Source: Spirosoma sp. KCTC 42546 (lineage in GTDB: Bacteria; Bacteroidota; Bacteroidia; Cytophagales; Spirosomataceae). From it: a stretch of 64,000 nucleotides of DNA. Positions 1-64,000 of the stretch are shown in pieces. The stretch is from contig NZ_CP041360.1 of the NCBI RefSeq assembly GCF_006965485.1, forward strand, positions 6,986,501-7,050,500. Reading direction: 5' to 3'. Under the pieces are notes generated by a model that saw only the letters and a program-made list of their open reading frames with translations, had not been told where the DNA came from and searched no databases. Both the position numbers and the translations under genes were made by a program. The stretch's first letter is position 1. Each line of letters opens with the position of its first letter.

Positions 1-2
1 TC

Positions 3-1304
3 GATTCGACCAGCGCCACCGGCCAGATCACCGTCCGATGGACTCGTCCCCTGGGCCTCAACCCCGCCGACCTATCCGGTCCCTACCAGTACCGACTCCA
101 GCGAGCCACCGATCTGAACGGCACCAACTTCGTGCCCATCGCGACCATCAACACCACCCTGCTGCCGACAGCCCCCGATACCATTTACGTTGATCGAGGA
201 ACACCCACCTCAACCCTCAACACGGCGAACAGTGCCTATCGCTACCGGCTGGAGTTCTACTACACCAACAACGGCACCCTGACCCGGCTCGATGTGACCG
301 ATGCGGCCTCCTCCGTTCGACTAGCTGCTGCCCCAGCCAACCGACAGATCGTTCTCTCCTGGCAGGCCAACACCCCCTGGTCTAACGATAACCAGACCCA
401 CGACATCTACCGGTCCCGGTCGGGTCCCAATGGACCCTTCAACAAAATCCGGGAAGTACGGGTGAGCACTCCCACCTACACCTTCACCGATGATGGCTCG
501 GACACCTATGTGGTTGATGGCAACACCAGCCGGGTGCTCTCAGCCGACTCTTCCTACTGCTACCGGGTGATGACCCGGGGCCAGTACACCGATACCCAAC
601 TGAGCCGACTGGGCATCCTGCAAAACTACAGCCAGATCCTCTGTGCCCAGCCCGGCGACACCACCCGCCCCTGTCCGCCCAACCTGAGTGTCGACTCCTT
701 GAACTGTGCCAGTCTGAGTACCGAAAGCCTCTGTGATCAGACCAGCTTCACCAACAAGCTGACTTGGACACCCGGCTCGGGTCCCACCTGCGATCCCAAC
801 ATTGCCAGCTACAAGATCTATTATGGCCGCTACCGCACCGACACGCTGGGCGTGCTCAGTAGTGTGGATGCCCCCACCATGAAGTATGATCACAGTGGCT
901 TGTCGACCGTAGCGGGTTGTTACTATGTGACGGCGGTCAGCAAGCGGGGCTTGGAGAGCAGCCCTTCCAACCAGGTGTGTGTGGATGCGTGCCCCAGTTT
1001 TGTGTTGCCCAATGTGTTCACCCCCAATGGGGATGGCAAGAATGATGTGTTTGCGCCGTTGCACTGTCCGCGGTTCGTCTCCAGTGTTAGTTTTGTGGTT
1101 TACAACCGGTGGGGTGCCAAGCTGTACGAGACGAGTGGAGCGACTCTGGCCTGGGATGGCAGGAGCAGTGATGGGGTGGACCTACCCACGGGCTTGTATT
1201 ATTACCAGGCCAGTGTGCGTTTTGCCCTGCTGGACAAGAACGCTCTCCCCCAGATCATCAAGGGATGGGTTCAGATCCTGCGGGAAGGCGTATCGGCCAG
1301 ATAG
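3..1304 (+). CDS. Secreted multi-domain protein with type IX secretion (type B) C-terminal sorting domain, 5' part missing
   Basis: The frame is open from the first bases of the window, so the start lies outside it; the visible part is about 433 codons. It contains fibronectin-III-like beta-sandwich segments (motifs such as YRYRLEFYYTNN and YCYRVMTRGQYTD) and ends in a gliding-motility-associated C-terminal domain (FVLPNVFTPNGDGKND, then VVYNRWGAKLYE, WDGRSSDG and LPTGLYYY), the type B signal that sends proteins through the type IX system of Bacteroidetes. From about base 68 to the stop it is almost identical to the 3' half of the next gene. Role inferred: cell-surface or secreted adhesin-like protein; ligand unknown. 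Confidence 0.85.
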   Translation, partial: DSTSATGQITVRWTRPLGLNPADLSGPYQYRLQRATDLNGTNFVPIATINTTLLPTAPDTIYVDRGTPTSTLNTANSAYRYRLEFYYTNNGTLTRLDVTDAASSVRLAAAPANRQIVLSWQANTPWSNDNQTHDIYRSRSGPNGPFNKIREVRVSTPTYTFTDDGSDTYVVDGNTSRVLSADSSYCYRVMTRGQYTDTQLSRLGILQNYSQILCAQPGDTTRPCPPNLSVDSLNCASLSTESLCDQTSFTNKLTWTPGSGPTCDPNIASYKIYYGRYRTDTLGVLSSVDAPTMKYDHSGLSTVAGCYYVTAVSKRGLESSPSNQVCVDACPSFVLPNVFTPNGDGKNDVFAPLHCPRFVSSVSFVVYNRWGAKLYETSGATLAWDGRSSDGVDLPTGLYYYQASVRFALLDKNALPQIIKGWVQILREGVSAR

Positions 1305-1306
1305 AG

Positions 1307-1388
1307 GTAACTAAGTGGAGTGGGTGGAGTGGGTGCAATAGGGACAGAGAAACCGACTGCATGCATTCCACCCACTCCACTTAGTTAC
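1307..1388. terminator. Long inverted repeat after the partial sorting-domain gene
   Basis: Arms of 21 bp at 1307-1327 and 1368-1388 are perfectly complementary, with a partly palindromic centre. It starts three bases after the stop codon and most simply acts as a transcription terminator. There is no clear T-tract. Confidence 0.6.
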
Positions 1389-1467
1389 TAATTTGCCATT
1401 AACACCTATCAAAAAGGGATACACTTTTTGGTACTGAAATCGTTGTAATTGAAAACGGGATAATTTT

Positions 1468-4347
1468 ATGCGGTTCGTTTACACTATTGGGCTTTGGGGG
1501 CTTTTTTTAGGCATTGTACTATTTCCCTCTATAACTCAGGCCACACACGTGCGGGCTGGGGAGATTACCACCAAACGGATTTCTCAAACCTCACTCACCT
1601 ATCTGGTTACGTTTACAGCCTATTACGATGAAGTAAAAGGCCGACAGGCGGCTGATCAGGCTGAACCTTATACCTTTTGTTTTGGAGATGGCTCTACCTT
1701 GGAAGTTAAACGGAGTCGTCGTCAATATATCAACGGTCGCACATCGTCAGTCAACTCCTACACGGCTATTCATACCTATCCGGGGCCGGGCGTGTATACC
1801 ATTGGCATAACCGTGCCCAACCGAAACGCGGACACAAAAAATTTACCCCCTCCTGCTACATCTGATCAAATTCGTTTTTTCGTATCGACAACGATTTTGA
1901 TCAATGCAGCCCTACTGACCAACTCCACCCCCGTCATGCTCAACCCACCCCTGGACTCAGGACGTGTGGGCCAGAAGTTCTGCCACAACCCAGCCGCCTT
2001 CGATGCCGATGGCGATAGCCTTGCCTACCGACTCAGTGTTCCCAAAACCTCATTGACAGATAACGGCTGTATTGGTAGAGACATTCCGGTGTATCAAGAC
2101 CCAACCCGATTTAGCACGTCCAGTGAAGCGGGAGGCACACCCACCTTTACCATCAATCCCATCACCGGCGAACTCTGCTGGGATGCTCCGGGAGAAATAG
2201 GCCAATTTAACTTTGCGTTCATCATTGAGGAATGGCGCAACGGGGTGCTCATCGGGGAGATCACCCGCGACATGCAGATCATCGTCACCGATAGCCCCAA
2301 CAAACGGCCCCTCATTGCCCCCATCCCCGACCTATGCGTCGAGGCAGGCACCCTCATCACCCAACCCGTCACGGCCACCGACCCCGATGGGCAACGCGTC
2401 ATCATCACCGGTTTCGGGGGCGTTTTCAACGTCGGCCAGGATGGACTCGCCCTGGCACCGGGCGAGCTGATCCAGCCCGCCTACGCCCGACTCATCAACG
2501 GGGGCATACCCCAGCCCCAGCCCGCCACGGCCACCTTCTCCTGGCAAACCAACTGCAACCAGCTCCGCGACGCCCCCTACGATGTGACCTTCAAGGTCAA
2601 TGATGTGCCCAACAAACCCACCCCCTCGCTGGTTTCCTTCCAGACCTTCCGCATCCAGCTGGTGGGACCTGCCATCAAAAATCTGACGGCAAGACCAACT
2701 GTGGCTGCCAACGGGCGAGCTGTCCAGCTCAGCTGGGATGCTTATACCTGCGGAAACACGGGCACCACCATCACCATCTACCGCAAAGCAGGTTGTCAGG
2801 TCGATGACTTGCCACCGTGCGTCACGGGTGTACCAGCAGGGTATACCAAAATAGCAGAGGTCGCTAGTACAGCCACTTCCTATATCGACACTACTACCCT
2901 TAATCGGGGAGGCAGTTACAGCTATCGGGTCGTAGCCGTCTATCCAGATGTCAATGGTGGATTCAATGGTGGCGTCAGCCTCTCTTCGAACAAAGCCTGT
3001 TTGGAGTTACCGCTATTGTCACCCGTCATCACACAGGTGACCGTCGATTCGACCAGCGCCAATGGACAAATCACTGTCAAATGGACCCGACCTCTCGGAC
3101 TCAACCCCTCCGACCTATCCGGTCCCTACCAGTACCGACTCCAGCGAGCCACCGATCTGAACGGCACCAACTTCGTGCCCATCGCGACCATCAACACCAC
3201 CCTGCTGCCGACAGCCCCCGATACCATTTACGTTGATCGAGGAACACCCACCTCAACCCTCAACACGGCGAACAGTGCCTATCGCTACCGGCTGGAGTTC
3301 TACTACACCAACAACGGCACCCTGACCCGGCTCGATGTGACCGATGCGGCCTCCTCCGTTCGACTAGCTGCTGCCCCAGCCAACCGCCAGATCGTTCTCT
3401 CCTGGCAGGCCAACACCCCCTGGTCCAATGACAACCAGACCCACGACATCTACCGGTCCCGATCAGGTCCCAATGGACCCTTCAACAAAATCCGGGAAGT
3501 ACGGGTGAGCACTCCCACCTACACCTTCACCGATGATGGCTCGGACACGTTCCTGGCCGATGGCAACACCAGCCGGGTGCTCTCAGCCGACTCTTCCTAC
3601 TGCTACCGGGTGATGACCCGGGGCCAGTACACCGATACCCAACTGAGCCGACTGGGCATCCTGCAAAACTACAGCCAGATCCTCTGTGCCCAGCCCGGCG
3701 ACACCACCCGCCCCTGTCCGCCCAACCTGAGTGTCGACTCCTTGAACTGTGCCAGTCTGAGTACCGAAAGCCTCTGTGATCAGACCAGCTTCACCAACAA
3801 GCTGACTTGGACACCCGGCTCGGGTCCCACCTGTGATCCTAACATTGCCAGCTACAAGATCTATTATGGCCGCTACCGCACCGACACGCTGGGCGTGCTC
3901 AGTAGTGTGGATGCCCCCACCATGAAGTATGATCACAGTGGCTTGTCGACCGTAGCGGGTTGTTACTATGTGACGGCGGTCAGCAAGCGGGGCTTGGAGA
4001 GCAGCCCTTCCAACCAGGTGTGTGTGGATGCGTGCCCCAGTTTTGTGTTGCCCAATGTGTTCACCCCCAATGGGGATGGCAAGAATGATGTGTTTGCGCC
4101 GTTGCACTGTCCGCGGTTCGTCTCCAGTGTTAGTTTTGTGGTTTACAACCGGTGGGGTGCCAAGCTGTACGAGACGAGTGGAGCGACTCTGGCCTGGGAT
4201 GGCAGGAGCAGTGATGGGGTGGACCTACCTACGGGCTTGTATTATTACCAGGCCAGTGTGCGTTTTGCCCTGCTGGACAAGAACGCTCCCCCCCAGATCA
4301 TCAAGGGATGGGTCCAGATCCTGCGGGAAGGCGTATCGGCCAGGTAA
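1468..4347 (+). CDS. Secreted PKD/FnIII protein with type IX secretion (type B) C-terminal sorting domain
   Basis: Complete 959-residue protein. A signal peptide covers about residues 1-25 (hydrophobic run ending SITQA), followed by THVRAGEI, a common opening of large Bacteroidetes surface proteins. Residues about 60-130 carry PKD-like features (FCFGDGS and HTYPGPGVYTIGI). FnIII-like modules fill about 400-850, and residues about 860-955 form the gliding-motility type B sorting domain (LPNVFTPNGDGKND, YNRWG, WDGRSSDG). Family knowledge: such proteins are exported by SecYEG, then the type IX system, and retained at the surface or released. Base composition is mosaic: bases 1468-1910 and about 2690-3090 are AT-richer, the rest strongly GC-rich with C-ending codons. 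Confidence 0.88.
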   Translation: MRFVYTIGLWGLFLGIVLFPSITQATHVRAGEITTKRISQTSLTYLVTFTAYYDEVKGRQAADQAEPYTFCFGDGSTLEVKRSRRQYINGRTSSVNSYTAIHTYPGPGVYTIGITVPNRNADTKNLPPPATSDQIRFFVSTTILINAALLTNSTPVMLNPPLDSGRVGQKFCHNPAAFDADGDSLAYRLSVPKTSLTDNGCIGRDIPVYQDPTRFSTSSEAGGTPTFTINPITGELCWDAPGEIGQFNFAFIIEEWRNGVLIGEITRDMQIIVTDSPNKRPLIAPIPDLCVEAGTLITQPVTATDPDGQRVIITGFGGVFNVGQDGLALAPGELIQPAYARLINGGIPQPQPATATFSWQTNCNQLRDAPYDVTFKVNDVPNKPTPSLVSFQTFRIQLVGPAIKNLTARPTVAANGRAVQLSWDAYTCGNTGTTITIYRKAGCQVDDLPPCVTGVPAGYTKIAEVASTATSYIDTTTLNRGGSYSYRVVAVYPDVNGGFNGGVSLSSNKACLELPLLSPVITQVTVDSTSANGQITVKWTRPLGLNPSDLSGPYQYRLQRATDLNGTNFVPIATINTTLLPTAPDTIYVDRGTPTSTLNTANSAYRYRLEFYYTNNGTLTRLDVTDAASSVRLAAAPANRQIVLSWQANTPWSNDNQTHDIYRSRSGPNGPFNKIREVRVSTPTYTFTDDGSDTFLADGNTSRVLSADSSYCYRVMTRGQYTDTQLSRLGILQNYSQILCAQPGDTTRPCPPNLSVDSLNCASLSTESLCDQTSFTNKLTWTPGSGPTCDPNIASYKIYYGRYRTDTLGVLSSVDAPTMKYDHSGLSTVAGCYYVTAVSKRGLESSPSNQVCVDACPSFVLPNVFTPNGDGKNDVFAPLHCPRFVSSVSFVVYNRWGAKLYETSGATLAWDGRSSDGVDLPTGLYYYQASVRFALLDKNAPPQIIKGWVQILREGVSAR

Positions 4348-4365
4348 GGAGAAAGGGAGGAAGGA

Positions 4366-4466
4366 GAAAAGGGAGGAGAGGGAGTAGGGGGAGGAAAGGG
4401 AGAGAGGACTAATTTGCCACTCTTTTATCCCATTCCTCCCCCTACTGCCTCTCCTCCTTTCCTCCT
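4366..4466. terminator. Purine/pyrimidine-rich inverted repeat between convergent genes
   Basis: A G/A-rich arm (4366-4401) is nearly complementary to a C/T-rich arm (4429-4466). It separates the convergent surface-protein gene and YebC-family gene, so it probably terminates both. The strand asymmetry (polypurine opposite polypyrimidine) is unusual. Confidence 0.6.
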
Positions 4467-4467
4467 C

Positions 4468-5181
4468 TTATTTCATATTATGATATACCGTCTGAACGTC
4501 GTCGTCCTCTTCGATGCGTTCGATGAGTTTTTCGACATCGGCAACTTCTTCGTCGGTTAATTCTTTGTAATCGTTCGGAATACGCTCAAATTCAGCCTGT
4601 TTGATTTCGTAGCCTTTTTCTTCGAGGAACTTCTGAATGCTTCCGAAAGCGGTGAACTCGCCATAGATGACGTACTGGTTTGTATCCTCGTCAAGTTCAA
4701 TGTCGTCTCCCCCAACGTCGATCAGTTCAAGTTCTAACTCTTCCTGGTCAATACCTTCTGCCGGAATCCGGAATACCGATTTACGATCGAACATGAAGTC
4801 GAGCATGCCTTGTGTGCCCAGACTACCGCCCAGTTTGTTCAGGTAGCTGCGCACATTGGCAACCGTCCGGTTGTGGTTGTCGGTAGCGGTTTCAATTACG
4901 AGCGCAATGCCGTGTGGGGCATAGGCTTCGTATACGATTTCTTTGTAATCCTCTTGATCCTTCGACGAGGCTTTTTTGATGGCCCGGTCTACGTTTTCCT
5001 TCGGCATGTTAGCCGCTTTGGCATTCTGGATAATAGCCCGAAGCCGGCCGTTGCTATCCGGATCAGGACCGCCACTTTTGACGGCCATCACGATGTCTTT
5101 TCCGATGCGGGTAAATGTCTTGGCCATTTGCCCCCATCGTTTCATTTTCCGGGCTTTCCGGTATTCAAATGCGCGTCCCAT
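4468..5181 (-). CDS. yebC: YebC/PmpR/TACO1-family protein
   Basis: 237 residues, the usual length of the family. The start is set at MGRAFEYRK because the family begins just before a basic WxxI/YRKxRK segment; an upstream ATG would add 19 unrelated residues. Family hallmarks seen: RIGKDIVMAVKSGGPDPDSN, LRAIIQNAKAANMPKENVDRAIKKA, YEAYAPHGIALVIE and a long acidic C-terminal half (DVEKLIERIEEDDDVQTVYHN). Members were described as transcription factors and more recently as translation factors that help ribosomes through difficult stretches. It lies downstream of lysA on the same strand, separated by a 77-bp gap containing a hairpin. Confidence 0.92.
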   Translation of the reverse strand: MGRAFEYRKARKMKRWGQMAKTFTRIGKDIVMAVKSGGPDPDSNGRLRAIIQNAKAANMPKENVDRAIKKASSKDQEDYKEIVYEAYAPHGIALVIETATDNHNRTVANVRSYLNKLGGSLGTQGMLDFMFDRKSVFRIPAEGIDQEELELELIDVGGDDIELDEDTNQYVIYGEFTAFGSIQKFLEEKGYEIKQAEFERIPNDYKELTDEEVADVEKLIERIEEDDDVQTVYHNMK

Positions 5182-5187
5182 TGTTTT

Positions 5188-5253
5188 AATGAATAATGTA
5201 AAATGGAGAATGTAAAATGACAATATGCAAATTGGCATTAGCCATTATTCATT
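5188..5253. repeat. Inverted repeat between lysA and the YebC-family gene
   Basis: Eleven-base arms AATGAATAATG (5188-5198) and CATTATTCATT (5243-5253) enclose repeats of the same AATG/AAAATG words. It may attenuate read-through from lysA into the next gene. Confidence 0.45.
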
Positions 5254-5258
5254 GTTCA

Positions 5259-6518
5259 TTATACATTTAGTATCTCCTGTTGATTAAAAATTGATAAATC
5301 TACCTGCCCTCGCATCAAGTCCTCAAAGGTCTCGCGCTGGCGAATTACGTAGGGCTTGCCTTCGTAAACCAGTACTTCGGCAGGGCGAAAGCGGGCGTTA
5401 TAATTCGATGACATGCTGAAACCATAGGCTCCGGCATTCTCAAACGACAGCACATCTCCCGGCCGAACTTCAGGCAAGGGGCGATCTGTGGCAAACGTAT
5501 CTGTCTCGCAGATATAGCCCACCACGTTGTAGGTTTTCGTCGAGCCTGTTGGATTCGAGATGTTTTTGATGTCGTGATACGAATCGTACATCATGGGTCG
5601 AATAAGGTGGTTCAGCCCCGAATCTACCGCTACGAATGTCCGTGTTGGGTTTTCTTTGACGATGTTGGTTTTAACCAGCAAATGCCCGCTCTCGCTGACC
5701 AAAAATTTGCCGGGTTCGAACCACAATTCCAGGTTACGCCCGTATTGTTGGCAGAAATTCTGGAAAGCAGCCGACACCTGACGGCCCAATTCGGGAACAT
5801 CTGTAATGTGGTCACCCTCTTTATATGCCACCTTGAACCCACTGCCAAAGTCAATAAACGTCAGGTTAGGGTAATCGCTGGCCAGATCGAACAACACGTC
5901 GGCTCCTTTCAGAAAGGCATTGGCATTTTTGAAATCTGAACCCGTATGAATATGCAATCCCACCACCGAAATTCCGTACTGTTCCACGATGGACAGCATA
6001 TCGACCCGTTGCAGAATCGAAATACCGAATTTGGAATCGGCATGACCCGTCGAAATTTTGATATTGCCGCCTTCGCTGATGTGTGGATTGATACGAATGC
6101 TAACGGGCACCTGGCTTCCGTAGTTTTGTCCAACCCACTCCAGCAACGGCAAACTATCTACATTTAACTGTAGCCCCATGTCGATAGCTTCGCGGATTTC
6201 GCCAAACGAAACTCCGCTGGGCGTAAACATAATCTGACCGGGCGCAAAACCAGCCAGCATACCCATCCGCGCTTCGTTGACCGAAACCGAATCCATTTCT
6301 ACACCCTGCTGCCGCATCAATTTCAAAATCGACACATTAGTCAATGCCTTCGCTGCGTATTTTATCTTCAGGTTGACCCCGGCGAATGAAGACCGGAGCA
6401 AGCCTATTTTTTCGATAATTTTGTCGGCATCATATACATACAATGGCAACCCGAACTCGTCGGCTATGTCCAGTACATCAACGCCCTGAATCTGGTAGGT
6501 TTGGTTATTTAGTTGCAT
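5259..6518 (-). CDS. lysA: Diaminopimelate decarboxylase
   Basis: 419 residues, normal for the PLP-dependent fold-III decarboxylase that converts meso-diaminopimelate to L-lysine and CO2 in the last step of lysine synthesis (cytosol). The PLP-binding lysine is K57 in IKYAAKA. The barrel carries GLHIHTGSDF, TFIDFGSGFKV and WFEPGKFLV, and the C-terminal domain has the substrate-site cysteine in GYICETDTF and ENAGAYGFSMSSNYN. It is divergent from the phosphatase gene with a 42-bp shared region. The YebC-family gene follows on the same strand. Confidence 0.95.
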   Translation of the reverse strand: MQLNNQTYQIQGVDVLDIADEFGLPLYVYDADKIIEKIGLLRSSFAGVNLKIKYAAKALTNVSILKLMRQQGVEMDSVSVNEARMGMLAGFAPGQIMFTPSGVSFGEIREAIDMGLQLNVDSLPLLEWVGQNYGSQVPVSIRINPHISEGGNIKISTGHADSKFGISILQRVDMLSIVEQYGISVVGLHIHTGSDFKNANAFLKGADVLFDLASDYPNLTFIDFGSGFKVAYKEGDHITDVPELGRQVSAAFQNFCQQYGRNLELWFEPGKFLVSESGHLLVKTNIVKENPTRTFVAVDSGLNHLIRPMMYDSYHDIKNISNPTGSTKTYNVVGYICETDTFATDRPLPEVRPGDVLSFENAGAYGFSMSSNYNARFRPAEVLVYEGKPYVIRQRETFEDLMRGQVDLSIFNQQEILNV

Positions 6519-6545
6519 AACTTTGTCAAACGAGCCGCAAAATTA
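6518..6545. promoter_or_regulatory. Divergent -10-like boxes between lysA and the PhoD-type gene
   Basis: TAACTTTG (6518-6525, plus strand) and TAATTTTG (6538-6545, minus strand) both match the Bacteroidetes TAnnTTTG element. The minus-strand box sits 20 bp from the lysA ATG and the plus-strand box 35 bp from the phosphatase ATG. Neither has a convincing -33 TTG at the best distance. Confidence 0.4.
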
Positions 6546-6560
6546 CGCCATCTTTCCCCC

Positions 6561-7943
6561 ATGTACAAAATTCAATTCCTCTTACTACTCACGTTATTAA
6601 GTCCGTTGGTGGTATTTAGCCAGCAGACGTCGAAACGACCGGTACCGGTTGCTCGATCAACCCCAAAATCAGCCAGTCAAAATAACCTCCAGTCTGGCCC
6701 GATGGTTGGGTATTCGGAAATGCGCGAGGTGATGCTATGGGTACAAACCAAACAACCGGCCAAAGTCCAGATTCGCTATCATGAAGTCGACAAACCGACG
6801 GTTAATTACCTAACCAACGAAGTACAAACCAACCGGCAAACGGCTTTTACAGCCCACCTGCTCGCCGATCAGGTGGAACCCGGAAAAAAGTACACATACG
6901 AACTGTTGATCGAGGGCCAGAAGGTGAGCCTGCCCTACCCGACCCAGTTTCAGACCCAACCCCTGTGGCAGTGGCGGACCGACCCTCCGACGTTTCACTT
7001 CGGCGTCGGAAGTTGCACGTACGTCAACGAACCTGAGGTAGATCGCCCCGGCAAACCGTATGGGGATGGCTACGAGATTTTTACGTCGATAGCCGCCAAG
7101 AAACCCGATTTCATGCTTTGGACGGGCGATAACACCTACACCCGAGAGGTAGACTGGAACACACGCTCGGGCGTTCTCCGACGGTATACCCACACGCGCT
7201 CGCTGCCCGAAATGCAGCCGCTACTGGCCAATACGCACAACTACGCAACCTGGGACGACCACGATTACGGCCCTAATGACGCCGATCGGTCTTACTGGCT
7301 CAAACCCGTCACGCTCGAAGCCTTTAAGCTATTTTGGGCGAACCCGAATTTTGTGTTTCCTGAAGGTTGCGCGGGTACATTTTTCTGGAACGATTGCCAG
7401 TTTTTCCTCCTCGACGACCGTACATTCCGGGCACCAAACGACATGCCTGACGGCCCCGAGAAAGCCTATTATGGCGATAAACAGATACAATGGTTGATGG
7501 ATGCGATGACGTTCAGCAAAGCCACGTTCAAGTTTATTGTAACGGGTGGTCAGATCGTCAACCCAACAGAAGCTTTCGAAAATTACTCCATTTACGGCAC
7601 TGAACGCAACCGCTTATTCAAAGCCATTACCGATGCTAAGATTCCGGGCGTTCTCTTCCTCACCGGCGACCGGCACCACTCTATCCTTCACAAATTAGAT
7701 CGGGCGGGAACGTATCCTTTGTATGATTTAACCATCTCCCCTCTGACATCGTCGGTGGCTCAACCGCGCGCGGATGAGCTAAAACAACCCACTTATGTGG
7801 CTAACACGTTAGTAGCTGAGCGCAATTTTGGCCTTCTGAGCGTCAGTGGCCCGTTGAAAGATCGGGTGCTAACCATAAAAGTCTACGACCAGAAAGGCAC
7901 CGAACGCTGGACGAGAGAGATACGAGCTAATGAGTTGAAATAG
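6561..7943 (+). CDS. PhoD-type alkaline phosphatase / metallophosphoesterase, exported
   Basis: 460 residues from the ATG at 6561, which starts directly with a signal peptide (MYKIQFLLLLTLLSPLVVFSQ); the longer frame upstream runs into the lysA control region. An N-terminal FnIII-like domain (about 40-150) is followed by the phosphoesterase domain with FGVGSCTYVNEP, FMLWTGDNTYT, TWDDHDYGPND and LTGDRHHS, the metal-binding signatures of the PhoD family. Members hydrolyse phosphate mono- or diesters with Ca/Fe or related metals. Likely periplasmic; the substrate cannot be read from the sequence. Confidence 0.88.
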   Translation: MYKIQFLLLLTLLSPLVVFSQQTSKRPVPVARSTPKSASQNNLQSGPMVGYSEMREVMLWVQTKQPAKVQIRYHEVDKPTVNYLTNEVQTNRQTAFTAHLLADQVEPGKKYTYELLIEGQKVSLPYPTQFQTQPLWQWRTDPPTFHFGVGSCTYVNEPEVDRPGKPYGDGYEIFTSIAAKKPDFMLWTGDNTYTREVDWNTRSGVLRRYTHTRSLPEMQPLLANTHNYATWDDHDYGPNDADRSYWLKPVTLEAFKLFWANPNFVFPEGCAGTFFWNDCQFFLLDDRTFRAPNDMPDGPEKAYYGDKQIQWLMDAMTFSKATFKFIVTGGQIVNPTEAFENYSIYGTERNRLFKAITDAKIPGVLFLTGDRHHSILHKLDRAGTYPLYDLTISPLTSSVAQPRADELKQPTYVANTLVAERNFGLLSVSGPLKDRVLTIKVYDQKGTERWTREIRANELK

Positions 7944-7967
7944 GCCGAATTAGCTCACGCTTTCTGC

Positions 7968-8097
7968 GTTCTCGCTTGGCTTCGCCGAGTGAGGATTATT
8001 TTTAACGGCCTCTGGCCGGAGAATAGCAAATAAAGTTAAAAAACGGGCCAGAGGCCCTTAAAATGATAGACCTCACTCGGCGAAGCCAAGCGAGAAC
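7968..8097. repeat. Nested long inverted repeat (27-bp perfect outer arms)
   Basis: Outer arms 7968-7994 and 8071-8097 are perfectly complementary over 27 bp. Inside them GGCCTCTGGCC (8007-8017) pairs with GGCCAGAGGCC (8046-8056). It fills the whole gap between the phosphatase stop and the NagB-like start, so it can form a large cruciform or RNA hairpin and probably separates the two transcripts. Confidence 0.7.
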
Positions 8098-8123
8098 ATG
8101 AGAAAGTAACAATTTTACGTAAT

Positions 8124-8855
8124 ATGACTTTCCACCAATTCCCCGATTATGCGACGCTGTCGCAGTATACTGCCGAGCACATTGCGGCTATTATCAATCA
8201 AAAGCCGGATGCGTTGCTGTGTTTAGCATCGGGTGATACGCCCATTGAAACCTATCACCGATTTGTGGATTTGGTAAAATCTGACAAAGTCGATATTAGT
8301 CAGTGTACGTTTGTTGGCCTGGACGAATGGGTGGGTTTCGGCCCGGAAGATGTGGGGAGTTGTTCGTATTACGTGTTCCGCGACCTGTTTACCCCTTTGA
8401 ATCTTCGCCCCGAGCAAGTTCATGTATTCGATGCAAAAGCAGATGACCTGGCAGCTGAGTGCGCCAAAATCGATGCCATTATTAAGTCTAAAGGTGGGCT
8501 GGATGTATTGCTGGTGGGTATGGGCATGAATGGCCACATTGCGCTGAATGAACCCGGCACACCGTTTACACTGGGTTGCCATGTAGTTGAATTGGCAGAA
8601 AGTACGAAAACCGTTGGCCAGAAGTATTTCGAGAAAGAAACGACCCTGACCCAGGGCATCACCATCGGACTGCGTCACCTGACCGAAGCGAAGGAAGTCA
8701 TTCTGCTAGTAAGCGGAGCGAAAAAAGCGCCTGTCCTACGCGATGCTTTACGTGGCCCCATAACAGAACAACTGCCAGCCAGTATCCTGCAAACACACGC
8801 TAATGGCCAGGTTTGGATCGATGAAGCCGCCGGAAGTTTGCTGACAGGTTTTTGA
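8124..8855 (+). CDS. Glucosamine/galactosamine-6-phosphate isomerase-deaminase family protein (NagB-like)
   Basis: 243 residues, close to the NagB/6-phosphogluconolactonase fold length. Seen: LCLASGDTPIETY (phosphate loop), FVGLDEWVG (catalytic Asp of the LDE motif) and LLVGMGMNGHIALNEPG (catalytic His and ring-opening region). These fit an aldose-ketose amino-sugar phosphate isomerase/deaminase; the GSCSYY and shorter C-terminus suggest the divergent branch that includes galactosamine-6-phosphate isomerases. Cytosolic. No neighbouring amino-sugar genes are present to fix the substrate. Confidence 0.8.
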   Translation: MTFHQFPDYATLSQYTAEHIAAIINQKPDALLCLASGDTPIETYHRFVDLVKSDKVDISQCTFVGLDEWVGFGPEDVGSCSYYVFRDLFTPLNLRPEQVHVFDAKADDLAAECAKIDAIIKSKGGLDVLLVGMGMNGHIALNEPGTPFTLGCHVVELAESTKTVGQKYFEKETTLTQGITIGLRHLTEAKEVILLVSGAKKAPVLRDALRGPITEQLPASILQTHANGQVWIDEAAGSLLTGF

Positions 8856-8869
8856 AATTTCAGTTTGAA

Positions 8870-8930
8870 GTTTGTAGTTTGAGGTCTGGAGTTAAGCGTG
8901 GCTGTTAACTTCAGACTTCAAACTACAAAC
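8870..8930. repeat. Inverted repeat built of GTTTGTAGTTTGAAG words
   Basis: Arms of 26 bp, 8870-8895 and 8905-8930, are complementary with two mismatches. The same word family recurs at 35280-35331 and 46545-46655. It probably terminates the NagB-like gene and ends just before the permease start. Confidence 0.6.
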
Positions 8931-8940
8931 TCAAAACCTT

Positions 8941-10257
8941 TTGTCTACTACGCTCCCCGCCGTTTCCCGGCGAACTGAAATCCTTGCCGGTATTTCTACT
9001 TTTCTGGCAACGATGTACATTATTGTTGTCAATCCGGCTATTCTGAGTCAGGCCGGGCTACCGTTCAGTGGTGTATTGACCGCTACGGTGCTACTATCGT
9101 TTTTTTGCAGTCTGATGATGGGCTTATACGCCCGCAATCCGATTGTCGTAGCGCCGGGAATGGGGCTGAATGCCTTCTTCACCTTCACTGCCGTTAAAGG
9201 CATGGGCATACAGCCCGAAGTGGCCCTCGGCGCGGTGTTCTGGGCGGGTGTCTTATTTCTATTACTGTCTGTTCTGAACATCCGCTCGGCAATTGTCAAA
9301 GCAATTCCGCTGCCGTTACGTTATGCGGTTTCAGCAGGTATTGGGTTATTTATCACACTAATTGGTTTCGAAAACGCGAAGTTTATTATAGCGAATCCCG
9401 CTACATTGGTCAGCATTGCCCATTTTAATGACCCGATTGTACTAACGTTCATCTTCGGTTTACTGCTGACCAGCATCCTGGTGGTGCGCGATGTGCCGGG
9501 AGCCATTATTATTGGCATCATCCTGACAACGTTGGCTGCCTGGCCCATCGGTCGCTACTGGGGGGATGCAGAGGCTATTAATTTCGGGCAGAAAACGCTG
9601 GTCAATTTTCAGGGACTTTGGGCTGCGCCTGATTTCTCCTTGCTTGGTAAGCTAGACCTGATGGGTTCACTATCCTGGTCGCTCTGGCCGGTCATTTTTG
9701 CTTTTGCTTTCACGGATTTGTTCGATAGCCTGTCTACGTTTGTCGGTGTGGCCGAAGCGGGTGGTTTGCAGGATACAGATGGCAATCCACACAATCTGAA
9801 TCGTTCCCTATTAACCGATGCTGTATCGACTACCTTAGCCGGTTTGTTGGGTACCAGTCCCGGTACGGCTTACATTGAATCGGCGGTGGGGATTGCGCAG
9901 GGTGGGCGAACAGGCCTGACAGCCATCGTAGCGGGTTGTTGCTTTCTGCCGTTTCTGTTTCTATCTCCCTTATTATCGGTCATTCCGGCCATTGCCACCG
10001 CTCCGGCTCTGGTGCTGGTTGGTGCGTTTATGATGAAGCCCATAACCCGCATCAATTGGGGTCAGTTAGACGATGCACTTCCGGCTTTTCTAGCTCTTGT
10101 TCTCATTCCGTTCAGTTATTCCATCACGCAGGGACTTATTTGGGGCTTTTTATCGTGGACAGTTATAAAAGTGGCCGTCGGCAAAAGTCGCGAAGTATCA
10201 TTGGGGTTGTGGATTGTCGATGTGTTTTGCGTTCTGGCGCTAACGAGCGGGCATTGA
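8941..10257 (+). CDS. NCS2-family purine/nucleobase permease (AzgA/PbuG-like)
   Basis: 438 residues with about 12-14 membrane segments. Family motifs: RTEILAGISTFLATMYIIVVNP at the N-terminus, VAPGMGLNAFF, GIGLFITLIGFENA, FTDLFDSLSTFVG and GTSPGTAYIES. The AzgA-like branch of NCS2 takes up hypoxanthine, guanine and adenine by proton symport. The start is TTG at 8941, because no ATG occurs before residue 25, inside the first membrane segment; no clear ribosome site is seen since the preceding hairpin abuts it. The next gene but one is a nucleosidase that releases adenine, which would suit such a transporter. Confidence 0.88.
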   Translation: MSTTLPAVSRRTEILAGISTFLATMYIIVVNPAILSQAGLPFSGVLTATVLLSFFCSLMMGLYARNPIVVAPGMGLNAFFTFTAVKGMGIQPEVALGAVFWAGVLFLLLSVLNIRSAIVKAIPLPLRYAVSAGIGLFITLIGFENAKFIIANPATLVSIAHFNDPIVLTFIFGLLLTSILVVRDVPGAIIIGIILTTLAAWPIGRYWGDAEAINFGQKTLVNFQGLWAAPDFSLLGKLDLMGSLSWSLWPVIFAFAFTDLFDSLSTFVGVAEAGGLQDTDGNPHNLNRSLLTDAVSTTLAGLLGTSPGTAYIESAVGIAQGGRTGLTAIVAGCCFLPFLFLSPLLSVIPAIATAPALVLVGAFMMKPITRINWGQLDDALPAFLALVLIPFSYSITQGLIWGFLSWTVIKVAVGKSREVSLGLWIVDVFCVLALTSGH

Positions 10258-10301
10258 GCAATAAACCCTTTTGTCCACAGAGCGGTCTGCGAAGCTACCA
10301 G

Positions 10302-10418
10302 TGGTGTCAGTTTCTTAAAACTGACAGCGATAGGTTTCTCAAAACCTACCGTGTCAGGCTTGATATTATAACTCGGTTTTGAGAAACCTCGCTTGTCAGT
10401 TTTAAGAAACTGACACCA
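10302..10418. repeat. Long nested inverted repeat downstream of the permease gene
   Basis: Perfect 25-bp arms 10302-10326 and 10394-10418; each arm is itself partly palindromic (GTCAGTTT..AAACTGAC). Inner arms 10333-10346 and 10374-10387 also pair. Likely terminator or cruciform. Confidence 0.65.
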
Positions 10419-10535
10419 CAATAAGCATAATAATGGCCAACCAACTCTTTTAATCTGGCAGCTCAGGTAGCCTCACCGAACAAAAATGCCAGAGCAAGTT
10501 GAATGATGACTAACAGTTTTTACCAAAATACTCTA

Positions 10536-11357
10536 ATGAAGAAAACAATTCTATTTCTCCTTTTTCTCTCCCATTTTACGTTTGCTCAGCGCTATAAACC
10601 CAAGAATATCACCGGTTTATTGGGTGCCTTTGGCGCTGAAGTAGCCTTAGTCAAAGAATCATTGAAAAAGCCCAAAACCGTTGTAGTCGATGGCGTTGCA
10701 TTCACAACCGGGCGCATTGGAAACCAGAAAGTTGTTGTGGCCGAGACGGGCATCGGCAAAGTCAATGCCGCTATGACAACGGCGTTAATGCTCGATCATT
10801 TCCGCCCCCAGCGTATCTTGTTCACCGGCATTGCAGGCGGTACAAATCCGGATTTACAACCCGGCGACATTGTTATTTCGGGCCGAACAGCGCATCATGA
10901 CTATGGCTCTATTACAGACAAAAACACACCGACGAAACAGACCCGAAACGCAATTACCAAAGAGTTTAATCCCGTTTACTTCCCCGCCGATTCAACGTTA
11001 ATGCGGCTAGCCGAAACCGTTGTTAAAAACGTTCCACTAGAAGGTATTCCACTGGCATCGGGGGGCGTGTCAGACAGACCGGTTAAGGTGATGACGGGCA
11101 CCGTCGTGACGGGCGATGTCTTTGTAGCGTCGGCCGAAAAAGGGAAAAGTCTCCGCGCTGATTTTGGAGCCGACGCAACTGAAATGGAAGGAGCCGCCAT
11201 TGCGCAGGTTTGCTACCAGATTCAGGTGCCACTCCTGATTATTCGCAGCCTCAGCGACCGGGCCGATGCCGAAGCGCACATTGCCTACGACAAGTTTTAC
11301 CCGACTGCCGCCCGCAATTCAGCCAAACTAGTTATTGCACTGGTGAAGGCCTTGTAG
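10536..11357 (+). CDS. 5'-methylthioadenosine/S-adenosylhomocysteine nucleosidase family protein, exported
   Basis: 273 residues from MKKTILFLLFL, which begins a signal peptide (cleavage after FTFA); an ATG 33 bp upstream would bury it. The rest is a PNP-fold nucleosidase: GLLGAFGAEV with the purine-side Glu, VVVAETGIGKVNAA, ILFTGIAGGTN, ATEMEGAA (ribose-binding Glu) and IIRSLSDRAD (catalytic Asp). The family cleaves MTA or SAH to adenine plus thioribose or ribosylhomocysteine and is usually cytosolic, so the signal peptide is notable and suggests periplasmic salvage of nucleosides. Confidence 0.85.
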   Translation: MKKTILFLLFLSHFTFAQRYKPKNITGLLGAFGAEVALVKESLKKPKTVVVDGVAFTTGRIGNQKVVVAETGIGKVNAAMTTALMLDHFRPQRILFTGIAGGTNPDLQPGDIVISGRTAHHDYGSITDKNTPTKQTRNAITKEFNPVYFPADSTLMRLAETVVKNVPLEGIPLASGGVSDRPVKVMTGTVVTGDVFVASAEKGKSLRADFGADATEMEGAAIAQVCYQIQVPLLIIRSLSDRADAEAHIAYDKFYPTAARNSAKLVIALVKAL

Positions 11358-11447
11358 CCACCGCTCCCTCAGAAAGGTTACCTTTTGTTGGGAACAGACA
11401 ACTTTTCATTCATATTTGAGTAGCATAGACCTTCGCCAAGCTCACGT

Positions 11448-12530
11448 ATGAAATACATAGTCGTGTTACTCATAGTGGTTGCATTTCCCTCGGCTCTTTT
11501 CAGCCAGCCATTAAAGCCGGGGTTTGATAAAGCGGAATACATCGAACTGCTCAAGGTATCGGCCCAGTTTGGCGATTCGACCTATGTCAGTGCATTTCCT
11601 GTCCCTCAACGCTACAAACTTGCCTATCGATCTCCGGTTGTTGGACTGGATAACCGCTGGGATTTATGGACAGATAAGCAATCGGGAGCAGTGCTGAGCA
11701 TTCGGGGAACAACCGCGAATAGTGTAAGCTGGCTGGGTAATTTTTATGCTGCGATGGTTCCAGCCAAAGGCGAGTTGCAACTCAACGCCACCGAAAAATT
11801 CCCCTATGAGCTGGCTTCCGACCCCAAAGCGGCCGTTCACGTGGGCTGGCTGGTGAGTATGGCTTATTTGAGTAAGGATATTCTGCCCAAACTAGATTCC
11901 TGCTACAAGGCTGGCATTAAAGATATACTGATTATGGGCCACAGTCAGGGGGGAGCCATTGCTTTCCTGCTAACCTCTTACCTTAAAAGCTTACAGAAGC
12001 AGACCAAGCTCCCCGCCGACATTCGGTTCAAAACCTATTGTAGTGCAGGGCCAAAACCGGGTAACCTGTATTATGCCTATGCCTACGAGGCCGACACACA
12101 AATTGGCTGGGCCTATAATGTTGTTAACTCCGCCGATTGGGTACCCGAAGTTCCATTCTCGATTCAAACGGTTAACGATGTAAACACAACAAATCCGTTC
12201 AGCGGTGCCCCGGCCATGATCAAAAAACAGAAGCTGCCGCAGCGCATCGTCCTCAAATATGTCTATAATCAACTGAGTAAGCCAGCACTCAAGGCGCAGA
12301 AAAATTACCAGAAATATTTAGGAAAGTTTGCGTCTAAAAGCGTAGTCAAGAACTTAAATAGCTATGTTCCATCTAGTTATTACAACAGTAGTGATTATGT
12401 CAGAACCGGCCCCACCATCGTTCTCCTGGCCGACAGCACGTATTTTCAAAACTATCCAGAGAGTAAGGAAAAGATCTTTACCCATCACTTCCATCCGCCT
12501 TATTTATACCTGGCGGAGAAGTTGCCTTAG
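11448..12530 (+). CDS. Class 3-type lipase family protein, exported
   Basis: 360 residues. A signal peptide (MKYIVVLLIVVAFPSALFS) is followed by an alpha/beta-hydrolase domain: AVLSIRGTTANS (oxyanion strand) and IMGHSQGGAIAF, the GxSxG nucleophile elbow, with SYLKSLQ after it and a CSAGPKPGN strand typical of fungal-type class 3 lipases. A conserved Asp-containing NSADWVP segment could supply the acid. Predicted esterase/lipase of the periplasm or outside the cell; the natural substrate is unknown. Confidence 0.82.
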   Translation: MKYIVVLLIVVAFPSALFSQPLKPGFDKAEYIELLKVSAQFGDSTYVSAFPVPQRYKLAYRSPVVGLDNRWDLWTDKQSGAVLSIRGTTANSVSWLGNFYAAMVPAKGELQLNATEKFPYELASDPKAAVHVGWLVSMAYLSKDILPKLDSCYKAGIKDILIMGHSQGGAIAFLLTSYLKSLQKQTKLPADIRFKTYCSAGPKPGNLYYAYAYEADTQIGWAYNVVNSADWVPEVPFSIQTVNDVNTTNPFSGAPAMIKKQKLPQRIVLKYVYNQLSKPALKAQKNYQKYLGKFASKSVVKNLNSYVPSSYYNSSDYVRTGPTIVLLADSTYFQNYPESKEKIFTHHFHPPYLYLAEKLP

Positions 12531-12531
12531 A

Positions 12532-12610
12532 GGTGTAGCGACAACAATATGCCGCAGCCGCGGACGGTCGCGACGGCGAATCGTAAAAATCGTCACGACT
12601 TAGCGCTAGC
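12532..12610 (+). repeat. Dispersed GC-rich intergenic repeat, copy 1
   Basis: A unit of about 75 bp whose core, ACGGTCGCGACGGCGAATCG and flanks at 12551-12600, reappears in inverted orientation at 32582-32655 with about five differences. Both copies lie between genes. This resembles a REP-like dispersed repeat; no ORF is involved. Confidence 0.7.
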
Positions 12611-12694
12611 TAAAAAATTTCAGACCCAATAACGTACAGTTAACAATAGATACCCATTCGTCTCACGCTAGGAGCGTTTTAAGCGACACATATA

Positions 12695-13006
12695 TTATTT
12701 TTTTCGTTTGAGAATAGCCTGCGTACCCAGAATTAATTTACCCATGTTTGCTTTACTGTTAGCTAAGATCACGCAGCCATTACCCAACTCAGGAAAAGCC
12801 GAAATATGGGTGGTAAACCCAGGTGTACTGCCATTATGCTGAATATCCCGATAGGAGCCCGTAGTGCGTACACCCCATCCAAGGCCGATGTCGTTACGCG
12901 TGGGCTGATGCGTTAAGCGTATAGTCGGGTCTTTTTCCGTAATCTGGGCTTGGAGGTAGCGCATCATATCGGCTAAATCGGAGTGAAGATCGAACCGGCA
13001 ACTCAT
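12695..13006 (-). pseudogene. C-terminal remnant of a serine hydrolase (beta-lactamase/class C family)
   Basis: About 100 codons resembling only the C-terminus of beta-lactamase-related serine hydrolases: DLADMMRYLQAQ, IGLGWGV, HNGSTPGFTTHISAFPE (the third, KTG/HxG-type active-site motif region) and GCVILANSKAN. The SxxK and YxN parts are absent. The homology stops abruptly at about 13006, where a different remnant begins on the other strand, so this is a deletion remnant rather than a small protein. Confidence 0.75.
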
Positions 13007-13017
13007 TGGCCGATATA

Positions 13018-13119
13018 CGCCCCCCTAAATTTGTTAATTCGATTCTGCAAGACAAAACAGGCAAGTTTTGGTTTGGCACAAGAGATCGTATGCTACGTAT
13101 AGTAATTGACAGTTATTAA
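13018..13119 (+). pseudogene. Remnant of a two-component regulator propeller (Reg_prop) repeat
   Basis: The plus strand reads SILQDKTGKFWFGTRDRMLR before a stop. This is the signature of the beta-propeller repeats found in sensor regions of Bacteroidetes hybrid two-component systems. Only about one blade is left. It abuts the serine-hydrolase remnant, marking a recombination scar. Confidence 0.5.
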
Positions 13120-13221
13120 AGTAAGCCGTTCAATTAAACAGCCTATTTAAGGAGTAGATATTTTCAAGCTCCTTTGTCTCACAGAGGAGCCTTCTTCTGA
13201 GAATATAAGCACAGAGGTGAT

Positions 13222-14181
13222 TTAGCCTAATTTTGCATACTGTTTGGGCTTTTGACCCAGATACTTCAAAAAGACCCGCGTAAAATGGCTCAGGTTTTCA
13301 AAGCCCAGTCGATACCCCGTTTCCGACACCGATAGTTTCGCTTCCCGCAGCAGTCGGGCCGCTTCTTGCATGCGCACTGTCTGATAATACGCGTAGAGGC
13401 TCAAGCCGAAAACCTGTCGAAACAATCGTCGCAGTTTACTCTCGCTCATGCCCGCCACCGAGGCTAGTTGAGGAATGCTTGGTGCCTGACGTAAATCCCT
13501 TGTCAACTCATCCCGTACCATAAATAGCCTCTTACCCTCATCCTCTCGAAGCGAATAAACCGCTTTGGTGTCGCGTTGTAACAACTCACTCATAAACTGA
13601 TAGACCAACTCCTGGCCTTTGACGGTTACGTAAAAAGCGAACAGCGGGTCCGTCTCGGGACGGGCCAGCAGATCGGCGGCAATCTGTTGAACAGCCAGCG
13701 ACCCCATCTCTTCGTAGAGATACGATTGACGACCACTCAGCAGGGCTTGCACCAGCGGTTTTTGGACTTGATGCCCCAGGAGTTGCCTTAGCAAGGTCAC
13801 GTTGATGCCGACGATGATGGTGTAAATTGGCGTACCGGCGGGGAAGGAGACGGCTAAGTCCAGATCGCTCGAACTCACCTGCACGGCTGGGCGCATTGGA
13901 GTCGCGGGTGGAGTAGAGGGGCGCACCAGGTTGCGAAAACTAAACGTAATCATCGGCTGATCGCTCGGTTCGGCCCGACGACGCAGCTCAACATCCCGGC
14001 TAAGGATGTAGCGGTGCAACATGACAAACAGCAGCGGACTCAGCGCGAACCGCTGGATGGTACCCGTGCCCAAAGCAGGTGGAAATACCATTTCTATGTG
14101 GTCGGTGCTGGTCAAGTGACCATCTTCCGACAGCACATCAATCCGCCCGGCCGTTCCTGAGGAATCAATTACTAACTGCAT
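13222..14181 (-). CDS. AraC-family transcriptional regulator
   Basis: 319 residues; the C-terminal AraC DNA-binding domain lies at about 215-319 with two helix-turn-helix units (IPQLASVAGMSESKLRRLFRQVFG and LSVSETGYRLGFENLSHFTRVFLKYLGQKPKQY). The N-terminal part is a poorly conserved ligand-sensing domain without clear family. It is divergent from the DUF1772 gene with a 117-bp gap, so that gene and the following DUF2141 gene are the likeliest targets. Confidence 0.9.
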   Translation of the reverse strand: MQLVIDSSGTAGRIDVLSEDGHLTSTDHIEMVFPPALGTGTIQRFALSPLLFVMLHRYILSRDVELRRRAEPSDQPMITFSFRNLVRPSTPPATPMRPAVQVSSSDLDLAVSFPAGTPIYTIIVGINVTLLRQLLGHQVQKPLVQALLSGRQSYLYEEMGSLAVQQIAADLLARPETDPLFAFYVTVKGQELVYQFMSELLQRDTKAVYSLREDEGKRLFMVRDELTRDLRQAPSIPQLASVAGMSESKLRRLFRQVFGLSLYAYYQTVRMQEAARLLREAKLSVSETGYRLGFENLSHFTRVFLKYLGQKPKQYAKLG

Positions 14182-14298
14182 CTGACTGAATACGACTATT
14201 TATTGGCTAAACGTAGGTATTTTCTCTAACCAATGAGCAAGACCTTTGTCAAGTTGAAACGGAACGACTAATGAAATGCGGTTCCTAAACACTACCAC

Positions 14299-14757
14299 AT
14301 GATACTTAAATGCTTTGAACTCCTCAATCTAGTCCTGTCGGCTTTAGTGGGCGGCATGTACTGGGGGCCTTATCTGGCGCTGAGCCGCTCGTTAAACACT
14401 TTTGAGCCGGAGACGTTTCTGACCATCACCCACCGGCTCAACCAGAACATGGCGGGCCTGATGACGTACCTGACCCCGCTGGGGCTACTCTCTACCCTGC
14501 CCACTCTGTACCTGTCGTTCGGTAGGCAACAGCCTACTTTCTGGCTCACATTGGCGGGCTTCATCTGCTTTCTGGCCGCGCTCCTCGTCACGGTATGGAT
14601 CGAGGTACCTATTGTGATGCAGATTGTCAGCTGGGACCCCTCGGCCCTACCCGCTAATTGGACGCATCTGCGCGACCGGTGGGTGAACTTTCACTGGATT
14701 CGAGTAATGGGAGGACTCGTCGGGTTGGCATTCCTAACTGCCGGTGCCATTTTCTAA
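14299..14757 (+). CDS. DUF1772-like membrane protein
   Basis: 152 residues with four hydrophobic segments (about 8-28, 50-70, 78-100, 130-150) and the family's C-terminal NWTHLRDRWVNFHWIRV segment before the last helix, the usual DUF1772 organisation. Function unknown; members are often beside oxidoreductases and regulators. A second copy of the C-terminal third of this family sits 450 bp downstream as a fragment (15209-15361). Confidence 0.75.
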   Translation: MILKCFELLNLVLSALVGGMYWGPYLALSRSLNTFEPETFLTITHRLNQNMAGLMTYLTPLGLLSTLPTLYLSFGRQQPTFWLTLAGFICFLAALLVTVWIEVPIVMQIVSWDPSALPANWTHLRDRWVNFHWIRVMGGLVGLAFLTAGAIF

Positions 14758-14829
14758 TCAGCCAATACTTCATTAGCCCTTAATCACAACCCATTGAGGC
14801 AATTCCCGGCTGAAACTAAGCTAAACACG

Positions 14830-15255
14830 ATGAAAACAATCTTAATCGCGATAGTATCGCTTGCTCTGTGGGCAACACCTGCTTACACACAAGGTGCACT
14901 AACGGTCAACGTAACCGGCTTTAAAAACGAGAAGGGCCAGTGTACGATCTGGCTCTTCAACTCAGCGGACGGATTTCCCTCCAACCACAAAAAGGCCCTG
15001 CGCTATGTAGAGGCACCAATCAATGGGCTAAGCAGTCTGGTTGTGTTCAATCAATTGCCCACCGGTCACTATGCCTTAGCCGTGGTGTACGACCAGAATG
15101 GTAACCATCAACTCAATTACAATCTGTTTCACATCCCTAAAGAGGCTTACGGAATCTCCAACGACGCCTGCGGGGGCTTGGATGGTCCGCCGACGTTTGA
15201 GCAAGACGTGGACTCTGACTGTTCATCCGATCAACTGGGAAGCGTTGCGGGATAA
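14830..15255 (+). CDS. DUF2141 exported protein with aberrant C-terminus
   Basis: 141 residues from the ATG that opens a signal peptide (MKTILIAIVSLALWATPAYT). The body is DUF2141: LTVNVTGFKNEKGQCTIWLFN, YALAVVYDQNGNHQLNYN and IPKEAYGISNDACGGLDGPPTFEQ. The family normally continues with a beta-strand ending; here the last 16 residues (DVDSDCSSDQLGSVAG) are out-of-frame reading of a DUF1772 tail, so the gene lost its own 3' end in a deletion. It may still fold, but is best called truncated. Confidence 0.7.
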   Translation: MKTILIAIVSLALWATPAYTQGALTVNVTGFKNEKGQCTIWLFNSADGFPSNHKKALRYVEAPINGLSSLVVFNQLPTGHYALAVVYDQNGNHQLNYNLFHIPKEAYGISNDACGGLDGPPTFEQDVDSDCSSDQLGSVAG

Positions 15256-15361
15256 GTGGGTTTACTTCACGGTCGTACGAATGGCGACAGGCCTGGTGGC
15301 GTTTGCCTTATTGAGTGCTGCCTTTCTGCGAATTGTCAGGCCGACGCCCACTCTAGAATAA
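15209..15361 (+). pseudogene. C-terminal fragment of a DUF1772 gene
   Basis: In the +1-shifted frame relative to the DUF2141 gene the sequence reads HPINWEALRDKWVYFTVVRM followed by a last membrane helix. It matches NWTHLRDRWVNFHWIRV of the intact DUF1772 protein upstream. Only about 50 codons remain, joined to the truncated DUF2141 gene. Confidence 0.7.
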
Positions 15362-15677
15362 GAAAGGAGCTCGGCAACTGGACGCTAACCAGCGCTTATT
15401 TTGCCTGATACCAAGTAGTTTCACTGAAGCTAACTGCGTTCTGGTCCTCAGCAAACGGACGATCTTGGCCACCATTATGTTATAAGTGGAAAGTGTTTCT
15501 TCAAACGCCCCATTTATGGAGCAAATACATGAATGCTTCTTCGTCTCACATGGGAGTAATACATGATACAGATATATTCCGAAGATATCCTGCTTTGACT
15601 AAACATAGAGGCTATGGCTGTTGCAAAAGTCAGGACTCTCCCGTTTAATGATACACTTATAAAAATTTTCATTCTGG
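15362..15677. other. 316-bp intergenic region without recognisable gene
   Basis: No coding similarity, strong hairpin or repeat was recognised. It should contain the promoter of the outer-membrane protein gene starting at 15678. Confidence 0.4.
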
Positions 15678-16363
15678 ATGAAACTAAAACTCTGCCTGCT
15701 TGCAATTGGTGGCTTATTGAGTTCTCAAGCCCTGCTTGCTCAAGTCCAGTTGGGGGACAAAGCGGGAGTAAACTTAGCCACCCTTAAGTTTGATAACCCC
15801 ACCTTAAACGCCACTCAGCAGGCTCGTACCGATTTTCAGGGAGGTTTTTTTTAGATGTGCCTATAACGTCTAGTTTCTCCTTGCAGCCTGCCTTACTGAT
15901 TAGTACCAAAGGAACTCAGATCAATACGTTCGCTATCGATAGCAGCCGAAACCCGATTGCTACACCCATTACCAACTCGATTAAACTGCTCTATGTCGAG
16001 TTACCCGTACTCGCCCTGTTTCGCTTTGACGTCAGTTCATCCTTGCGCTTTTATGGGGGATTAGGGCCCTACCTGGGCGTGGGCTTAGGTGGCCGGATCA
16101 GCTCCAGCTATGTGCCTTTAGGCGAGCGCGAAATTGTATTCGGATCGGGGGGCGTGGGCAGTAATAGCTTTAGGCGATTTGATTATGGAGTAAGTGGTGC
16201 TGCGGGTATCGAATGGCATCGATTGATCATGGGGGTTACCTATGGCTATGGGCTAGCTGATTTGGGAAGCGCCCTGGCCAAATCGTATCATCGTCCGGTC
16301 GGTCTAAGTGTGGGTTTTTGGTTGAGTCGACGCTCTTCCAATGGGGGTTCAGAAACTCGTTGA
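15678..16363 (+). pseudogene. Outer-membrane beta-barrel protein, frameshifted in a T8 tract
   Basis: A signal peptide (MKLKLCLLAIGGLLSSQALLA) and QLGDKAGVNLATLKF begin in one frame and hit TAG at 15852-15854 inside GGTTTTTTTTAG. Adding one T joins it to LDVPITSSFSLQPALLIST, LLYVELPVLALFRF, LRFYGGLGPYLGVGLGG and YGVSGAAGIEWHRLIMGVTYGYG in the next frame, giving 228 residues of a typical PorT/OmpW-like Bacteroidetes outer-membrane barrel. Either a sequencing error, true inactivation or homopolymer-based switching. The second half alone could start at GTG 15857, but would lack a signal peptide. Confidence 0.75.
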
Positions 16364-16461
16364 TTGACAGTTCATATCTGCTGTGTTTGGGCTGGTTTTA
16401 CCTGTTCACACTTCTAAAACGGACCATCTGCTATCGATTTAGTGTACCTAGAAATCTACGG

Positions 16462-16496
16462 ATATCTGCCCAGTCGGCGTACCACTGGGCAGATAT
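16462..16496 (+). terminator. Perfect 13-bp hairpin after the outer-membrane protein gene
   Basis: ATATCTGCCCAGT (16462-16474) and ACTGGGCAGATAT (16484-16496) with a 9-base loop. It lies about 100 bp after the stop. The remainder of 16364-16694 holds nothing recognisable. Confidence 0.6.
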
Positions 16497-16694
16497 TAAA
16501 ACCAGCGTTCTATGAGAGGCTAGTTTTTACTATCTGTCCAACACGATCGGGAGCATAAGGAACAAAGTGAACGGGTTTAACTGGTCAAACCGTCTTAAAA
16601 GTAGAATAGCCCATAGACCTAAGACTTAGAAAATCACCAGGGCTGCCAAACAAACTAGATATAGTACTGTATTAGTGCTAGTCCCCGTGCGTAA

Positions 16695-17573
16695 ATGATA
16701 CTGACGATAACTGGTTATTCGACTGCTCTATTTTCAACTTGGTATTTCGTTGAAGAGCTACGACTATTACTCGACGCGGGCGATGGCATTGCCCCCACAC
16801 TCTTACAGAAATCTCGCAAGATTGACCATATTTTCCTGTCCCACGCTGACCGCGACCACGTAACAGGACTGTTACGCTTGAATGAACTAAACGCCCGCGA
16901 GGGCTTTCCATCCGTTTATTATCCAACCGATGCGGTGTCTATTTCAGCCCTAGAAACCTTTTCAAAACAATTTGATGGGCGAGTCAAAAAAACGGTATGG
17001 CACCCGATGGGTGATCAGCAACACATTCAGCTTCGTAAAGACTTATTTGTGCAATCGGCCCGGAACAATCACGTACTCAACGCACAACCACATGAAGTAA
17101 AAAGCTTGGGCTATCAGATTTACCACACAAAAAATAAGCTTAAATCAGATTTCGTCGACCTGTCAGGGGAAGCGTTGCGGCAGTTAGCGGAGAAGTTTGG
17201 GCGGGAAACTCTTACGGATGAAGTCAGGACAAACTTACTAGCGTATTCAGGCGACACACCCGCCGAAAACTTTGATCAGTGGAATAACACGCAGATCTTG
17301 ATCCACGAAGCGACCTTCCTGACCCGTGCCGAATTTTCTACATTAGAAACGAACCGGAATCAACACAGCACGCTGGAAGATGTTTTGGCGGCTGTTGCTG
17401 ATCTTAACATTAAAACGCTGATTCTGGGTCATTTCTCGTCGCGGTATTCTGCGGAAAAAATAGACGAGGCCATTCGTCGTTTCTGCACCGCCTTTCACGT
17501 AACCATTCCGGTTCATCGGCTTCTACCGGGTCAAACGCATTGGGATATTTTACGAAGCGATCCGATTAACTAA
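16695..17573 (+). CDS. Metallo-beta-lactamase-fold hydrolase (RNase Z-like)
   Basis: 292 residues. The metal site appears as IFLSHADRDHVTGL (the HxDxDH variant of the HxHxDH motif also used by ComEC-type members), LLAYSGDTPAENF with the bridging Asp, LIHEATFL, and LILGHFSSRYS near the C-terminus, the order found in RNase Z and related phosphodiesterases. Missing is the long exosite arm of true tRNase Z, and a separate rnz gene may exist elsewhere, so the call is limited to an RNase Z-like hydrolase. Monocistronic; followed by a structured region. Confidence 0.8.
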   Translation: MILTITGYSTALFSTWYFVEELRLLLDAGDGIAPTLLQKSRKIDHIFLSHADRDHVTGLLRLNELNAREGFPSVYYPTDAVSISALETFSKQFDGRVKKTVWHPMGDQQHIQLRKDLFVQSARNNHVLNAQPHEVKSLGYQIYHTKNKLKSDFVDLSGEALRQLAEKFGRETLTDEVRTNLLAYSGDTPAENFDQWNNTQILIHEATFLTRAEFSTLETNRNQHSTLEDVLAAVADLNIKTLILGHFSSRYSAEKIDEAIRRFCTAFHVTIPVHRLLPGQTHWDILRSDPIN

Positions 17574-17633
17574 ATGGGCTAATTATTGGGCCATTGTAGC
17601 CATACTGACCGATGGCTAATTGATAAAAAAGCC

Positions 17634-17716
17634 ACGCTCCCCGGTTGGGCCAGGCCGTGAAGCGGTCACGGATCGATAATCAGCGATTAGCATCTCGCGG
17701 AATGGAGCGTTTTTGT
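17634..17716 (+). ncRNA. Compact multi-stem element ending in a T-run (terminator or small RNA)
   Basis: Outer stem ACGCTCC (17634-17640) with GGAGCGT (17704-17710), followed directly by TTTTTG. Inside are a hairpin CCGTGA (17655-17660)/TCACGG (17666-17671) and a weaker ATCG/CGAT stem. The arrangement could be an elaborate rho-independent terminator or an independent small RNA. The rest of 17574-17838 holds no gene. Confidence 0.4.
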
Positions 17717-17838
17717 GTGACGCTGTTTAATAACTGTCCAACGCCATCAGTATCATACGGAGATTCTTTTTTAGTTAACCTTACAAAACTTGAGGTGATC
17801 TACAATTGCGTTATGATATGTGCCTGATAATTAATTAT

Positions 17839-18192
17839 CTAGTGAAGTTCTATATCCATTCGTCGTAGCAGGCCGTCTTGGATTGTGTAAATGTGCTTAA
17901 CTACTCCGTCAAATAACGTATTGCCTTGTAAGTCTTTTACAAGTTGATGGACGTTAACTTCCAATGTGCCATTCGGTCTTTCAATAATGTTGACTGGATC
18001 GACAGTAGGATTAATTTCGGACCATTGACGTGTCCAATAGTTGCGTATTTCTTCGTGGCCACTCACGTAACCACCTTCAAATGCTTTTGGCCATTCCACA
18101 TTTGAGTGAAATGTAGAAAGCGCTCTGTCGATATCTCTCGAGTTAAAAGCCGAATAGGCTTTTTTGATTAAGGCATGAATGTGCTTATCCAA
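17839..18192 (-). CDS. SnoaL/NTF2-like protein
   Basis: 117 residues with the cone-fold pattern: an N-terminal helix (IHALIKKAYSAFNSRDIDRALSTFHSNVEWPKAF), GHEEIRNYWTRQW, then strands LEVNVHQLVKDLQGNTLFDGVVKHIYTI and LLRRMDIE. Such domains act as isomerases, cyclases or simply bind small hydrophobics; no catalytic residues can be assigned. It stands alone upstream of the epoxide hydrolase transcript end, on the same strand. Confidence 0.75.
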   Translation of the reverse strand: MDKHIHALIKKAYSAFNSRDIDRALSTFHSNVEWPKAFEGGYVSGHEEIRNYWTRQWSEINPTVDPVNIIERPNGTLEVNVHQLVKDLQGNTLFDGVVKHIYTIQDGLLRRMDIELH

Positions 18193-18348
18193 TTTGTTTG
18201 CTTTTAGAGTTACTAATCAAAAAGGTTAGCTATGGAGGTCTGAACTAACCCCATAGTGTCGGCGCTATAACTTTGACACAGCATAAGTAGAAGAAGCCCC
18301 GCTACCCTAGCGTTACTCCTATTTGCATACGTTCTAGCTACAAATTAA

Positions 18349-19476
18349 CTAGCCAATTCCCTTGAAAAATGCCCTGATATCCCTTGCCAATAAATGGGGC
18401 TGTTCCATGGCAGCAAAATGGCCGCCGGTATTCATTTCTGTCCAACGCTGAATGTTATATCCTTTTTCGATGTAAGCGCGGGGTGGTGTGGGTAGTTCTT
18501 TTGGAAATTTCGCAAATGCGACGGGTACCCGCACAAAATCGTGCTCACGAAATAGTAGAGGACGTTTACTGTTTTCGTTGTACATGCGTATCGAGGAGTG
18601 TATCGTTTGGGTAACCCAGTACAACGTAACATTGGCCAGTAAGTCGTCTTTGGCGAATACGGTTTCGAGATTTCCCTGATGGTCACTCCAGCCATAGAAT
18701 TTCTCGACGATCCACGCGCACAACCCAGTCGGCGAATCATTCAGACCATAGGCCAACGTGAGCGGTTTAGAGCTATGCTGTTGCGCATACGCCCCCTCCC
18801 GAGCCGACCAGTCACTGGCCGATCGTTGAAATGCCTTTACGTCTTCGGGCATCGACTCGTTTTCGTGCAGAAAGGGCTTATACGAGCCAGGAATATAATT
18901 TAGGTGTAGACCTATCACGCTCTCGGGGTGTTTCAAGGCCAGCCAGGTACTGATCCCAGCACCAATATCACCCCCCTGTGCTCCATACGTTTTGTAGCCC
19001 AGTTCGCTCATTAATTTGTGCCATACCTCTGCCACAAAGGCACTGTCACAACCGGGCTGTGAACAGGTGCCAGAAAACCCAAACCCGACGACCGATGGAA
19101 TAACGACATCAAATGATAGGTCGTCAGCCTGGGTTAGAAGCGGAATGAGCTTCATCATTTCTAGGAATAAACCCGGCCATCCATGCGTGATGAGCAAGGG
19201 AATGGTCTGCTTTCCCTTCCCTTTTATGTGCAAAAAATGAATGCGGACGCTATCAATTACGGCTATAAAATTCGGGTAGGCGTTTATTTCGTCTTCTACC
19301 TTGCGCCAATCAAAATCAGTTGCCCAATAGGCGGCTAACTCCTTCAAGTAGGCGAGGTTGGTGCCATAACTCCACCCCGAATCCACTAGCTCATCAGGCC
19401 AACGGGTAGCGCTTATCTTGCCCCTTAAATCATCCAGGATTTCTTGAGGTACGTTAACACGGAAAGGCTCTATCAC
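18349..19476 (-). CDS. Epoxide hydrolase family protein (microsomal type, EHN domain)
   Basis: 375 residues. The N-terminal EHN lid domain (FRVNVPQEILDDLRGKISATRWPDEL, WKVEDEIN-like segment) precedes an alpha/beta-hydrolase core with LLITHGWPGLFLEMMKLIP (oxyanion HGWPG), GAQGGDIGAGISTWLA (nucleophile Asp in the GGDxGA elbow) and MNTGGHFAAMEQPHLLARDIRAF (catalytic His). This is the microsomal epoxide hydrolase architecture, opening epoxides to diols through an Asp ester. Cytosolic. Adjacent genes are SDR, SnoaL and AraC proteins, suggesting a detoxification or catabolic function. Confidence 0.88.
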   Translation of the reverse strand: MIEPFRVNVPQEILDDLRGKISATRWPDELVDSGWSYGTNLAYLKELAAYWATDFDWRKVEDEINAYPNFIAVIDSVRIHFLHIKGKGKQTIPLLITHGWPGLFLEMMKLIPLLTQADDLSFDVVIPSVVGFGFSGTCSQPGCDSAFVAEVWHKLMSELGYKTYGAQGGDIGAGISTWLALKHPESVIGLHLNYIPGSYKPFLHENESMPEDVKAFQRSASDWSAREGAYAQQHSSKPLTLAYGLNDSPTGLCAWIVEKFYGWSDHQGNLETVFAKDDLLANVTLYWVTQTIHSSIRMYNENSKRPLLFREHDFVRVPVAFAKFPKELPTPPRAYIEKGYNIQRWTEMNTGGHFAAMEQPHLLARDIRAFFKGIG

Positions 19477-19532
19477 GCTGAATTTCTTGGAAAAACGATT
19501 AGTTTTTACTCGTTACGGCTGCCCAAAGTCGC

Positions 19533-20273
19533 TTAATTTTGGGCTGCCGGACGAATGACAATATCACCAACTTCCACATCCTTCGGCTGACTGATGGCAT
19601 AAATCACCGCGTTGGCAACTGCCTGAGGACTGATCGCAAGCTGATCCATGTTTTTCATAATGGTCGCCTTCATTTGCTGATCTTTGATGTTGTCGGCAAA
19701 GCCTGTCTTGACAAATCCGGGGGAAATACCGGTAATCCGGATTGTCCCATCCGACTCCTGCCTAAAAGCCTCGGCTAACGTCCGGACAGCATTTTTGGTG
19801 GCGGCATAGACCCCCTGCGTCGGCACGATTTTTATGCCCGAGGTAGAAATAATATTGACGATGTGCCCTTCCTGTTGTTTTTTGAAAACGGGAATAGCCG
19901 CTGCCATGCCATACAGGACGGCTTTGAGGTTGATGTCGATCATATCATTCCAGCCGTCGATATCCAGTTCATCAATCCGGCTAAGCTGACTAACCCCCGC
20001 ATTGTTGATGAGAACGTCCAATCGGCCAAAGGAGTCAACTGCTTTATTGACCAGTTGAACCAGCTCTTCTTTGTTCCTGACATCTAGTTTTACAAACTCG
20101 GCGTTGCCGCCTTCCTGCCTGATCTCGTCCACAATTGTCTCCAGCTGCTCGGTTCTACGGGCACCTAACACAACGTTGACGCCGAGTCTAGCTAATTCAA
20201 CTGCTGTGGCTTTTCCAATCCCGCTGCTTGCGCCGGTAATGGCCACTACCTTTCCCTTTAGTTCGTTTTTCAT
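19533..20273 (-). CDS. Short-chain dehydrogenase/reductase (classical SDR)
   Basis: 246 residues with all classical SDR motifs: VAITGASSGIGKATA (NAD(P) loop), LDVRNKEE, INNAGVSQLSR, NIISTSGIKI with the catalytic Ser, YAATKNAVR (YxxxK) and GISPGFVKTGFADN. R38-like arginines after the second strand (GARRTEQ) favour NADP. Substrate unknown. It lies 43 bp downstream of the SnoaL-like gene on the same strand and probably shares its transcript. Confidence 0.9.
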   Translation of the reverse strand: MKNELKGKVVAITGASSGIGKATAVELARLGVNVVLGARRTEQLETIVDEIRQEGGNAEFVKLDVRNKEELVQLVNKAVDSFGRLDVLINNAGVSQLSRIDELDIDGWNDMIDINLKAVLYGMAAAIPVFKKQQEGHIVNIISTSGIKIVPTQGVYAATKNAVRTLAEAFRQESDGTIRITGISPGFVKTGFADNIKDQQMKATIMKNMDQLAISPQAVANAVIYAISQPKDVEVGDIVIRPAAQN

Positions 20274-20315
20274 GTTGATTGTTTTTAGTCGGCAATTTTT
20301 TCGAGACGGGGTTCA

Positions 20316-20762
20316 CTATTTGCCTGCCGCACCTAGTTGACCCAGAAAGGTTCTGTTGTCAGTCTGCACCCATTCTTCGACCAGTCGTCCCTGATCGTCA
20401 AAGCGGAACAGGTTGATCAGATCGAAGACCACCCGCTGCCCATTTGGTGGCAACGGACCGGCGGGTGATTGTGTGAATTCATTCACAAACGTTCCTTCAA
20501 TCCAGGTTTGACAGGCTACATGGTTTCCCTCAACGACAATCATCCCCCGTTTAATAGAGCGGTCAGCAAAGGCAGCCCGGATCGATTTAAAATAGTTGGT
20601 GAGCCCGGCGTAATCAGACTCAAAACCGCCGGGGCCATGAAACCTAAAATTCTCCACGTCAAAGTACGCGTCAATGTCCGCCTGTTCGGCACCCAGTACT
20701 TCGAGCTCTCCGGCTTTGATCAGCCGGCTAATCAGCTCTTCACGACTTAATTGATTTTCCAT
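20316..20762 (-). CDS. SnoaL-like polyketide cyclase-type protein
   Basis: 148 residues from the ATG at 20762; an earlier in-frame ATG adds 27 residues that overlap the AraC gene end and look non-native. Seen: FRFHGPGGFESDYAGLTNYFKSIRAAF, MIVVEGNHVACQTWIEGTF, NGQRVVFDLINLFRFDDQGRLVEEWVQTD, the typical SnoaL pattern ending in a conserved VEEW. Family members isomerise or cyclise small ring compounds or have lost activity. Sits between an SDR gene and an AraC regulator, all on one strand. Confidence 0.8.
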   Translation of the reverse strand: MENQLSREELISRLIKAGELEVLGAEQADIDAYFDVENFRFHGPGGFESDYAGLTNYFKSIRAAFADRSIKRGMIVVEGNHVACQTWIEGTFVNEFTQSPAGPLPPNGQRVVFDLINLFRFDDQGRLVEEWVQTDNRTFLGQLGAAGK

Positions 20763-20842
20763 AATGACCAGGTAACGTTGATGTATTGATTGAACTAAGT
20801 ATTGGTGCTTGTAGCCAGATAAATTACCCATCTGTTGCCGCA

Positions 20843-21763
20843 TCAGTTAAACGACTTCCTGAATTCAAGGGGCGTGAGGGCCGTCTTACGTTTAAATAGC
20901 TTACTGAAGGATTGTGGGTATTCGAAGCCTACCTGATACGCAATTTCATTGACGGTTAAGTCAGTCGTTGATAGCTTTTCTTTTGCCAAATCAATAAGTT
21001 TAGCATGAATGTGCTGCTGTGTATTTTGACCGGTAAGCACGTTCAATACACTGCTCAAATAATTTCGGGATACGTTTAGCCGTTGCGCTACATACTCTGG
21101 CGTAGGTAGCCCATGCTCAATTAGTTCCTTACTCGTGAAGTACTCGGAAAGGAGCGCTTCTACATGCTCCAGAAGGGTGTGGTTCGATTTTTTGCGCGTA
21201 ATAAACTGGCGTTGATAAAACCGTTTGGCGTAGTTTAGTAATGTTTCGATTTGGGAAATGATAATATCCTGCGTGAACTTGTCGATGTTGGAACGGTATT
21301 CCTGCTGAACATTCCTGACAATAGTGTTAATTATGGCCTTTTCTTTTTCAGACAGAAACAAGGCCTCGTTGGCCGAATAATCGAAGAAATCGTACTTCCT
21401 TATTTTTGTAGCCAGCGTTGTCTCCCATAAAAAATCAGGATGAATCAGTAAGATCCAGCCAGATGGACTGATCGGCTCCCTGCCCTTCTCAATGGTAAAA
21501 ACCTGATTGGGCGCCATAAAAAACATAGCCCCTTCGTCAAAATCATGCGGTTGCTGGCCGTACTTAAATTTGGCATCCGCCGTTTTTCCAATCGAAGAAA
21601 CAGAATAAAATTCCCAGATAAATTGGTAGGACGCTTCCTTCAGTGGTTGCGTGTCTGCATCCAGATCAATCAGACTGATCTGCGGATGCTCGGGTTTGGG
21701 CAACCCCCGAAGCTGATGGAACTCGCTGATTGTTCTAACCCTGCATGGCTTGATGTTTCCCAT
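20843..21763 (-). CDS. AraC-family regulator
   Basis: 306 residues. A cupin-like N-terminal half (YQFIWEFYSVSS, HDFDEGAMFFMAPNQVF, GWILLIHPDFLW) and a C-terminal AraC domain (about 205-306: YVAQRLNVSRNYLSSVLNVLTGQNTQQHIH, LTVNEIAYQVGFEYPQSFSKLFKRKTALTPLEFR). The pattern FxAPxQVF and RQFITRKKS is shared with the AraC proteins at 25444 and 29454, so the three are paralogues. Placed between the SnoaL/SDR pair and the NmrA-like gene on the same strand, its likely targets. Confidence 0.9.
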   Translation of the reverse strand: MGNIKPCRVRTISEFHQLRGLPKPEHPQISLIDLDADTQPLKEASYQFIWEFYSVSSIGKTADAKFKYGQQPHDFDEGAMFFMAPNQVFTIEKGREPISPSGWILLIHPDFLWETTLATKIRKYDFFDYSANEALFLSEKEKAIINTIVRNVQQEYRSNIDKFTQDIIISQIETLLNYAKRFYQRQFITRKKSNHTLLEHVEALLSEYFTSKELIEHGLPTPEYVAQRLNVSRNYLSSVLNVLTGQNTQQHIHAKLIDLAKEKLSTTDLTVNEIAYQVGFEYPQSFSKLFKRKTALTPLEFRKSFN

Positions 21764-21774
21764 TTTTGAACATG

Positions 21775-22749
21775 TTAGTTGTGATCGGCATAGACCGCGG
21801 CAAACTCCCTGGCGAAATCAACCATCTTGACCGTTCCCAGCTTTTCGGGTCTGTTCAGGAAATAGTCTTTATGGACCAAACCGCTATGAATACCCGCATT
21901 CATCTCGACCAACGCTTTGGCAATTTGCTTAGGCATCCCAAAGCGTTCCGCACCGGTCTGCATCTGTTTATCAGAAATAGTTACCCATTTTAAATACGGC
22001 TTACCGATTGCCTCACCGATAATGGTGGCTACCTGATCGCAGGTCATCTCATCGCTGGCTACATACCGTACGTTTCTGCCGCGAAAAGGCTTGATCAGCT
22101 CTTCCGCAACCACATCGGCAATATCAAGTGGCGAGACCCACACGGTTTTATCAGCTCCGCCGTAGTTTGCCATCAGAATGCCCGTCTGACCCCTCAACAG
22201 AGGCAGTAGTCCGTAGTAACGGAAGGCCAGCAGGTGCGCCAGAAAGCCCCTGCCCTTAATCAAGGGTATGTTCTGAAATAGGTTATTGTAGAAACCGGCA
22301 GGACGAATGTGTGTTATGGAAACATCGTCCGGTAACTGTCTCAGAATGGTCTCCGCATGGTAGTGAACAGCCAGCAGCCCCGTACCTACGTCTGTATGGG
22401 CACCCATACTGCTTAAGTGTACAATGCGTTTAACGCCAGCTTGCTGGATAGCCTGTTTATAGTTGTTGACGACTTTAGAAATTGCCTCGATGATGTTAAG
22501 CTGTTTATCGAGATACCGCTCCGTCTCAAAAGCCTCCATCACATAAACAGCATCGGCCCCCTTGAAGGTCTTTGCCAGAAAGTCGGCATCTTCCATGGTG
22601 CCAATAGCTGCTGTTGCGCCAATGGCTTCAATCTCTTTTCGTCTCTCACTTTTGCTGCTAACTACCGTAACAGCATGCCCTTGTTGTACCAATCGGCAAG
22701 CGAGCGGCCTGCTGACGTTGCCTAATGAGCCGGTTATACTAATCTTCAT
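21775..22749 (-). CDS. NmrA-like NAD(P)-binding protein (atypical SDR)
   Basis: 324 residues from MKISITGSLGNVSRPLA, where the Rossmann GxxGxxSxxL dinucleotide loop begins; a frame upstream adds 50 unrelated residues. Further motifs: HAVTVVSSKSERRKEIE, GADAVYVMEAF, VKRIVHLSSMGAH, ITHIRPAGFYNNLF and WVSPLDIADVVAEEL. These are the features of NmrA/HSCARG and NAD(P)H-azoreductase-like proteins, which bind NADP as redox sensors or reduce quinones; no catalytic YxxxK is present. Ends 11 bp before the AraC gene on the same strand, and is divergent from the Crp/Fnr gene. Confidence 0.85.
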   Translation of the reverse strand: MKISITGSLGNVSRPLACRLVQQGHAVTVVSSKSERRKEIEAIGATAAIGTMEDADFLAKTFKGADAVYVMEAFETERYLDKQLNIIEAISKVVNNYKQAIQQAGVKRIVHLSSMGAHTDVGTGLLAVHYHAETILRQLPDDVSITHIRPAGFYNNLFQNIPLIKGRGFLAHLLAFRYYGLLPLLRGQTGILMANYGGADKTVWVSPLDIADVVAEELIKPFRGRNVRYVASDEMTCDQVATIIGEAIGKPYLKWVTISDKQMQTGAERFGMPKQIAKALVEMNAGIHSGLVHKDYFLNRPEKLGTVKMVDFAREFAAVYADHN

Positions 22750-23050
22750 ACAATTTGAGTTTGTCATCGCAAAACTCAGAAAGTATGAACCCAGAAAAGT
22801 AGCCAAAACACAGTATGTTGTGCCGAAAAGAAAGACAGCAGCCAGACTGGGCGTGTCAATGCGTTTTGCTGAGGTCACTGGTTTTATACGCTGCACCATG
22901 ATTTAACAGTTTATTATAGAGTAGCTAGCCAGACCTATACAATGCGCTGGCGTTGCTGCAAACACATCCATTCGCGCTTTCGCCTACGTTCGAGTGGAAG
23001 TAAAGGCGATAGTAGCCTCAAACGAAACAATTTACCCGGTCAATCCAGTC

Positions 23051-23629
23051 ATGTACAAAGCACTGCAAGAAGCTGTCAATGCCATTATGCCCATGACGGA
23101 CGCCGATTTTGTCCTGCTGGACGCCATGACATCGACCTTTTCCGTACTTAAAGGGCAAACACTGATGGAGCCCGGCCGGGTGTGTACTGACATTTACTTC
23201 CTGACCCACGGCGTCTTTCGCATGTACTACGTTGATCCCGACGGCCGGGAGATCAATTACCGATTTGCCCTTGAGAACAACTTCATGGTCGACTTTCAGA
23301 GCTTTCTGAGTCGCAAACCATCCCATTACTACTGGCAGGCGATGGAAAATGCCCGGGGATTCGCCTTCAGCTACAATGATGTGCAAGAAGCCTATCGACA
23401 ATCGCGTAACTGGGAACGCTTTGGTCGACTGATGGCCGAGCAGGTCTACCAGCAGGTCAACGAGCGCATCGAACTCCTCCAGTTTTTAACGCCCGAGCAG
23501 CGGTACCTGCACGTGGTGGCTACGCAACCGGCCCTGGTCAACCAAATCTCCCAGTTTCATCTGTCCTCTTACCTGGGCGTTACGCCAGAATCCCTGAGTC
23601 GAATCCGCAAGCGGCTCAGTCAACACTAA
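23051..23629 (+). CDS. Crp/Fnr-family regulator
   Basis: 192 residues from ATG 23051 (an in-frame GTG at 22994 is possible but its added residues look like noncoding). A cyclic-nucleotide-binding-like beta-roll occupies about 15-120 (FSVLKGQTLMEPGRVCTDIYFLTHGVFRMYYVDPDGREINYRF in pieces), then a dimer helix (YQQVNERIELLQFLTPEQRYL) and a winged HTH (QFHLSSYLGVTPESLSRIRKRL). It lacks the Cys of true Fnr. Divergent from the NmrA-like gene, so probably regulates it or itself. Confidence 0.87.
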   Translation: MYKALQEAVNAIMPMTDADFVLLDAMTSTFSVLKGQTLMEPGRVCTDIYFLTHGVFRMYYVDPDGREINYRFALENNFMVDFQSFLSRKPSHYYWQAMENARGFAFSYNDVQEAYRQSRNWERFGRLMAEQVYQQVNERIELLQFLTPEQRYLHVVATQPALVNQISQFHLSSYLGVTPESLSRIRKRLSQH

Positions 23630-23703
23630 CAACCTTTCTTACCTAACGTCAACGATTTGGGCGTTTGTGGAGGTCGACCTTTGTGCCAGATAAACACAAA
23701 CAA

Positions 23704-23895
23704 ATGACGACCACAACACGAAAAACGGCGCTCATCACCGGCGCATCAGGCGGAATCGGCTATGAACTGGCGACCCTGTTCGCCCGGGATGGAACTGATC
23801 TGATCCTGAACCGACTGCTCGCCATTAGCACCGGGCTGACGCCCTCCCGCCGGTTATTACTGGCGATCTCCACGTTCGTTATGCGCCAGCAATAG
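23704..23895 (+). pseudogene. SDR gene with a large in-frame internal deletion
   Basis: Reads TTTTRKTALITGASGGIGYELATLF, a classical SDR N-terminus with the TGxxxGIG loop, then passes without a frame change into NRLLAISTGLTPSRRLL, which resembles the extreme C-terminus of the same SDR family. Only 63 residues remain of about 260; the NNAG, Ser and YxxxK parts are gone. Probably a remnant; the product could not be an enzyme. Confidence 0.75.
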
Positions 23896-23977
23896 GCAGG
23901 CACTACCCCGACAAAATTGGCTTTACGGATAGCCCAATCCATACACATTCATTTTTCACATTTTCTTCGATTTATCA

Positions 23978-24319
23978 ATGATCAAATTCACGATTCTCCT
24001 GCGCAAACGCGCCGACTTAAGTCACGACGAGTTTGTCACCTATCACAAGACCAAACACGCGCCCTTGTTCATTTCCCTGCCTGAAGTACAGCAGCATGTG
24101 CGTCGTTATGTGCAGTGCCACTCCTTACCGATTGCGTTGCCGGGGATGCCACCCCAGGCGTACGACGGCATAACCGAGTTATGGTTCGACAATGAAGATG
24201 CCATGGGGCAGGTGTTCCTATCCGAGCGGTATCTGGCTCTGGTACGGCCTGATGAAGCGAAGTTTCTGGACATGGCAGGCTGTGGTTTCCTGGTATGTTC
24301 CGAAAATGCGGTCTTATAA
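23978..24319 (+). CDS. EthD-domain protein
   Basis: 113 residues of the dimeric alpha-beta barrel fold: MIKFTILLRKRADLSHDEFVTYHKTKHAPLF, with the HxxKHAP motif that is the mark of EthD and related decarboxylases/dehalogenases, then YDGITELWFDNEDAMGQVF and DEAKFLDM. Such proteins take part in ring or side-chain degradation steps; specific reaction unknown. Stands alone on the plus strand, convergent with the aldo/keto reductase. Confidence 0.82.
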   Translation: MIKFTILLRKRADLSHDEFVTYHKTKHAPLFISLPEVQQHVRRYVQCHSLPIALPGMPPQAYDGITELWFDNEDAMGQVFLSERYLALVRPDEAKFLDMAGCGFLVCSENAVL

Positions 24320-24368
24320 CGGAACGACGTACCCAGGTACGTTGTCATCTATCCTCCTACTAGGCTAA

Positions 24369-25403
24369 CTACTGCCATGCCTGACCTGTCTCTCCGCCGA
24401 AGATCATCTTTTTCAGGCCCGGCGTAAAAAACAGGCTCGGTCGGGAAACGGCTTCTAAAGCCGCCAGTTGATCCGCTGTGAACCGGATTGTGAGTGCCGC
24501 CAGATTGTCCCGTAACTGATCCATCTGGCGGGCACCCATGATCGGTGCGGTCACGCCGGGTTGCGCCAGAAGCCAGGCCAGGGCCACGGAAGCCAGCGGG
24601 GCATTCTGCTGTCCGGCCATGGTACGAAGCACGTCCAGAATTTGCCAGTTCCGGTCGGTGAATTTCGACGTACCGAACGGATTAGAGCCGCTCAGTCGTC
24701 CCTGCCCGCTGGCACCGGCATTGGTCCGCTGGTACTTGCCCGCCAGAAAACCAGCTGCCAGTGGACTCCAGGGCGACAGGCTCAGTCCGCCGTCGCGACC
24801 GGCGGCAATATGTTCCTGCTCCACCATGCGCTCCACCAGCGAGTACTCCATCTGCATGGCAATGGGGCCAGGTACGTGATGAACGGTGGCCAGCGTTGCC
24901 GCTTTAGCCGTGTACCAGGCAGGCATGTCTGAGAAGCCGAAGTACCGAATCTTACCCGCCTGCACCAGGGCGCCCAACGTTTGCAACACTTCTTCCACGG
25001 GCGTCACCATATCCCAGACGTGCAGCCAGTAGAGGTCTACATAGTCGGTCTTGAGCCGACGCAGAGAACTCTCGAGGGCGTTATGAATATGCTTGCGCCC
25101 GTTGCCCCCGGCGTGTGGGTTGCCCGGTTGCGTGTTGAAGCCAAATTTGGTCGCCAGCACCACCTGGTCGCGTACCCCTCGATCGACTATGTACTGACCG
25201 ACGAGTTCTTCACTGCGGCCACCGGAGTAGGCGTCGGCGGTGTCGATCAAGTTACCCCCGGCATCGATGTACTGATTAAAGATCTGTTGGGAGGTATCAT
25301 CCGGCGAGCCCCAGGCCGTGTTACCAAAGGTCATAGTGCCCAGGGCTAAGGGGCTCACCACCAGGCCGGAGCGGCCCAGTGTACGATAGTCATTGAGTGT
25401 CAT
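24369..25403 (-). CDS. Aldo/keto reductase (YajO/Gfo-type AKR)
   Basis: 344 residues from MTLNDYRTLGRSGLVVSPLALGTMTFG; the frame continues upstream but without the AKR pattern. TIM-barrel motifs: DTADAYSGGRSEELVGQYI (catalytic Asp and Tyr), VVLATKFGF (catalytic Lys), DYVDLYWLHVWD (His), MQMEYSLVER, LSPWSPLAAGFLAGKYQ and the NADP-binding C-terminal GARQMDQLRDNLAA. Reduces aldehydes or ketones with NADPH; substrate unknown. The AraC gene that probably controls it starts upstream on the same strand, 40 bp away. Confidence 0.92.
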   Translation of the reverse strand: MTLNDYRTLGRSGLVVSPLALGTMTFGNTAWGSPDDTSQQIFNQYIDAGGNLIDTADAYSGGRSEELVGQYIVDRGVRDQVVLATKFGFNTQPGNPHAGGNGRKHIHNALESSLRRLKTDYVDLYWLHVWDMVTPVEEVLQTLGALVQAGKIRYFGFSDMPAWYTAKAATLATVHHVPGPIAMQMEYSLVERMVEQEHIAAGRDGGLSLSPWSPLAAGFLAGKYQRTNAGASGQGRLSGSNPFGTSKFTDRNWQILDVLRTMAGQQNAPLASVALAWLLAQPGVTAPIMGARQMDQLRDNLAALTIRFTADQLAALEAVSRPSLFFTPGLKKMIFGGETGQAWQ

Positions 25404-25443
25404 TGTATGTGTTGTTTGTCGTTTAAAAAGGGTTACTAAAACG

Positions 25444-26406
25444 CTATTGCGCCGAGAAACGAAAGGCCACCGGACTGAGACCCGTTTTGCTTTTGAACAG
25501 TCGGCTGAAATACTGCGGGTATTCAAAGCCAAGCTGGAAGGCCGTCTCATTGACCGAGAGGGACGTTGTCAGCAGCAGTCGTTTCGCCTTCTCGATCAGG
25601 GCATTGTGAATGTGCTGCTGGGTGTTCTGACCAGTCAGTACCCTAAGCAGATCACTCAGGTAGGCCGGAGACACGTTCAGTTGATCGGCGAAAAACTGAA
25701 CCGTTGGCAAAGGCTGGTCAGCCTCCCGCGCGAAATAGTCTCTCAGCGCGGTCTCGAACCGGCTCAAGACCGATCCTTCGTCGCGGTCGTGTTCCACGGA
25801 GCGTCGGGTAACAAACTGCCGGGTATAAAAACGGTCGGCGTAGGTCAACAGCAATTCGACCTGCCCTACCAGTACGTCCTGACTGAACGCGTCGATCGGT
25901 CGTTCGCACTCTGCCCGCAAGTTGTCGAGCAATCGGCTAAGCTGAACTTCTTCCTGTTCCGACAGATGAAGCGCTTCATGCACGGCATACGAGAAAAAGC
26001 CGTAGCTGCCAATTCGTTTGCCTACGGGGTATTTCCGCAGCAAGTCCGGGTGGAACACCAGCATCCAGCCCGTCACCTGGGTCGTATCTAATGACGGATC
26101 GACCGCGAATACCTGGCCGGGCGCTGAAAAACCCATGACCCCATCACTAAAATCGTAGGGCCGATGACCGTAGTACAGCAGTCCATTCAAGTTTCGTTTC
26201 AGAAAAATCGTGTAGAGTTGGAGCGCTACTGGTTTGTGTACCACCTTGCCGCCAAGGGCCACCGCCTGTTTATTAGCGGCTCCCAGATCAATCAGCGTCA
26301 GCAACGGATGCGCGGGGGCGGGCAGGTCGTAGAACCGGGTGTATTCCGTGACGGTATGCAGCGTCTGGATATCGGTGGTCGTGTGTTTCATCGGTATATA
26401 AACCAT
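25444..26406 (-). CDS. AraC-family regulator
   Basis: 320 residues; the start is the ATG at 26406, but one five codons on (26391) is equally possible. N-terminal cupin-like part with YDFSDGVMGFSAPGQVF and WMLVFHPDLLR; C-terminal AraC domain with QFFADQLNVSPAYLSDLLRVLTGQNTQQHIH and LSVNETAFQLGFEYPQYFSRLFKSKTGLSPVAFR. Very similar in layout to the protein at 20843. It is flanked by two aldo/keto reductase genes on its own strand. Confidence 0.9.
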   Translation of the reverse strand: MVYIPMKHTTTDIQTLHTVTEYTRFYDLPAPAHPLLTLIDLGAANKQAVALGGKVVHKPVALQLYTIFLKRNLNGLLYYGHRPYDFSDGVMGFSAPGQVFAVDPSLDTTQVTGWMLVFHPDLLRKYPVGKRIGSYGFFSYAVHEALHLSEQEEVQLSRLLDNLRAECERPIDAFSQDVLVGQVELLLTYADRFYTRQFVTRRSVEHDRDEGSVLSRFETALRDYFAREADQPLPTVQFFADQLNVSPAYLSDLLRVLTGQNTQQHIHNALIEKAKRLLLTTSLSVNETAFQLGFEYPQYFSRLFKSKTGLSPVAFRFSAQ

Positions 26407-26476
26407 TGGGTAAGATCCGTTTCGGGCTGTTAATGCGCTCGGATGGGTTCATTAAACAGCCCAAAACGGTGTTTTT

Positions 26477-27469
26477 TTAGCTAAAAACCGGGTAAGCGGA
26501 GCCCGCTACGCTGCCCACCGGCAGAATAGCATCGAGTTCGTCGAGTTCCGAAGGGCTTAATGTGATGGCAGCAGCGGCTACATTGGCTTCCAGGTACGTT
26601 CGCCGTTTCGTTCCGGGGATAGCTACTACGTGTTGAGCGAGTACCCAGGCCAGGGCCAGTTGCGACGCCGAAACGCCTTTCGTTACGGCCATTGACTCCA
26701 GCTTGGTAACTAACTCCAGGTTCTTGTAAAAGTTGTCGCCCTGGTAGCGGGGAAACATCCGGCGTGAATCAGTCGGCTCGAAATCATCCGGCGATTTAAT
26801 CGCCCCCGACAGAAAACCCCGTCCCAGGGGCGAGTAACCCACAAAGCCGATACCCAGTTCCCGCGTTGTTGCCAGCACACCCGTTACCTCTACTTCCCGG
26901 TCGAACAGCGAATACTCACTTTCGATGGCTGTGATGGGGTGAACCGCATGCGCCCGTCGGATGATGTCGGAGGGCACTTCAGACAGACCCAGATACCGGA
27001 CTTTTCCTTCCTGAACCAGATCCGCCATAGCACCAACAGTCTCTTCAATCGGCGTATTAGGGTCCAGTCGGTGCAGGTAATAGAGGTCGATGTAGTCCGT
27101 TTTGAGGTTTCTCAATGAGCGCTCAATCGACTTCCGGACGTACGCCGGCTGGCCATTAAAGGCGTAGGTAATGGCACCGGCAGCGTCGACTTCGAAACCG
27201 AATTTGGTGGCGATCGTAATCTGGTCGCGTTTTCCCGCCAGGGCTTTGCCGACTAACTGTTCGTTGGTAAAGGGGCCGTATACATCCGCCGTATCGAGCA
27301 TGGTAACTCCGAGTTCGATTGCCAGGTGAATGGTGGCGATGCTTTCGCGTTCGTCGGGCGTACCGTATATCGTGCCGCCGGGAAAATCGCTCATACCCAT
27401 ACAGCCCAATCCCTGCACCGAAACCTGCAGTCCCTGACTGCCTAGCGCTACTGTTTTCAACGTGTTCAT
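26477..27469 (-). CDS. Aldo/keto reductase (AKR13-like)
   Basis: 330 residues from MNTLKTVALGSQGLQVSVQGLGCMGMS. AKR motifs: MLDTADVYGPFTNEQLVGKAL (Asp, Tyr), ITIATKFGFEVD (Lys), DYIDLYYLHRLDPNTPIEETVGAM (His), ESEYSLFDREVE, VGYSPLGRGFLSG and the C-terminal IPGTKRRTYLEANV NADP site. Similar to the YakC/AKR13 group of NADPH-dependent reductases. A TTG seven codons earlier is less likely. Lies upstream of the AraC gene, same strand, with 70 bp between. Confidence 0.92.
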   Translation of the reverse strand: MNTLKTVALGSQGLQVSVQGLGCMGMSDFPGGTIYGTPDERESIATIHLAIELGVTMLDTADVYGPFTNEQLVGKALAGKRDQITIATKFGFEVDAAGAITYAFNGQPAYVRKSIERSLRNLKTDYIDLYYLHRLDPNTPIEETVGAMADLVQEGKVRYLGLSEVPSDIIRRAHAVHPITAIESEYSLFDREVEVTGVLATTRELGIGFVGYSPLGRGFLSGAIKSPDDFEPTDSRRMFPRYQGDNFYKNLELVTKLESMAVTKGVSASQLALAWVLAQHVVAIPGTKRRTYLEANVAAAAITLSPSELDELDAILPVGSVAGSAYPVFS

Positions 27470-27635
27470 ATCGTCTTGTAGTTTAATCAATTAATTACGA
27501 TACAAAGGTCAGCCTTTGACCCTCCTGGCAGCTACACGAAATGCGGTTTCTGCAATACAAAACGCGGTACCTTTACTGAGAACGGCCAGAACAGACAAGG
27601 GTAAATCGCTTTCAGTCAGTAAGGCCGATGCTAAC

Positions 27636-28040
27636 TCACACTTGTGTAGTAATGTCTTCTCTGGATACGTCAAATGCTTCTGACGGGTGAAGGCGACGCA
27701 GCCAGAGTAGGCTTGTCAACAACAGGAGCAGAATCATGGCCGGTATCCCACCCATCAGACCGCCCGGAATCAAAAAGGCATGCATACCTATTGCACCGAT
27801 CATGATAATGGAGAGGCCTATAGCAGCAAAGCGGGTGAGCATTGGTACTAGTAAACCAATGCTCCCGAGGAGTTCAGCGCCCCCAATAACGTAGGCTAAC
27901 CAGCCAGGAAGCCCCAACGTAGTAAACAGCCTGACTGCACCGGGCAAGTCGCTCAGTGTTCTGATGCTGGAAGCCAAAAAAACGAGACAGAGCAGTAGCC
28001 GGAGGATCCAGGCTACAAGATTGCGAATGGAAACGGACAT
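27636..28040 (-). CDS. DoxX-like membrane protein
   Basis: 134 residues with four hydrophobic helices (about 10-28, 45-68, 72-92, 98-112) and the DoxX pattern of LRLLLCLVFLASSIRTL, LGLPGWLAYVIGGAELLGSIGLLVP and AIGLSIIMIGAIGMH. The family is linked to thiosulfate:quinone oxidoreductase small subunits and to oxidative-stress membrane complexes, but most members have no known role. A 45-bp gap to the lipoprotein gene upstream suggests a shared transcript. Confidence 0.82.
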   Translation of the reverse strand: MSVSIRNLVAWILRLLLCLVFLASSIRTLSDLPGAVRLFTTLGLPGWLAYVIGGAELLGSIGLLVPMLTRFAAIGLSIIMIGAIGMHAFLIPGGLMGGIPAMILLLLLTSLLWLRRLHPSEAFDVSREDITTQV

Positions 28041-28085
28041 GTGTTTTGCGTGATAAAATGAGTTGACAAATACCTTAATTAACCC

Positions 28086-29036
28086 TTAGCGGAATCGTTG
28101 GATGCTGAAATCCCGCGCATTGATCGTTTCGCTGATCCGGGCATTCAGCGTGTACACTTGGTTGTTAACTGCTACGTTCGTCGTTGCTCCCGTATAAACG
28201 CCTTCGTCAAACTTGACAACAGAAGCCGTTAGCCAGTTGTCTGTGCTGCGGACCTGCGCCACGCGGGTCCCCTGGGTCACCACGTATAAATCGTTGTTCA
28301 GTAAACACAGTCCATCGCCGGGGAGTGGCCCCGTACCTGTAATCTCTGTGACCGCGTTTCCGCGCTGCAAATCGACCTTGTAGAGTTTCTGCTGGCCAAC
28401 GTTGGCCACGATCAGGTAGCCATTCGGGTGATACACAATCCCGTTCAACCCAAAGCCGGGACTTGAAAAATTGACGTTGTCACGCAGTAGTACGCTGGCT
28501 GTTCCATCCGGAGTGACTTTATAGATAACCGGCGAAAATGAATCGGTAACGTAAGCGGTGCCGTCTGGGGCCAACGTTACATCATTGGCGAAATTCCGGT
28601 CAGCCGCTGGCAGCAGAGCGTCAAGGTCCGTTCGGCGTTCAAGTTTGCGCGTGTCCAGGTTAAAAACCAGTAATTCGGCTGTTTGAAAAGCGCCTGCCGG
28701 TGTGCTTTTCATGGCGGTCCCCGGATCACTATTGCAAACGAACACCCGATTACCAGCCACTTTTATCCCGATACCGCTGACCAGTTCAGGCGCTGCCAGT
28801 ATCTCTTCGAATTGACCATCGCTAGACACAGTGCTGATTGTTCCCATTGATATGGACGATACCAGAAACTTTCCTAACTGAGACGAGTAAGCAATACCTT
28901 CCGGGTAGAGCCGATTCGCCACAAACTCAATGCGCTCCGGTAAGGAAGCATTAGGGCTATCGCGGTGGTCTTCGCAGGCACTTAAAACAGTGATTAACGC
29001 AACCAGTACCGCGCTTGCGTTGGTGTTGATTTTCAT
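28086..29036 (-). CDS. SMP-30/gluconolactonase-like beta-propeller lipoprotein
   Basis: 316 residues. A lipoprotein signal (VALITVLSACEDHRD, lipobox LSAC) precedes a six-bladed propeller: IEFVANRLYPEGIAYSSQLGKFLVS, ANDVTLAPDGTAYVTDSFSPVIYKV, GLNGIVYHPNGYLIVANVGQQKLYKVDL and DGLCLLNNDLYVVTQ. SMP-30-type proteins hydrolyse lactones, though lipidated Bacteroidetes members may only bind ligands. Anchored in the inner or outer membrane, facing the periplasm. First gene of a probable two-gene transcript with DoxX. Confidence 0.8.
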   Translation of the reverse strand: MKINTNASAVLVALITVLSACEDHRDSPNASLPERIEFVANRLYPEGIAYSSQLGKFLVSSISMGTISTVSSDGQFEEILAAPELVSGIGIKVAGNRVFVCNSDPGTAMKSTPAGAFQTAELLVFNLDTRKLERRTDLDALLPAADRNFANDVTLAPDGTAYVTDSFSPVIYKVTPDGTASVLLRDNVNFSSPGFGLNGIVYHPNGYLIVANVGQQKLYKVDLQRGNAVTEITGTGPLPGDGLCLLNNDLYVVTQGTRVAQVRSTDNWLTASVVKFDEGVYTGATTNVAVNNQVYTLNARISETINARDFSIQRFR

Positions 29037-29149
29037 AGTGATGAAGTTTTTATATAGTGGTTTTTAAATGAAACTGTGCCAATCACAGCGCTGACAGCCT
29101 CAGGGCTTGACTGAAGGACAAAATCCTAAAATTGGATGTCAGAGAAGAC

Positions 29150-29317
29150 TCAGGATGTGGCTTCGGCGAGTGCCGTGCTTGCTGCTTCGTGCTGGTAGAA
29201 GCTGTTAACGGGCCTAACCACAGCAGGGTATTGCCTGGCTTGTGCCCGGTGGACCAGTAAGGCATTCAAAGTGTGGCCTTCGTTGATGAAGGGAAAGGGA
29301 CTTTCAATCGGCGGCAT
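29150..29317 (-). CDS. Possible small unknown ORF or gene remnant
   Basis: 55 codons starting MPPIESPFPFINEGHTLNALL. The reading has plausible amino-acid composition and lies alone in the 417-bp gap between the SMP-30-like gene and an AraC gene, but no family was recognised and no ribosome site is clear. It may be the stump of a deleted gene. The rest of 29037-29453 holds nothing recognisable. Confidence 0.25.
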   Translation of the reverse strand: MPPIESPFPFINEGHTLNALLVHRAQARQYPAVVRPVNSFYQHEAASTALAEATS

Positions 29318-29453
29318 AAATCAGATCAGTAAGTTGATAAACCTGGTTGCCAATGGCCGGAGCATTCCCGGCGCGATGCACTTGATTTGTGATCGCTCTT
29401 GGTTGTACAAAGGTCTTACTGGTCTACGTTGCGGGGTATGACAGAACGGGCGG

Positions 29454-30413
29454 CTATTGGTGAATTTCAATCATTTTCCGAAAAGCCGAGGGAGTTACTG
29501 TCGCGTATTTTTTGAACAGATGGCTGAAATACGACGCATCTGCGATTCCTACCTGGGCAGCAACTTCACCAATAGAAAGCTGGGTTTGATAGAGTAACAC
29601 CTTGGCTTCCAATACTATAGTTTCATCAATCCATTTAATAGGCGATTTACCCGTAATGAGCCGAACTGACTTGTTCAGATGATTAGCCGAAATGTTGAGT
29701 CGGTCGGCGTATTCGGCTACCAGATGATAATTCTTGCCGTAGGTGAAAAGCAATTCTTTAAACCTGTTAGTAATGTTGAGAGCAGGAATTTTGGGACTGA
29801 CCAGCGCAGGCTGATAGGCCTGATTGATTTCACTTAATAGGGTAATGAACGTAGCTTGTATTAGGACTAGCTGCGTGAGTCCAAAGGTGGAATAATGCAA
29901 CAACATTCGGTTGAACACCTGGCTGACGAAATCCGCCGTTGGCTTATCTAACCTGACATGTGGGTTGCCCCAGACCCGTAGAAACTCGTAGTCGTTGAGC
30001 AACTCGGCTTTGCCAAATCGCCCGATTAGAAAATCAGGATGGAAGTTGCAGAGATACCCTTCATTCTCGTTTACCATATTGACCGCATCGACGGAGAACA
30101 CCTGGCCTGCTGGCACAAACAGGCACGTGTCCGGGCCAATTCTGTAAGTTTCTGCCCCGACTCCCATTGTAACTTCGCCCTGTGATAAATACACCAAACT
30201 GTGATTGGTCGAACGTACTGGTGGCACGGGCAGCTTCATCGTAGGAATAGCATCTTCGATTCGGGTGACGAAGAAGTGCCCGAAGTTTGTTTTAAGCAGG
30301 TTATCTACAAGCGCTTCTGCTCGTATGTACTGGTGGCGAAAGCTCTCATTCGTGTACGTTTTAATCGATTCGGCCATTTTATCGGGCAAAGGAGTTCTGT
30401 CGACAATATGCAA
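29454..30413 (-). CDS. AraC-family regulator
   Basis: 319 residues. N-terminal cupin-like domain (MKLPVPPVRSTNHSLVYLSQGEVTMGV and FVPAGQVFSVDAVN) and C-terminal AraC domain (about 220-319: VAEYADRLNISANHLNKSVRLITGKSPIKWI, LSIGEVAAQVGIADASYFSHLFKKYATVTPSAFRKMI). Third member of the AraC set in this region. Its target may be the SMP-30/DoxX genes downstream on the same strand. Start could alternatively be the ATG at residue 13. Confidence 0.88.
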   Translation of the reverse strand: MHIVDRTPLPDKMAESIKTYTNESFRHQYIRAEALVDNLLKTNFGHFFVTRIEDAIPTMKLPVPPVRSTNHSLVYLSQGEVTMGVGAETYRIGPDTCLFVPAGQVFSVDAVNMVNENEGYLCNFHPDFLIGRFGKAELLNDYEFLRVWGNPHVRLDKPTADFVSQVFNRMLLHYSTFGLTQLVLIQATFITLLSEINQAYQPALVSPKIPALNITNRFKELLFTYGKNYHLVAEYADRLNISANHLNKSVRLITGKSPIKWIDETIVLEAKVLLYQTQLSIGEVAAQVGIADASYFSHLFKKYATVTPSAFRKMIEIHQ

Positions 30414-30669
30414 CTGCTGGAATAGCTTAGTTCTTTATCTGAAATCGGTTTTTTTTAGTGGCTGGAAAACCAGACAGTCCTGAGGGAACTTTCCCCACTA
30501 AACAGCACCATCTGTAAGGTAAAGAGTTTGGGCGATTTTCCGGTCCTTAATTAACCAACTAATTGCTGGTCGAAAAGAAAAAACGCTTTCCGTCTTAGCC
30601 TGTAAGGCAACATACGGGATCAATAAGTCGAATCTTTTCTAATCAATCCAAGGAAGTGGTGTTTCAAAT
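30414..30669. other. Gap between AraC gene and insertion sequence
   Basis: No gene recognised. A T8 run and AT-rich sequence are present, and the region should contain the AraC promoter. Confidence 0.4.
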
Positions 30670-32356
30670 AACGGGCGTGGCTGTTGCACAACTCCGCTTG
30701 TTACATCGGTTGTTCATGCTGTATAGGCTAGTGGTCAGATTTTCTTACCTCGTTGTTCCATCTCAGTTGAAATAAAGCATGGTAAAGCTCAGAAAAGTGT
30801 TTCCAGGAGCCAATGACCACTCCACTTTTAGGGCTATGGCCTGGCTGACAGTAGACTTGGTCGTGAACTTCATATACTTCTTCAGATTGAAGGCCACAGC
30901 TGCCATTAGCATCACCTTGTGAGCCCCAGCTTTGCCTCGTACATTGATCTTTCGTAAGCCATTGTACTCTACTAAACTGCCTAAGACCGGTTCTACCGTC
31001 TGTTGGCGAAGCCGTTTCATGCGTTTGCCCCGCCGACTTTGCTGGCGTTCCAAGGCTCGACGATAGAAGGGATCATAGGCCGTCCGGGTTATCTGTCGGC
31101 ATTTACTGTTGGGAATACACGTGGGTTTAAGCGGGCACTGTTGGCAGTCCTGGTAAGCGGCTCGGTAGATTTTCAGCAAACCGCCATCGGCCTGCGAATC
31201 GAAATTCTTAAAGGACAGTGGCTTCCCAGCGGAACAAGTGAACTGGTCAGCAACTGGGTCATAGGGGAAGCCATCAATCTGGGGCTTATACTTGCCGAAA
31301 ACGGGTATCCAGCCAGTGATTTTCCACCCCTCCAGTAAGGCGTAGTTGCCGCCGTTCGAGTAGCCAGTATCGGCCAGTATCTCCTCTAGACGCAACTCAT
31401 TGTGTACTAACCGCTGCTGAAGCTTCCGCATAATATCAGGTAGAGACTGGCTGTCCCGGCCATCGGCAAAATTAGCCTGTACATGGCTGATAATCCCTTC
31501 GGCCGTATCCACTGCCAGGCTACAATTGTAGTTGAGTTTGCGGGCTTTACCCGGCTTGATGGAGATGCGCGCATCGGGGTCGGTAGGGCTATAATGGGTT
31601 TTATTGCTCAGCAACTGTGCCTTTTCGTTACTGGCTCCCAAGGTGATAGGCGCACTCTTCAGGTTTTGTTGATGCTTTTTCAGCCGTCTCAACTGGTGAT
31701 CGGCAGCTGTGATTACCGAGGCTGCCTGACGGGGGCTAAGTTTAGGGATCGAATCTACTGGTCCATTTTGATCTTCAACTTGGGGTAGCAACTTGAGCCC
31801 AGGTCGTTGGGGCTGTTTTTCTAAGAGTGTTTCCATCGAAGCATTCGCTTTGACAGGAGCCGAGTCGATAGCGAGCCGCCGACCGGCTACCATGTTGTGG
31901 GCTACACACAGGCGGAATACTTTGTCAAATAATAACTCAAAAAGTGCTTCTGGATATAGCTGGCGGGTCCGGCTCAGAGTGGAGTGCCAAGGCAATGGTT
32001 CATCGATGTTATACCCCAGAAAATACAACATATCCATGCGCATGGAGCAGTGCTCAATCAGCTTTCTGTCAGAGGTAATATTCTCCAGATAGCCGATGAG
32101 CATAAACCTGAAGAATACCACTGGGTCAATCGAGGGATTGCCCGTTGAGCCATAGAGTTCTTTAGTATGTTCATAGAGGAAAGTAAGGTCAAGCCTCTCC
32201 TTTAGCCGACGATAGAAGTTATCTGTCGGAATGTGGCTCGACAGCTGAAAATAAGTGATGGGCTTTTCGGTATATTCTTTTCGGCCTTGCATATCTCAAG
32301 ATACAGAAAAGGCCCCTTATATCCCTAAGCGGAGTTGCGCAACAGCCACGCCCGTT
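30670..32356 (-). mobile_element. IS1182-family insertion sequence
   Basis: A 1687-bp element with terminal inverted repeats: AACGGGCGTGGCTGTTGC at 30670-30687 and its complement at 32339-32356, extending to about 29 bp with one mismatch in the middle plus terminal divergence. It carries one intact transposase. No convincing direct target duplication was seen (AAATA left, TTTAT right are complementary rather than repeated). The intact reading frame and repeats suggest a recent, possibly active copy. Confidence 0.88.
30763..32292 (-). CDS. IS1182-family transposase (DDE)
   Basis: 509 residues. N-terminal DUF772 domain (HIPTDNFYRRLKERLDLTFLYEHTKELYGSTGNPSIDPVVFFRFMLIGYLENI in pieces, plus LPWHSTLSRTR), the catalytic DDE core (AIDSAPVKANAS, NYNCSLAVDTAEGIISH, EILADTGYSNGGNYALLE), a cysteine cluster CQQCPLKPTC, and a C-terminal RRGKRMKRLRQQTVEPVLGSL segment with the last acidic residue. 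Typical of IS1182 transposases. No frameshift or stop is seen. Confidence 0.93.
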   Translation of the reverse strand: MQGRKEYTEKPITYFQLSSHIPTDNFYRRLKERLDLTFLYEHTKELYGSTGNPSIDPVVFFRFMLIGYLENITSDRKLIEHCSMRMDMLYFLGYNIDEPLPWHSTLSRTRQLYPEALFELLFDKVFRLCVAHNMVAGRRLAIDSAPVKANASMETLLEKQPQRPGLKLLPQVEDQNGPVDSIPKLSPRQAASVITAADHQLRRLKKHQQNLKSAPITLGASNEKAQLLSNKTHYSPTDPDARISIKPGKARKLNYNCSLAVDTAEGIISHVQANFADGRDSQSLPDIMRKLQQRLVHNELRLEEILADTGYSNGGNYALLEGWKITGWIPVFGKYKPQIDGFPYDPVADQFTCSAGKPLSFKNFDSQADGGLLKIYRAAYQDCQQCPLKPTCIPNSKCRQITRTAYDPFYRRALERQQSRRGKRMKRLRQQTVEPVLGSLVEYNGLRKINVRGKAGAHKVMLMAAVAFNLKKYMKFTTKSTVSQAIALKVEWSLAPGNTFLSFTMLYFN

Positions 32357-32581
32357 TTATACAACGGTAGCACTAGCTAATAAAACCAGCAAAATAGGGG
32401 TATAAACTGTCTCAAATTGCCATCTCATAAATCTATGTCTCATTTCAGTAGCATTGCCTGAGTTTATGAGCCAAAGTTGGGCGGATTCTATGGCTTGAAA
32501 TACGTATATAAGTCATGGAATCCGCCCACGTTAAGCGTCTCACAATTGGCTGTATGCAAACAGGTTTAGAGTCGTATTACT

Positions 32582-32655
32582 ATAGCAAAGTCTTGACGAT
32601 TTTTTACGGTTCGCCGTTGCGACCGTCCGCGGCTGCGGTGCCTTTTTGTAGCTAT
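32582..32655 (-). repeat. Dispersed GC-rich intergenic repeat, copy 2
   Basis: Inverted relative to the copy at 12532-12610; the shared core includes CGACCGTCCGCGGCTGCGG (with flanks). The rest of 32357-32754 holds no gene: AT-rich sequence downstream of the IS and the tail of the esterase gene. Confidence 0.7.
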
Positions 32656-32754
32656 ACCCCCGTGCGGTAGATTCTCTGGATTCTATTGTACTGATCATCA
32701 GGAGTCATAGAACTCTGGTTCGGCGAAGTTTTTAACTGTGCTCAACAGTGGGCC

Positions 32755-33483
32755 TTAGAGATACAACTGCACCATTTTCTGCCAATCGTCGGCCTGGTGT
32801 GCCCGGCCGTCCCAGAGGTACAACTCGTGCGATACGTTTTTGGCCCAGAGCGCTTCGCTTAGATTCAGATTGCTATGAAGAAAAGGGTCTTCGGTGCCAA
32901 TTGTCATGACTAGTTGCATTCGCCGTATGTTGTCGAGGATAGCACCATCATGCAGATTTGGCAGGAAATGATTCGGGCTATGAAAGTAGATTTCTTCGTC
33001 ATAATAATCGTCGAATAAACCCCGGAATTCGGCTACGGGTTCAGATAAATTATAGCGCCCACTAAAGGCCGCCACTTTACCAAACCATTGCGGATGCCGA
33101 AGGGCGATGTTCAACGCGTGATAAGCCCCCAGGCTACAACCGTGCGAGATCATAAACGGTTGGGGGTTTTTCAGCCGGGAAAGGGGCAGCACTTCGTTCA
33201 GGATATACTGTTCATACTGACTATGCCGTCGTATCCGGTCCTGAGGAGATGCATACCGGTTATAGATGCTTTCTCGGTCTACGCTATCGACACAATACAG
33301 TTGCAACCACCCGTTTTCAATTCGGTCAGCGAGTGCATGAACGAGGCCCAGATCTTCGTATTCATGAAATCGGCCGCGACGGGTAGGAAATACCAGCACA
33401 CGTGCGCCTGCATGACCAAACACAAGCAACTCCATGTCACGATTCAGATTCGGGCTAAACCATTTATGATATTCCCGTTGCAT
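32755..33483 (-). CDS. Putative esterase (esterase D/PF00756-like alpha/beta hydrolase)
   Basis: 242 residues from MQREYHKWFSPNLNRDMELLVFG, the usual start of this family; an upstream in-frame ATG adds 12 residues. Nucleophile elbow in FMISHGCSLGAYHALN (GxSxG with Cys before Ser), LVMTIGTEDPF for the acid and LYLWDGRAHQADDW for the His. Family members hydrolyse short acyl esters or act on siderophores, but this branch of Bacteroidetes proteins is uncharacterised. Likely cytosolic: no signal peptide. A 75-bp gap separates it from the SGNH hydrolase gene upstream on the strand. Confidence 0.85.
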   Translation of the reverse strand: MQREYHKWFSPNLNRDMELLVFGHAGARVLVFPTRRGRFHEYEDLGLVHALADRIENGWLQLYCVDSVDRESIYNRYASPQDRIRRHSQYEQYILNEVLPLSRLKNPQPFMISHGCSLGAYHALNIALRHPQWFGKVAAFSGRYNLSEPVAEFRGLFDDYYDEEIYFHSPNHFLPNLHDGAILDNIRRMQLVMTIGTEDPFLHSNLNLSEALWAKNVSHELYLWDGRAHQADDWQKMVQLYL

Positions 33484-33558
33484 ACCGGTATGCGTTAAAT
33501 ACCCCTGAAATTGCAACAAGTAAGGTAAAGAATTTCTACGAACCGGGTAAACAAATTA

Positions 33559-34152
33559 TTAAAAAATTCGGGCCTGCTTCTGTACCACTTGTTTCCACAT
33601 TCGGTAACCCGCCGGACTTAGATGCAATCCATCAGGCTCAAAAAACTCTCTGCGAGGCTTCCCATCGGATCCTAGCAACGGGGATGCCATATCAACAAAC
33701 TGGTAATCAGCGTATTTTTCGATTTCTCTGAGGATCAATGTATTTGCAAATCGGATCTGATCCACAATGCCCCAGCGGGCAGGGCTAATTTTTATCGACA
33801 AAAAAGACAGAGGTATACCCGGTAGGATAGTACTGAGTTTTTTAGCGAAGGTGCAGAAAAATAGATATACTTCTTCAGGGTGTCTCCCATCGCCGAGATC
33901 GTTATCACCCGCGTAAAACACGATAGACTTAGGATTTGCCGGAACAAGTACCCGTTCGAAAAACCATGTGCAAGCAGCCAGCGTAGAGCCTCCAAAACCT
34001 AAGTTGAGTGTATTGATTTGTGGAAAATCCTGTGCCAGCGTTGTCCAGAGCCGAATGGATGAGCTGCCATAAAAAACGACCCGATCCGAAGCGGGTGGCA
34101 AGCTACTCAGTTTACTTTCTAATTGTTGAATATCGGCTTCGTACCAGAACAT
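33559..34152 (-). CDS. SGNH/GDSL-family hydrolase
   Basis: 197 residues with the SGNH blocks: block I VVFYGSSSIRLW (nucleophile Ser; SSS rather than GDS), block II NLGFGGSTLA (Gly), block III YAGDNDLGDG (Asn) and block V PDGLHLSPAGYRMW (Asp and His). Acts as an acyl esterase or acetylhydrolase on lipids or sugars; no signal peptide. Follows metX by 33 bp on the same strand, so it may be co-transcribed with the methionine genes, although no functional link is known. Confidence 0.87.
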   Translation of the reverse strand: MFWYEADIQQLESKLSSLPPASDRVVFYGSSSIRLWTTLAQDFPQINTLNLGFGGSTLAACTWFFERVLVPANPKSIVFYAGDNDLGDGRHPEEVYLFFCTFAKKLSTILPGIPLSFLSIKISPARWGIVDQIRFANTLILREIEKYADYQFVDMASPLLGSDGKPRREFFEPDGLHLSPAGYRMWKQVVQKQARIF

Positions 34153-34185
34153 CCGGTTAAGTTTATTGATGATTTATTAAGCTGC

Positions 34186-35262
34186 TTACTTTTTAGCAGC
34201 TTCAACTAGTTTTTTCGATTCAGATACAGCTAACCCGGCCGTCCACTTCCGAATCATATTAGCCAGAGGACGAAATTCGATCAAAAATCCATCATGACCA
34301 TACAGTGAATCAATTTCTTCGTAGGCTGCATCAGGAATATGACGTGCCAGAAATTGCTGCTCAATTGGGGGGAACAGCAAATCAGAGCGAATACCGACAA
34401 CTAGTGTATGCGCCTTAATCTGGCCAAGCGCGTTGAGGATACTGCCCCGATTACGCCCAACATTATGAGAATCCATGACCTTCGAGAGCGTCCAGTAGGT
34501 AAAGGCATTAAACCGTTCGACCAGTTTCTCACCCTGATAACGTTGATAACTCGCTGACTTATACCCATCCAGTTGCTCATTATTATCCAGAGCCTGTGTA
34601 AAGCCATACGTATCGTAATTTCGATACGAAATCATAGCCATAGCACGAGCCGCTTTCATACCAGCCAGACCCGCATCATCACGGTTTTCTCGCCAGGTTG
34701 GGTCGGCTTCAATAGCCATCCGCTGTGCTTCATTGAAAGCAATACACCACGGAGAGGCCACGGCGCTGGCTGCAATAACGATTAGGTTTTCAATTAAATT
34801 AGGCTGTAGAATAGCCCATTCCAGTGCCTGCTCCCCACCTACTGAGCCGCCAATACAGGTATGGATTTTTTCGATGCCCAACTCCTGTCGAAGTAAGTCG
34901 AGGGCATTAACTATATCACGAATCGTGATAGCGGGGAAATCGTGGTGATAAGGCTTTCCGCCTATGGGATTGACGGAAAGCGGTCCTGTAGAACCGTAGC
35001 ATGAGCCAAGTACATTGGCGCATACAATAAACTGCCCCACACCGGACTTGGCTTCGGGGTCAAAATACTTTCCCGCACCAACCATGCCTCCCCACCAATC
35101 GCCCACATCGGCATTACCGGTCAGTGCATGACATACCCATACAACGTTCGACCGATCTTCGTTGAGTGTACCGCGTGTGGTATAAGCCAGCCGAAAACCC
35201 GGCAAGCTTTCGCCCGATTCGAGCGCGAACGAATACTTATAATCGTAATACTGGAGATTCAA
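34186..35262 (-). CDS. metX: Homoserine O-acetyltransferase
   Basis: 358 residues of the alpha/beta-hydrolase MetX family, which transfers the acetyl group of acetyl-CoA to L-homoserine for methionine synthesis. Seen: ESGESLPGFRLAYTTRGTLNEDRSNVVWVCHALTGNADV in pieces, FIVCANVLGSCYGSTGP, CIGGSVGGEQALEW with nucleophile S140, LVVGIRSDLLFPP for Asp, and SLYGHDGFLIE for His. It lies behind metY on the same strand with a 25-bp-arm hairpin between; the SAM riboswitch ahead of metY probably controls both. Confidence 0.95.
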   Translation of the reverse strand: MNLQYYDYKYSFALESGESLPGFRLAYTTRGTLNEDRSNVVWVCHALTGNADVGDWWGGMVGAGKYFDPEAKSGVGQFIVCANVLGSCYGSTGPLSVNPIGGKPYHHDFPAITIRDIVNALDLLRQELGIEKIHTCIGGSVGGEQALEWAILQPNLIENLIVIAASAVASPWCIAFNEAQRMAIEADPTWRENRDDAGLAGMKAARAMAMISYRNYDTYGFTQALDNNEQLDGYKSASYQRYQGEKLVERFNAFTYWTLSKVMDSHNVGRNRGSILNALGQIKAHTLVVGIRSDLLFPPIEQQFLARHIPDAAYEEIDSLYGHDGFLIEFRPLANMIRKWTAGLAVSESKKLVEAAKK

Positions 35263-35279
35263 TCAAGTTTATAGTTTGT

Positions 35280-35331
35280 AGTTCGTAGTTTGAGGTTTGT
35301 AGTTGAAACTACAAACCTCAAACTACGAACT
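35280..35331. repeat. Perfect 25-bp inverted repeat between metY and metX
   Basis: Arms 35280-35304 and 35307-35331 are fully complementary. It is made of the same GTTTGTAGTTTG words as at 8870 and 46545. Lying inside the metYX transcript, it may lower read-through or protect the RNA 3' end of metY. Confidence 0.65.
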
Positions 35332-35333
35332 GT

Positions 35334-36680
<1,347 letters not shown>

Positions 36681-36867
36681 TTAGTTTTCTGTAGAAATAC
36701 GGGCAGCAACCAGTTGGCTGGGTATTTTCATGATTCGATAGAAAATACTAGGGACTGACCGCAACTAATTGGTACGACAAACCCTCCCGGTTTTCGTAGC
36801 GGTTAGTGAGTCATACTTAGTAGGCCCCCCGGGGCATACAGTGCTGAATATAGAGCATGTGAGTTCC

Positions 36868-36972
36868 GATTTATAGTCCCTAAAATAACTTTAGGCAGGA
36901 GTTAGCACCTTGCCGTGTGGTAGGTTGCCAGTGGTTCACAGAGCCTGATCTCTCCCCACTTCTTTATAAATC
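36868..36972 (-). promoter_or_regulatory. SAM-I (S-box) riboswitch upstream of metY
   Basis: On the minus strand the P1 stem GATTTATA (36972-36965) pairs perfectly with TATAAATC (36875-36868). Between them are S-box conserved segments GGGGAGAGATCAGGCTC, TGAACCACTGGCAACC and AAGGTGCTAACTCCTGCC, plus the P4 hairpin CCTAAA/TTTAGG. This is the core of a SAM-I aptamer in its Bacteroidetes form. The expression platform is not a clear terminator; about 220 nt follow to the metY ATG, so it may act on translation or by a less obvious terminator. Confidence 0.85.
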
Positions 36973-37022
36973 AACGTGCACCGATAGGCTAAAAATGGTG
37001 CGAAACAATTGACTTGATGTCG

Positions 37023-37053
37023 CAAGTATACTAGCCAAATAGCGCGAATCCAA
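37023..37053 (-). promoter_or_regulatory. Probable metY promoter
   Basis: Minus strand TTG (37053-37051), 20 bp, then TATACTTG (37030-37023), one mismatch from the Bacteroidetes TAnnTTTG element. Transcription would begin a few bases downstream, about 40 nt before the riboswitch P1 stem. Confidence 0.5.
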
Positions 37054-37161
37054 ACGTGGTCTGTTTTTTCTATCCGATAACACATTTTTTCGCTTTTGCT
37101 GATCTGTGTTCATTCATTAAGTCAATTCATTGTTTACTTTTGTGGTAAGACATCCCACCCA

Positions 37162-37488
37162 ATGAATCAGACGTACCGCTATAATCGCGAAAATGCTACC
37201 CGGGTAGCTGGCACTACGACCCTGAAGGACGCAATCGGGCAGTTGCTAAAGGCGTATCAACTCCAGACTCGGTTTAATGAAACGTATCTGGAAGCCTTCT
37301 GGGGGCGTATGATGGGTCCAGCTATTGCCTCACGTACAAACCGACTTTACGTTCGCGATCGGAAGCTTCACATTGAAATTGGTTCGGCTCCGCTTCGTAA
37401 CGAGCTCGTTAATGCCAAGCAGAAACTTATTCAGCTAGTCAATAAAGACATGGGGTCCGATGTGATTGACGACGTGATATTTATCTGA
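37162..37488 (+). CDS. DUF721-family protein
   Basis: 108 residues from ATG 37162. The start is preferred because the family begins near the basic N-terminus and because a TACTTTTG box (37135-37142) lies just upstream. Motifs: TTLKDAIGQLLKAYQLQTRFNETYLEAFWGRMMG in pieces, IASRTNRLYVRDRKLHIEIGSAPLRNELVNAKQKLI, and a C-terminal IDDVIFI. DUF721 proteins are small nucleic-acid-associated proteins, often beside recF or rnr genes in other bacteria, with no firm function. Convergent with the methyltransferase. Confidence 0.85.
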   Translation: MNQTYRYNRENATRVAGTTTLKDAIGQLLKAYQLQTRFNETYLEAFWGRMMGPAIASRTNRLYVRDRKLHIEIGSAPLRNELVNAKQKLIQLVNKDMGSDVIDDVIFI

Positions 37489-37517
37489 TCAGTGTCGATA
37501 CTTAACCAATAGATTAC

Positions 37518-38219
37518 TTAAAATTGAATGAGTAAGTTGCGACGTTCCTGTTGCATGGTTAAAGGTTCGTCAATAAAATTAGCATTTAAACCCACTTGCC
37601 GGCAAATACGTAACCACTCCTGCTGAGGTATAGTCAAAAAACCATTCTTCTGTCGAACGGCATAGTAGCTAGACAGTCGTAGGCGAACCAACAATTTTAT
37701 TGTAGCGAGCAATTGCCTTTGTTTGAATGACCTTCCGATCATACTCCATATATCTTTCAGTACGCTCCCGCCTACCATCAAATCGCAAATCAGCGCTTTG
37801 GCATTAGGTGCAGCTACTTGTTTTATTGATTTCAGTAATTGTTCAATTTCAGCGGTGTTCCGATAGTATTGAACCACACTCATCACAATAATCACGTTAA
37901 AGCGCTGGTCGCTTATAAGATTAAAATTAAGGTAATCATCCGGCGACAAATCATAAAAGTGGACATTCGGGTGATGCATGTGTTTACTTCGGGCAATCTC
38001 ATTGTAGCGCTTAGAGATATCAATCCCATGAATTTCACGGACTTTATTGTACCAGGCATCTTCTAAATTACCTGGTCCAGAACCGATGTCCAGTACTTTG
38101 TCTGTAGGCGATAATGAAATGTATTTTTCAACTCGATCTAAGAAATAATCGTAATTAACTGACATTGATTGATCGAACTCATTCTCCTGCTGCCAGAAAT
38201 CCAGCCATGTTACCATCAT
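37518..38219 (-). CDS. Class I SAM-dependent methyltransferase
   Basis: 233 residues from the ATG at 38219, chosen because an AAGGTAAG-like ribosome site precedes it; a frame upstream adds 18 residues. Rossmann motif I KVLDIGSGPGNLEDAW, motif II EIHGIDISKRYNEIARSK, then FNVIIVMSVVQYY. The substrate is not indicated; C-terminal part is rich in basic residues (FKQRQLLATIKLLVRLRLSSYYAVRQKNGF). Located between DUF721 and the decayed GT87 gene, adjacent to glycosyltransferase and deacetylase genes, so sugar or lipid-linked methylation is possible. Confidence 0.8.
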   Translation of the reverse strand: MMVTWLDFWQQENEFDQSMSVNYDYFLDRVEKYISLSPTDKVLDIGSGPGNLEDAWYNKVREIHGIDISKRYNEIARSKHMHHPNVHFYDLSPDDYLNFNLISDQRFNVIIVMSVVQYYRNTAEIEQLLKSIKQVAAPNAKALICDLMVGGSVLKDIWSMIGRSFKQRQLLATIKLLVRLRLSSYYAVRQKNGFLTIPQQEWLRICRQVGLNANFIDEPLTMQQERRNLLIQF

Positions 38220-38308
38220 CCAACTTACCTTTTTTATATTGCTCGAAGTGTACCCTATAATTACCGAATGCAACCAGATACTATTGCAAGATTAAAAAGG
38301 GATTAAAT

Positions 38309-39443
38309 TTAATTACTACTTACTAACGAGTGCGAACGTTGTAACATTAAGTAAATAATTCTAAACCAAATCAATGCACATGGCAGGGCTTTCAGCACAT
38401 AGGGCTTAACAAATTGCTCCCGTATAAAGGGCGGAAAAATATCGCTCGGTGAAAAAACGGTGAATACAAGACAACTAATCAGAAGTGCGCGATCAAGCCT
38501 GCTCTGAGGACAGTAAAACCACCAAACCATTACGCCAGTTACAGCCGTAATATAGGTTGGCGACTCAGAAACGGGATTAAAAATAACCTGAAAAATGAGA
38601 ACAGACGCGATCATCAATATACGAAATGAGCGCTCACCAAACCGATTAACCTGACTATAAACGCTACAGAATACTACAATACCTAAGCCAATAATGACTG
38701 ATGTTGGAACATCTGGGGAGATGAATACATGAACAAGTCGATGAATCGATGTATTTGCCCATTTGTCATGATCAGACTTAATAAATAACTGATGTACCCA
38801 CAAATCATACTGCCATAGTAACTTGGTGGGTGTCGTGAATAAGAGGGGCAATAAACCAAGCAACACGCCCCATAGTATCTATAGACACTAAAGAACGTGG
38901 TTTCTGGGGGTAAAGCAGAAACAAGGCGGCTGCAACAAGGCTATAAATCTTAATATTGAAACCAAGAATGATAAAAAAAGCAGCCCAGAAGTGTTGTCGT
39001 TTCTCAAAACTAATGAATGCAGCTAATGGAATAGCACCGATAAGCGGATTTGTCTGACTATTCACTAACGACGTGAATAATTCCTGTAAACAAAACCAGT
39101 AGGCAAACACCTTCTGCTGATGCGAAAGCGGCATTCGGTAGATGGCCAACACCCAAATACCGGCAAACAGAAAATGCCATAGAAATAGCCCTGCCGAAAA
39201 AGGCAGCATAAAAACAGGTGCAAATAAAGCTGGGAAGGTAGGAGCGTAATGAAAATGATCAGCGTATTGGTCCGGATAGAGGCTATACAGGCTTTTGCCC
39301 TCTAGCAGATGCTCGAGCGAATAATAGAAAATCCGGTAATTGTTCGAATCGAGAAGTATAACTGTTCGAACACTGACAAAAAGTGTAAGTAGGGCAAAAA
39401 TGCCGAAGATGAATCGATACGGTGAGTTTAGGGATTCTCTACG
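38309..39443 (-). pseudogene. GT87/DUF2029-type membrane glycosyltransferase, decayed
   Basis: The minus strand reads SPYRFIFGIFALLTLFVSVRT, then multi-spanning sequence with LEGKSLYSLYPDQYADHF, YAPTFPALFAPVFMLP and later NPVSESPTYITAVTGVMVWW, the fingerprint of GT87-like polyprenyl-sugar transferases. Two lesions: no ATG/GTG/TTG exists between the in-frame stop before 39443 and residue about 75, and a one-base shift near 38870 separates the first half (ends 38805) from the second half (starts about 38866). Overlaps the deacetylase gene end by about 16 bp. Natural role would have been transfer of sugar from a lipid carrier. Confidence 0.75.
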
Positions 39444-40231
39444 TTAAGGCTTTGCACAAATTCGCCCATTGTCCTGCAATCACCAAGTGATTTTAGATAA
39501 CGCAATAAGGCTTCAACCCGGTCAAGCAGTTCATCGCGTGAGTGTCGGCGAACATACGTTGGTATTTTCTCATAGCCCGACAAGTCCGTAAATTCCCAGG
39601 GGTGAACATATAAATTCAAAAAACCATCGGCCTCCAGCGTTTGCCGACAGAGTAGTTTGTAATAAGCAAACGGGAAATTTTTTAGACTCAACCAAAATAA
39701 AGGCAATCGTAATCGGGGCGTAACTGACGCTGGAATTTGCCAGACGCCTACCTCTTTGAATGGGTGCCGGGGCTCCCCCCAGTGATTATAACGTCCCGGA
39801 ATCCAGGTCGGGTGCAATGACGAATTATATTGATAACCAGCCTGCTGCACATCATTCGGATCAACAAAACCCATGCGCGCCCGCCGGAAACCCGTTACAG
39901 GCTGTTTCAATAACTCTTCAAGAGCCAACCGAGATTTGAGCAAATCGGCAGGTTCGAAGGTCGTATGAAAATAGCCGTGCGACGCGATTTCGTGTTTTTG
40001 AGCTAAACTCCGAATTAATTCCGTCTCGTGAAGCGCATAATTAGCCGTTGTAAACAAAGTAGTTCGCGCGCCTACGGCATCGAACCGTTGCGCCAAAAGA
40101 CGCAAGCCACGGGTTGATACAGCGAGTTGTTCACTCAGTGGAATGTTGTGACCAAACTCAACAGCCGTATCAAACTCTTCTATATCAACGGTGAATAAAA
40201 TACTACGTCCTCCTCGGTTGGGGATTGCCAT
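39428..40231 (-). CDS. Polysaccharide deacetylase family protein (NodB fold)
   Basis: 267 residues. NodB-type motifs: ILFTVDIEEFDTAV (metal/catalytic Asp pair), HEIASHGYFHTTF (SHxxxH metal ligands) and GFRRARMGFVDPNDV (motif 3). A His appears again in LNLYVHPWEF (motif 5). Removes acetyl groups from surface or peptidoglycan-type amino sugars, or acts on a lipid-linked intermediate. No signal peptide. It overlaps the GT2 gene by 52 bp on the same strand, a strong sign of coupled translation. Confidence 0.88.
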   Translation of the reverse strand: MAIPNRGGRSILFTVDIEEFDTAVEFGHNIPLSEQLAVSTRGLRLLAQRFDAVGARTTLFTTANYALHETELIRSLAQKHEIASHGYFHTTFEPADLLKSRLALEELLKQPVTGFRRARMGFVDPNDVQQAGYQYNSSLHPTWIPGRYNHWGEPRHPFKEVGVWQIPASVTPRLRLPLFWLSLKNFPFAYYKLLCRQTLEADGFLNLYVHPWEFTDLSGYEKIPTYVRRHSRDELLDRVEALLRYLKSLGDCRTMGEFVQSLNVENP

Positions 40232-41181
40232 GTTGTTACAGTCTCCTCGATCTCGCTCGTATCACCGATGATATAGGCCGGGCGCCCTTTCACTTCAACG
40301 AACGTTTTGCCTAAATATACGCCGATAATGCCAATCATAATGAACTGAACGCCCCCAATCAGCACCAGAAGCAGTACTAGCGTTGTCCAACCCGATACAG
40401 TGGCATCTGTAAAAAAGTGCTCATATAAGGTTTCTGCACCAAACAGGGTAGCAAATAGGAACATCCCAAAACCGAGCAATACCGACAAATATAGAGGACG
40501 TGTCGAAAACGACGTAATACCCATTGCTGCCAGTTGCAGCATTTTTCGGAACGAATATTTAGATCGGCCTGCGTACCGGGCCGCAGGTTCGTACAGAACC
40601 CGGCACTGCCGAAATCCAACCCACGAAATAGCGCCCCTCAGGAACAGATCGTTTTCCTTAAATTGCTTAATTGTATTGACCACTTTCCGATCAAGCAATC
40701 GGAAATCGGCAGCACCGTCTTCGATCTGTAGATTCGAAGCATTACGCAGGATTTTATAGAAGTATTTCGAGGTTGTCCGCTTAAACCAGGATAGTTTAGG
40801 ATCGGGCTGCCGAACAGTATACACCACTTCGTAACCTTCGCGCCACTTATTAACTAGCGTTGGAATCAACTCGGGGGGGTGTTGCAGATCAGCATCAAGG
40901 CAAATTACAGCTTCGCCACGGGCATTGTCATAACCAGCTCGTAAGGCCATCTGGTGACCAAAATTCCGGGAAAACGAAATGAAACGAACCACCGGATACG
41001 CTTGACTTAATTGCCGTAGTACATAACGGGTTTGATCGGAACTACCGTCATCAACAATCAGAATTTCGTAAGAATCGTATTGTTCCATAACAGCCATGAG
41101 CCGATGAACCAATACAGGTAAATTCTCTTCCTCGTTAAAAGCCGGTACAACCAAACTGATCATACCTGAATGAAATTTCAT
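40180..41181 (-). CDS. GT2-family glycosyltransferase (GtrB/DPM1-type with C-terminal membrane helices)
   Basis: 333 residues. N-terminal GT-A domain: MISLVVPAFNEEENLPVLVHRLM, ILIVDDGSSDQTRYVL, SFSRNFGHQMALRAGYDNA and VICLDADLQHPPELIP (DxD for UDP/GDP-sugar and metal). Two membrane helices near 230-300 (LYLSVLLGFGMFLFATLFG, TLVLLLVLIGGVQFIMIGIIGVYLGKT) match GtrB/ArnC-type polyprenyl-phosphate glycosyltransferases. Makes a lipid-linked sugar that the deacetylase product of the overlapping gene might modify and the (now broken) GT87 protein might use. Upstream, 41182-41830 has no gene. Confidence 0.92.
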   Translation of the reverse strand: MKFHSGMISLVVPAFNEEENLPVLVHRLMAVMEQYDSYEILIVDDGSSDQTRYVLRQLSQAYPVVRFISFSRNFGHQMALRAGYDNARGEAVICLDADLQHPPELIPTLVNKWREGYEVVYTVRQPDPKLSWFKRTTSKYFYKILRNASNLQIEDGAADFRLLDRKVVNTIKQFKENDLFLRGAISWVGFRQCRVLYEPAARYAGRSKYSFRKMLQLAAMGITSFSTRPLYLSVLLGFGMFLFATLFGAETLYEHFFTDATVSGWTTLVLLLVLIGGVQFIMIGIIGVYLGKTFVEVKGRPAYIIGDTSEIEETVTTWQSPTEEDVVFYSPLI

Positions 41182-41830
41182 AGTTTATTGATTTGTCAAG
41201 ACCGTTACGAGCGGGTTCCTTTAAAACTGGGTATAAATATAAGTATATCTACTTACCAATTCAAAATTATTAACGATATATGATAGGATAAAGATTCTAT
41301 ACTATAAATGCATTATCTGTTCGTAGGCGATGTAATAAAAGTAGAGGATTGAAACTGATACAGATAGCGGCAAAAACAGCCCATTTCCTCAGTACCGCTA
41401 GCTACTCAAAAATTTACACTACTCAGTAAAGATACCTTTCGTCAATTACCCGAAGGAAGGCCACAACCAGCCAACCCGGCATATAGTTGAACGAACCTAA
41501 ATCATCTTTCCTGGGACTTTTTAGTTAACTTATCCTCTTGCTTCTTATTAACCACAGAGCACTCTACATAGGCACCCATCTATTATAGATCTGCCAAGAA
41601 GGTTGTGTAAGCTTTTTGATGGATCGTACTTTTTGCTTTTACTCATTTTTTCAATCAAATTTTTATGTAAACACGACCTGATTGTTGATTGGCTTGTAGC
41701 ACAGTGCATCCGGCGAAATACTTAGCAAGAAACAGCTGTCGCCGATGGAGGTCAAATCGAACTGTACTAATTTTACCTTATCACTTAGTAATTGGCCAAC
41801 CTGACTTTATTAACAACTTCGCACTAACGT
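41182..41830. other. 649-bp AT-rich intergenic region
   Basis: No coding similarity or strong inverted repeat recognised. It carries the divergent promoters for the GT2 operon and the CocE-type gene. Confidence 0.4.
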
Positions 41831-43750
41831 ATGAAAATCACTACAAATCAATGGCAACAGGCTTCAGGCGTCGTTTTGTGCCTATTCTTATCTCTACTGG
41901 CCAATCGACTGGCTGCTCAGGCCTCAGGCGGAATAAATAAAGCCGACTCTGCCTATGTCCGGGAAAACTATACCAAACTGGAGCGGATGGTTCCTATGCG
42001 CGATGGTGTAAAGCTTTTCACCTCGATTTATGTACCAAAAAATACCGACCAGACGTACCCAATTATGCTGGATCGCACACCCTACAGCGTAGCACCATAC
42101 GGGGAAGACAAATACAAAACGTCCATAGGGCCGTCCATGCTCTTTGCGCGTGACGGCTATATCATCGTCTACCAGGATGTACGAGGCAAGTACATGTCGG
42201 AAGGGGATTTTGTGGCGGTAAAACCCTACATGCCCAACAAGAAAAAGAAGACTGACGTCGATGAAATTTCCGATACCTACGATACCATTGACTGGTTACT
42301 GAAAAATATTCCGAACAACAACGGGCGGGTTGGCACCTGGGGTATATCGGCACCGGGCTTTTATACCACAACAACCCTCATCGATGCCCATCCAGCCCTG
42401 AAAGCCGCTTCGCCCCAGGCACCGGTGACAGACTGGTTCATGGGTGATGATCGACATCATAATGGCGCCTTCTTTCTTATGGGCACATTTGCGTTTTTAT
42501 CCTCTTATGGCCAGCCTCGACCCGAGCCGACGCCCAAAAACAGTCCTGGCTTTTCGGCATACGGCACGCCAAGCGGTTATGAGTTTTACATGAATCTGGG
42601 GCCGATAAAAAATGCAAACGAGCAGATTTTTAAAGGAAAGAATGCCATCTGGAATGAGATGATGGATCACGAAGCCTATGATGCATTCTGGCAGGCCCGC
42701 ACGCCTGTTCCCTATCTGAAAAACATTAAACCGGCGGTTATGACGGTTGGTGGATGGTTCGATCAGGAAGATTTATATGGTCCGCTTAAGGTGTACGCCG
42801 GCATCGAACGAAACAATCCCCAATCGCCTAATTCATTGGTTATGGGCCCCTGGATTCACGGAGGCTGGTCGCGGGGACCGGGCGAAACGCTGGGCAATAT
42901 TCGTTTTGGGGATAAGACCTCAGTGTTTTATCGGGAAACCATTGAATTTCCCTTTTTCGGCCACTACCTGAAAGACAAACCCGATCCACAGTTGCCGAAA
43001 GCATATATTTTTGACACAGGCTTAAATCAGTGGAACAAGTACGACCAATGGCCACCCAAGACAGCTCAGGAGAAAAAACTCTATTTCCATCCAAACGGAA
43101 AGCTATCGTTTGATATGCCCCAAATCAGTCAGACTCCATTCGATGAGTACGTCAGTGATCCTAAAAAGCCAGTTCCTTATACAGCCGAAATTCGGAACGT
43201 TCGGGGAAGCGACTTTATGTATGAAGATCAACGCTTTGCGGCCACTCGCCCCGATGTGATGGTGTACGAATCGGATACGTTGACCGAAGATGTAACGATA
43301 GCAGGAAATGTACTAGCCGATCTGTTCGTTTCCACCACCGGTACCGATGCTGACTTTGTTGTGAAGTTAATCGATGTATACCCCGCTGCTGCCCCGAACA
43401 ATAGCCCTATTCCTGGGACTAAGATGGGCGGCTTTCAATTGCTGGTGCGGGGCGAAGTAATGCGGGCCAAGTTCCGCAACAGTTTTTCAAAACCCGAAGC
43501 TATGAAACCGGGCGAGGTTACGGAAGTAAAATTCGATATGCAGGACGCGGCCCACACGTTTAAGAAAGGACACAAGCTAATGGTTCAGGCTCAAAGCTCG
43601 TGGTTCCCATTGGTCGATCGCAATCCGCAAACGTTTGTAAATATTTATCAGGCTACCGAAGCCGATTTCAAGAAGGCAACACACCGGATTTATTTTTCAC
43701 CCCAACAACCATCCAGTGTCATGGTGAGTGTTCTTAAAGACCCCAATTGA
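41831..43750 (+). CDS. CocE/NonD-family serine hydrolase (X-Pro dipeptidyl-peptidase-like), exported
   Basis: 639 residues. Signal peptide (ASGVVLCLFLSLLANRLAAQ), then the CocE fold: MRDGVKLFTSIYVPKN, PIMLDRTPYSVAPYG, IIVYQDVRGKYMSEG, TWGISAPGFYTTTTLI (elbow with GISAPG instead of the usual GxSYxG), NIKPAVMTVGGWFDQEDLYGP (Asp) and LVMGPWIHGGW (His), followed by the C-terminal jelly-roll (about 430-630). Family members hydrolyse beta-lactam side chains, alpha-amino acid esters or peptides (glutaryl-7-ACA acylase type). Periplasmic. Confidence 0.9.
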   Translation: MKITTNQWQQASGVVLCLFLSLLANRLAAQASGGINKADSAYVRENYTKLERMVPMRDGVKLFTSIYVPKNTDQTYPIMLDRTPYSVAPYGEDKYKTSIGPSMLFARDGYIIVYQDVRGKYMSEGDFVAVKPYMPNKKKKTDVDEISDTYDTIDWLLKNIPNNNGRVGTWGISAPGFYTTTTLIDAHPALKAASPQAPVTDWFMGDDRHHNGAFFLMGTFAFLSSYGQPRPEPTPKNSPGFSAYGTPSGYEFYMNLGPIKNANEQIFKGKNAIWNEMMDHEAYDAFWQARTPVPYLKNIKPAVMTVGGWFDQEDLYGPLKVYAGIERNNPQSPNSLVMGPWIHGGWSRGPGETLGNIRFGDKTSVFYRETIEFPFFGHYLKDKPDPQLPKAYIFDTGLNQWNKYDQWPPKTAQEKKLYFHPNGKLSFDMPQISQTPFDEYVSDPKKPVPYTAEIRNVRGSDFMYEDQRFAATRPDVMVYESDTLTEDVTIAGNVLADLFVSTTGTDADFVVKLIDVYPAAAPNNSPIPGTKMGGFQLLVRGEVMRAKFRNSFSKPEAMKPGEVTEVKFDMQDAAHTFKKGHKLMVQAQSSWFPLVDRNPQTFVNIYQATEADFKKATHRIYFSPQQPSSVMVSVLKDPN

Positions 43751-43780
43751 GTAGGAACCGAATTCCGAAAATTAAGCAAA

Positions 43781-43834
43781 ATGATTTAACCACAGAGGCA
43801 CAGAGAAAACTCTGTGCCTCTGTGGTTAAATCAT
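43781..43834. terminator. Perfect 25-bp hairpin between convergent genes
   Basis: Arms 43781-43805 and 43810-43834 are perfectly complementary around an AAAA loop. It lies between the CocE-type gene and the antiporter gene and ends exactly before the antiporter stop, a bidirectional terminator. Confidence 0.8.
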
Positions 43835-45436
43835 CTATCCCTCCGGTTGAACCAATGTAAGGCGGGCGGCTTCAAGGTCCAGTTCTTGCTCCATCTTTCG
43901 GAGGATTTCATCATCCAGCAACGTACTCTGACGTTGTTCAATCAAAACGGTTCGTTCTACATCGATCAGCTCCAACTGAAGTCGAATGGCTTGTTGGTAG
44001 AGTTCGGCAGGCCGCTGGGCGTTATCCGACGCCCTGAGCATTCCACTTAACTCATTGATTTTTAACTCGTATTCATTTTTCACGTAGCTCAGTACATCAT
44101 CGTGTACAGAACCCGCCGAATGATTGGCTTCGAGATGCGTAATTACCTGTAACGCCATTGTCCGCCGTAGTTTGCGCTCTTCGTGTTTTTCATCAATCTG
44201 CTCCCGAACATTTAGGGCTTCAACAATCACGGGCAAGGTAAGTCCCTGCACAACCAGCGTAATTAAAATAACAATGAACGTAATAAACAGAATAAGGTCA
44301 CGGGCAGGAAACGGTTGACCGTTGGGCAACTCATTCGGTAAGGCCAAGGCACCCGCCAGAGAAACTACGCCCCGCATACCCGCCCAGCCAATAATTGCCA
44401 CCTGTTGCCAGCTTGGCCTGGCTTCTCGCTTTCGGATGCGTGCACTTAACCAACGGGGCACATAAGCACCCGGAAAAACCCAGACAATCCGGCACACAAT
44501 CGCCACAGCGCTAATGAGTAAACCATACATAGCCGACTCGGGCAATGAATACCCATTCAGGTTGGATACAATCATGGGCAGTTGCAAACCAATCAGAATG
44601 AACACTAGACCATTAAGCAGGAAAACAACAATTTCCCAAACCGAATTTACCTGAAGTCGGCTATGGTAGGAAAACAATTCCGAGGTGCGAGCCGACAGAA
44701 AAAGGCCTGTCGTTACCGCGGTTAGCACCCCAGACAAGTGGAAGTTCTCGGCAATAAGATAAGCTCCGTAAGGCGTCAATAGAGTTATCGCCGTACTCAC
44801 GACCGCATCTTTACTAATAGTCCGGTGTACCCAAAGTAAAACCCAACCAATAGCTAACCCGATCGCCACACTTACCAGGGCAATCCCAACAAACTGTAGA
44901 CCAGCCTCCCAGAGTACAAACCGATTTGTCAGAATGGCTACCAGACCATATCGGTAAATAATCAGACTTGTGGCATCGTTTACCAGGCTTTCGCCTTCCA
45001 GCACCGTATTAATCCGTTTAGGCACGTTCAGCCCGCGCATGACCGATGAAGCCGCTACGGCATCGGGCGGAGCAATAATTGCCCCCAGTAAATACCCTTG
45101 TGCCAACGAAAAGCCCGGTATAACCGCATGAGCTACCAAAGCCACAACGGTTGATGTAAAGAGTACAAGTCCAACAGCCAGCATAGAAACCGACCGGCTG
45201 TACAGCTTTAGTTCAACATTGTCGATTTGCCACGCAGCCGCATAGAGTAATGGAGGTAGAAAAATGAGGAAAACGGCATCGGGCGACAGGATAACTGTTG
45301 GCAAGCCAGGTATCCAGCCAATAAGCAAGCCAACAAGTACTAACAAAATTGGGTAGGACAACCGGAATCGACGGGCAATTACTGCCAGTAAAGTTGTTAT
45401 GCCGAGTAAACCAGTTACTATTTCAATTGGATGCAT
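43835..45436 (-). CDS. Na+/H+ antiporter, CPA1/NhaP type
   Basis: 533 residues with about 12 membrane helices and a long cytosolic C-terminal tail (about 400-533, basic/acidic helical). Signature: GAIIAPPDAVAASSVMRGLNVPKRINTVLEGESLVNDATSLIIY in pieces, where the PDA and ND motifs hold the ion-binding Asp residues, and GWAGMRGVVSLAGALALP in the C-terminal half. CPA1 antiporters expel Na+ (or K+) in exchange for protons for pH and salt control. Monocistronic and divergent from the Kir channel gene, so the two may act together in cation balance. Confidence 0.93.
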   Translation of the reverse strand: MHPIEIVTGLLGITTLLAVIARRFRLSYPILLVLVGLLIGWIPGLPTVILSPDAVFLIFLPPLLYAAAWQIDNVELKLYSRSVSMLAVGLVLFTSTVVALVAHAVIPGFSLAQGYLLGAIIAPPDAVAASSVMRGLNVPKRINTVLEGESLVNDATSLIIYRYGLVAILTNRFVLWEAGLQFVGIALVSVAIGLAIGWVLLWVHRTISKDAVVSTAITLLTPYGAYLIAENFHLSGVLTAVTTGLFLSARTSELFSYHSRLQVNSVWEIVVFLLNGLVFILIGLQLPMIVSNLNGYSLPESAMYGLLISAVAIVCRIVWVFPGAYVPRWLSARIRKREARPSWQQVAIIGWAGMRGVVSLAGALALPNELPNGQPFPARDLILFITFIVILITLVVQGLTLPVIVEALNVREQIDEKHEERKLRRTMALQVITHLEANHSAGSVHDDVLSYVKNEYELKINELSGMLRASDNAQRPAELYQQAIRLQLELIDVERTVLIEQRQSTLLDDEILRKMEQELDLEAARLTLVQPEG

Positions 45437-45551
45437 TTAATGAACAGAATGGAGGATAATTCGGGTTAAGCGTTGAAGAGCAGGACAAAATAGCGATAAC
45501 TTTGTTAGCCCACCTACTCTAGTTATCTGCTTATTAAAAAACCTTTATTCT

Positions 45552-46538
45552 ATGAATGCATCGGGCCGTCAACTTTCCAGTCACGCCCCCCAAAATAGCC
45601 AGTTAGTTGAGCAGGAAGAAAAACGTACCGACCTAGGTTTTGGCACTAAACTAACCGATTCGAAGGTAAGGTTAGTGAATCAGGATGGCAGTTTTAACCT
45701 GGCTCGGGCTAATGGGTCTCTTTGGGATCGGTTAAATGTGTACAACCGGCTAATCACGATGAGTTGGGTGCAGTTTTTCACCTGGCTCCTGGCAGCCTAT
45801 CTGTTCACGAATACCCTATTTGCGGGTATTTATATGCTGGCCGATGCCAGTACACTCGTGGGTATCGACGACAAGAAACTAAACGGACCTTTCTGGAAGT
45901 GTTTCTTTTTCAGTTCACAAACTCTGACAACGGTAGGCTACGGCCATATTTCACCCAATAGTTTCCTGACAAGCTCCATTGCGGCTTTTGAATCTATGAT
46001 TGGGTTACTGGCCTTTGCGCTGGCAACGGGCTTGCTATATGGGCGGTTTTCCCGCCCCGTAGCGCATATACGTTTCTCAAAACAATCGGTATTTTCACCT
46101 TATCTGGATGTGAACGCCTGGATGTTTCGGATCATTAATACCCGCGCTAACCAGCTTATTAATTTAGAGATAACAGCAACCCTCTCACGCCTTGAACCAA
46201 AAGGAGATGGTACGCTTACCCGAAAATATTATCCCCTTAATTTTGAGCGGAACAAAGTGGCTTTCTTCCCCGCAAACTGGACACTGGTTCATCCCATCAC
46301 AGAAAAAAGTCCGTTATATGGCTGCACACCCGAAGAACTTGAGCAATCAGATACGGAAATTCTGATTTCGTTTCAGGCCTTAGATGATACCTTTGTGCAG
46401 AGCGTACACACGCGTTTCTCCTATCGATTCGACGAAATAAAATGGGGCCATAGATTTCGCCCTATGTTTGATGGCGATCAGCAAACGAAACTTGATCTGG
46501 ATAAACTGGACGAAACCGAAGAAGTTAACTTGAATTGA
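45552..46538 (+). CDS. Inward-rectifier-type potassium channel (KirBac-like)
   Basis: 328 residues. Two membrane helices (about 75-98, 145-170) flank a pore with SQTLTTVGYGHISPNS, the TVGYG K+ filter. The C-terminal cytosolic domain (FSRPVAHIRFSKQSVFSPYL, WMFRIINTRANQLINLEITATLSR, WTLVHPITEKSPLYGCTPEEL, RFSYRFDEIKWGHRF) is the immunoglobulin-like Kir fold. Forms a tetrameric channel in the inner membrane. Divergent from the NhaP-type antiporter. Confidence 0.95.
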   Translation: MNASGRQLSSHAPQNSQLVEQEEKRTDLGFGTKLTDSKVRLVNQDGSFNLARANGSLWDRLNVYNRLITMSWVQFFTWLLAAYLFTNTLFAGIYMLADASTLVGIDDKKLNGPFWKCFFFSSQTLTTVGYGHISPNSFLTSSIAAFESMIGLLAFALATGLLYGRFSRPVAHIRFSKQSVFSPYLDVNAWMFRIINTRANQLINLEITATLSRLEPKGDGTLTRKYYPLNFERNKVAFFPANWTLVHPITEKSPLYGCTPEELEQSDTEILISFQALDDTFVQSVHTRFSYRFDEIKWGHRFRPMFDGDQQTKLDLDKLDETEEVNLN

Positions 46539-46544
46539 TATATA

Positions 46545-46655
46545 GTTTGCGGTTTGAAGTCTGTAGTTTGTAGTTGGCTGGCGCACAATTGCTTTCGCCG
46601 TTCCGCTCGCTGGTGGAGTAAGCTAATCCCGAACTATAGACTTCAAACCGCAAAC
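46545..46655. repeat. Inverted repeat after the Kir channel gene
   Basis: Arms GTTTGCGGTTTGAAGTCTGT.. (46545-46568) and its complement at 46632-46655 match over 24 bp with one mismatch, with a 63-base centre. Same word family as at 8870 and 35280. Fills the gap before the LD-carboxypeptidase gene. Confidence 0.6.
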
Positions 46656-46671
46656 CCCAAACCTTTACTGA

Positions 46672-47586
46672 ATGCTCCCTCCTTTTCTGCGTCCCGGCGA
46701 TACAGTCGGTGTTGTGGCTCCTGCCAGTTGGTTTCCGTATGAAGAACTGGCTGATGGGCTTCGAATTCTGCGCGATGACTGGCATCTCAACGTCATTGAA
46801 GGCGAAAGTCTGCACGCCATTGATGGCCCATTTGCGGGTTCTGATGATCTGCGCCGAGCCGATATTCAACGTCTGTTCGATGACCCGACCGTGAAAGCTG
46901 TGTTTGCGGCCCGGGGTGGCTACGGCTGTTATCGCATTGCAGATGGCCTGTATTTAGCCGGTATTAAAGCAAACCCAAAATGGCTCGTAGGTTTCAGCGA
47001 CGTAACCGTACTCCTAAGCTTATTACACAACCATGGTATTGTAAGTCTGCATGGTCTGATGCCCCGACAATTCGGCGATCCTGCCCGAGCTGCAGCCCTG
47101 GAGTCAGTTCGGCAGTGGCTGTTTGGTGAATTCCCTGCGCATTATATTGTGCCAACGCACCCACTAAATCGGCCAGGGCATGCTAAAGGAAATCTCGTTG
47201 GCGGCAATTTAACTATGCTTGTCAACTCAATTGGCACACCTACCGATGTAAATTTCACCGATAAGATCCTCTTTATTGAAGACATCGACGAAACGCTTTT
47301 CTCGCTCGATCGCATGATGACCCAACTCCGGCGGTCCGGGCGATTGGAAAATCTGGCGGGCTTAGTTGTTGGTCAGTTTACTGATATGCGGGCTAATCAA
47401 TCATTACCCTTTGGCAAGGATTCGTTCGAAATTATTGCCGATACGGTCGCGGCTTATTCTTATCCCATATTAGTCGATTTTCCCGCCGGTCACGTTGAGT
47501 TTAACCTGGCGCTACCCATTGGCAAATCGGTAGAGTTAGTCGTGGGGAAAGACAATGCGCGACTTGAGTTTTTTCGACAGGATTAA
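46672..47586 (+). CDS. LD-carboxypeptidase (S66 family, LdcA-like)
   Basis: 304 residues. Removes the terminal D-Ala from murein tetrapeptides in the cytosol during peptidoglycan recycling. Motifs: GDTVGVVAPASWF, AVFAARGGYGCYRI, WLVGFSDVTVLLS (nucleophile Ser in GxSD), GNLVGGNLTMLVNSIGTP, ILFIEDIDETLFSLDRMMTQL (catalytic Glu) and FPAGHVEFNLALPIG (catalytic His). The Ser-Glu-His set is complete. Its stop codon lies inside the left arm of a hairpin. Confidence 0.92.
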   Translation: MLPPFLRPGDTVGVVAPASWFPYEELADGLRILRDDWHLNVIEGESLHAIDGPFAGSDDLRRADIQRLFDDPTVKAVFAARGGYGCYRIADGLYLAGIKANPKWLVGFSDVTVLLSLLHNHGIVSLHGLMPRQFGDPARAAALESVRQWLFGEFPAHYIVPTHPLNRPGHAKGNLVGGNLTMLVNSIGTPTDVNFTDKILFIEDIDETLFSLDRMMTQLRRSGRLENLAGLVVGQFTDMRANQSLPFGKDSFEIIADTVAAYSYPILVDFPAGHVEFNLALPIGKSVELVVGKDNARLEFFRQD

Positions 47587-47665
47587 CAGCCAAGCCGACG
47601 TTCGGCTAAGACGCGATTTGCCGGAATTGTAATCCTGTCTTACCCTCTTAATCCTGTCGAAAAAA
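47569..47665. repeat. Inverted repeat spanning the end of the LD-carboxypeptidase gene
   Basis: TTTTTTCGACAGGATTAA (47569-47586) pairs with its complement at 47648-47665. The left arm contains the last codons and stop of the carboxypeptidase gene, and the right arm ends one base before the SDR ATG, so it covers the whole gap. Confidence 0.65.
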
Positions 47666-47666
47666 A

Positions 47667-48464
47667 ATGGCTCTCGCGAACTCTGTTATCTGGATTACTG
47701 GTGCGTCTTCTGGCATTGGCGAAGCCATCTCTTTGGCTGTAAGCAAACTAAGCAACGTTAAACTGGTGCTATCGGCCCGACGTGCAGATGAATTGCACCG
47801 GGTGGCTATAGCAACGGGCTTGCCTGCTTCAAACGTGTTGATCTTGCCAATGGATGTGGCTGATTTAGACAGTCTGCCAGCGCATGTCGAAACGGTTCGC
47901 CAACGTTTTGGGCGAATCGACTACCTGTTTCAAAATGCCGGTATCAGCCAACGAAGCCTGGTTATCGACACTAATTTTTCGGTCTATAAGCAGATTATGG
48001 ATGTGAATTTCTTTGGCGTCGTAGCGCTCACCAAAGCTGTACTGCCGTTAATGCTGGCCCAAGGGAGTGGCCATTTTGTCGTTACCAGTAGCGTAGCAGG
48101 CAAACTCGCTACCAAGCAACGGTCTGGTTACTGCGCCAGCAAACACGCCCTGCATGGTTTTTTCGATGCGCTTCGTTCTGAGGTATACGAGGCAGGGTTG
48201 CGCGTTACAATCGTTTGCCCCGGCTACATCCGAACGGCCATTTCCATCAACGCACTTGGGCCCGACGGCCATACGCATGGCAAAATGGATGAAAATCAGG
48301 AAATCGGCATGGCTCCTGAGGACTTCGCACAACGACTGCTCCGAGCCGTTTCTAAAGAAAAAGAGGAAGTCTATATAGGCGGCTCCGAAATCTACGGCAT
48401 CTACCTCAAACGCTTTCTGCCGGGGTTGCTGTCGCGAATTTTGAGAAACAGGAAAGGGGTATAA
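47667..48464 (+). CDS. Short-chain dehydrogenase/reductase (DHRS7-like classical SDR)
   Basis: 265 residues: VIWITGASSGIGEAIS, LSARRADELHRV, LPMDVADLDSLPAHVE, LFQNAGISQRSLV, FVVTSSVAGKLATKQRSGYCASKHALHGFF (Ser and YxxxK) and VCPGYIRTAISINALG. Similar to DHRS7-type reductases with a C-terminal extension holding PEDFAQRLLRAVSKEKEEVYIGG. NADP-dependent oxidoreductase of unknown substrate. The SDR ATG sits immediately after the hairpin arm with no visible ribosome site. Confidence 0.9.
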   Translation: MALANSVIWITGASSGIGEAISLAVSKLSNVKLVLSARRADELHRVAIATGLPASNVLILPMDVADLDSLPAHVETVRQRFGRIDYLFQNAGISQRSLVIDTNFSVYKQIMDVNFFGVVALTKAVLPLMLAQGSGHFVVTSSVAGKLATKQRSGYCASKHALHGFFDALRSEVYEAGLRVTIVCPGYIRTAISINALGPDGHTHGKMDENQEIGMAPEDFAQRLLRAVSKEKEEVYIGGSEIYGIYLKRFLPGLLSRILRNRKGV

Positions 48465-48469
48465 CGGTT

Positions 48470-48540
48470 ACGGTATTTGGTTTACGGTTGACTGATGTAT
48501 GAGTTGCTGACGCATCAGTCAACCGTAAACCAAATACCGT
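48470..48540. terminator. Perfect 28-bp hairpin between convergent genes
   Basis: Arms 48470-48497 and 48513-48540 are perfectly complementary with a 15-base loop. It separates the SDR gene and the M20 amidohydrolase gene and should stop transcription from both sides. Confidence 0.8.
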
Positions 48541-48555
48541 AAATCGTTATACTCT

Positions 48556-49914
48556 TTACTGCCCGCTCGCGGTTGTTAACTCCTTTATCGCAATACCCTT
48601 GCTGGCAAATTCCATATAATCGGTGGTCAGGCGGCAGAGCGATTTCATGCCGAGTACAAAACCACCTTCGTCGATCTGAAAATCAGGCGTATGGTGCGGA
48701 GCGGCATCCTCTACTTTTTTACCCTTCGTCATACCGCCCAGAAAGAAGAAGAAACCCGGCACTTTTTGCTGATAGAACGAGAAATCTTCAGCACCTGTCT
48801 GAGCAGGTGTCAGCTTAATGTTGTTTTTACCCGCTACTGCTTCGAGCGAAGGAATCATCTGATCCGTTAGTTTAGGATCGTTGTAGGTAACCGGGTACAT
48901 GACATTAATTTTTACATCGGCCTGAGCACCTGCGCTTTCCGCAATGTTCGTCGCAATTTCACCGATGCGCCGATGAACCAGCTTTTGCGCTTCGGGACTG
49001 AATGTGCGAATGGTGCCGATCATATTGGCCTCTTCGGGGATAATGTTTTGCCGAATACCACTGTGTAAAGCGCCTACGGTTACTACAGCCGCGTTATCAG
49101 TAAGCGTTATGTTACGGCTAACAATAGTTTGCAAACCCATCACAACCTGAGCCGAGGTCACAATTGGATCAACACCCGACCAGGGAGCGGCTCCATGTGT
49201 TTGTTTACCTTTGATTTTAATGGCATATGAATCGACGGCGGCCATTGTGGCACCGGGCCGATATTTGATCGTACCGACTTCGGTTTGCGAGTTAATATGG
49301 AGACCAAAAATGGCGTCGACTTTTGGATTTTCCAGAACACCTTCCTTGACCATCAGATAAGCGCCACCTTCTTCACCTTCGGGAGCACCTTCTTCAGCGG
49401 GTTGGAAAATGAACTTAACCGTGCCGCGCAGATCATTTTTAACGGAGGCCAGTATTTCGGCCGTACCCATCAGAATAGCGACGTGCGTATCGTGGCCACA
49501 GGCATGCATCACACCCGTTTGCTGCCCATTGTATTCGGTTTTCACCTGGGATTTGAATGGTATATCAACCCGCTCTGTTACTGGCAACCCGTCAATATCG
49601 GCCCGTAAAGCCACAACAGGGCCAGGTTTTCCACCTTTCAGCAAGCCAACTACGCCCGTTTTTCCAACGCCGGTTTTCACCTCCATGCCAAGCGACTGTA
49701 GGTGAGCCGCTATTTTAGCTGCCGTTTGAAACTCGCGATTACCTAACTCTGGGTGTTCGTGAAAATCACGTCGCCAGGCAACCACTTTCTTTTCCAAGCT
49801 CTCAGCGGTTTTATCCATTCGTGCATTTAGCGTTGTGCTCTGCCCGAACGTTGTATGCGCGATAAGGCCAATGAAGGCCAGTGAAGAAACAAATAGCGTA
49901 TGTTTTTTCATCAA
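48556..49914 (-). CDS. M20-family amidohydrolase/peptidase, exported
   Basis: 452 residues. Signal peptide (KKHTLFVSSLAFIGLIAHTTFG) followed by the di-metal M20D fold: WRRDFHEHPELG, VALRADIDGLPV, MHACGHDTHVAILMGTA, FIFQPAEEGAPEGEEGG, FGLHINSQTEVG, TGAEDFSFYQQKVPGFFFFLGG and PHHTPDFQIDE. Lid domain about 195-310. These hydrolyse N-acyl amino acids (hippurate, indole-acetyl conjugates, N-acetyl amino acids). Periplasmic. Monocistronic. Confidence 0.93.
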   Translation of the reverse strand: MMKKHTLFVSSLAFIGLIAHTTFGQSTTLNARMDKTAESLEKKVVAWRRDFHEHPELGNREFQTAAKIAAHLQSLGMEVKTGVGKTGVVGLLKGGKPGPVVALRADIDGLPVTERVDIPFKSQVKTEYNGQQTGVMHACGHDTHVAILMGTAEILASVKNDLRGTVKFIFQPAEEGAPEGEEGGAYLMVKEGVLENPKVDAIFGLHINSQTEVGTIKYRPGATMAAVDSYAIKIKGKQTHGAAPWSGVDPIVTSAQVVMGLQTIVSRNITLTDNAAVVTVGALHSGIRQNIIPEEANMIGTIRTFSPEAQKLVHRRIGEIATNIAESAGAQADVKINVMYPVTYNDPKLTDQMIPSLEAVAGKNNIKLTPAQTGAEDFSFYQQKVPGFFFFLGGMTKGKKVEDAAPHHTPDFQIDEGGFVLGMKSLCRLTTDYMEFASKGIAIKELTTASGQ

Positions 49915-50175
49915 TATGTATTTTTTGGCACTGGTTTATTTGTAGTCCAAGTTACACATAACACAGTATAAAATATGGCGCTTCACATAATATCTTCGAA
50001 AAAGAACAACATAAACTACTATATAACAATTTTATATTGCCTATTTTCAGCAACAAACAGAATCAGCTCTTTAAGGGTATAAGCTCAGGTTTCAGAGATT
50101 TCAAAGAAACGTAAATTGCTTTTGAGCAAGGGTTTACCAACTTTATAAACGTTTTCTGTTTAATCATTCCTACCT

Positions 50176-50574
50176 ATGACCCAACTGCAACAAAACAAAC
50201 AAAATGCCATCAGCTTCTACGACTTGATGTTCAACCAGTGCAAGCCTGCGGAGGCTATTGCATACTATGTTGGTGAAACGTATACGCAGCATAATCCGAT
50301 GGTTAGCGATGGAAAGGCGGCATTCATCAGCTACTTCGAACGAATGGCCAGGGAATATCCAGGTAAACAGGTAACAGTTAAACGGGCTATTGCCGAAGAC
50401 AATCTGGTTGTTCTGCACTGCTTGCAACACTGGCCAATGACCGATGGAATAAGTACCGAAGATTGGGCCGGTATCGATATTTTCCGCTTCGATGACAACG
50501 GAAAAATTGTTGAACACTGGGATGTGTTGCAGGTGGTTCCGGCTACATCGGCAAACGGTAACACGATGTTCTAA
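50176..50574 (+). CDS. SnoaL-like protein
   Basis: 132 residues of the SnoaL/NTF2 fold: [85 protein letters not shown]. The QHNP and EHWD residues are the usual conserved points in this branch, which is often annotated as a nuclear transport factor 2 family or steroid isomerase-like protein. Function cannot be assigned. Preceded by AT-rich sequence with the promoter. Confidence 0.85.
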
Positions 50575-50665
50575 TGAAACCATTTAGCACGAGTTGGTTC
50601 GTGCCTGCTCTCCAAACAAAGTTGAGTTGTTCCTGTTTTGACTTCATACTCAACGAAAAACAGTT

Positions 50666-51142
50666 ATGATTCGAACATACATTAACACCTTCCAGATTGG
50701 CGTTGTTGCTGGTATGCGTAGTATGCTGGCCCCTGCTCTGGTCAGCTATAAACTATCGCATACGTCCCCAGAACCATTAACTCAGTCAAAACTTCATTTT
50801 CTGGTCTCGCCCAAAGCAACCATGGCGTTAGAACTGATGGCTGGTGGTGAACTCATCGGCGATAAACTTCCAAGCGCCCCCGATCGCACCGGACAACCTC
50901 AACTATGGGGTCGAATTGCATCGGGAGCTATGTGTGGAGCGGCCCTGACTGAGGCTGATAAGCAGCCTATTGCATACGGAGCGGTTCTAGGTGCCGTGGG
51001 TGCAGCCGTTGGTTCGTTTGCCTTTTTTCACCTACGCCATTGGCTAACCCACGAGAAAGATATACCCGATCCCATCATTGCGTTAGCCGAAGATGCGTTG
51101 GCTATTGGAGTGGGCTTGATGATCATAAAAGGTAACGATTAA
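50666..51142 (+). CDS. DUF4126 membrane protein
   Basis: 158 residues with three or four hydrophobic segments (GVVAGMRSMLAPALVSY, YGAVLGAVGAAVGSFAFFHL, LAEDALAIGVGLMII) and the family's AALTEADKQPIAYGAVLGAVGA and DPIIALAEDALA. DUF4126 proteins are small membrane proteins of unknown role. Its last 4 bp overlap the convergent Cys-rich gene. Confidence 0.8.
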   Translation: MIRTYINTFQIGVVAGMRSMLAPALVSYKLSHTSPEPLTQSKLHFLVSPKATMALELMAGGELIGDKLPSAPDRTGQPQLWGRIASGAMCGAALTEADKQPIAYGAVLGAVGAAVGSFAFFHLRHWLTHEKDIPDPIIALAEDALAIGVGLMIIKGND

Positions 51143-51537
51143 TCCGTAATAGTCTGGGTTCGTATGTTTCGCACAACCTCATCGCAATTCGCACAGGCAT
51201 TGTCACCATCCTGATGATACCAACGGCACCGGTCTCGGATAGCGCAGGCAACGAGCGTTGCTTCTGCTTTGCGATTCATGACCTCCACAATTTTGCCAAC
51301 CAATCCACAGCCAGCCTGGCCCGAGTCCCAATGCCCACAACCCGTTTTCGCGCACGGGCTAGCGAATCGAAACCGCTCTTCAGGAGTGCGACCCTGTCGT
51401 GCTGTCTCCACGAAAGTTTGATCGATAATGATTGGTTCATCGAGATATTCGACATGACCAGTTGCCGTCTGAACACCAAAGAGAGCGGCACCAGGCTTAG
51501 CTGTTGAACTAGGACAAAGAAGGGAGGCCATATTCAC
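51139..51537 (-). CDS. Cysteine-rich protein encoded beside a double-glycine leader peptide
   Basis: 132 residues with eight cysteines at about 8, 62, 67, 77, 98, 104, 115 and 118, grouped as C-x4-C-x9-C and C-x5-C-x10-C-x2-C (PCAKTGCGHW, CRWYHQDGDNACANC). It also has HVEYLDEPIIIDQTFVETAR and TPEERFRFASPC. The spacing could ligate Fe-S clusters or zinc, or form disulphides. I do not recognise the family. It begins 21 bp after the leader peptide gene and probably shares its transcript, which suggests a maturation, binding or immunity role; this is inference. Confidence 0.6.
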   Translation of the reverse strand: MNMASLLCPSSTAKPGAALFGVQTATGHVEYLDEPIIIDQTFVETARQGRTPEERFRFASPCAKTGCGHWDSGQAGCGLVGKIVEVMNRKAEATLVACAIRDRCRWYHQDGDNACANCDEVVRNIRTQTITD

Positions 51538-51558
51538 AGAAGAAGTAAGTAGCTAAAC

Positions 51559-51783
51559 TTAAATTTTAATACTATTTGTAGTCGGAAGCCACATGCCTAG
51601 CGTTGGCAATTCAATCAGAATGCTAATGGGTTTGCCTAGTACGATTCCGCCGTTTACCTGCTCCAGCAAATCGTTGGTAAGCTGACCATTTTCGTCTACT
51701 TCAGCCAATTTTTTCATAAATTCCTCCTGGCTTAGATTAGCCTGTTGCAGGGTCTTAATTTTGTCGTTAATGCCTTTTTTCAT
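51559..51783 (-). CDS. Putative RiPP/bacteriocin precursor with double-glycine leader
   Basis: 74 residues. The leader (about 1-46) is amphipathic and acidic (LSQEEFMKKLAEVDENGQLTNDLLEQVNGG) and ends at NGG, the double-glycine cleavage motif of PCAT-type peptidase transporters. The core (47-74) is short, hydrophobic and Cys-free: IVLGKPISILIELPTLG and so on. With no Cys it is not a lanthionine peptide. The start follows a GACCTTTG -10-like box and a TATAACCTAATTGAATAAA element. Partner: the Cys-rich gene downstream. Confidence 0.6.
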   Translation of the reverse strand: MKKGINDKIKTLQQANLSQEEFMKKLAEVDENGQLTNDLLEQVNGGIVLGKPISILIELPTLGMWLPTTNSIKI

Positions 51784-51821
51784 GATTTCGTTAATTGATT
51801 TGACTTGATTTATTTACTAAT

Positions 51822-51907
51822 CAAAGGTCTTGAAACAGCCCTATGAAAGCTACAACAACTCGTTGTAAATCAGTCAAATCAATTATAGTTTATTCAATTA
51901 GGTTATA
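51822..51907 (-). promoter_or_regulatory. Shared upstream element and -10-like box of the leader-peptide gene
   Basis: Minus strand TATAACCTAATTGAATAAA (51907-51889), then GACCTTTG at 51829-51822, 78 bp from start to start. Two further copies with the same geometry lie at 61175 and 61513. Reads toward the precursor at 51783. Confidence 0.55.
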
Positions 51908-51981
51908 CAGAAAAGACTCATGGCCAAACCTGTTTTAGAGCAGATTTAACGATGAGTCTTTTACTCACGAAAACAGCCTGA

Positions 51982-54650
51982 TTAAGGCATTTCTATCGCC
52001 TTTATATTATCTTTTGGATGTCGGTCAATAAGCAGATTCATGGGGTCAATGCCAGCACGGTCTGGCTTCTGATTCACGCGCACTATAATGAACTGCTTCG
52101 GCTTTGTAATGTGGTGGCGCTGGTAGTATAGCAACTTTTCGGAATCGCTGCCTTTAGCCTTAGGCGCGTAAACCCCTATCCATATCCACTCATTTATGGG
52201 TCGTTTGGTCTCGTTACCGAGACTATCAGCCCGAACCTTTTCAGCAGATACTGTAACCTGAACGTCGTATTGTTTGCCTACCGGCGTCACCGTTACCTTA
52301 TCCGTTTTGAGTTCATATAGTGTGATGGCATTCACCCAGTCATCGAGCAGCCCCCGAAGGCTATCAGGCGTTACGGCTTGTAGTTCGCTGGTTAAGTCAG
52401 CTGCGGTTGGGTAAATTCCCGTTTGGGCTACCCTGGCCACATTCCAGCGATCGCGGTAGGCACGTAGCGCCTGATTCAGTTTGTCTTCACCAATCTGATC
52501 CTGCAATGCGTACAATACGTGCGCTCCTTTATTATAATGAATGTACTGCTGACCTTCGCATTGCGACAAAGGTTGCTCTTTCTTCGTCTCGGACTGACGG
52601 CCACGGAGGTAATAATCCAGTTCATAGCGTAGAAATTCCTGCATCCGCTCCTGAGGGTACTGATGCTTCATCACCATGAGTGCGCTGTATTCGGCCAAAG
52701 ATTCAGATAGCATAGCACTGCCCCGTACGTTGGCTTCGGTAACCTGATGGCCCCACCACTGATGGGCTGTTTCGTGAGCTGTCACAAAGAAAGGCATATC
52801 GATATCCTGCTTATCGTCGATGTCGGCAACAAACCCCATATCCTCCCCAAACGGAATGGTATTGGCAAACGATTGGGCATAACTCCGGTAGCGCGGAAAC
52901 TCCATAATGCGCAACTGGCGATGCTGAAAAGCGCCGTAGTTAGCCTGATAATAAGCCAGCGATGCTTTCATACCACGCATCATTCGGTCGAGATTGTGGG
53001 GATGGCCGGGGTGATAGTATATTTCCAGACTAATGGGATTGCCAGCTTTGCCTGTATAGACTTCCTTTTTGACCAGATACCGTGCCGAAACGATGGAATA
53101 AAAATCGGCGATGGGCGAATCCATCTGGTAACTGAAGTACCGGCGTTTCTTGCCATCAGGCCCGGTTTTGAGCCATTCTTTCTGTAGATAGCCCGGCGCA
53201 ATGGCGGTTTGATCGGGCGTGGTACTGATGGTCATGGCAAACCGAATCTGGTCGGCATCATCACCAAACACGTTCTGGCGCACACCAGCCGGGTCATTCT
53301 GAGCACGCATCCTCTCTTTCGGTTTCAGGCCATTATCTTTCCGTTTGTCATCAGAACTCAGCTCATACTGTTCACTGTAGCCAATACCCGGAAAATATTG
53401 ATTGGTAAAAAACGTGCCGTTTTGGACAATGTCGATGTTAGCATTCCCATTTTTGAATCCCTTGGTCCGGTAGAGCAAGTCAAAATCGAGCCGTAGACTA
53501 TCGCCCGGTTGCAGCGGTTGATCGAGATGATACATTCGGTAGGCATAATCGGCAACCTATAGATTATCAAGTTGGCTTGGTACCGAGAGTTTGAGTTGTT
53601 TCACCTGAATGTCATCATTCGGATAGCTTTGCAGATGGATGTACCGAATTGGCTGGGTTGTTTTATTTTTCAGGATATACCAACCCGTTGCCGTGAAATC
53701 ACGGGTTTCTGGAAACAGATCGACATTCACCGTGATAGCCGTGATTCGGGGCTGTGGCAAACTGGCAAATCGTTTAAGTGTCTTTTCATAATCGGCCTGC
53801 TGCGCTTCATCGGCTTTACTATTCCGATACTGGTTGAGCACGTTGGTGTTGTAATAAATGTATGACCCACTGGAGATAAAGACGATCAGCATGGCCAACC
53901 CAAACGTCAGCACAGGCCGGGTTAGCTGGTGCCGACCGATTTGCAACCGAAGCTTCAATAATTCCTCCGATCCACGCACCGATAAGACAACCGCGCCCGC
54001 GAATAAGAGTGCCCCAAACGCCGACCAATAGAGGGTTGTCCAGGAAAAAGGCGCAACGTAATGCCCAAAGCCGTTCATATCGGAATAGGTGCCCAGTGAA
54101 GCCGAATCGAATACCAACAGCCGATGCTCCCAACCCAGATACGATAAAACACCCAGAACCACGAAGAACAGGACCATGAGCGCGTGTCCGGCAAACTTAT
54201 TATTCACCATCGTATGAATAAAGAAGCCGAGCAACATGAACGTTAGAAGGCCCAGTAACGTATTGCCGTACAGGCTGGCAGCATATACCGACCAGTTGAT
54301 GAGCGATGCCCCTCCATGTAGTACCTGCATCAATGCCCCTAACCCAATGGCCAGCGTGATCATCAGCGCAAAGGCCAGTCCTAAGCCAAGGTATTTACTC
54401 AAAACAGCACCCAGTTCGGTACAGGCAACGCATCGCTGATCAGGCTGATCCGTACATCTCGCTCCTTCCAGATCAGATCACCAACGTACACAATTGTCCG
54501 CATCAACGACGATTTGCCCGCGCCATTGGGTCCAAGTAGCCCAAAAAGGCCTGGCTCAATGGTTAAGGATACGCCGTTCAGTGCGCGAACCGCACCAGCA
54601 GACTGCCCAGTGTTGTAGGTCTTGGTTAGGTAGTCGATTACTAAATTCAT
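51982..54650 (-). pseudogene. ABC transporter/M1 aminopeptidase gene with three lesions
   Basis: From 54650 the minus strand reads an ABC ATPase start (MNLVIDYLTKTYN, LFGLLGPNGAGKSSLMRTI, Walker A) that jumps near 54490 into a permease segment (GDLIWKERDVRISLISDALP), so Walker B and signature parts are deleted. One T is missing near 54401-54404, shifting the frame into the permease helices (LSKYLGLGLAF). A TAG at 53557-53559 then interrupts at LDNL*VADYAYR; after it the frame is open to 51982 as an M1 peptidase (FFVTAHETAHQWWGHQV, zinc site HExxH-E). Intact homologues are permease-peptidase fusions beside a separate ATPase. It cannot make a working transporter. Confidence 0.75.
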
Positions 54651-54782
54651 AGCAATAGGAAAAGTGAATTAATACGAAGGTCAGAAATCAGTTACAGGTC
54701 GATTGACTACAGGACTTTCGCCGAAGGCCTGAACTATCTGCTCTTACAAAGCAGCCTGTTAGCAACCCAAAGGAAAATATAT

Positions 54783-54813
54783 TTCGACCAATGCCCCCTT
54801 TTCTTCGACCAAT
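54783..54813 (-). promoter_or_regulatory. Pair of LytTR-like boxes upstream of the ABC gene
   Basis: Minus strand ATTGGTCGAA twice (54813-54804 and 54792-54783), starts 21 bp apart, reading toward the ABC pseudogene 132 bp downstream. The rest of 54651-54942 holds no gene. Confidence 0.6.
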
Positions 54814-54942
54814 AAGATCGGGGATGCGACGATTGAAAAACACGTAGTCTAGGGACACTCGTGCAATGAATTGCCAAAGCAAAATCTGTACACAAGCCCC
54901 CATGCAATGAGCTTGCGTATAGAGTGCCCGTTTGTTCAGTCG

Positions 54943-55179
54943 CTATTGCTGACGAACAGCCGTGATGAGCAGATCCTGTAAGGTTAACTCAATGAGATCC
55001 ATTAAGCTGATCTTATACAAAGACGATACTTGTTGTAGCACGGTGAGGGATAACTCGGTTCGTCCCGTTTCTTTTTTACTATAAGCAGCCTGGCTAACAC
55101 CTAACTGAAAGGCAACGTACTCCTGTGGATAGCCGTGAATCTCCCGGAGTTTGCGGATTTTGGTGGCAATGGGGTTCAT
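54943..55179 (-). CDS. XRE-type helix-turn-helix regulator
   Basis: 78 residues, essentially one HTH domain: IRKLREIHGYPQEYVAFQLGVSQAAYSKKETGRTELSLTVLQQVSSLYKISLMDLIEL, the classical Cro/CI five-helix pattern. Small regulators of this kind act as dimers on operators nearby. Its start is 75 bp from a pair of ATTRGTCGAA boxes that read toward it, and the LytTR regulator is divergent from it. Possible alternative: antitoxin, but no toxin gene is adjacent. Confidence 0.85.
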   Translation of the reverse strand: MNPIATKIRKLREIHGYPQEYVAFQLGVSQAAYSKKETGRTELSLTVLQQVSSLYKISLMDLIELTLQDLLITAVRQQ

Positions 55180-55253
55180 GATATATATCGGTAAAGGTTT
55201 ATGTTGTTTGACCGATACAAACTAACCGAGCAGCCTAACGGCAGAAAATTTAT

Positions 55254-55284
55254 TTCGACCAATAGGGCATTTGCTTCGACTAAT
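55254..55284 (-). promoter_or_regulatory. Pair of LytTR-like boxes between the XRE and LytTR genes
   Basis: Minus strand ATTAGTCGAA (55284-55275) and ATTGGTCGAA (55263-55254), starts 21 bp apart. Oriented toward the XRE gene; also only 41 bp from the LytTR ATG in the other direction, so it could serve both. Confidence 0.6.
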
Positions 55285-55324
55285 ACGTCACCATAACGGG
55301 TTTATAGAATATATTGCTTCTATT

Positions 55325-56098
55325 ATGAAGGATATACTCACCTGTTACTTAGTCGATGACGAGTCACCTGCCCATGTCATCATGTCGAAATACATCAGCC
55401 GTGTGCCTTATCTGGCCCTGCTTGGGCAGACATACGATCCGTTTGAGGGATTGGAACAGGTCCAACAACGTAAACCCGATATCCTGTTTCTGGACGTTGA
55501 AATGCCGTACATGACGGGTGTTGAGTTTTTGAAATCGCTGCAGAAACCTCATCCTATGGTCATTATGGTAACGGCCTCCCCTCAATTTGCGGCCGAAACC
55601 TACAACTTCGATGCGGTGACCCATTATTTGCTCAAGCCTGTAGGGTTCGATAAGTTTCTGGAGGCCATCAACCGGGTAACCAAACGGCTTAACTTTGAGA
55701 TAGACCCCAATGCGCCGACGCCAACGCGCCCACCAGCCCGTGTGCAAACACAAGCCCCAGTCGACCCGCGCGAAAAAATCCCTTACTTTCTGATTAAGGA
55801 AGACAAGAAGCTGATCCGTGTAGCGCCGGAGGATATTGTCTTTGCCGAAGGCATGAAAGACTACCTCAAGTTGCACCTCACAACGCGTGTTCTGATCACA
55901 CACATGACCATGAGCAAGCTGGAGGAGATGCTCCCCCCCTCGCAATTTCTGCGAATTAACCGGTCTTATATTGTCCGGCGGCAAGCGATCAAAGAGATCG
56001 ATGGCAATCAGATTACTACTCTCGACGGGAAGAAAGTAGTTATTGGCGTCACCTACCGCGAACGGGTGATGGAGGAGTTAAAGAAGAATATGATTTGA
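55325..56098 (+). CDS. LytTR-family response regulator
   Basis: 257 residues from ATG 55325 (a longer frame adds 18 unrelated residues). Receiver domain 1-120 with acidic pair D11/D12, phospho-acceptor D57 in DILFLDVEMPYMTG, T83-type switch and K104 in HYLLKPVGF. A Pro-rich linker (TPTRPPARVQTQAP) leads to a LytTR DNA-binding domain from about 155 (FLIKEDKKLIRVAPEDIVFAEGMKDYLKLHL, FLRINRSYIV). LytTR domains bind two short direct repeats spaced about two helix turns, as found at 54783, 55254 and 57286. The kinase follows 53 bp downstream. Confidence 0.92.
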   Translation: MKDILTCYLVDDESPAHVIMSKYISRVPYLALLGQTYDPFEGLEQVQQRKPDILFLDVEMPYMTGVEFLKSLQKPHPMVIMVTASPQFAAETYNFDAVTHYLLKPVGFDKFLEAINRVTKRLNFEIDPNAPTPTRPPARVQTQAPVDPREKIPYFLIKEDKKLIRVAPEDIVFAEGMKDYLKLHLTTRVLITHMTMSKLEEMLPPSQFLRINRSYIVRRQAIKEIDGNQITTLDGKKVVIGVTYRERVMEELKKNMI

Positions 56099-56151
56099 AT
56101 TCTGAGGCAATAAATTATAGTGTTAACTAGACCCAATCCCACACTTGTATT

Positions 56152-57279
56152 ATGAGCCAAGTTCAAGATGAATTTATGAATCCTATATTAAACCCAACAA
56201 CGATTAAAAGATGGATAAATCACATTTTACTATGGGCAGTGTTTTCATATTTCATGCGTTATTTCGTTGTTGATATTTTTTACAAAGACAATATCGTGGT
56301 AGTAAATTGGCTGTCTATCAGCTTAATTATACAAACAATTTCACTTTACTATTGTCTTGGATATTATGTTTTCCCTAGGCATTTATACAATTTCAGTATA
56401 GTGCCCTTTATATCATGGATCTTAGTTTGTCATTTTATTATTTACGAGAGTAATTATTTATTATTCTACTATTTACAACAGATTAATAGTGGGCCTCGAA
56501 TTGAAAGGGATTGGCAGTTATTTCATCATGCTTACTGGTACGGATGTTTTTCAAATGGAGCAGCGGCTTTTTTTAGTTTCTTCTACAGTTTCCCTTTTGC
56601 AATTATACTATTAGCCGTACAGGTCGTTAATGCTATTATTAACCTTCGGACTAAAAACCTACAACTTGAAAAAGATAAGCTAAACCTTGAATTAGATTTT
56701 CTAAAATCCCAAGTCAACCCCCACTTTCTATTCAATACCCTTAATAGTGTGTATTCCCGCATTTTTGATAATGATGAAAAAGCGGCTGATTTGATTCTGC
56801 GCCTATCGGAGTTGATGCGCTACAATCTTTATGAAACAGATTCTCCAAAAATTGCCCTTGATAAAGAACTAGCCTACATCCAGAATTACCTTAATCTGGA
56901 GCGTAACCGGCTTTCGGATCGACACGTGGTGATCGAGTATGAACAGCGTGGGAATCCCTCAACCTATCAGATTACACCGTTGCTACTCATCGCTTTTGTG
57001 GAAAATGCCTTCAAGCATGGTGCAAAAGGCACTACAGATCCAGCTTATGTGCAGGTAAGTGCCGATATAACAGCAGGCCAACTTGTGTTCCGGGTTGAGA
57101 ATAGTGTGCCCAATAAACTGCCTGTTAGCGAGCTAGACAGGAAATCAGGGGGCGTTGGACTTGGCAATGTACGAAGGCGATTAGATACGTTGTATAAAGA
57201 CAAATACGAGTTAGTTGTAACACAAACTGAGATTACATACGAAGTTACGCTTATCATTCAGGTCGAGATTTTACCCTAA
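56152..57279 (+). CDS. LytS-type sensor histidine kinase
   Basis: 375 residues. Four membrane segments (about 22-42, 55-75, 83-110, 138-160) without extracytoplasmic domain, a coiled linker (LRTKNLQLEKDKLNLELDFLKS), then the His_kinase domain with H191 in SQVNPHFLFNTLNSV, YIQNYLNLERNRLSDR and an HATPase-type N box (ITPLLLIAFVENAFKHGAKG) and G box (GGVGLGNVRRRLDTLY). Partner of the LytTR regulator just upstream. First half is AT-rich, unlike its neighbours. An internal ATG at residue 9 is a possible start. Confidence 0.92.
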   Translation: MSQVQDEFMNPILNPTTIKRWINHILLWAVFSYFMRYFVVDIFYKDNIVVVNWLSISLIIQTISLYYCLGYYVFPRHLYNFSIVPFISWILVCHFIIYESNYLLFYYLQQINSGPRIERDWQLFHHAYWYGCFSNGAAAFFSFFYSFPFAIILLAVQVVNAIINLRTKNLQLEKDKLNLELDFLKSQVNPHFLFNTLNSVYSRIFDNDEKAADLILRLSELMRYNLYETDSPKIALDKELAYIQNYLNLERNRLSDRHVVIEYEQRGNPSTYQITPLLLIAFVENAFKHGAKGTTDPAYVQVSADITAGQLVFRVENSVPNKLPVSELDRKSGGVGLGNVRRRLDTLYKDKYELVVTQTEITYEVTLIIQVEILP

Positions 57280-57285
57280 CAAAGC

Positions 57286-57374
57286 ATTAGTCGAAGCGAT
57301 TAGACCATTAGTCGAAAAATGCCCGCTCATATGTCGAAAGTAGTTGAAGCGACTATATGCATCTGCTAGTTTTG
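57286..57374 (+). promoter_or_regulatory. LytTR-like boxes and promoter of the LanB operon
   Basis: Two perfect ATTAGTCGAA boxes (57286-57295, 57307-57316) start 21 bp apart; a weaker third, ATATGTCGAA, begins at 57329, 22 bp on. Then -33 TTG at 57344-57346, 20 bp, and TAGTTTTG at 57367-57374, an exact TAnnTTTG element. Reads into the peptide gene at 57448; the proximal box ends 131 bp before the ATG, matching the 132 bp at the ABC gene. Confidence 0.65.
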
Positions 57375-57447
57375 AATCGTCAACGGACATAGTTCCGGCC
57401 CCTAAACCCTTACCCATCGAAAACCTAAACTTAAATTATTTACAGCT

Positions 57448-57579
57448 ATGAACACGCAAACACCATCTGCTCCAACCCGCTTAATTTTTAAAAGACAACG
57501 TATTGTTTGCCTAACTACCATTTCAGCGAATCCTAAAAATAATGGAAGAACAACAATTTTCACTTTAGGAAATTTCTAG
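57448..57579 (+). CDS. Putative lanthipeptide-type precursor peptide
   Basis: 43 residues, MNTQTPSAPTRLIFKRQRI followed by a tail rich in dehydratable residues: VCLTTISANPKNNGRTTIF and so on. It has one Cys (C21), one Ser after it and several Thr (23, 24, 35, 36, 39). A FNLD-like leader box is replaced by LIFKRQRIV, close to the LxKxTI pattern of Bacteroidetes class I precursors. First gene of the operon driven by the promoter at 57344-57374, followed by the receiver-like gene and LanB. Because there is only one Cys, at most one thioether ring could form. Too short to be called with certainty. Confidence 0.5.
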   Translation: MNTQTPSAPTRLIFKRQRIVCLTTISANPKNNGRTTIFTLGNF

Positions 57580-57585
57580 TCACCA

Positions 57586-57945
57586 TTGCCCAACTACCTG
57601 CTCATCAATCCATCAATGGCGAGTCGGCGTCAACTCGCTCATTACCTCCAACGCACCGGCTGGCTTAACGTTGGCCAGACCGGAGCGTTTACGGAGGATA
57701 TGCTGACCGCCATTCAGACCACCAAACACGCACTGGTCTTTCTGCGGCTTGCCAACCCGGACGACCATGTCCCCGGCCCGTTTCTGGATGCGTTGCGTAC
57801 TCATCCGGCAGTTATTATTACTTCGCCTTATCCGCAGCATCTGTTCAACCATCTGAACCTGAACCCGTTCGACTTTCTAACTGAACCGTATTCATTCGAG
57901 CGGTTTGCGGTTTGCATGGATGCGTATGTTAGCCGATACGGTTGA
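57586..57945 (+). CDS. Receiver-fold protein without phosphotransfer residues (pseudo-receiver)
   Basis: 119 residues that align along their full length with a response-regulator receiver domain: YLLINPSMASRRQLAHYLQR, HALVFLRLANPDDHVPGPFL, HPAVIITSPYPQHLF and FDFLTEPYSFERFAVCMDAYV. The acidic pair is NP, the phospho-Asp position is Arg (FLRL), and the switch Lys is Glu (LTEP). No output domain. Start TTG at 57586, six bases after the precursor stop; an ATG at 57616 would cut the first strand. Probable adaptor of the peptide operon. Confidence 0.65.
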   Translation: MPNYLLINPSMASRRQLAHYLQRTGWLNVGQTGAFTEDMLTAIQTTKHALVFLRLANPDDHVPGPFLDALRTHPAVIITSPYPQHLFNHLNLNPFDFLTEPYSFERFAVCMDAYVSRYG

Positions 57946-58002
57946 TGTAACGAAATTTATCGAAACTACTACAAAATCTACCAACAATATGTAACTATGA
58001 AT

Positions 58003-58010
58003 TACCTTTG
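58003..58010 (+). promoter_or_regulatory. Possible internal -10 element before LanB
   Basis: TACCTTTG is an exact TAnnTTTG match 27 bp before the LanB ATG, but no TTG lies at the right distance upstream. Confidence 0.3.
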
Positions 58011-58037
58011 TGCTACTTAATAGTCCACTCAGTTTTC

Positions 58038-61000
58038 ATGGTTCAACCGAAGGATTTTTTCATTTTACGTCAACCGACGTATTCACTCGACCACTTACTT
58101 CTTGTTTATAATCAGCTTGCTACCACCCCTTTATCCGACCTGCTGCGTCAGCATTACCAGGACCCGCTGGCGCAGCAGGCCATTTTTGTCGCATCGCCCG
58201 CCCTCTATGAGCGATTTCAACGGTGGCTATCGGGCGAAACCCTTCCCGAGCAGGATAAACTACTGATAACGCTTCATAAATACCTGATTCGGATGTGTAG
58301 CCGCCCCACACCCTATGGCCTCTTTGCGGGTTGCACAGTAGGAAGTTTCGGCGCGCAAACCCAATTACGAGCGGGCACAACCACAACGCTTCAAACCCAT
58401 ACCCGTATCGATATGGACTGCTTGCTGGCAATCTGCCAGTGGCTCAGTAACCAGCCCATTATCCGAGAGCAACTACGTTTATTTCCCAATTCATCCCTCT
58501 ACCCAATAGGCTCATCGTTGCGGTATATTGAGCAGCAGTTCGATCATAAGCAGCGTAGCTACTTTATCAGTGTTGCCGAAGCCGAACCCCATCTGACAGC
58601 AGTTCTGGAAGCAGCGCGTACCGGAGCAACCATTCAGGAGCTGGCAACCCGATTAACAACATTTAACATCGATCAGCACGAAGCCATTAGTTTTGTTAAA
58701 CAACTCATTGAAGGACAGCTATTATCATTTGAACTAGAACCAACTGTAACAGGCCTGCACTACCTGAATCGGCTCACGGCACGAATTGCATCCTTGAGCG
58801 GTACCACCGAAATCACGAACCATTTACGCCAATTACAGACCTGCCTGCAACAGCCTGATCGACTGCTGGCTTACGCACAGGTTCAGGCATGGTTTACCGA
58901 CCGGGGCATCCCTCTGCCCTCTGCCGACATCGTTCAGGTAGATGCCTTCTTTGATAATCCAGCGCTGCAATTGGGCAAGCACGCGTTGCAACTCCTGCAA
59001 CGAGATCTTGAGAAATTGCAGGTCCTGAACCAACCAAACAAATGTCCTGACCTCGATGAATTTAAACGGCGGTTCTACAATCGTTATGAAGATGAGGAAG
59101 TTCCGTTGGCACTGGCTATCGATGCCGAATCGGGCCTTGGCTATGGCTCTGGCTCAACATTTGGTGTAGGTTATGCCCCCCTGATCGATGACTTAACCTT
59201 TGCAACAAGTCCGGCTACCCAAGCCACGACCTGGGACTGGTGGCAAACCCTGGTAATGGACAAGTACACGCAGGCACTCCGCACAACTCGAACGGCTGGT
59301 GCCGTCCATGAAATTGTCCTGACCGAAGATGATTTAACCTACATCAATAGCCAGGTAATAACGTCGTCTGTTCCCGATAGCTTTTATGTATTCGGTACGC
59401 TGCTGGCCAGCTCGCCCAACGCTGTGGATGAAGGCGATTTTAAGTTTAATTTACTGGCTTGCAAAGGGCCATCGGCCATAAACCTGCTCAGCCGATTTGG
59501 GGAGGGTCATGAATCATTAGCCCAACGGCTTAAACAGTGCGCCCTAGCCGAAGAGAACCATCATCCAGATGTGATCATTGCCGAGATCGTTCACTTGCCC
59601 GAAAACCGGGTTGGTAATATCTTAATCCGACCGACCACCCATCAATACGAAATCCCATATATGGGCCAATCGTCGGTAGAGCCGGATTATCAAATTCCCC
59701 TGACCGACTTACTGGTGTCGGTTCGGTATGACCAAACTGCTCAGGGACAGATTATTTTACGGTCCAGGCGGCTCAACAAACGGATTATCCCCCGCCTGAG
59801 CAACGCACACAATTTCTCGCAGGGGTTACCCATTTATCGGTTCCTGTGCGACTTACAAGCCCAGGACTCCCATCTGAACATTGCCTGGAATTGGGGTATT
59901 CTGCGAACGCAGACCTATCTACCCAGGGTTCGTTACCGGAACATCATTCTTAGCCGGGCTACCTGGCAACTTGCCTGTAACGAGCTTACACCCGACAATC
60001 CATTACGATTAGTAGCCCAGTTAACGGCGGCTGGCTTACCCGACCAATTTGTAATTGCCCAGGGCGATAATGAGTTATTTATTTCGATGCACACGCCTGC
60101 CTCGCTGGCATTGCTGGCCCAGGAAATTCGTCGATTGACTCGTGCAGACGCATCAGGCCACATCAGACTGGTTGAGTTTCTATCGATGCCCGACCGCTCG
60201 CCCTTAACCAGCAAACGCGATCATTTTACCCATGAATTACTTATTCCGTTCAAAAATTTAGCGGCAAAATCGTTTTCTGGCCTGAGTCAATCGACAGGTA
60301 TATTGCCTCAGCGCAAGTTCTCGATTGGGAGCGAATGGTTCTATTTGAAAGTGTATACCGGCGAAAAAACATCCGACACACTCCTGACTGAAACCATTTA
60401 TCCGGTAGTACAACAGTTGCTAAAGACGCACATCATTGATGAATTCTTCTTTGTTCGCTACAAAGACACCGATTCCCATTTGCGCCTGCGCTTTCGCGGA
60501 AACGCCCATCTCGAATTCTATCATCATGTGGTGCGGGTTATGGAAAAAGCATTGCACGAAGCGATTGAGTCAGGTATCGTGCATAGCATCAAAGTAGATA
60601 CCTATCAGCGGGAACTCGAACGCTACGGTCTGGAGCACATGCCCCTGTGCGAAACATTATTCTATTACGACAGTCTGTCTACGTTAGCCTTCATTGCGCG
60701 TACCGGCAATGAGTTTGACGAAAACCTACGGGTTGCCATTGCCATTCGTAAAATTGACCAGCTATTGGTGGGGGCAGGACTTGCACCTGATGCCTGCCTG
60801 AATATACTAGGGGAACTAAAAGAACGCTTTTTTCAGGAATTTGGCGGCTCACCGGAGCTACGCCATCAACTCAATGAAAAATACCGGACGTATCGACCCC
60901 TGATGGATCAGGCACTGGCCGACGATTTTCCAATTGCTGGCGACCTGACTAACTGGGAACACCGCCAGACCGAACTTGTGCAGAAACTGGTACACTCCTT

Positions 61001-61163
61001 AGCAAACTCTCACCGGCTCTATGCCATTTTAAGCAGTGTGATTCACATGATGGTCAATCGCCTGTTTCCATCCAAACAGCGCGCTTATGAATTGGTACTC
61101 TACCATTGCTTAGCCCGCCATTATGACTCCCTGCGCGCCCGACAAAAAGTCGTTGACCCATAA
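58038..61163 (+). CDS. LanB-type lantibiotic dehydratase, full length
   Basis: 1041 residues from MVQPKDFFILRQPTYSLDHLL; a frame upstream adds 10 residues. The N-terminal glutamylation domain (about 1-650) has the PF04738 pattern, e.g. LIRMCSRPTPYGLFAGCTVG, RTRIDMDCLLAI-like and VRYDQTAQGQIILRSRRL. The C-terminal elimination domain (about 745-1035) has WFYLKVYTGEKTSDTLL, FFFVRYKDTDSHLRLRFRG, and ERYGLEHMPLCETLFYYDS. Class I LanB uses glutamyl-tRNA to glutamylate Ser/Thr and then eliminates to Dha/Dhb. Unlike pinensin-type clusters the two parts are in one protein. No LanC cyclase is seen in the window. Confidence 0.92.
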   Translation: MVQPKDFFILRQPTYSLDHLLLVYNQLATTPLSDLLRQHYQDPLAQQAIFVASPALYERFQRWLSGETLPEQDKLLITLHKYLIRMCSRPTPYGLFAGCTVGSFGAQTQLRAGTTTTLQTHTRIDMDCLLAICQWLSNQPIIREQLRLFPNSSLYPIGSSLRYIEQQFDHKQRSYFISVAEAEPHLTAVLEAARTGATIQELATRLTTFNIDQHEAISFVKQLIEGQLLSFELEPTVTGLHYLNRLTARIASLSGTTEITNHLRQLQTCLQQPDRLLAYAQVQAWFTDRGIPLPSADIVQVDAFFDNPALQLGKHALQLLQRDLEKLQVLNQPNKCPDLDEFKRRFYNRYEDEEVPLALAIDAESGLGYGSGSTFGVGYAPLIDDLTFATSPATQATTWDWWQTLVMDKYTQALRTTRTAGAVHEIVLTEDDLTYINSQVITSSVPDSFYVFGTLLASSPNAVDEGDFKFNLLACKGPSAINLLSRFGEGHESLAQRLKQCALAEENHHPDVIIAEIVHLPENRVGNILIRPTTHQYEIPYMGQSSVEPDYQIPLTDLLVSVRYDQTAQGQIILRSRRLNKRIIPRLSNAHNFSQGLPIYRFLCDLQAQDSHLNIAWNWGILRTQTYLPRVRYRNIILSRATWQLACNELTPDNPLRLVAQLTAAGLPDQFVIAQGDNELFISMHTPASLALLAQEIRRLTRADASGHIRLVEFLSMPDRSPLTSKRDHFTHELLIPFKNLAAKSFSGLSQSTGILPQRKFSIGSEWFYLKVYTGEKTSDTLLTETIYPVVQQLLKTHIIDEFFFVRYKDTDSHLRLRFRGNAHLEFYHHVVRVMEKALHEAIESGIVHSIKVDTYQRELERYGLEHMPLCETLFYYDSLSTLAFIARTGNEFDENLRVAIAIRKIDQLLVGAGLAPDACLNILGELKERFFQEFGGSPELRHQLNEKYRTYRPLMDQALADDFPIAGDLTNWEHRQTELVQKLVHSLANSHRLYAILSSVIHMMVNRLFPSKQRAYELVLYHCLARHYDSLRARQKVVDP

Positions 61164-61174
61164 GTTTTTTCTAC

Positions 61175-61260
61175 TATAACCTAATCGTATAAGTTATATC
61201 GCAATGGACTAGACTACAACCATTGGTTATTGAAACCAGAAAAAACAACGGCCAATTTTG
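61175..61260 (+). promoter_or_regulatory. Shared upstream element and promoter ahead of the small acidic gene
   Basis: TATAACCTAATCGTATAAG (61175-61193); -33 TTG at 61230-61232; 20 bp; CAATTTTG at 61253-61260. Element to -10 distance 78 bp, as at 51907. An inverted AATAACC/GGTTATTG pair could also form a hairpin that ends the LanB transcript. Confidence 0.5.
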
Positions 61261-61319
61261 ATTCAACAAATCAGAACACACAAACCTAAATCAATGTCTA
61301 CCTAAATTAAACTACTATC

Positions 61320-61499
61320 ATGAAAGCACGCATTCACACTGAGCATTCTTTTGAAGTATGGATTAACAACGATACTGATTCTCTAGCGGATGAAACGGGT
61401 TCTTTTGACGATAACTGGATCGTATCTGCCGGCGATTTATTTGACAACATGGCGTTGTCCAATGACGAGTCTATTAGTTATTATGATGAGGTTGCATAA
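61320..61499 (+). CDS. Small acidic protein of unknown function
   Basis: 59 residues, MKARIHTEHSFEVWINNDTD followed by a very acidic remainder ending SYYDEVA. No Cys, no membrane segment, no double glycine. Net charge is strongly negative. It sits between LanB and a lipoprotein gene, each preceded by the same upstream element. It could be a further precursor, a chaperone-like partner or an anti-factor; no family recognised. Confidence 0.55.
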   Translation: MKARIHTEHSFEVWINNDTDSLADETGSFDDNWIVSAGDLFDNMALSNDESISYYDEVA

Positions 61500-61512
61500 G
61501 AAATATAGCCAT

Positions 61513-61578
61513 TATAACCTAATCGAATAAAGCACAACTATAGGTTATTGAATTAGAAGCTAAGTCACCAGAAATTTG
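61513..61578 (+). promoter_or_regulatory. Shared upstream element and promoter ahead of the lipoprotein gene
   Basis: TATAACCTAATCGAATAAA (61513-61531); TTG at 61548-61550; 20 bp; GAAATTTG at 61571-61578. Element to -10 distance 58 bp, exactly 20 bp less than at the other two sites. ATAACCTA pairs with TAGGTTAT at 61541-61548. Confidence 0.5.
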
Positions 61579-61612
61579 CATCATACAATGAACAAGACAG
61601 TGGATAAAAATT

Positions 61613-61873
61613 ATGAACAAGAAAAATCTATTGGTCGTAGTCGGGCTGATGATCCTGGCGACCGCCTGTAAAGAAAATGACACAGTAAAGCCATCGTATG
61701 TTAACAATACGTACAGCTCAGAGAGTGAAGCAGAATCGCCCAGTCTATCAAAAAGAGATTCTGTTGTAAAGCGTGTATTACCTATTAAAATCCAACCAAT
61801 AGAACAGCCTGCAACAGGCCCATTGCTGGGGAAAGGAAAAGATATCCTCGAGCAACAGGAGGAAATCAACTAG
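61613..61873 (+). CDS. Small lipoprotein of unknown function
   Basis: 86 residues: MNKKNLLVVVGLMILATACKEN gives a lipoprotein signal with lipobox LATAC and a Lys at +2 after Cys. The mature part is short, polar and Pro-rich (SYVNNTYSSESEAESPSLSK, IQPIEQPATGPLLGKG). Placed in the peptide island beside LanB, it might be an immunity lipoprotein like LanI, but this is inference from position only. Ends just before a hairpin terminator. Confidence 0.65.
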   Translation: MNKKNLLVVVGLMILATACKENDTVKPSYVNNTYSSESEAESPSLSKRDSVVKRVLPIKIQPIEQPATGPLLGKGKDILEQQEEIN

Positions 61874-61876
61874 TAC

Positions 61877-61899
61877 AGCTTGCTGTAAACCAGCAAGCT
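61877..61899 (+). terminator. Hairpin after the small lipoprotein gene
   Basis: AGCTTGCTG (61877-61885) and CAGCAAGCT (61891-61899) around TAAAC, four bases after the stop. The remainder of 61900-62166 shows no gene; it should carry the promoter of the next peptide gene. Confidence 0.7.
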
Positions 61900-62166
61900 T
61901 ATTGATCAAGAATTAATGGAACGCTACAGTGTCAACTAAGTACCAGACATCAAAAAGCCAGAGGAAGACAACTAAGTACACCCTCGATTGGGGTTGGCAA
62001 AGACCAATACAAAACATTAGTTAGACGGCTTTTAGACTAGTATGGTAAGAGTTTGATAGCTGTGGAATATATTAAGAATGCCTATTTCTGTTACGACCGA
62101 AGCATCCCGGGTTTAAGCGGAGGACGTGATAAAAACGTGCAGTTTACTATTTTAATTAAGAAACAA

Positions 62167-62358
62167 ATGAAAAATTTAAATTTAGAAAATTACGAAATAG
62201 ACAATTTAGCCAATATAGCCAAGGAAGATGCTAAGGCTATAAATGGTGGTTTAACATTTGATGAGTTTGCTGAGTGGTATGTTGATACTTGTTATAGTAT
62301 TGCAAATAGTTTTGCAAAAGGTTTTGTAAAAGGATTTAACGCATCATACAAAGGCTAA
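62167..62358 (+). CDS. Double-glycine bacteriocin-like peptide A
   Basis: 63 residues from ATG 62167. Leader about 1-28 ends DAKAINGG, the double-glycine cleavage site; the core (29-63) LTFDEFAEWYVDTCYSIANS and on has one Cys (C42) and a GxxxG motif (GFVKG, 52-56) in a cationic amphipathic helix (AKGFVKGFNASYKG). These are class II bacteriocin features. Very AT-rich codons. Next gene, 22 bp on, is a second peptide of the same type. No dedicated transporter is visible in the window. Confidence 0.65.
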   Translation: MKNLNLENYEIDNLANIAKEDAKAINGGLTFDEFAEWYVDTCYSIANSFAKGFVKGFNASYKG

Positions 62359-62380
62359 TTCTCCCTAACTTCTATAATTT

Positions 62381-62587
62381 ATGAACACAAAAACTATAAA
62401 TGATTGGAATCTTACTGAACTTGATTCCTACTCGCAACTAAGTATCGACGGCGGCAAAGATTGGGTAGAAAGCTTTGGCTATGCATGCGGGTATCTGTGT
62501 GGTGCTGCTACTAATGCAGCGGGTATCTTAGGCCGTGGCCTTGCGGATGCCCTCGCAGGTGAAATTATGGGAGGAGCATTTAAATAG
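62381..62587 (+). CDS. Double-glycine bacteriocin-like peptide B
   Basis: 68 residues. Leader 1-25 ends LSIDGG; the core (26-68, KDWVESFGYACGYLCGAA..) carries C36 and C40, GxxxG (GYLCG, 37-41) and a Gly/Ala-rich helix (AAGILGRGLADALAGEIMGG). With peptide A 22 bp upstream it fits a two-peptide (class IIb) bacteriocin, in which the two cores pair through GxxxG contacts in the target membrane. The product ends at a hairpin terminator. Confidence 0.65.
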   Translation: MNTKTINDWNLTELDSYSQLSIDGGKDWVESFGYACGYLCGAATNAAGILGRGLADALAGEIMGGAFK

Positions 62588-62598
62588 CAATTAAAATT

Positions 62599-62636
62599 AA
62601 GGCAAACAGTATCTTTTTTTAGTTACTGTTTGCCTT
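62599..62636 (+). terminator. Terminator hairpin between peptide B and the CPBP gene
   Basis: AAGGCAAACAGTA (62599-62611) and TACTGTTTGCCTT (62624-62636), a perfect 13-bp stem with a T-rich loop. It overlaps a TTG that could otherwise start the next gene. Confidence 0.7.
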
Positions 62637-62649
62637 GAAAATTTTACCG

Positions 62650-63342
62650 ATGTATATTTTTCACCAGTATATTCAGCAAGTGCCACATAATAGATTGCAA
62701 AAATGGCGTGAACTTTTATACGCTTTTATAATCTATTACGCAATAGGCATATTATGTACTATATTTATAATAGTTACTGATTTTTTTGTTGTAAAAATAC
62801 TTGATCACCCATCGATTCTAAGTTCACATTTTAAGTTAGATGAGTACATCAAAACAATGGGTTTATATAAAAGTATTTTTTTTAGTTCGGTAAAAGCACC
62901 TATTATCGAAGAGTTATCATTCCGATTGTTATTACGGCCAACCCGTTTCAATGTGTCATTTTCAATAGCTTTTTTTATATTTTTATTATTCGATACTATT
63001 TTATACTTTAGTGATTTACCTACTTATAGTATAAGGCTCGTAATCTGCCTGCTTCTCTTTTTCTTTCTATATATTACTTACAATCCTTTATGGCTTTCTG
63101 CGTTAAAAATTACCGATTATAAACTACTAACTATTACATCGTTAGGTTTTGGGGCTATTCACATAACTAACTTCACTACTATTGATAAAGGTTTATTTTT
63201 CATCTATCCTATATACATTTTACCTCAAATTTTTCTCGGTTTTATATTAGGCATTATTCGAATTAGAAATGGGTTTATTTGGGCAGTATTATTGCACATA
63301 TTGGTAAACGGTTCTGTAACGTGGCATAAATTTTTTCAGTAA
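62650..63342 (+). CDS. CPBP-family intramembrane protein, putative bacteriocin immunity
   Basis: 230 residues from MYIFHQYIQQ; a TTG five codons earlier lies in the terminator stem. Six to seven hydrophobic segments. Abi/CPBP motifs: E87-E88-x3-R92 in APIIEELSFRLLL, FGAIHITNFTT (HxxxN-type) and LLHILVNG (second His-Asn pair). CPBP proteins are membrane proteases of the type-II CAAX group and include the Lactobacillus/Enterococcus bacteriocin self-immunity proteins. Position directly after two bacteriocin-like genes supports immunity. Strongly AT-rich. Confidence 0.75.
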   Translation: MYIFHQYIQQVPHNRLQKWRELLYAFIIYYAIGILCTIFIIVTDFFVVKILDHPSILSSHFKLDEYIKTMGLYKSIFFSSVKAPIIEELSFRLLLRPTRFNVSFSIAFFIFLLFDTILYFSDLPTYSIRLVICLLLFFFLYITYNPLWLSALKITDYKLLTITSLGFGAIHITNFTTIDKGLFFIYPIYILPQIFLGFILGIIRIRNGFIWAVLLHILVNGSVTWHKFFQ

Positions 63343-63351
63343 TTTACCAAA

Positions 63352-63561
63352 ATGAATAAGGAAAATATATGCATATGGCTAGGAGCCATGTGTGGGATTA
63401 TAACTATAGCAGTCCAATTGTGAATAAGACCATTATTAATGGGGAAAAGTGTTTTTTTAGCTATAGTTTTAGGTAGTCTACCAATTTTTGGGGCAGTACT
63501 GGGCTTTTCGCTGATTGTTCTGCAATTTAAGAAGCCTATAAAAAATCCGTTTCGGCTATAA
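63352..63561 (+). pseudogene. Small two-helix membrane protein split by TGA
   Basis: Reads MNKENICIWLGAMCGIITIA and VQL, TGA at 63421-63423, then in the same frame IRPLLMGKSVFLAIVLGSLP and a second hydrophobic helix to 63561. If the TGA were TGG the product would be one 69-residue protein with two membrane helices. Alternatively two tiny proteins (23 and 40 residues, the second starting at 63439). Confidence 0.45.
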
Positions 63562-63581
63562 TACATATCCTTCTGAGCATC

Positions 63582-63758
63582 ATGGCTCACGAAGTTTTTA
63601 CACAATCTACTCCACGTACTTCGTTCGGAGGAATGTTTGATTGGTATGACATTATTGCTACATTTTTAGGCGGTATTTGCACCTATGTTATGAAAGTAGC
63701 CATTTTAGAAAAGAAAATTAAAACTAAAGCCACCGGAATGAATGAAATAAATAATTAA
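63582..63758 (+). CDS. Small membrane protein of unknown function
   Basis: 58 residues: MAHEVFTQSTPRTSFGGMFDWYDIIATFLGGICTYVMK in pieces, then a Lys-rich tail. One membrane helix. The FDWYDIIATFLGG segment is like the C-terminal FDPLDLLAYxxG of VanZ- or DUF2809-type small membrane proteins, so it might be the end of a longer gene, because similar hydrophobic coding (IIHILLSI) continues just upstream in frame. Function unknown. Confidence 0.45.
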   Translation: MAHEVFTQSTPRTSFGGMFDWYDIIATFLGGICTYVMKVAILEKKIKTKATGMNEINN

Positions 63759-63760
63759 TT

Positions 63761-63950
63761 ATGAATACGAAACAATTTTTCTGGGCAACCTATACAATTT
63801 CCATTATTACTGGTATATTTTGCCTGTACTATTATTTTTTTTACTAAAAGTACATTTCCGTATTTACTGCTAGGGCAAACGTATGAACAAATTTCCTTTG
63901 GCACGTCCTTAAAATGGCCCATTTTTAAAGAAGTAATCAGGAAGTTATGA
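63761..63950 (+). pseudogene. Small membrane/secreted protein, frameshifted in a T8 tract
   Basis: Begins MNTKQFFWATYTISIITGIF, one membrane helix, and stops at TAA 63845-63847 after a T8 run. Removing one T continues with STFPYLLLGQTYEQISFGTS and LKWPIFKEVIRKL to TGA 63948-63950, which looks coding. Sequencing error, inactivation or switching cannot be told apart. The remaining 50 bases of the window hold no feature. Confidence 0.4.
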
Positions 63951-64000
63951 GAAGGCTGCCAATGAAAATTAGGTTGAATTAGGTAAACCATATCGAAAAT

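Follow-up and report, generated by a model that had tools for sequence, protein, structure and literature searches.

Paired direct repeats as probable LytTR operators of a local regulon around a peptide-modification operon in Spirosoma sp. KCTC 42546

Introduction

LytTR regulators are described as binding direct repeats of 9 to 11 nt separated by spacers of 11 to 13 nt (PMC4847170), located just upstream of the -35 element (PMC6193735). In the pln system (PlnC/PlnD) of Lactobacillus plantarum, two direct repeats about two helical turns apart lie directly upstream of -35 at several operons of the bacteriocin locus, and repeat strength varies with the target (PMC2714321). The sites described here are arranged alike, but the pln repeats are 9-bp TACGTTAAT elements with a 12-bp spacer and the pln regulatory operon is autoregulated (PMC2714321), whereas our locus has 10-bp ATTRGTCGAA boxes, an 11-bp spacer, a putative promoter of the Bacteroidota type, and no site directed toward its LytTR-LytS operon. 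The blp/gallocin systems (BlpR, BlpS) likewise rely on a dedicated kinase and a LytTR regulator; they have a conserved 30-bp operator, and further operons, one of them for an ABC transporter, are coinduced at other places in the genome (PMC8545106). There, one half of a response regulator, a single domain, tunes the system, which in our locus has a counterpart only as a candidate: BlpS is a LytTR domain alone (PMC8545106), whereas our candidate modulator consists of nothing but a receiver-like domain.

Two further groups are comparable. The LytTR regulatory systems (LRS) of Streptococcus mutans and LRS-like operons of Bacteroides have 11- to 12-bp spacers and repeats that lie 4 to 11 bp before the promoter, with 11-bp spacers and TATCTTTG elements in the Bacteroides cases; unlike the response regulator and PF06580 kinase found here, LRS regulators are described as autoactivated and partnered by a membrane inhibitor (PMC6193735). 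RcoM1 and CoxC have an operator with three direct repeats at nearly regular intervals, but these are 8-bp TTCNNGCA-type repeats of carbon-monoxide-responsive proteins (PMC11347149), and in our locus three boxes occur only at the peptide operon, the other arms having two. Among the matches listed from the open-licence literature, no title or abstract opening described LytTR sites from Spirosoma or peptide clusters of this kind under LytTR control in Bacteroidota.

Results

The window is a stretch of 64,000 nucleotides. An earlier note on it had reported three direct pairs of ten-base boxes with a 21-bp period, flanking a LytTR regulator and a LytS kinase, and had proposed that they define a LytTR regulon. 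All six boxes lie where it placed them, each an exact match to ATTRGTCGAA, and on remeasurement its distances from proximal box to ATG (132, 74, and 131 bp for the ABC, XRE, and LanB arms) were correct. The regulatory genes and the XRE arm comprise the following features.

54943..55179, minus strand: 78-aa XRE-type (HTH_3) regulator, by domain match
55218..55221, minus strand: TTTG, putative -7 core of the XRE arm, 32 bp after the proximal box
55254..55263, minus strand: promoter-proximal putative LytTR box, ATTGGTCGAA, exact match
55275..55284, minus strand: distal putative LytTR box, ATTAGTCGAA, ending 40 bp before the LytTR ATG
55325..56098, plus strand: LytTR response regulator (Response_reg and LytTR domains; PF04397, E 1.4e-19)
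56152..57279, plus strand: LytS-type histidine kinase (PF06580), N-terminal half hydrophobic, by domain match

We searched the 8.66-Mb genome for exact ATTRGTCGAA pairs at any gap from 1 to 31, using the reversed pattern as a control. The search returned three pairs, all at gap 11 (the 21-bp period) and identical to the reported sites, and no control pair; random recurrence of the spacing across the genome, which would have spoken against the proposal, was thus not seen. Under a first-order Markov model from the window, about 0.002 exact pairs are expected. Single boxes prove nothing, since about 36 are expected by chance in the genome; the window holds one lone exact box, at 30204, without a partner. 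With up to three mismatches at gap 11, the signal falls into noise (8 genomic matches versus 18 for the control). With the window's sites kept out of its training set, a weight matrix scored the four known pairs at 27.6 to 36.0, against maxima of 6.1 to 15.0 in ten Markov shuffles. The next best match (39339-39370, score 19.5) lacks TTTG at the expected place and was not counted; neither was a match scoring 19.1, in which an ABC box is joined to a weak partner further out. We also rejected the idea that the regulon extends to other parts of the genome: there is no further exact pair, and the three-mismatch list is no better than the control.

The most probable explanation, to which we give a probability of roughly 88%, is that the sites are operators of the LytTR regulator encoded between them, paired with the LytS-type kinase, and that they serve to activate the XRE, ABC/M1, and peptide-modification operons. 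The 10-nt direct repeats with spacers of 11 or 12 nt resemble known LytTR operators, and a regulator with a LytTR domain is encoded nearby. The putative target with a three-box site is the peptide-modification operon.

57286..57295, plus strand: box 1 of the array, ATTAGTCGAA, exact match
57307..57316, plus strand: box 2, ATTAGTCGAA, exact match
57329..57338, plus strand: box 3, promoter-proximal and degenerate, ATATGTCGAA, in phase with boxes 1 and 2
57344..57346, plus strand: TTG, putative -33 element, 5 bp after box 3
57367..57374, plus strand: TAGTTTTG, putative -7 element (TAnnTTTG), with TTTG at 57371-57374
57448..57579, plus strand: 43-aa peptide, candidate RiPP precursor from its sequence, first gene of the operon
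57586..57945, plus strand: 119-aa pseudo-receiver, Arg54 at the phosphoacceptor Asp position and Glu100 at the active-site Lys position
58038..61163, plus strand: LanB-type dehydratase (Lant_dehydr_N and Lant_dehydr_C domain matches)
61320..61499, plus strand: 59-aa acidic protein, which follows LanB in many relatives

The pair described earlier at this arm stands, but the degenerate third box had been missed, so the operator is a three-box array rather than a two-box site. Similarly, a LanB operon does follow, but it begins with the 43-aa peptide at 57448 rather than with LanB. Among 24 other loci, the array is clear in 15, weaker in 4, and unclear in 5; unclear arrays occur among the more distant LanB loci (L093 to L096 and L041). 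We considered three-box operators as a feature new to LytTR proteins and dropped the idea, since RcoM1 and CoxC already have three repeats (PMC11347149).

In all three arms of the window, TTTG, the core of the Bacteroidota-type -7 element, starts exactly 32 bp past the promoter-proximal box, which suggests a promoter at each. Across 53 pair sites, it lies 32 to 33 bp after the second box at 31 and one period further (53 to 55 bp) at 11 more; the remaining 11 have TTTG at neither place. The last group includes the ABC arms of G194 and G200 and the peptide arrays of L034, L035, and L039; in the ABC arm of G206, TTTG lies at 28 bp. At the -33 place of the peptide operon, most relatives have GTTGA or close variants. 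A search with the promoter pattern gave 20 matches within the genus against 4 for the control and a modest excess outside it (27 against 10). Order-wide, the pattern was found in 29 of 390 genomes, likely a mixture of real and chance sites.

This geometry bears on whether the regulator might instead be a repressor, or might activate XRE but repress LytTR. In the XRE arm, 40 bp separate the end of the pair from the LytTR ATG, and the pair may overlap the LytTR promoter; the distal box lies 38 to 41 bp from that ATG wherever such a pair adjoins LytTR, and CoxC is described as a LytTR protein that represses, with repeats overlapping -35 (PMC11347149). We consider repression unlikely, as the boxes stop upstream of -33 and leave -33 and -7 free, and in L039 and L055 the XRE site is at a distance from where LytTR starts. 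Judged by the position of TTTG, no pair with up to two mismatches in the window is oriented toward LytTR-LytS; the sites point away from this operon, and the autoactivated regulatory operon of pln and blp was not found in the window.

Activation by a LytTR protein would still leave open which one binds, and the genome (G000) encodes 67 LytTR domains, so cross-talk is possible. A different LytTR protein as the binder, alone or in cross-talk, is nevertheless a slim prospect, since the sites adjoin this regulator, track its orthologues across genomes, and have no exact pairs elsewhere in the genome. Among 36 genomes of the genus, exact pairs occur in 10 of the 12 with a LytTR orthologue of at least 74% identity (our own genome included) versus 2 of the 24 that lack one (Fisher p 1.5e-5); in the remaining two of the 12, one-mismatch pairs precede XRE. 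G197 and G199 have exact pairs with a LytTR relative of only 54 to 55%. In 222 genomes of the family, we found 26 exact pairs in 17 genomes, against 1 in the control, with gaps of 11 (20 pairs), 12 (5), and 4 (1). The gap-4 pair, in G044, has no match to the searched genes around it, and the exact pair in G146 lies beside a 38% LytTR relative, with TTTG not at the expected place. LytTR relatives at 35 to 37% identity, whose LytTR domain differs, had pairs at none of five loci. Our regulator carries the motif FLRINRS at residue 208. A search of PDB sequences provided no template for DNA contacts because, among the best 60 of 94 matches, the aligned stretches cover mostly the receiver domain.

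The XRE protein could also be the binder, regulating itself and its neighbors. Pairs with up to two mismatches lie upstream of 18 of 20 XRE orthologues (at least 63% identity; the other two have poor sites with 4 and 6 mismatches), and XRE and LytTR are both present in 20 of the 36 genomes. Yet in a neighboring genus (g10), LytTR orthologues occur in four of five genomes and promoter-pattern sites in the same four, with no XRE orthologue (44% at best). Two-turn spacing of direct repeats is also LytTR geometry, and at most sites the boxes stop a constant distance upstream of a -7-like core, which an activator would need; hence, we regard XRE as a very improbable binder. That the repeats arose by chance, or belong to a family with no part in regulation, has almost no plausibility, for although the control outnumbers the pattern at three mismatches, exact pairs far exceed expectation and both the spacing and the TTTG distance are conserved in many genomes.

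The ABC/M1 arm provides candidate targets that can be followed away from the regulator.

51559..51783, minus strand: 74-aa double-glycine-leader-like peptide, downstream of the arm, from sequence
51982..53535, minus strand: M1-peptidase piece of the broken ABC permease/M1 gene, by comparison with orthologues
53557..54402, minus strand: 281-aa permease piece of the ABC permease/M1 peptidase protein, by comparison with orthologues
54399..54650, minus strand: 83-aa ABC ATPase remnant, from its sequence and relatives
54747..54750, minus strand: TTTG, putative -7 core of the ABC arm, 32 bp after the proximal box
54783..54792, minus strand: promoter-proximal putative LytTR box, ATTGGTCGAA, exact match
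54804..54813, minus strand: distal putative LytTR box, ATTGGTCGAA, exact match, 21-bp period

The ABC gene had been proposed as a target, and its operator is indeed intact, but the gene itself is a broken remnant. The permease/peptidase is a single open frame of 1208 to 1241 aa in the eight other orthologues, and in relatives about 1.9 to 2.0 kb separate the two parts that are joined in the ATPase remnant. The arm is a decaying operon in this strain. All nine ABC/M1 orthologues lie behind a pair with up to two mismatches, one of them via a shared XRE site, and the pair is kept at a distance: 2.1 Mb from the regulator in G188 and on another contig of the draft in G194 and G206. We fetched 19 of 25 ABC/M1 paralogues; the 18 with a readable ABC start have no site, their best upstream pair showing 6 to 9 mismatches, like the reversed motif. 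Peptides resembling the 74-aa one occur near XRE or ABC/M1 in several relatives.

Discussion

The sites, their geometry, their conservation, and their co-occurrence with the regulator find support at the level of sequence. The earlier proposal of LytTR operators of a local regulon is favored by uniqueness, conserved spacing, the -7 distance at most sites, association with LytTR, persistence without XRE, and a site before an unlinked target operon that the paralogues of this operon lack. As in pln- and blp-type systems, a LytTR regulator and kinase appear to be combined with operators at several peptide and export operons, the conserved sites standing at three kinds of target. A signal, which we guess to be a secreted peptide of the island, would lead the kinase to phosphorylate the LytTR regulator. 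The phosphorylated regulator would bind boxes that stand in phase at a 21-bp period and stop about 5 bp short of the -33 position, and it would activate rather than repress promoters with a TAnnTTTG-type -7 core 32 to 33 bp after the last box. Its predicted targets are the small XRE regulator, the ABC/M1-peptidase operon (broken in this strain), and, via the three-box array, the operon of the 43-aa precursor, the pseudo-receiver, and the LanB-type dehydratase.

Site geometry of this kind is already known from LytTR operators; less ordinary are the phosphorylation-dead receiver protein in a peptide operon, the lack of a LanC match, and a broken ABC arm behind an intact operator. A peptide similar to the 43-aa one occurs in all 16 loci read (window included), with no informative NCBIfam match for ours (best E 0.078). 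A LanB dehydratase is present, as in class I lanthipeptide clusters, which also call for a LanC cyclase and for Cys and Ser/Thr in the precursor core. The window's peptide has a single Cys, inside the conserved RIVCLT stretch and none beyond it, while some relatives have a Cys closer to the C-terminus. A genome-wide search for LanC (PF05147) found nothing at E <= 0.001, and the same search was positive in 1 of 14 control genomes. We therefore reject a lanthipeptide as the product, because both LanC and a core Cys are missing.

The 119-aa pseudo-receiver, to which NCBIfam gave no informative name, is predicted to be phosphorylation dead from its substituted active site. The phospho-Asp position is His in five loci read, so Arg is not invariant, and the protein is missing from L037, so it is not universal. 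Tentatively, and with considerable doubt, we suggest that it (Asp to Arg or His, Lys to Glu) might act as a dedicated modulator, pairing with the receiver of the LytTR protein or with the kinase and closing a feedback loop in a LytTR-driven signaling RiPP circuit of Bacteroidota; it would be the mirror image of BlpS, the LytTR-only antagonist. The LanC-less dehydratase might then make a dehydroamino-acid peptide, maybe itself the signal.

These results assign a specific operator, a promoter geometry, and a set of predicted targets to one LytTR regulator among the 67 of a Spirosoma-like genome, and to a type of peptide cluster conserved in relatives. They offer a way to approach the switching on of peptide clusters that are silent, and the receiver-only protein within a peptide-modification operon is a case that can be tested.

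Distribution of the paired boxes

The earlier note had reported six 10-bp boxes (ATTRGTCGAA) as direct pairs around a LytTR regulator and a LytS kinase, and checking the window sequence placed all six at the coordinates claimed, with the correct distances to the start codons; between them lie a LytTR-domain response regulator and a PF06580 kinase. The features concerned are the following.

51982–54650: broken ABC ATPase and permease/M1-peptidase (ABC/M1) operon, missing about 2 kb internally and carrying a stop that separates two same-frame pieces; operator intact
54783–54813, minus strand: box pair of the ABC/M1 operon
55254–55284, minus strand: box pair of the XRE gene
55325–56098: LytTR response regulator
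56152–57279: LytS-type kinase (PF06580)
57286–57338, plus strand: boxes of the peptide/LanB operon
57448–57579: 43-aa peptide
57586–57945: 119-aa putative pseudo-receiver
58038–61163: LanB-type dehydratase

We searched the host genome (a single contig of 8.66 Mb) for exact pairs at gaps of 1 to 31 bp and recovered three, the reported sites, all with a gap of 11 bp (21-bp period). The random spacing across the genome that would have spoken against the claim was not seen. The reversed-pattern control gave 0 pairs against these 3; chance expectation is about 0.002 exact pairs per genome (first-order Markov model, estimated from the window). Once up to three mismatches are allowed, noise swamps the signal (8 genome matches versus 18 control matches). 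Across the family, 17 of 222 genomes carry an exact pair, and the 26 pairs have gaps of 11 bp (20 pairs), 12 bp (5) or 4 bp (1); the control gave a single match in the same 222 genomes.

The sites follow the LytTR regulator

The closest named relatives of the regulator are from Spirosoma, Fibrella and a Spirosomataceae MAG. Its motif FLRINRS corresponds to FhRhHRS, which PMC4227749 describes as conserved in LytTR domains. An orthologue of at least 74% identity is present in 12 of 36 genomes of the genus. Exact pairs occur in 10 of these 12 and in 2 of the 24 others (p = 1.5e-5); the latter two carry a LytTR relative at 54–55%, and in the two orthologue genomes lacking an exact pair, XRE is preceded by pairs with one mismatch.

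Within the genus, XRE and LytTR largely occur together (both in 20 genomes, LytTR only in 3, XRE only in 1, neither in 12), sometimes far apart (3.1 Mb in G197). To tell which of the two is followed, we used a neighboring genus, g10, in which a LytTR orthologue (75–77%) is found in four of five genomes and promoter-pattern sites are present in exactly these four, with the caveats that one genome (G113) has three such sites, one of them elsewhere, and another (G114) also has one control match. The best XRE match in g10 is 44%, so the sites go with LytTR, not XRE.

In one g10 genome, three tandem 51- to 52-aa peptides follow an exact box pair at the place usually taken by XRE (L049:9263–9852). 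Several relatives (L037, L060, L089–L091, L093) have one LytTR regulator with two tandem LytS-type kinases. Of the 67 LytTR domains encoded in the host genome as a whole, 16 lie in short open frames of 119–174 aa.

Promoter geometry and the three-box array

The Bacteroidota -7 element has TTTG as its core. A set of 53 distinct pair sites, with no more than two mismatches and a gap of 11 or 12, was drawn from the window and 72 loci (73 sequences in total). An array of three boxes contributes two pairs whenever both pass, so the set does not amount to 53 independent promoters. TTTG starts 32 bp after the second box in 25 sites and 33 bp after it in 6, where about 0.2 sites per offset are expected by our own arithmetic. 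In 11 further sites it starts at 53–55 bp, one repeat period further, and the remaining 11 do not fit. In the window, TTTG lies exactly 32 bp off in all three arms if a third, weaker box (ATATGTCGAA, 57329–57338) is taken as the proximal one of the peptide operon. For Bacteroides, PMC6193735 gives LytTR sites as TATCTTTG with 11-bp spacers.

Arrays were scored between kinase and peptide gene in 25 loci, including the window. A three-box fit was found in 16, with 2–5 mismatches in all, where the reversed motif had 11–15 at best; in 15 of these loci the LytTR orthologue reaches 74% identity or more, and in L058 it is at 55%. Mean mismatches for boxes 1, 2 and 3 were 1.1, 0.1 and 2.2, which makes box 2, in the middle, the best and the promoter-proximal box 3 the weakest. 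TTTG follows 32–33 bp past the third box in 13 of the 16 (exceptions L034, L035 and L039). Among the nine more distant loci, four (L089–L092) have a recognizable array with 7–8 mismatches and TTTG at 33 bp, and the other five (L093–L096 and L041) fit ambiguously, with 6–11 mismatches. Operators with three repeats are already on record for the LytTR proteins RcoM1 and CoxC (PMC11347149).

Four similar sites with a similar spacer, GTCGAA-N15-GTCGAA-N33-TTTG, occur in another family (order-level genomes G377, G415, G445 and G447); they may represent a further LytTR operator that shares the core.

The ABC/M1 operon

The ABC/M1 operon occurs in nine genomes (at least 68%), each time downstream of a pair with two mismatches or fewer, in eight directly and in G215 behind XRE and its site. 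It can lie far from the regulator: 2.1 Mb away in G188, at 0.77 Mb against 5.57 Mb on a 5.76-Mb contig in G200, and on different contigs in the drafts G194 and G206. As a control, we examined the upstream regions of 19 of 25 ABC/M1 paralogue matches (32–40% identity). The 18 with an ABC start showed no good pair, the best toward the gene having 6–9 mismatches, as for the reversed motif (6–9), and the best on the opposite strand 5–9. For the nineteenth, whose ABC start was not found, the whole stretch gave 5 mismatches versus 7 for the reversed motif.

In this strain, what is left of the ABC frame is an 83-aa remnant without some 1.9–2.0 kb that relatives have. The permease/M1 frame, a single open frame of 1208–1241 aa in the eight other orthologues, is in two pieces. 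That the operator is intact although the operon is broken suggests a recent loss.

The peptide operon and its product

The operon encodes the 43-aa peptide, the 119-aa protein and the LanB-type dehydratase, in that order. A peptide similar to the first is present in all 16 loci read, typically with ..PRLTLKKERIVCLT.., and the 43-aa peptide has no informative match in NCBIfam. Bacteroidetes LanB genes are mostly found outside Bacteroidales, according to PMC10352776. We rejected a class I lanthipeptide assignment: LanC has no match in the genome (the control search found it in 1 of 14 control genomes), and we withhold the label because the core of the window's peptide contains no Cys. Our guess is a dehydrated linear peptide. 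Downstream, at 62167–62587 and 62635–63342, double-glycine-leader-like peptides adjoin a CAAX-type protease, and several such peptides occupy the same place in both relatives examined; we take this stretch (62167–63342) to resemble Gram-positive bacteriocin/immunity sets.

The 119-aa protein is receiver-like in its structural model, whose quality is intermediate (mean pLDDT 67.7, pTM 0.62). The best 50 of 1147 Foldseek matches (E ≤ 10; best E 2.1e-4) are receiver domains or known receiver-containing proteins. In an alignment of the window's protein with 27 of 32 relatives (five short ones left out), all 28 sequences have Arg at the phosphoacceptor Asp position and Glu at the active-site Lys position. 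Of the 16 loci read, 15 have the protein between precursor peptide and LanB; reading these by eye, we find Arg at the Asp position in 10 and His in 5 (L038, L040, L049, L050 and L058), with Asp in none, and Glu at the Lys position throughout the 15. With these residues, the protein cannot undergo the usual phosphorylation. L037 has no 119-aa protein between array and LanB; the protein is therefore not indispensable. We guess that it modulates the LytTR/LytS pair, a putative role modeled on BlpS, which PMC8545106 describes as a LytTR-only antagonist in gallocin control.

Proposed regulation

Among the open-licence papers surveyed by their listings, we found no description of this system, and that literature gave no paper on LytTR in Spirosoma, on LytTR direct-repeat binding sites in Bacteroidetes or on a pseudo-receiver with a lantibiotic. 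We propose that a signal would act through the kinase to give phosphorylated LytTR, which is predicted to bind the boxes cooperatively on one helix face, ending about 5 bp before -33, and would thereby activate three promoters. Unlike in pln and blp, the window has no pair pointing toward the LytTR-LytS operon. Between XRE and LytTR, the pair stops 40 bp short of the start of LytTR, which it might dampen, and the weak third box may make the peptide-operon promoter respond later or more steeply than that of XRE.
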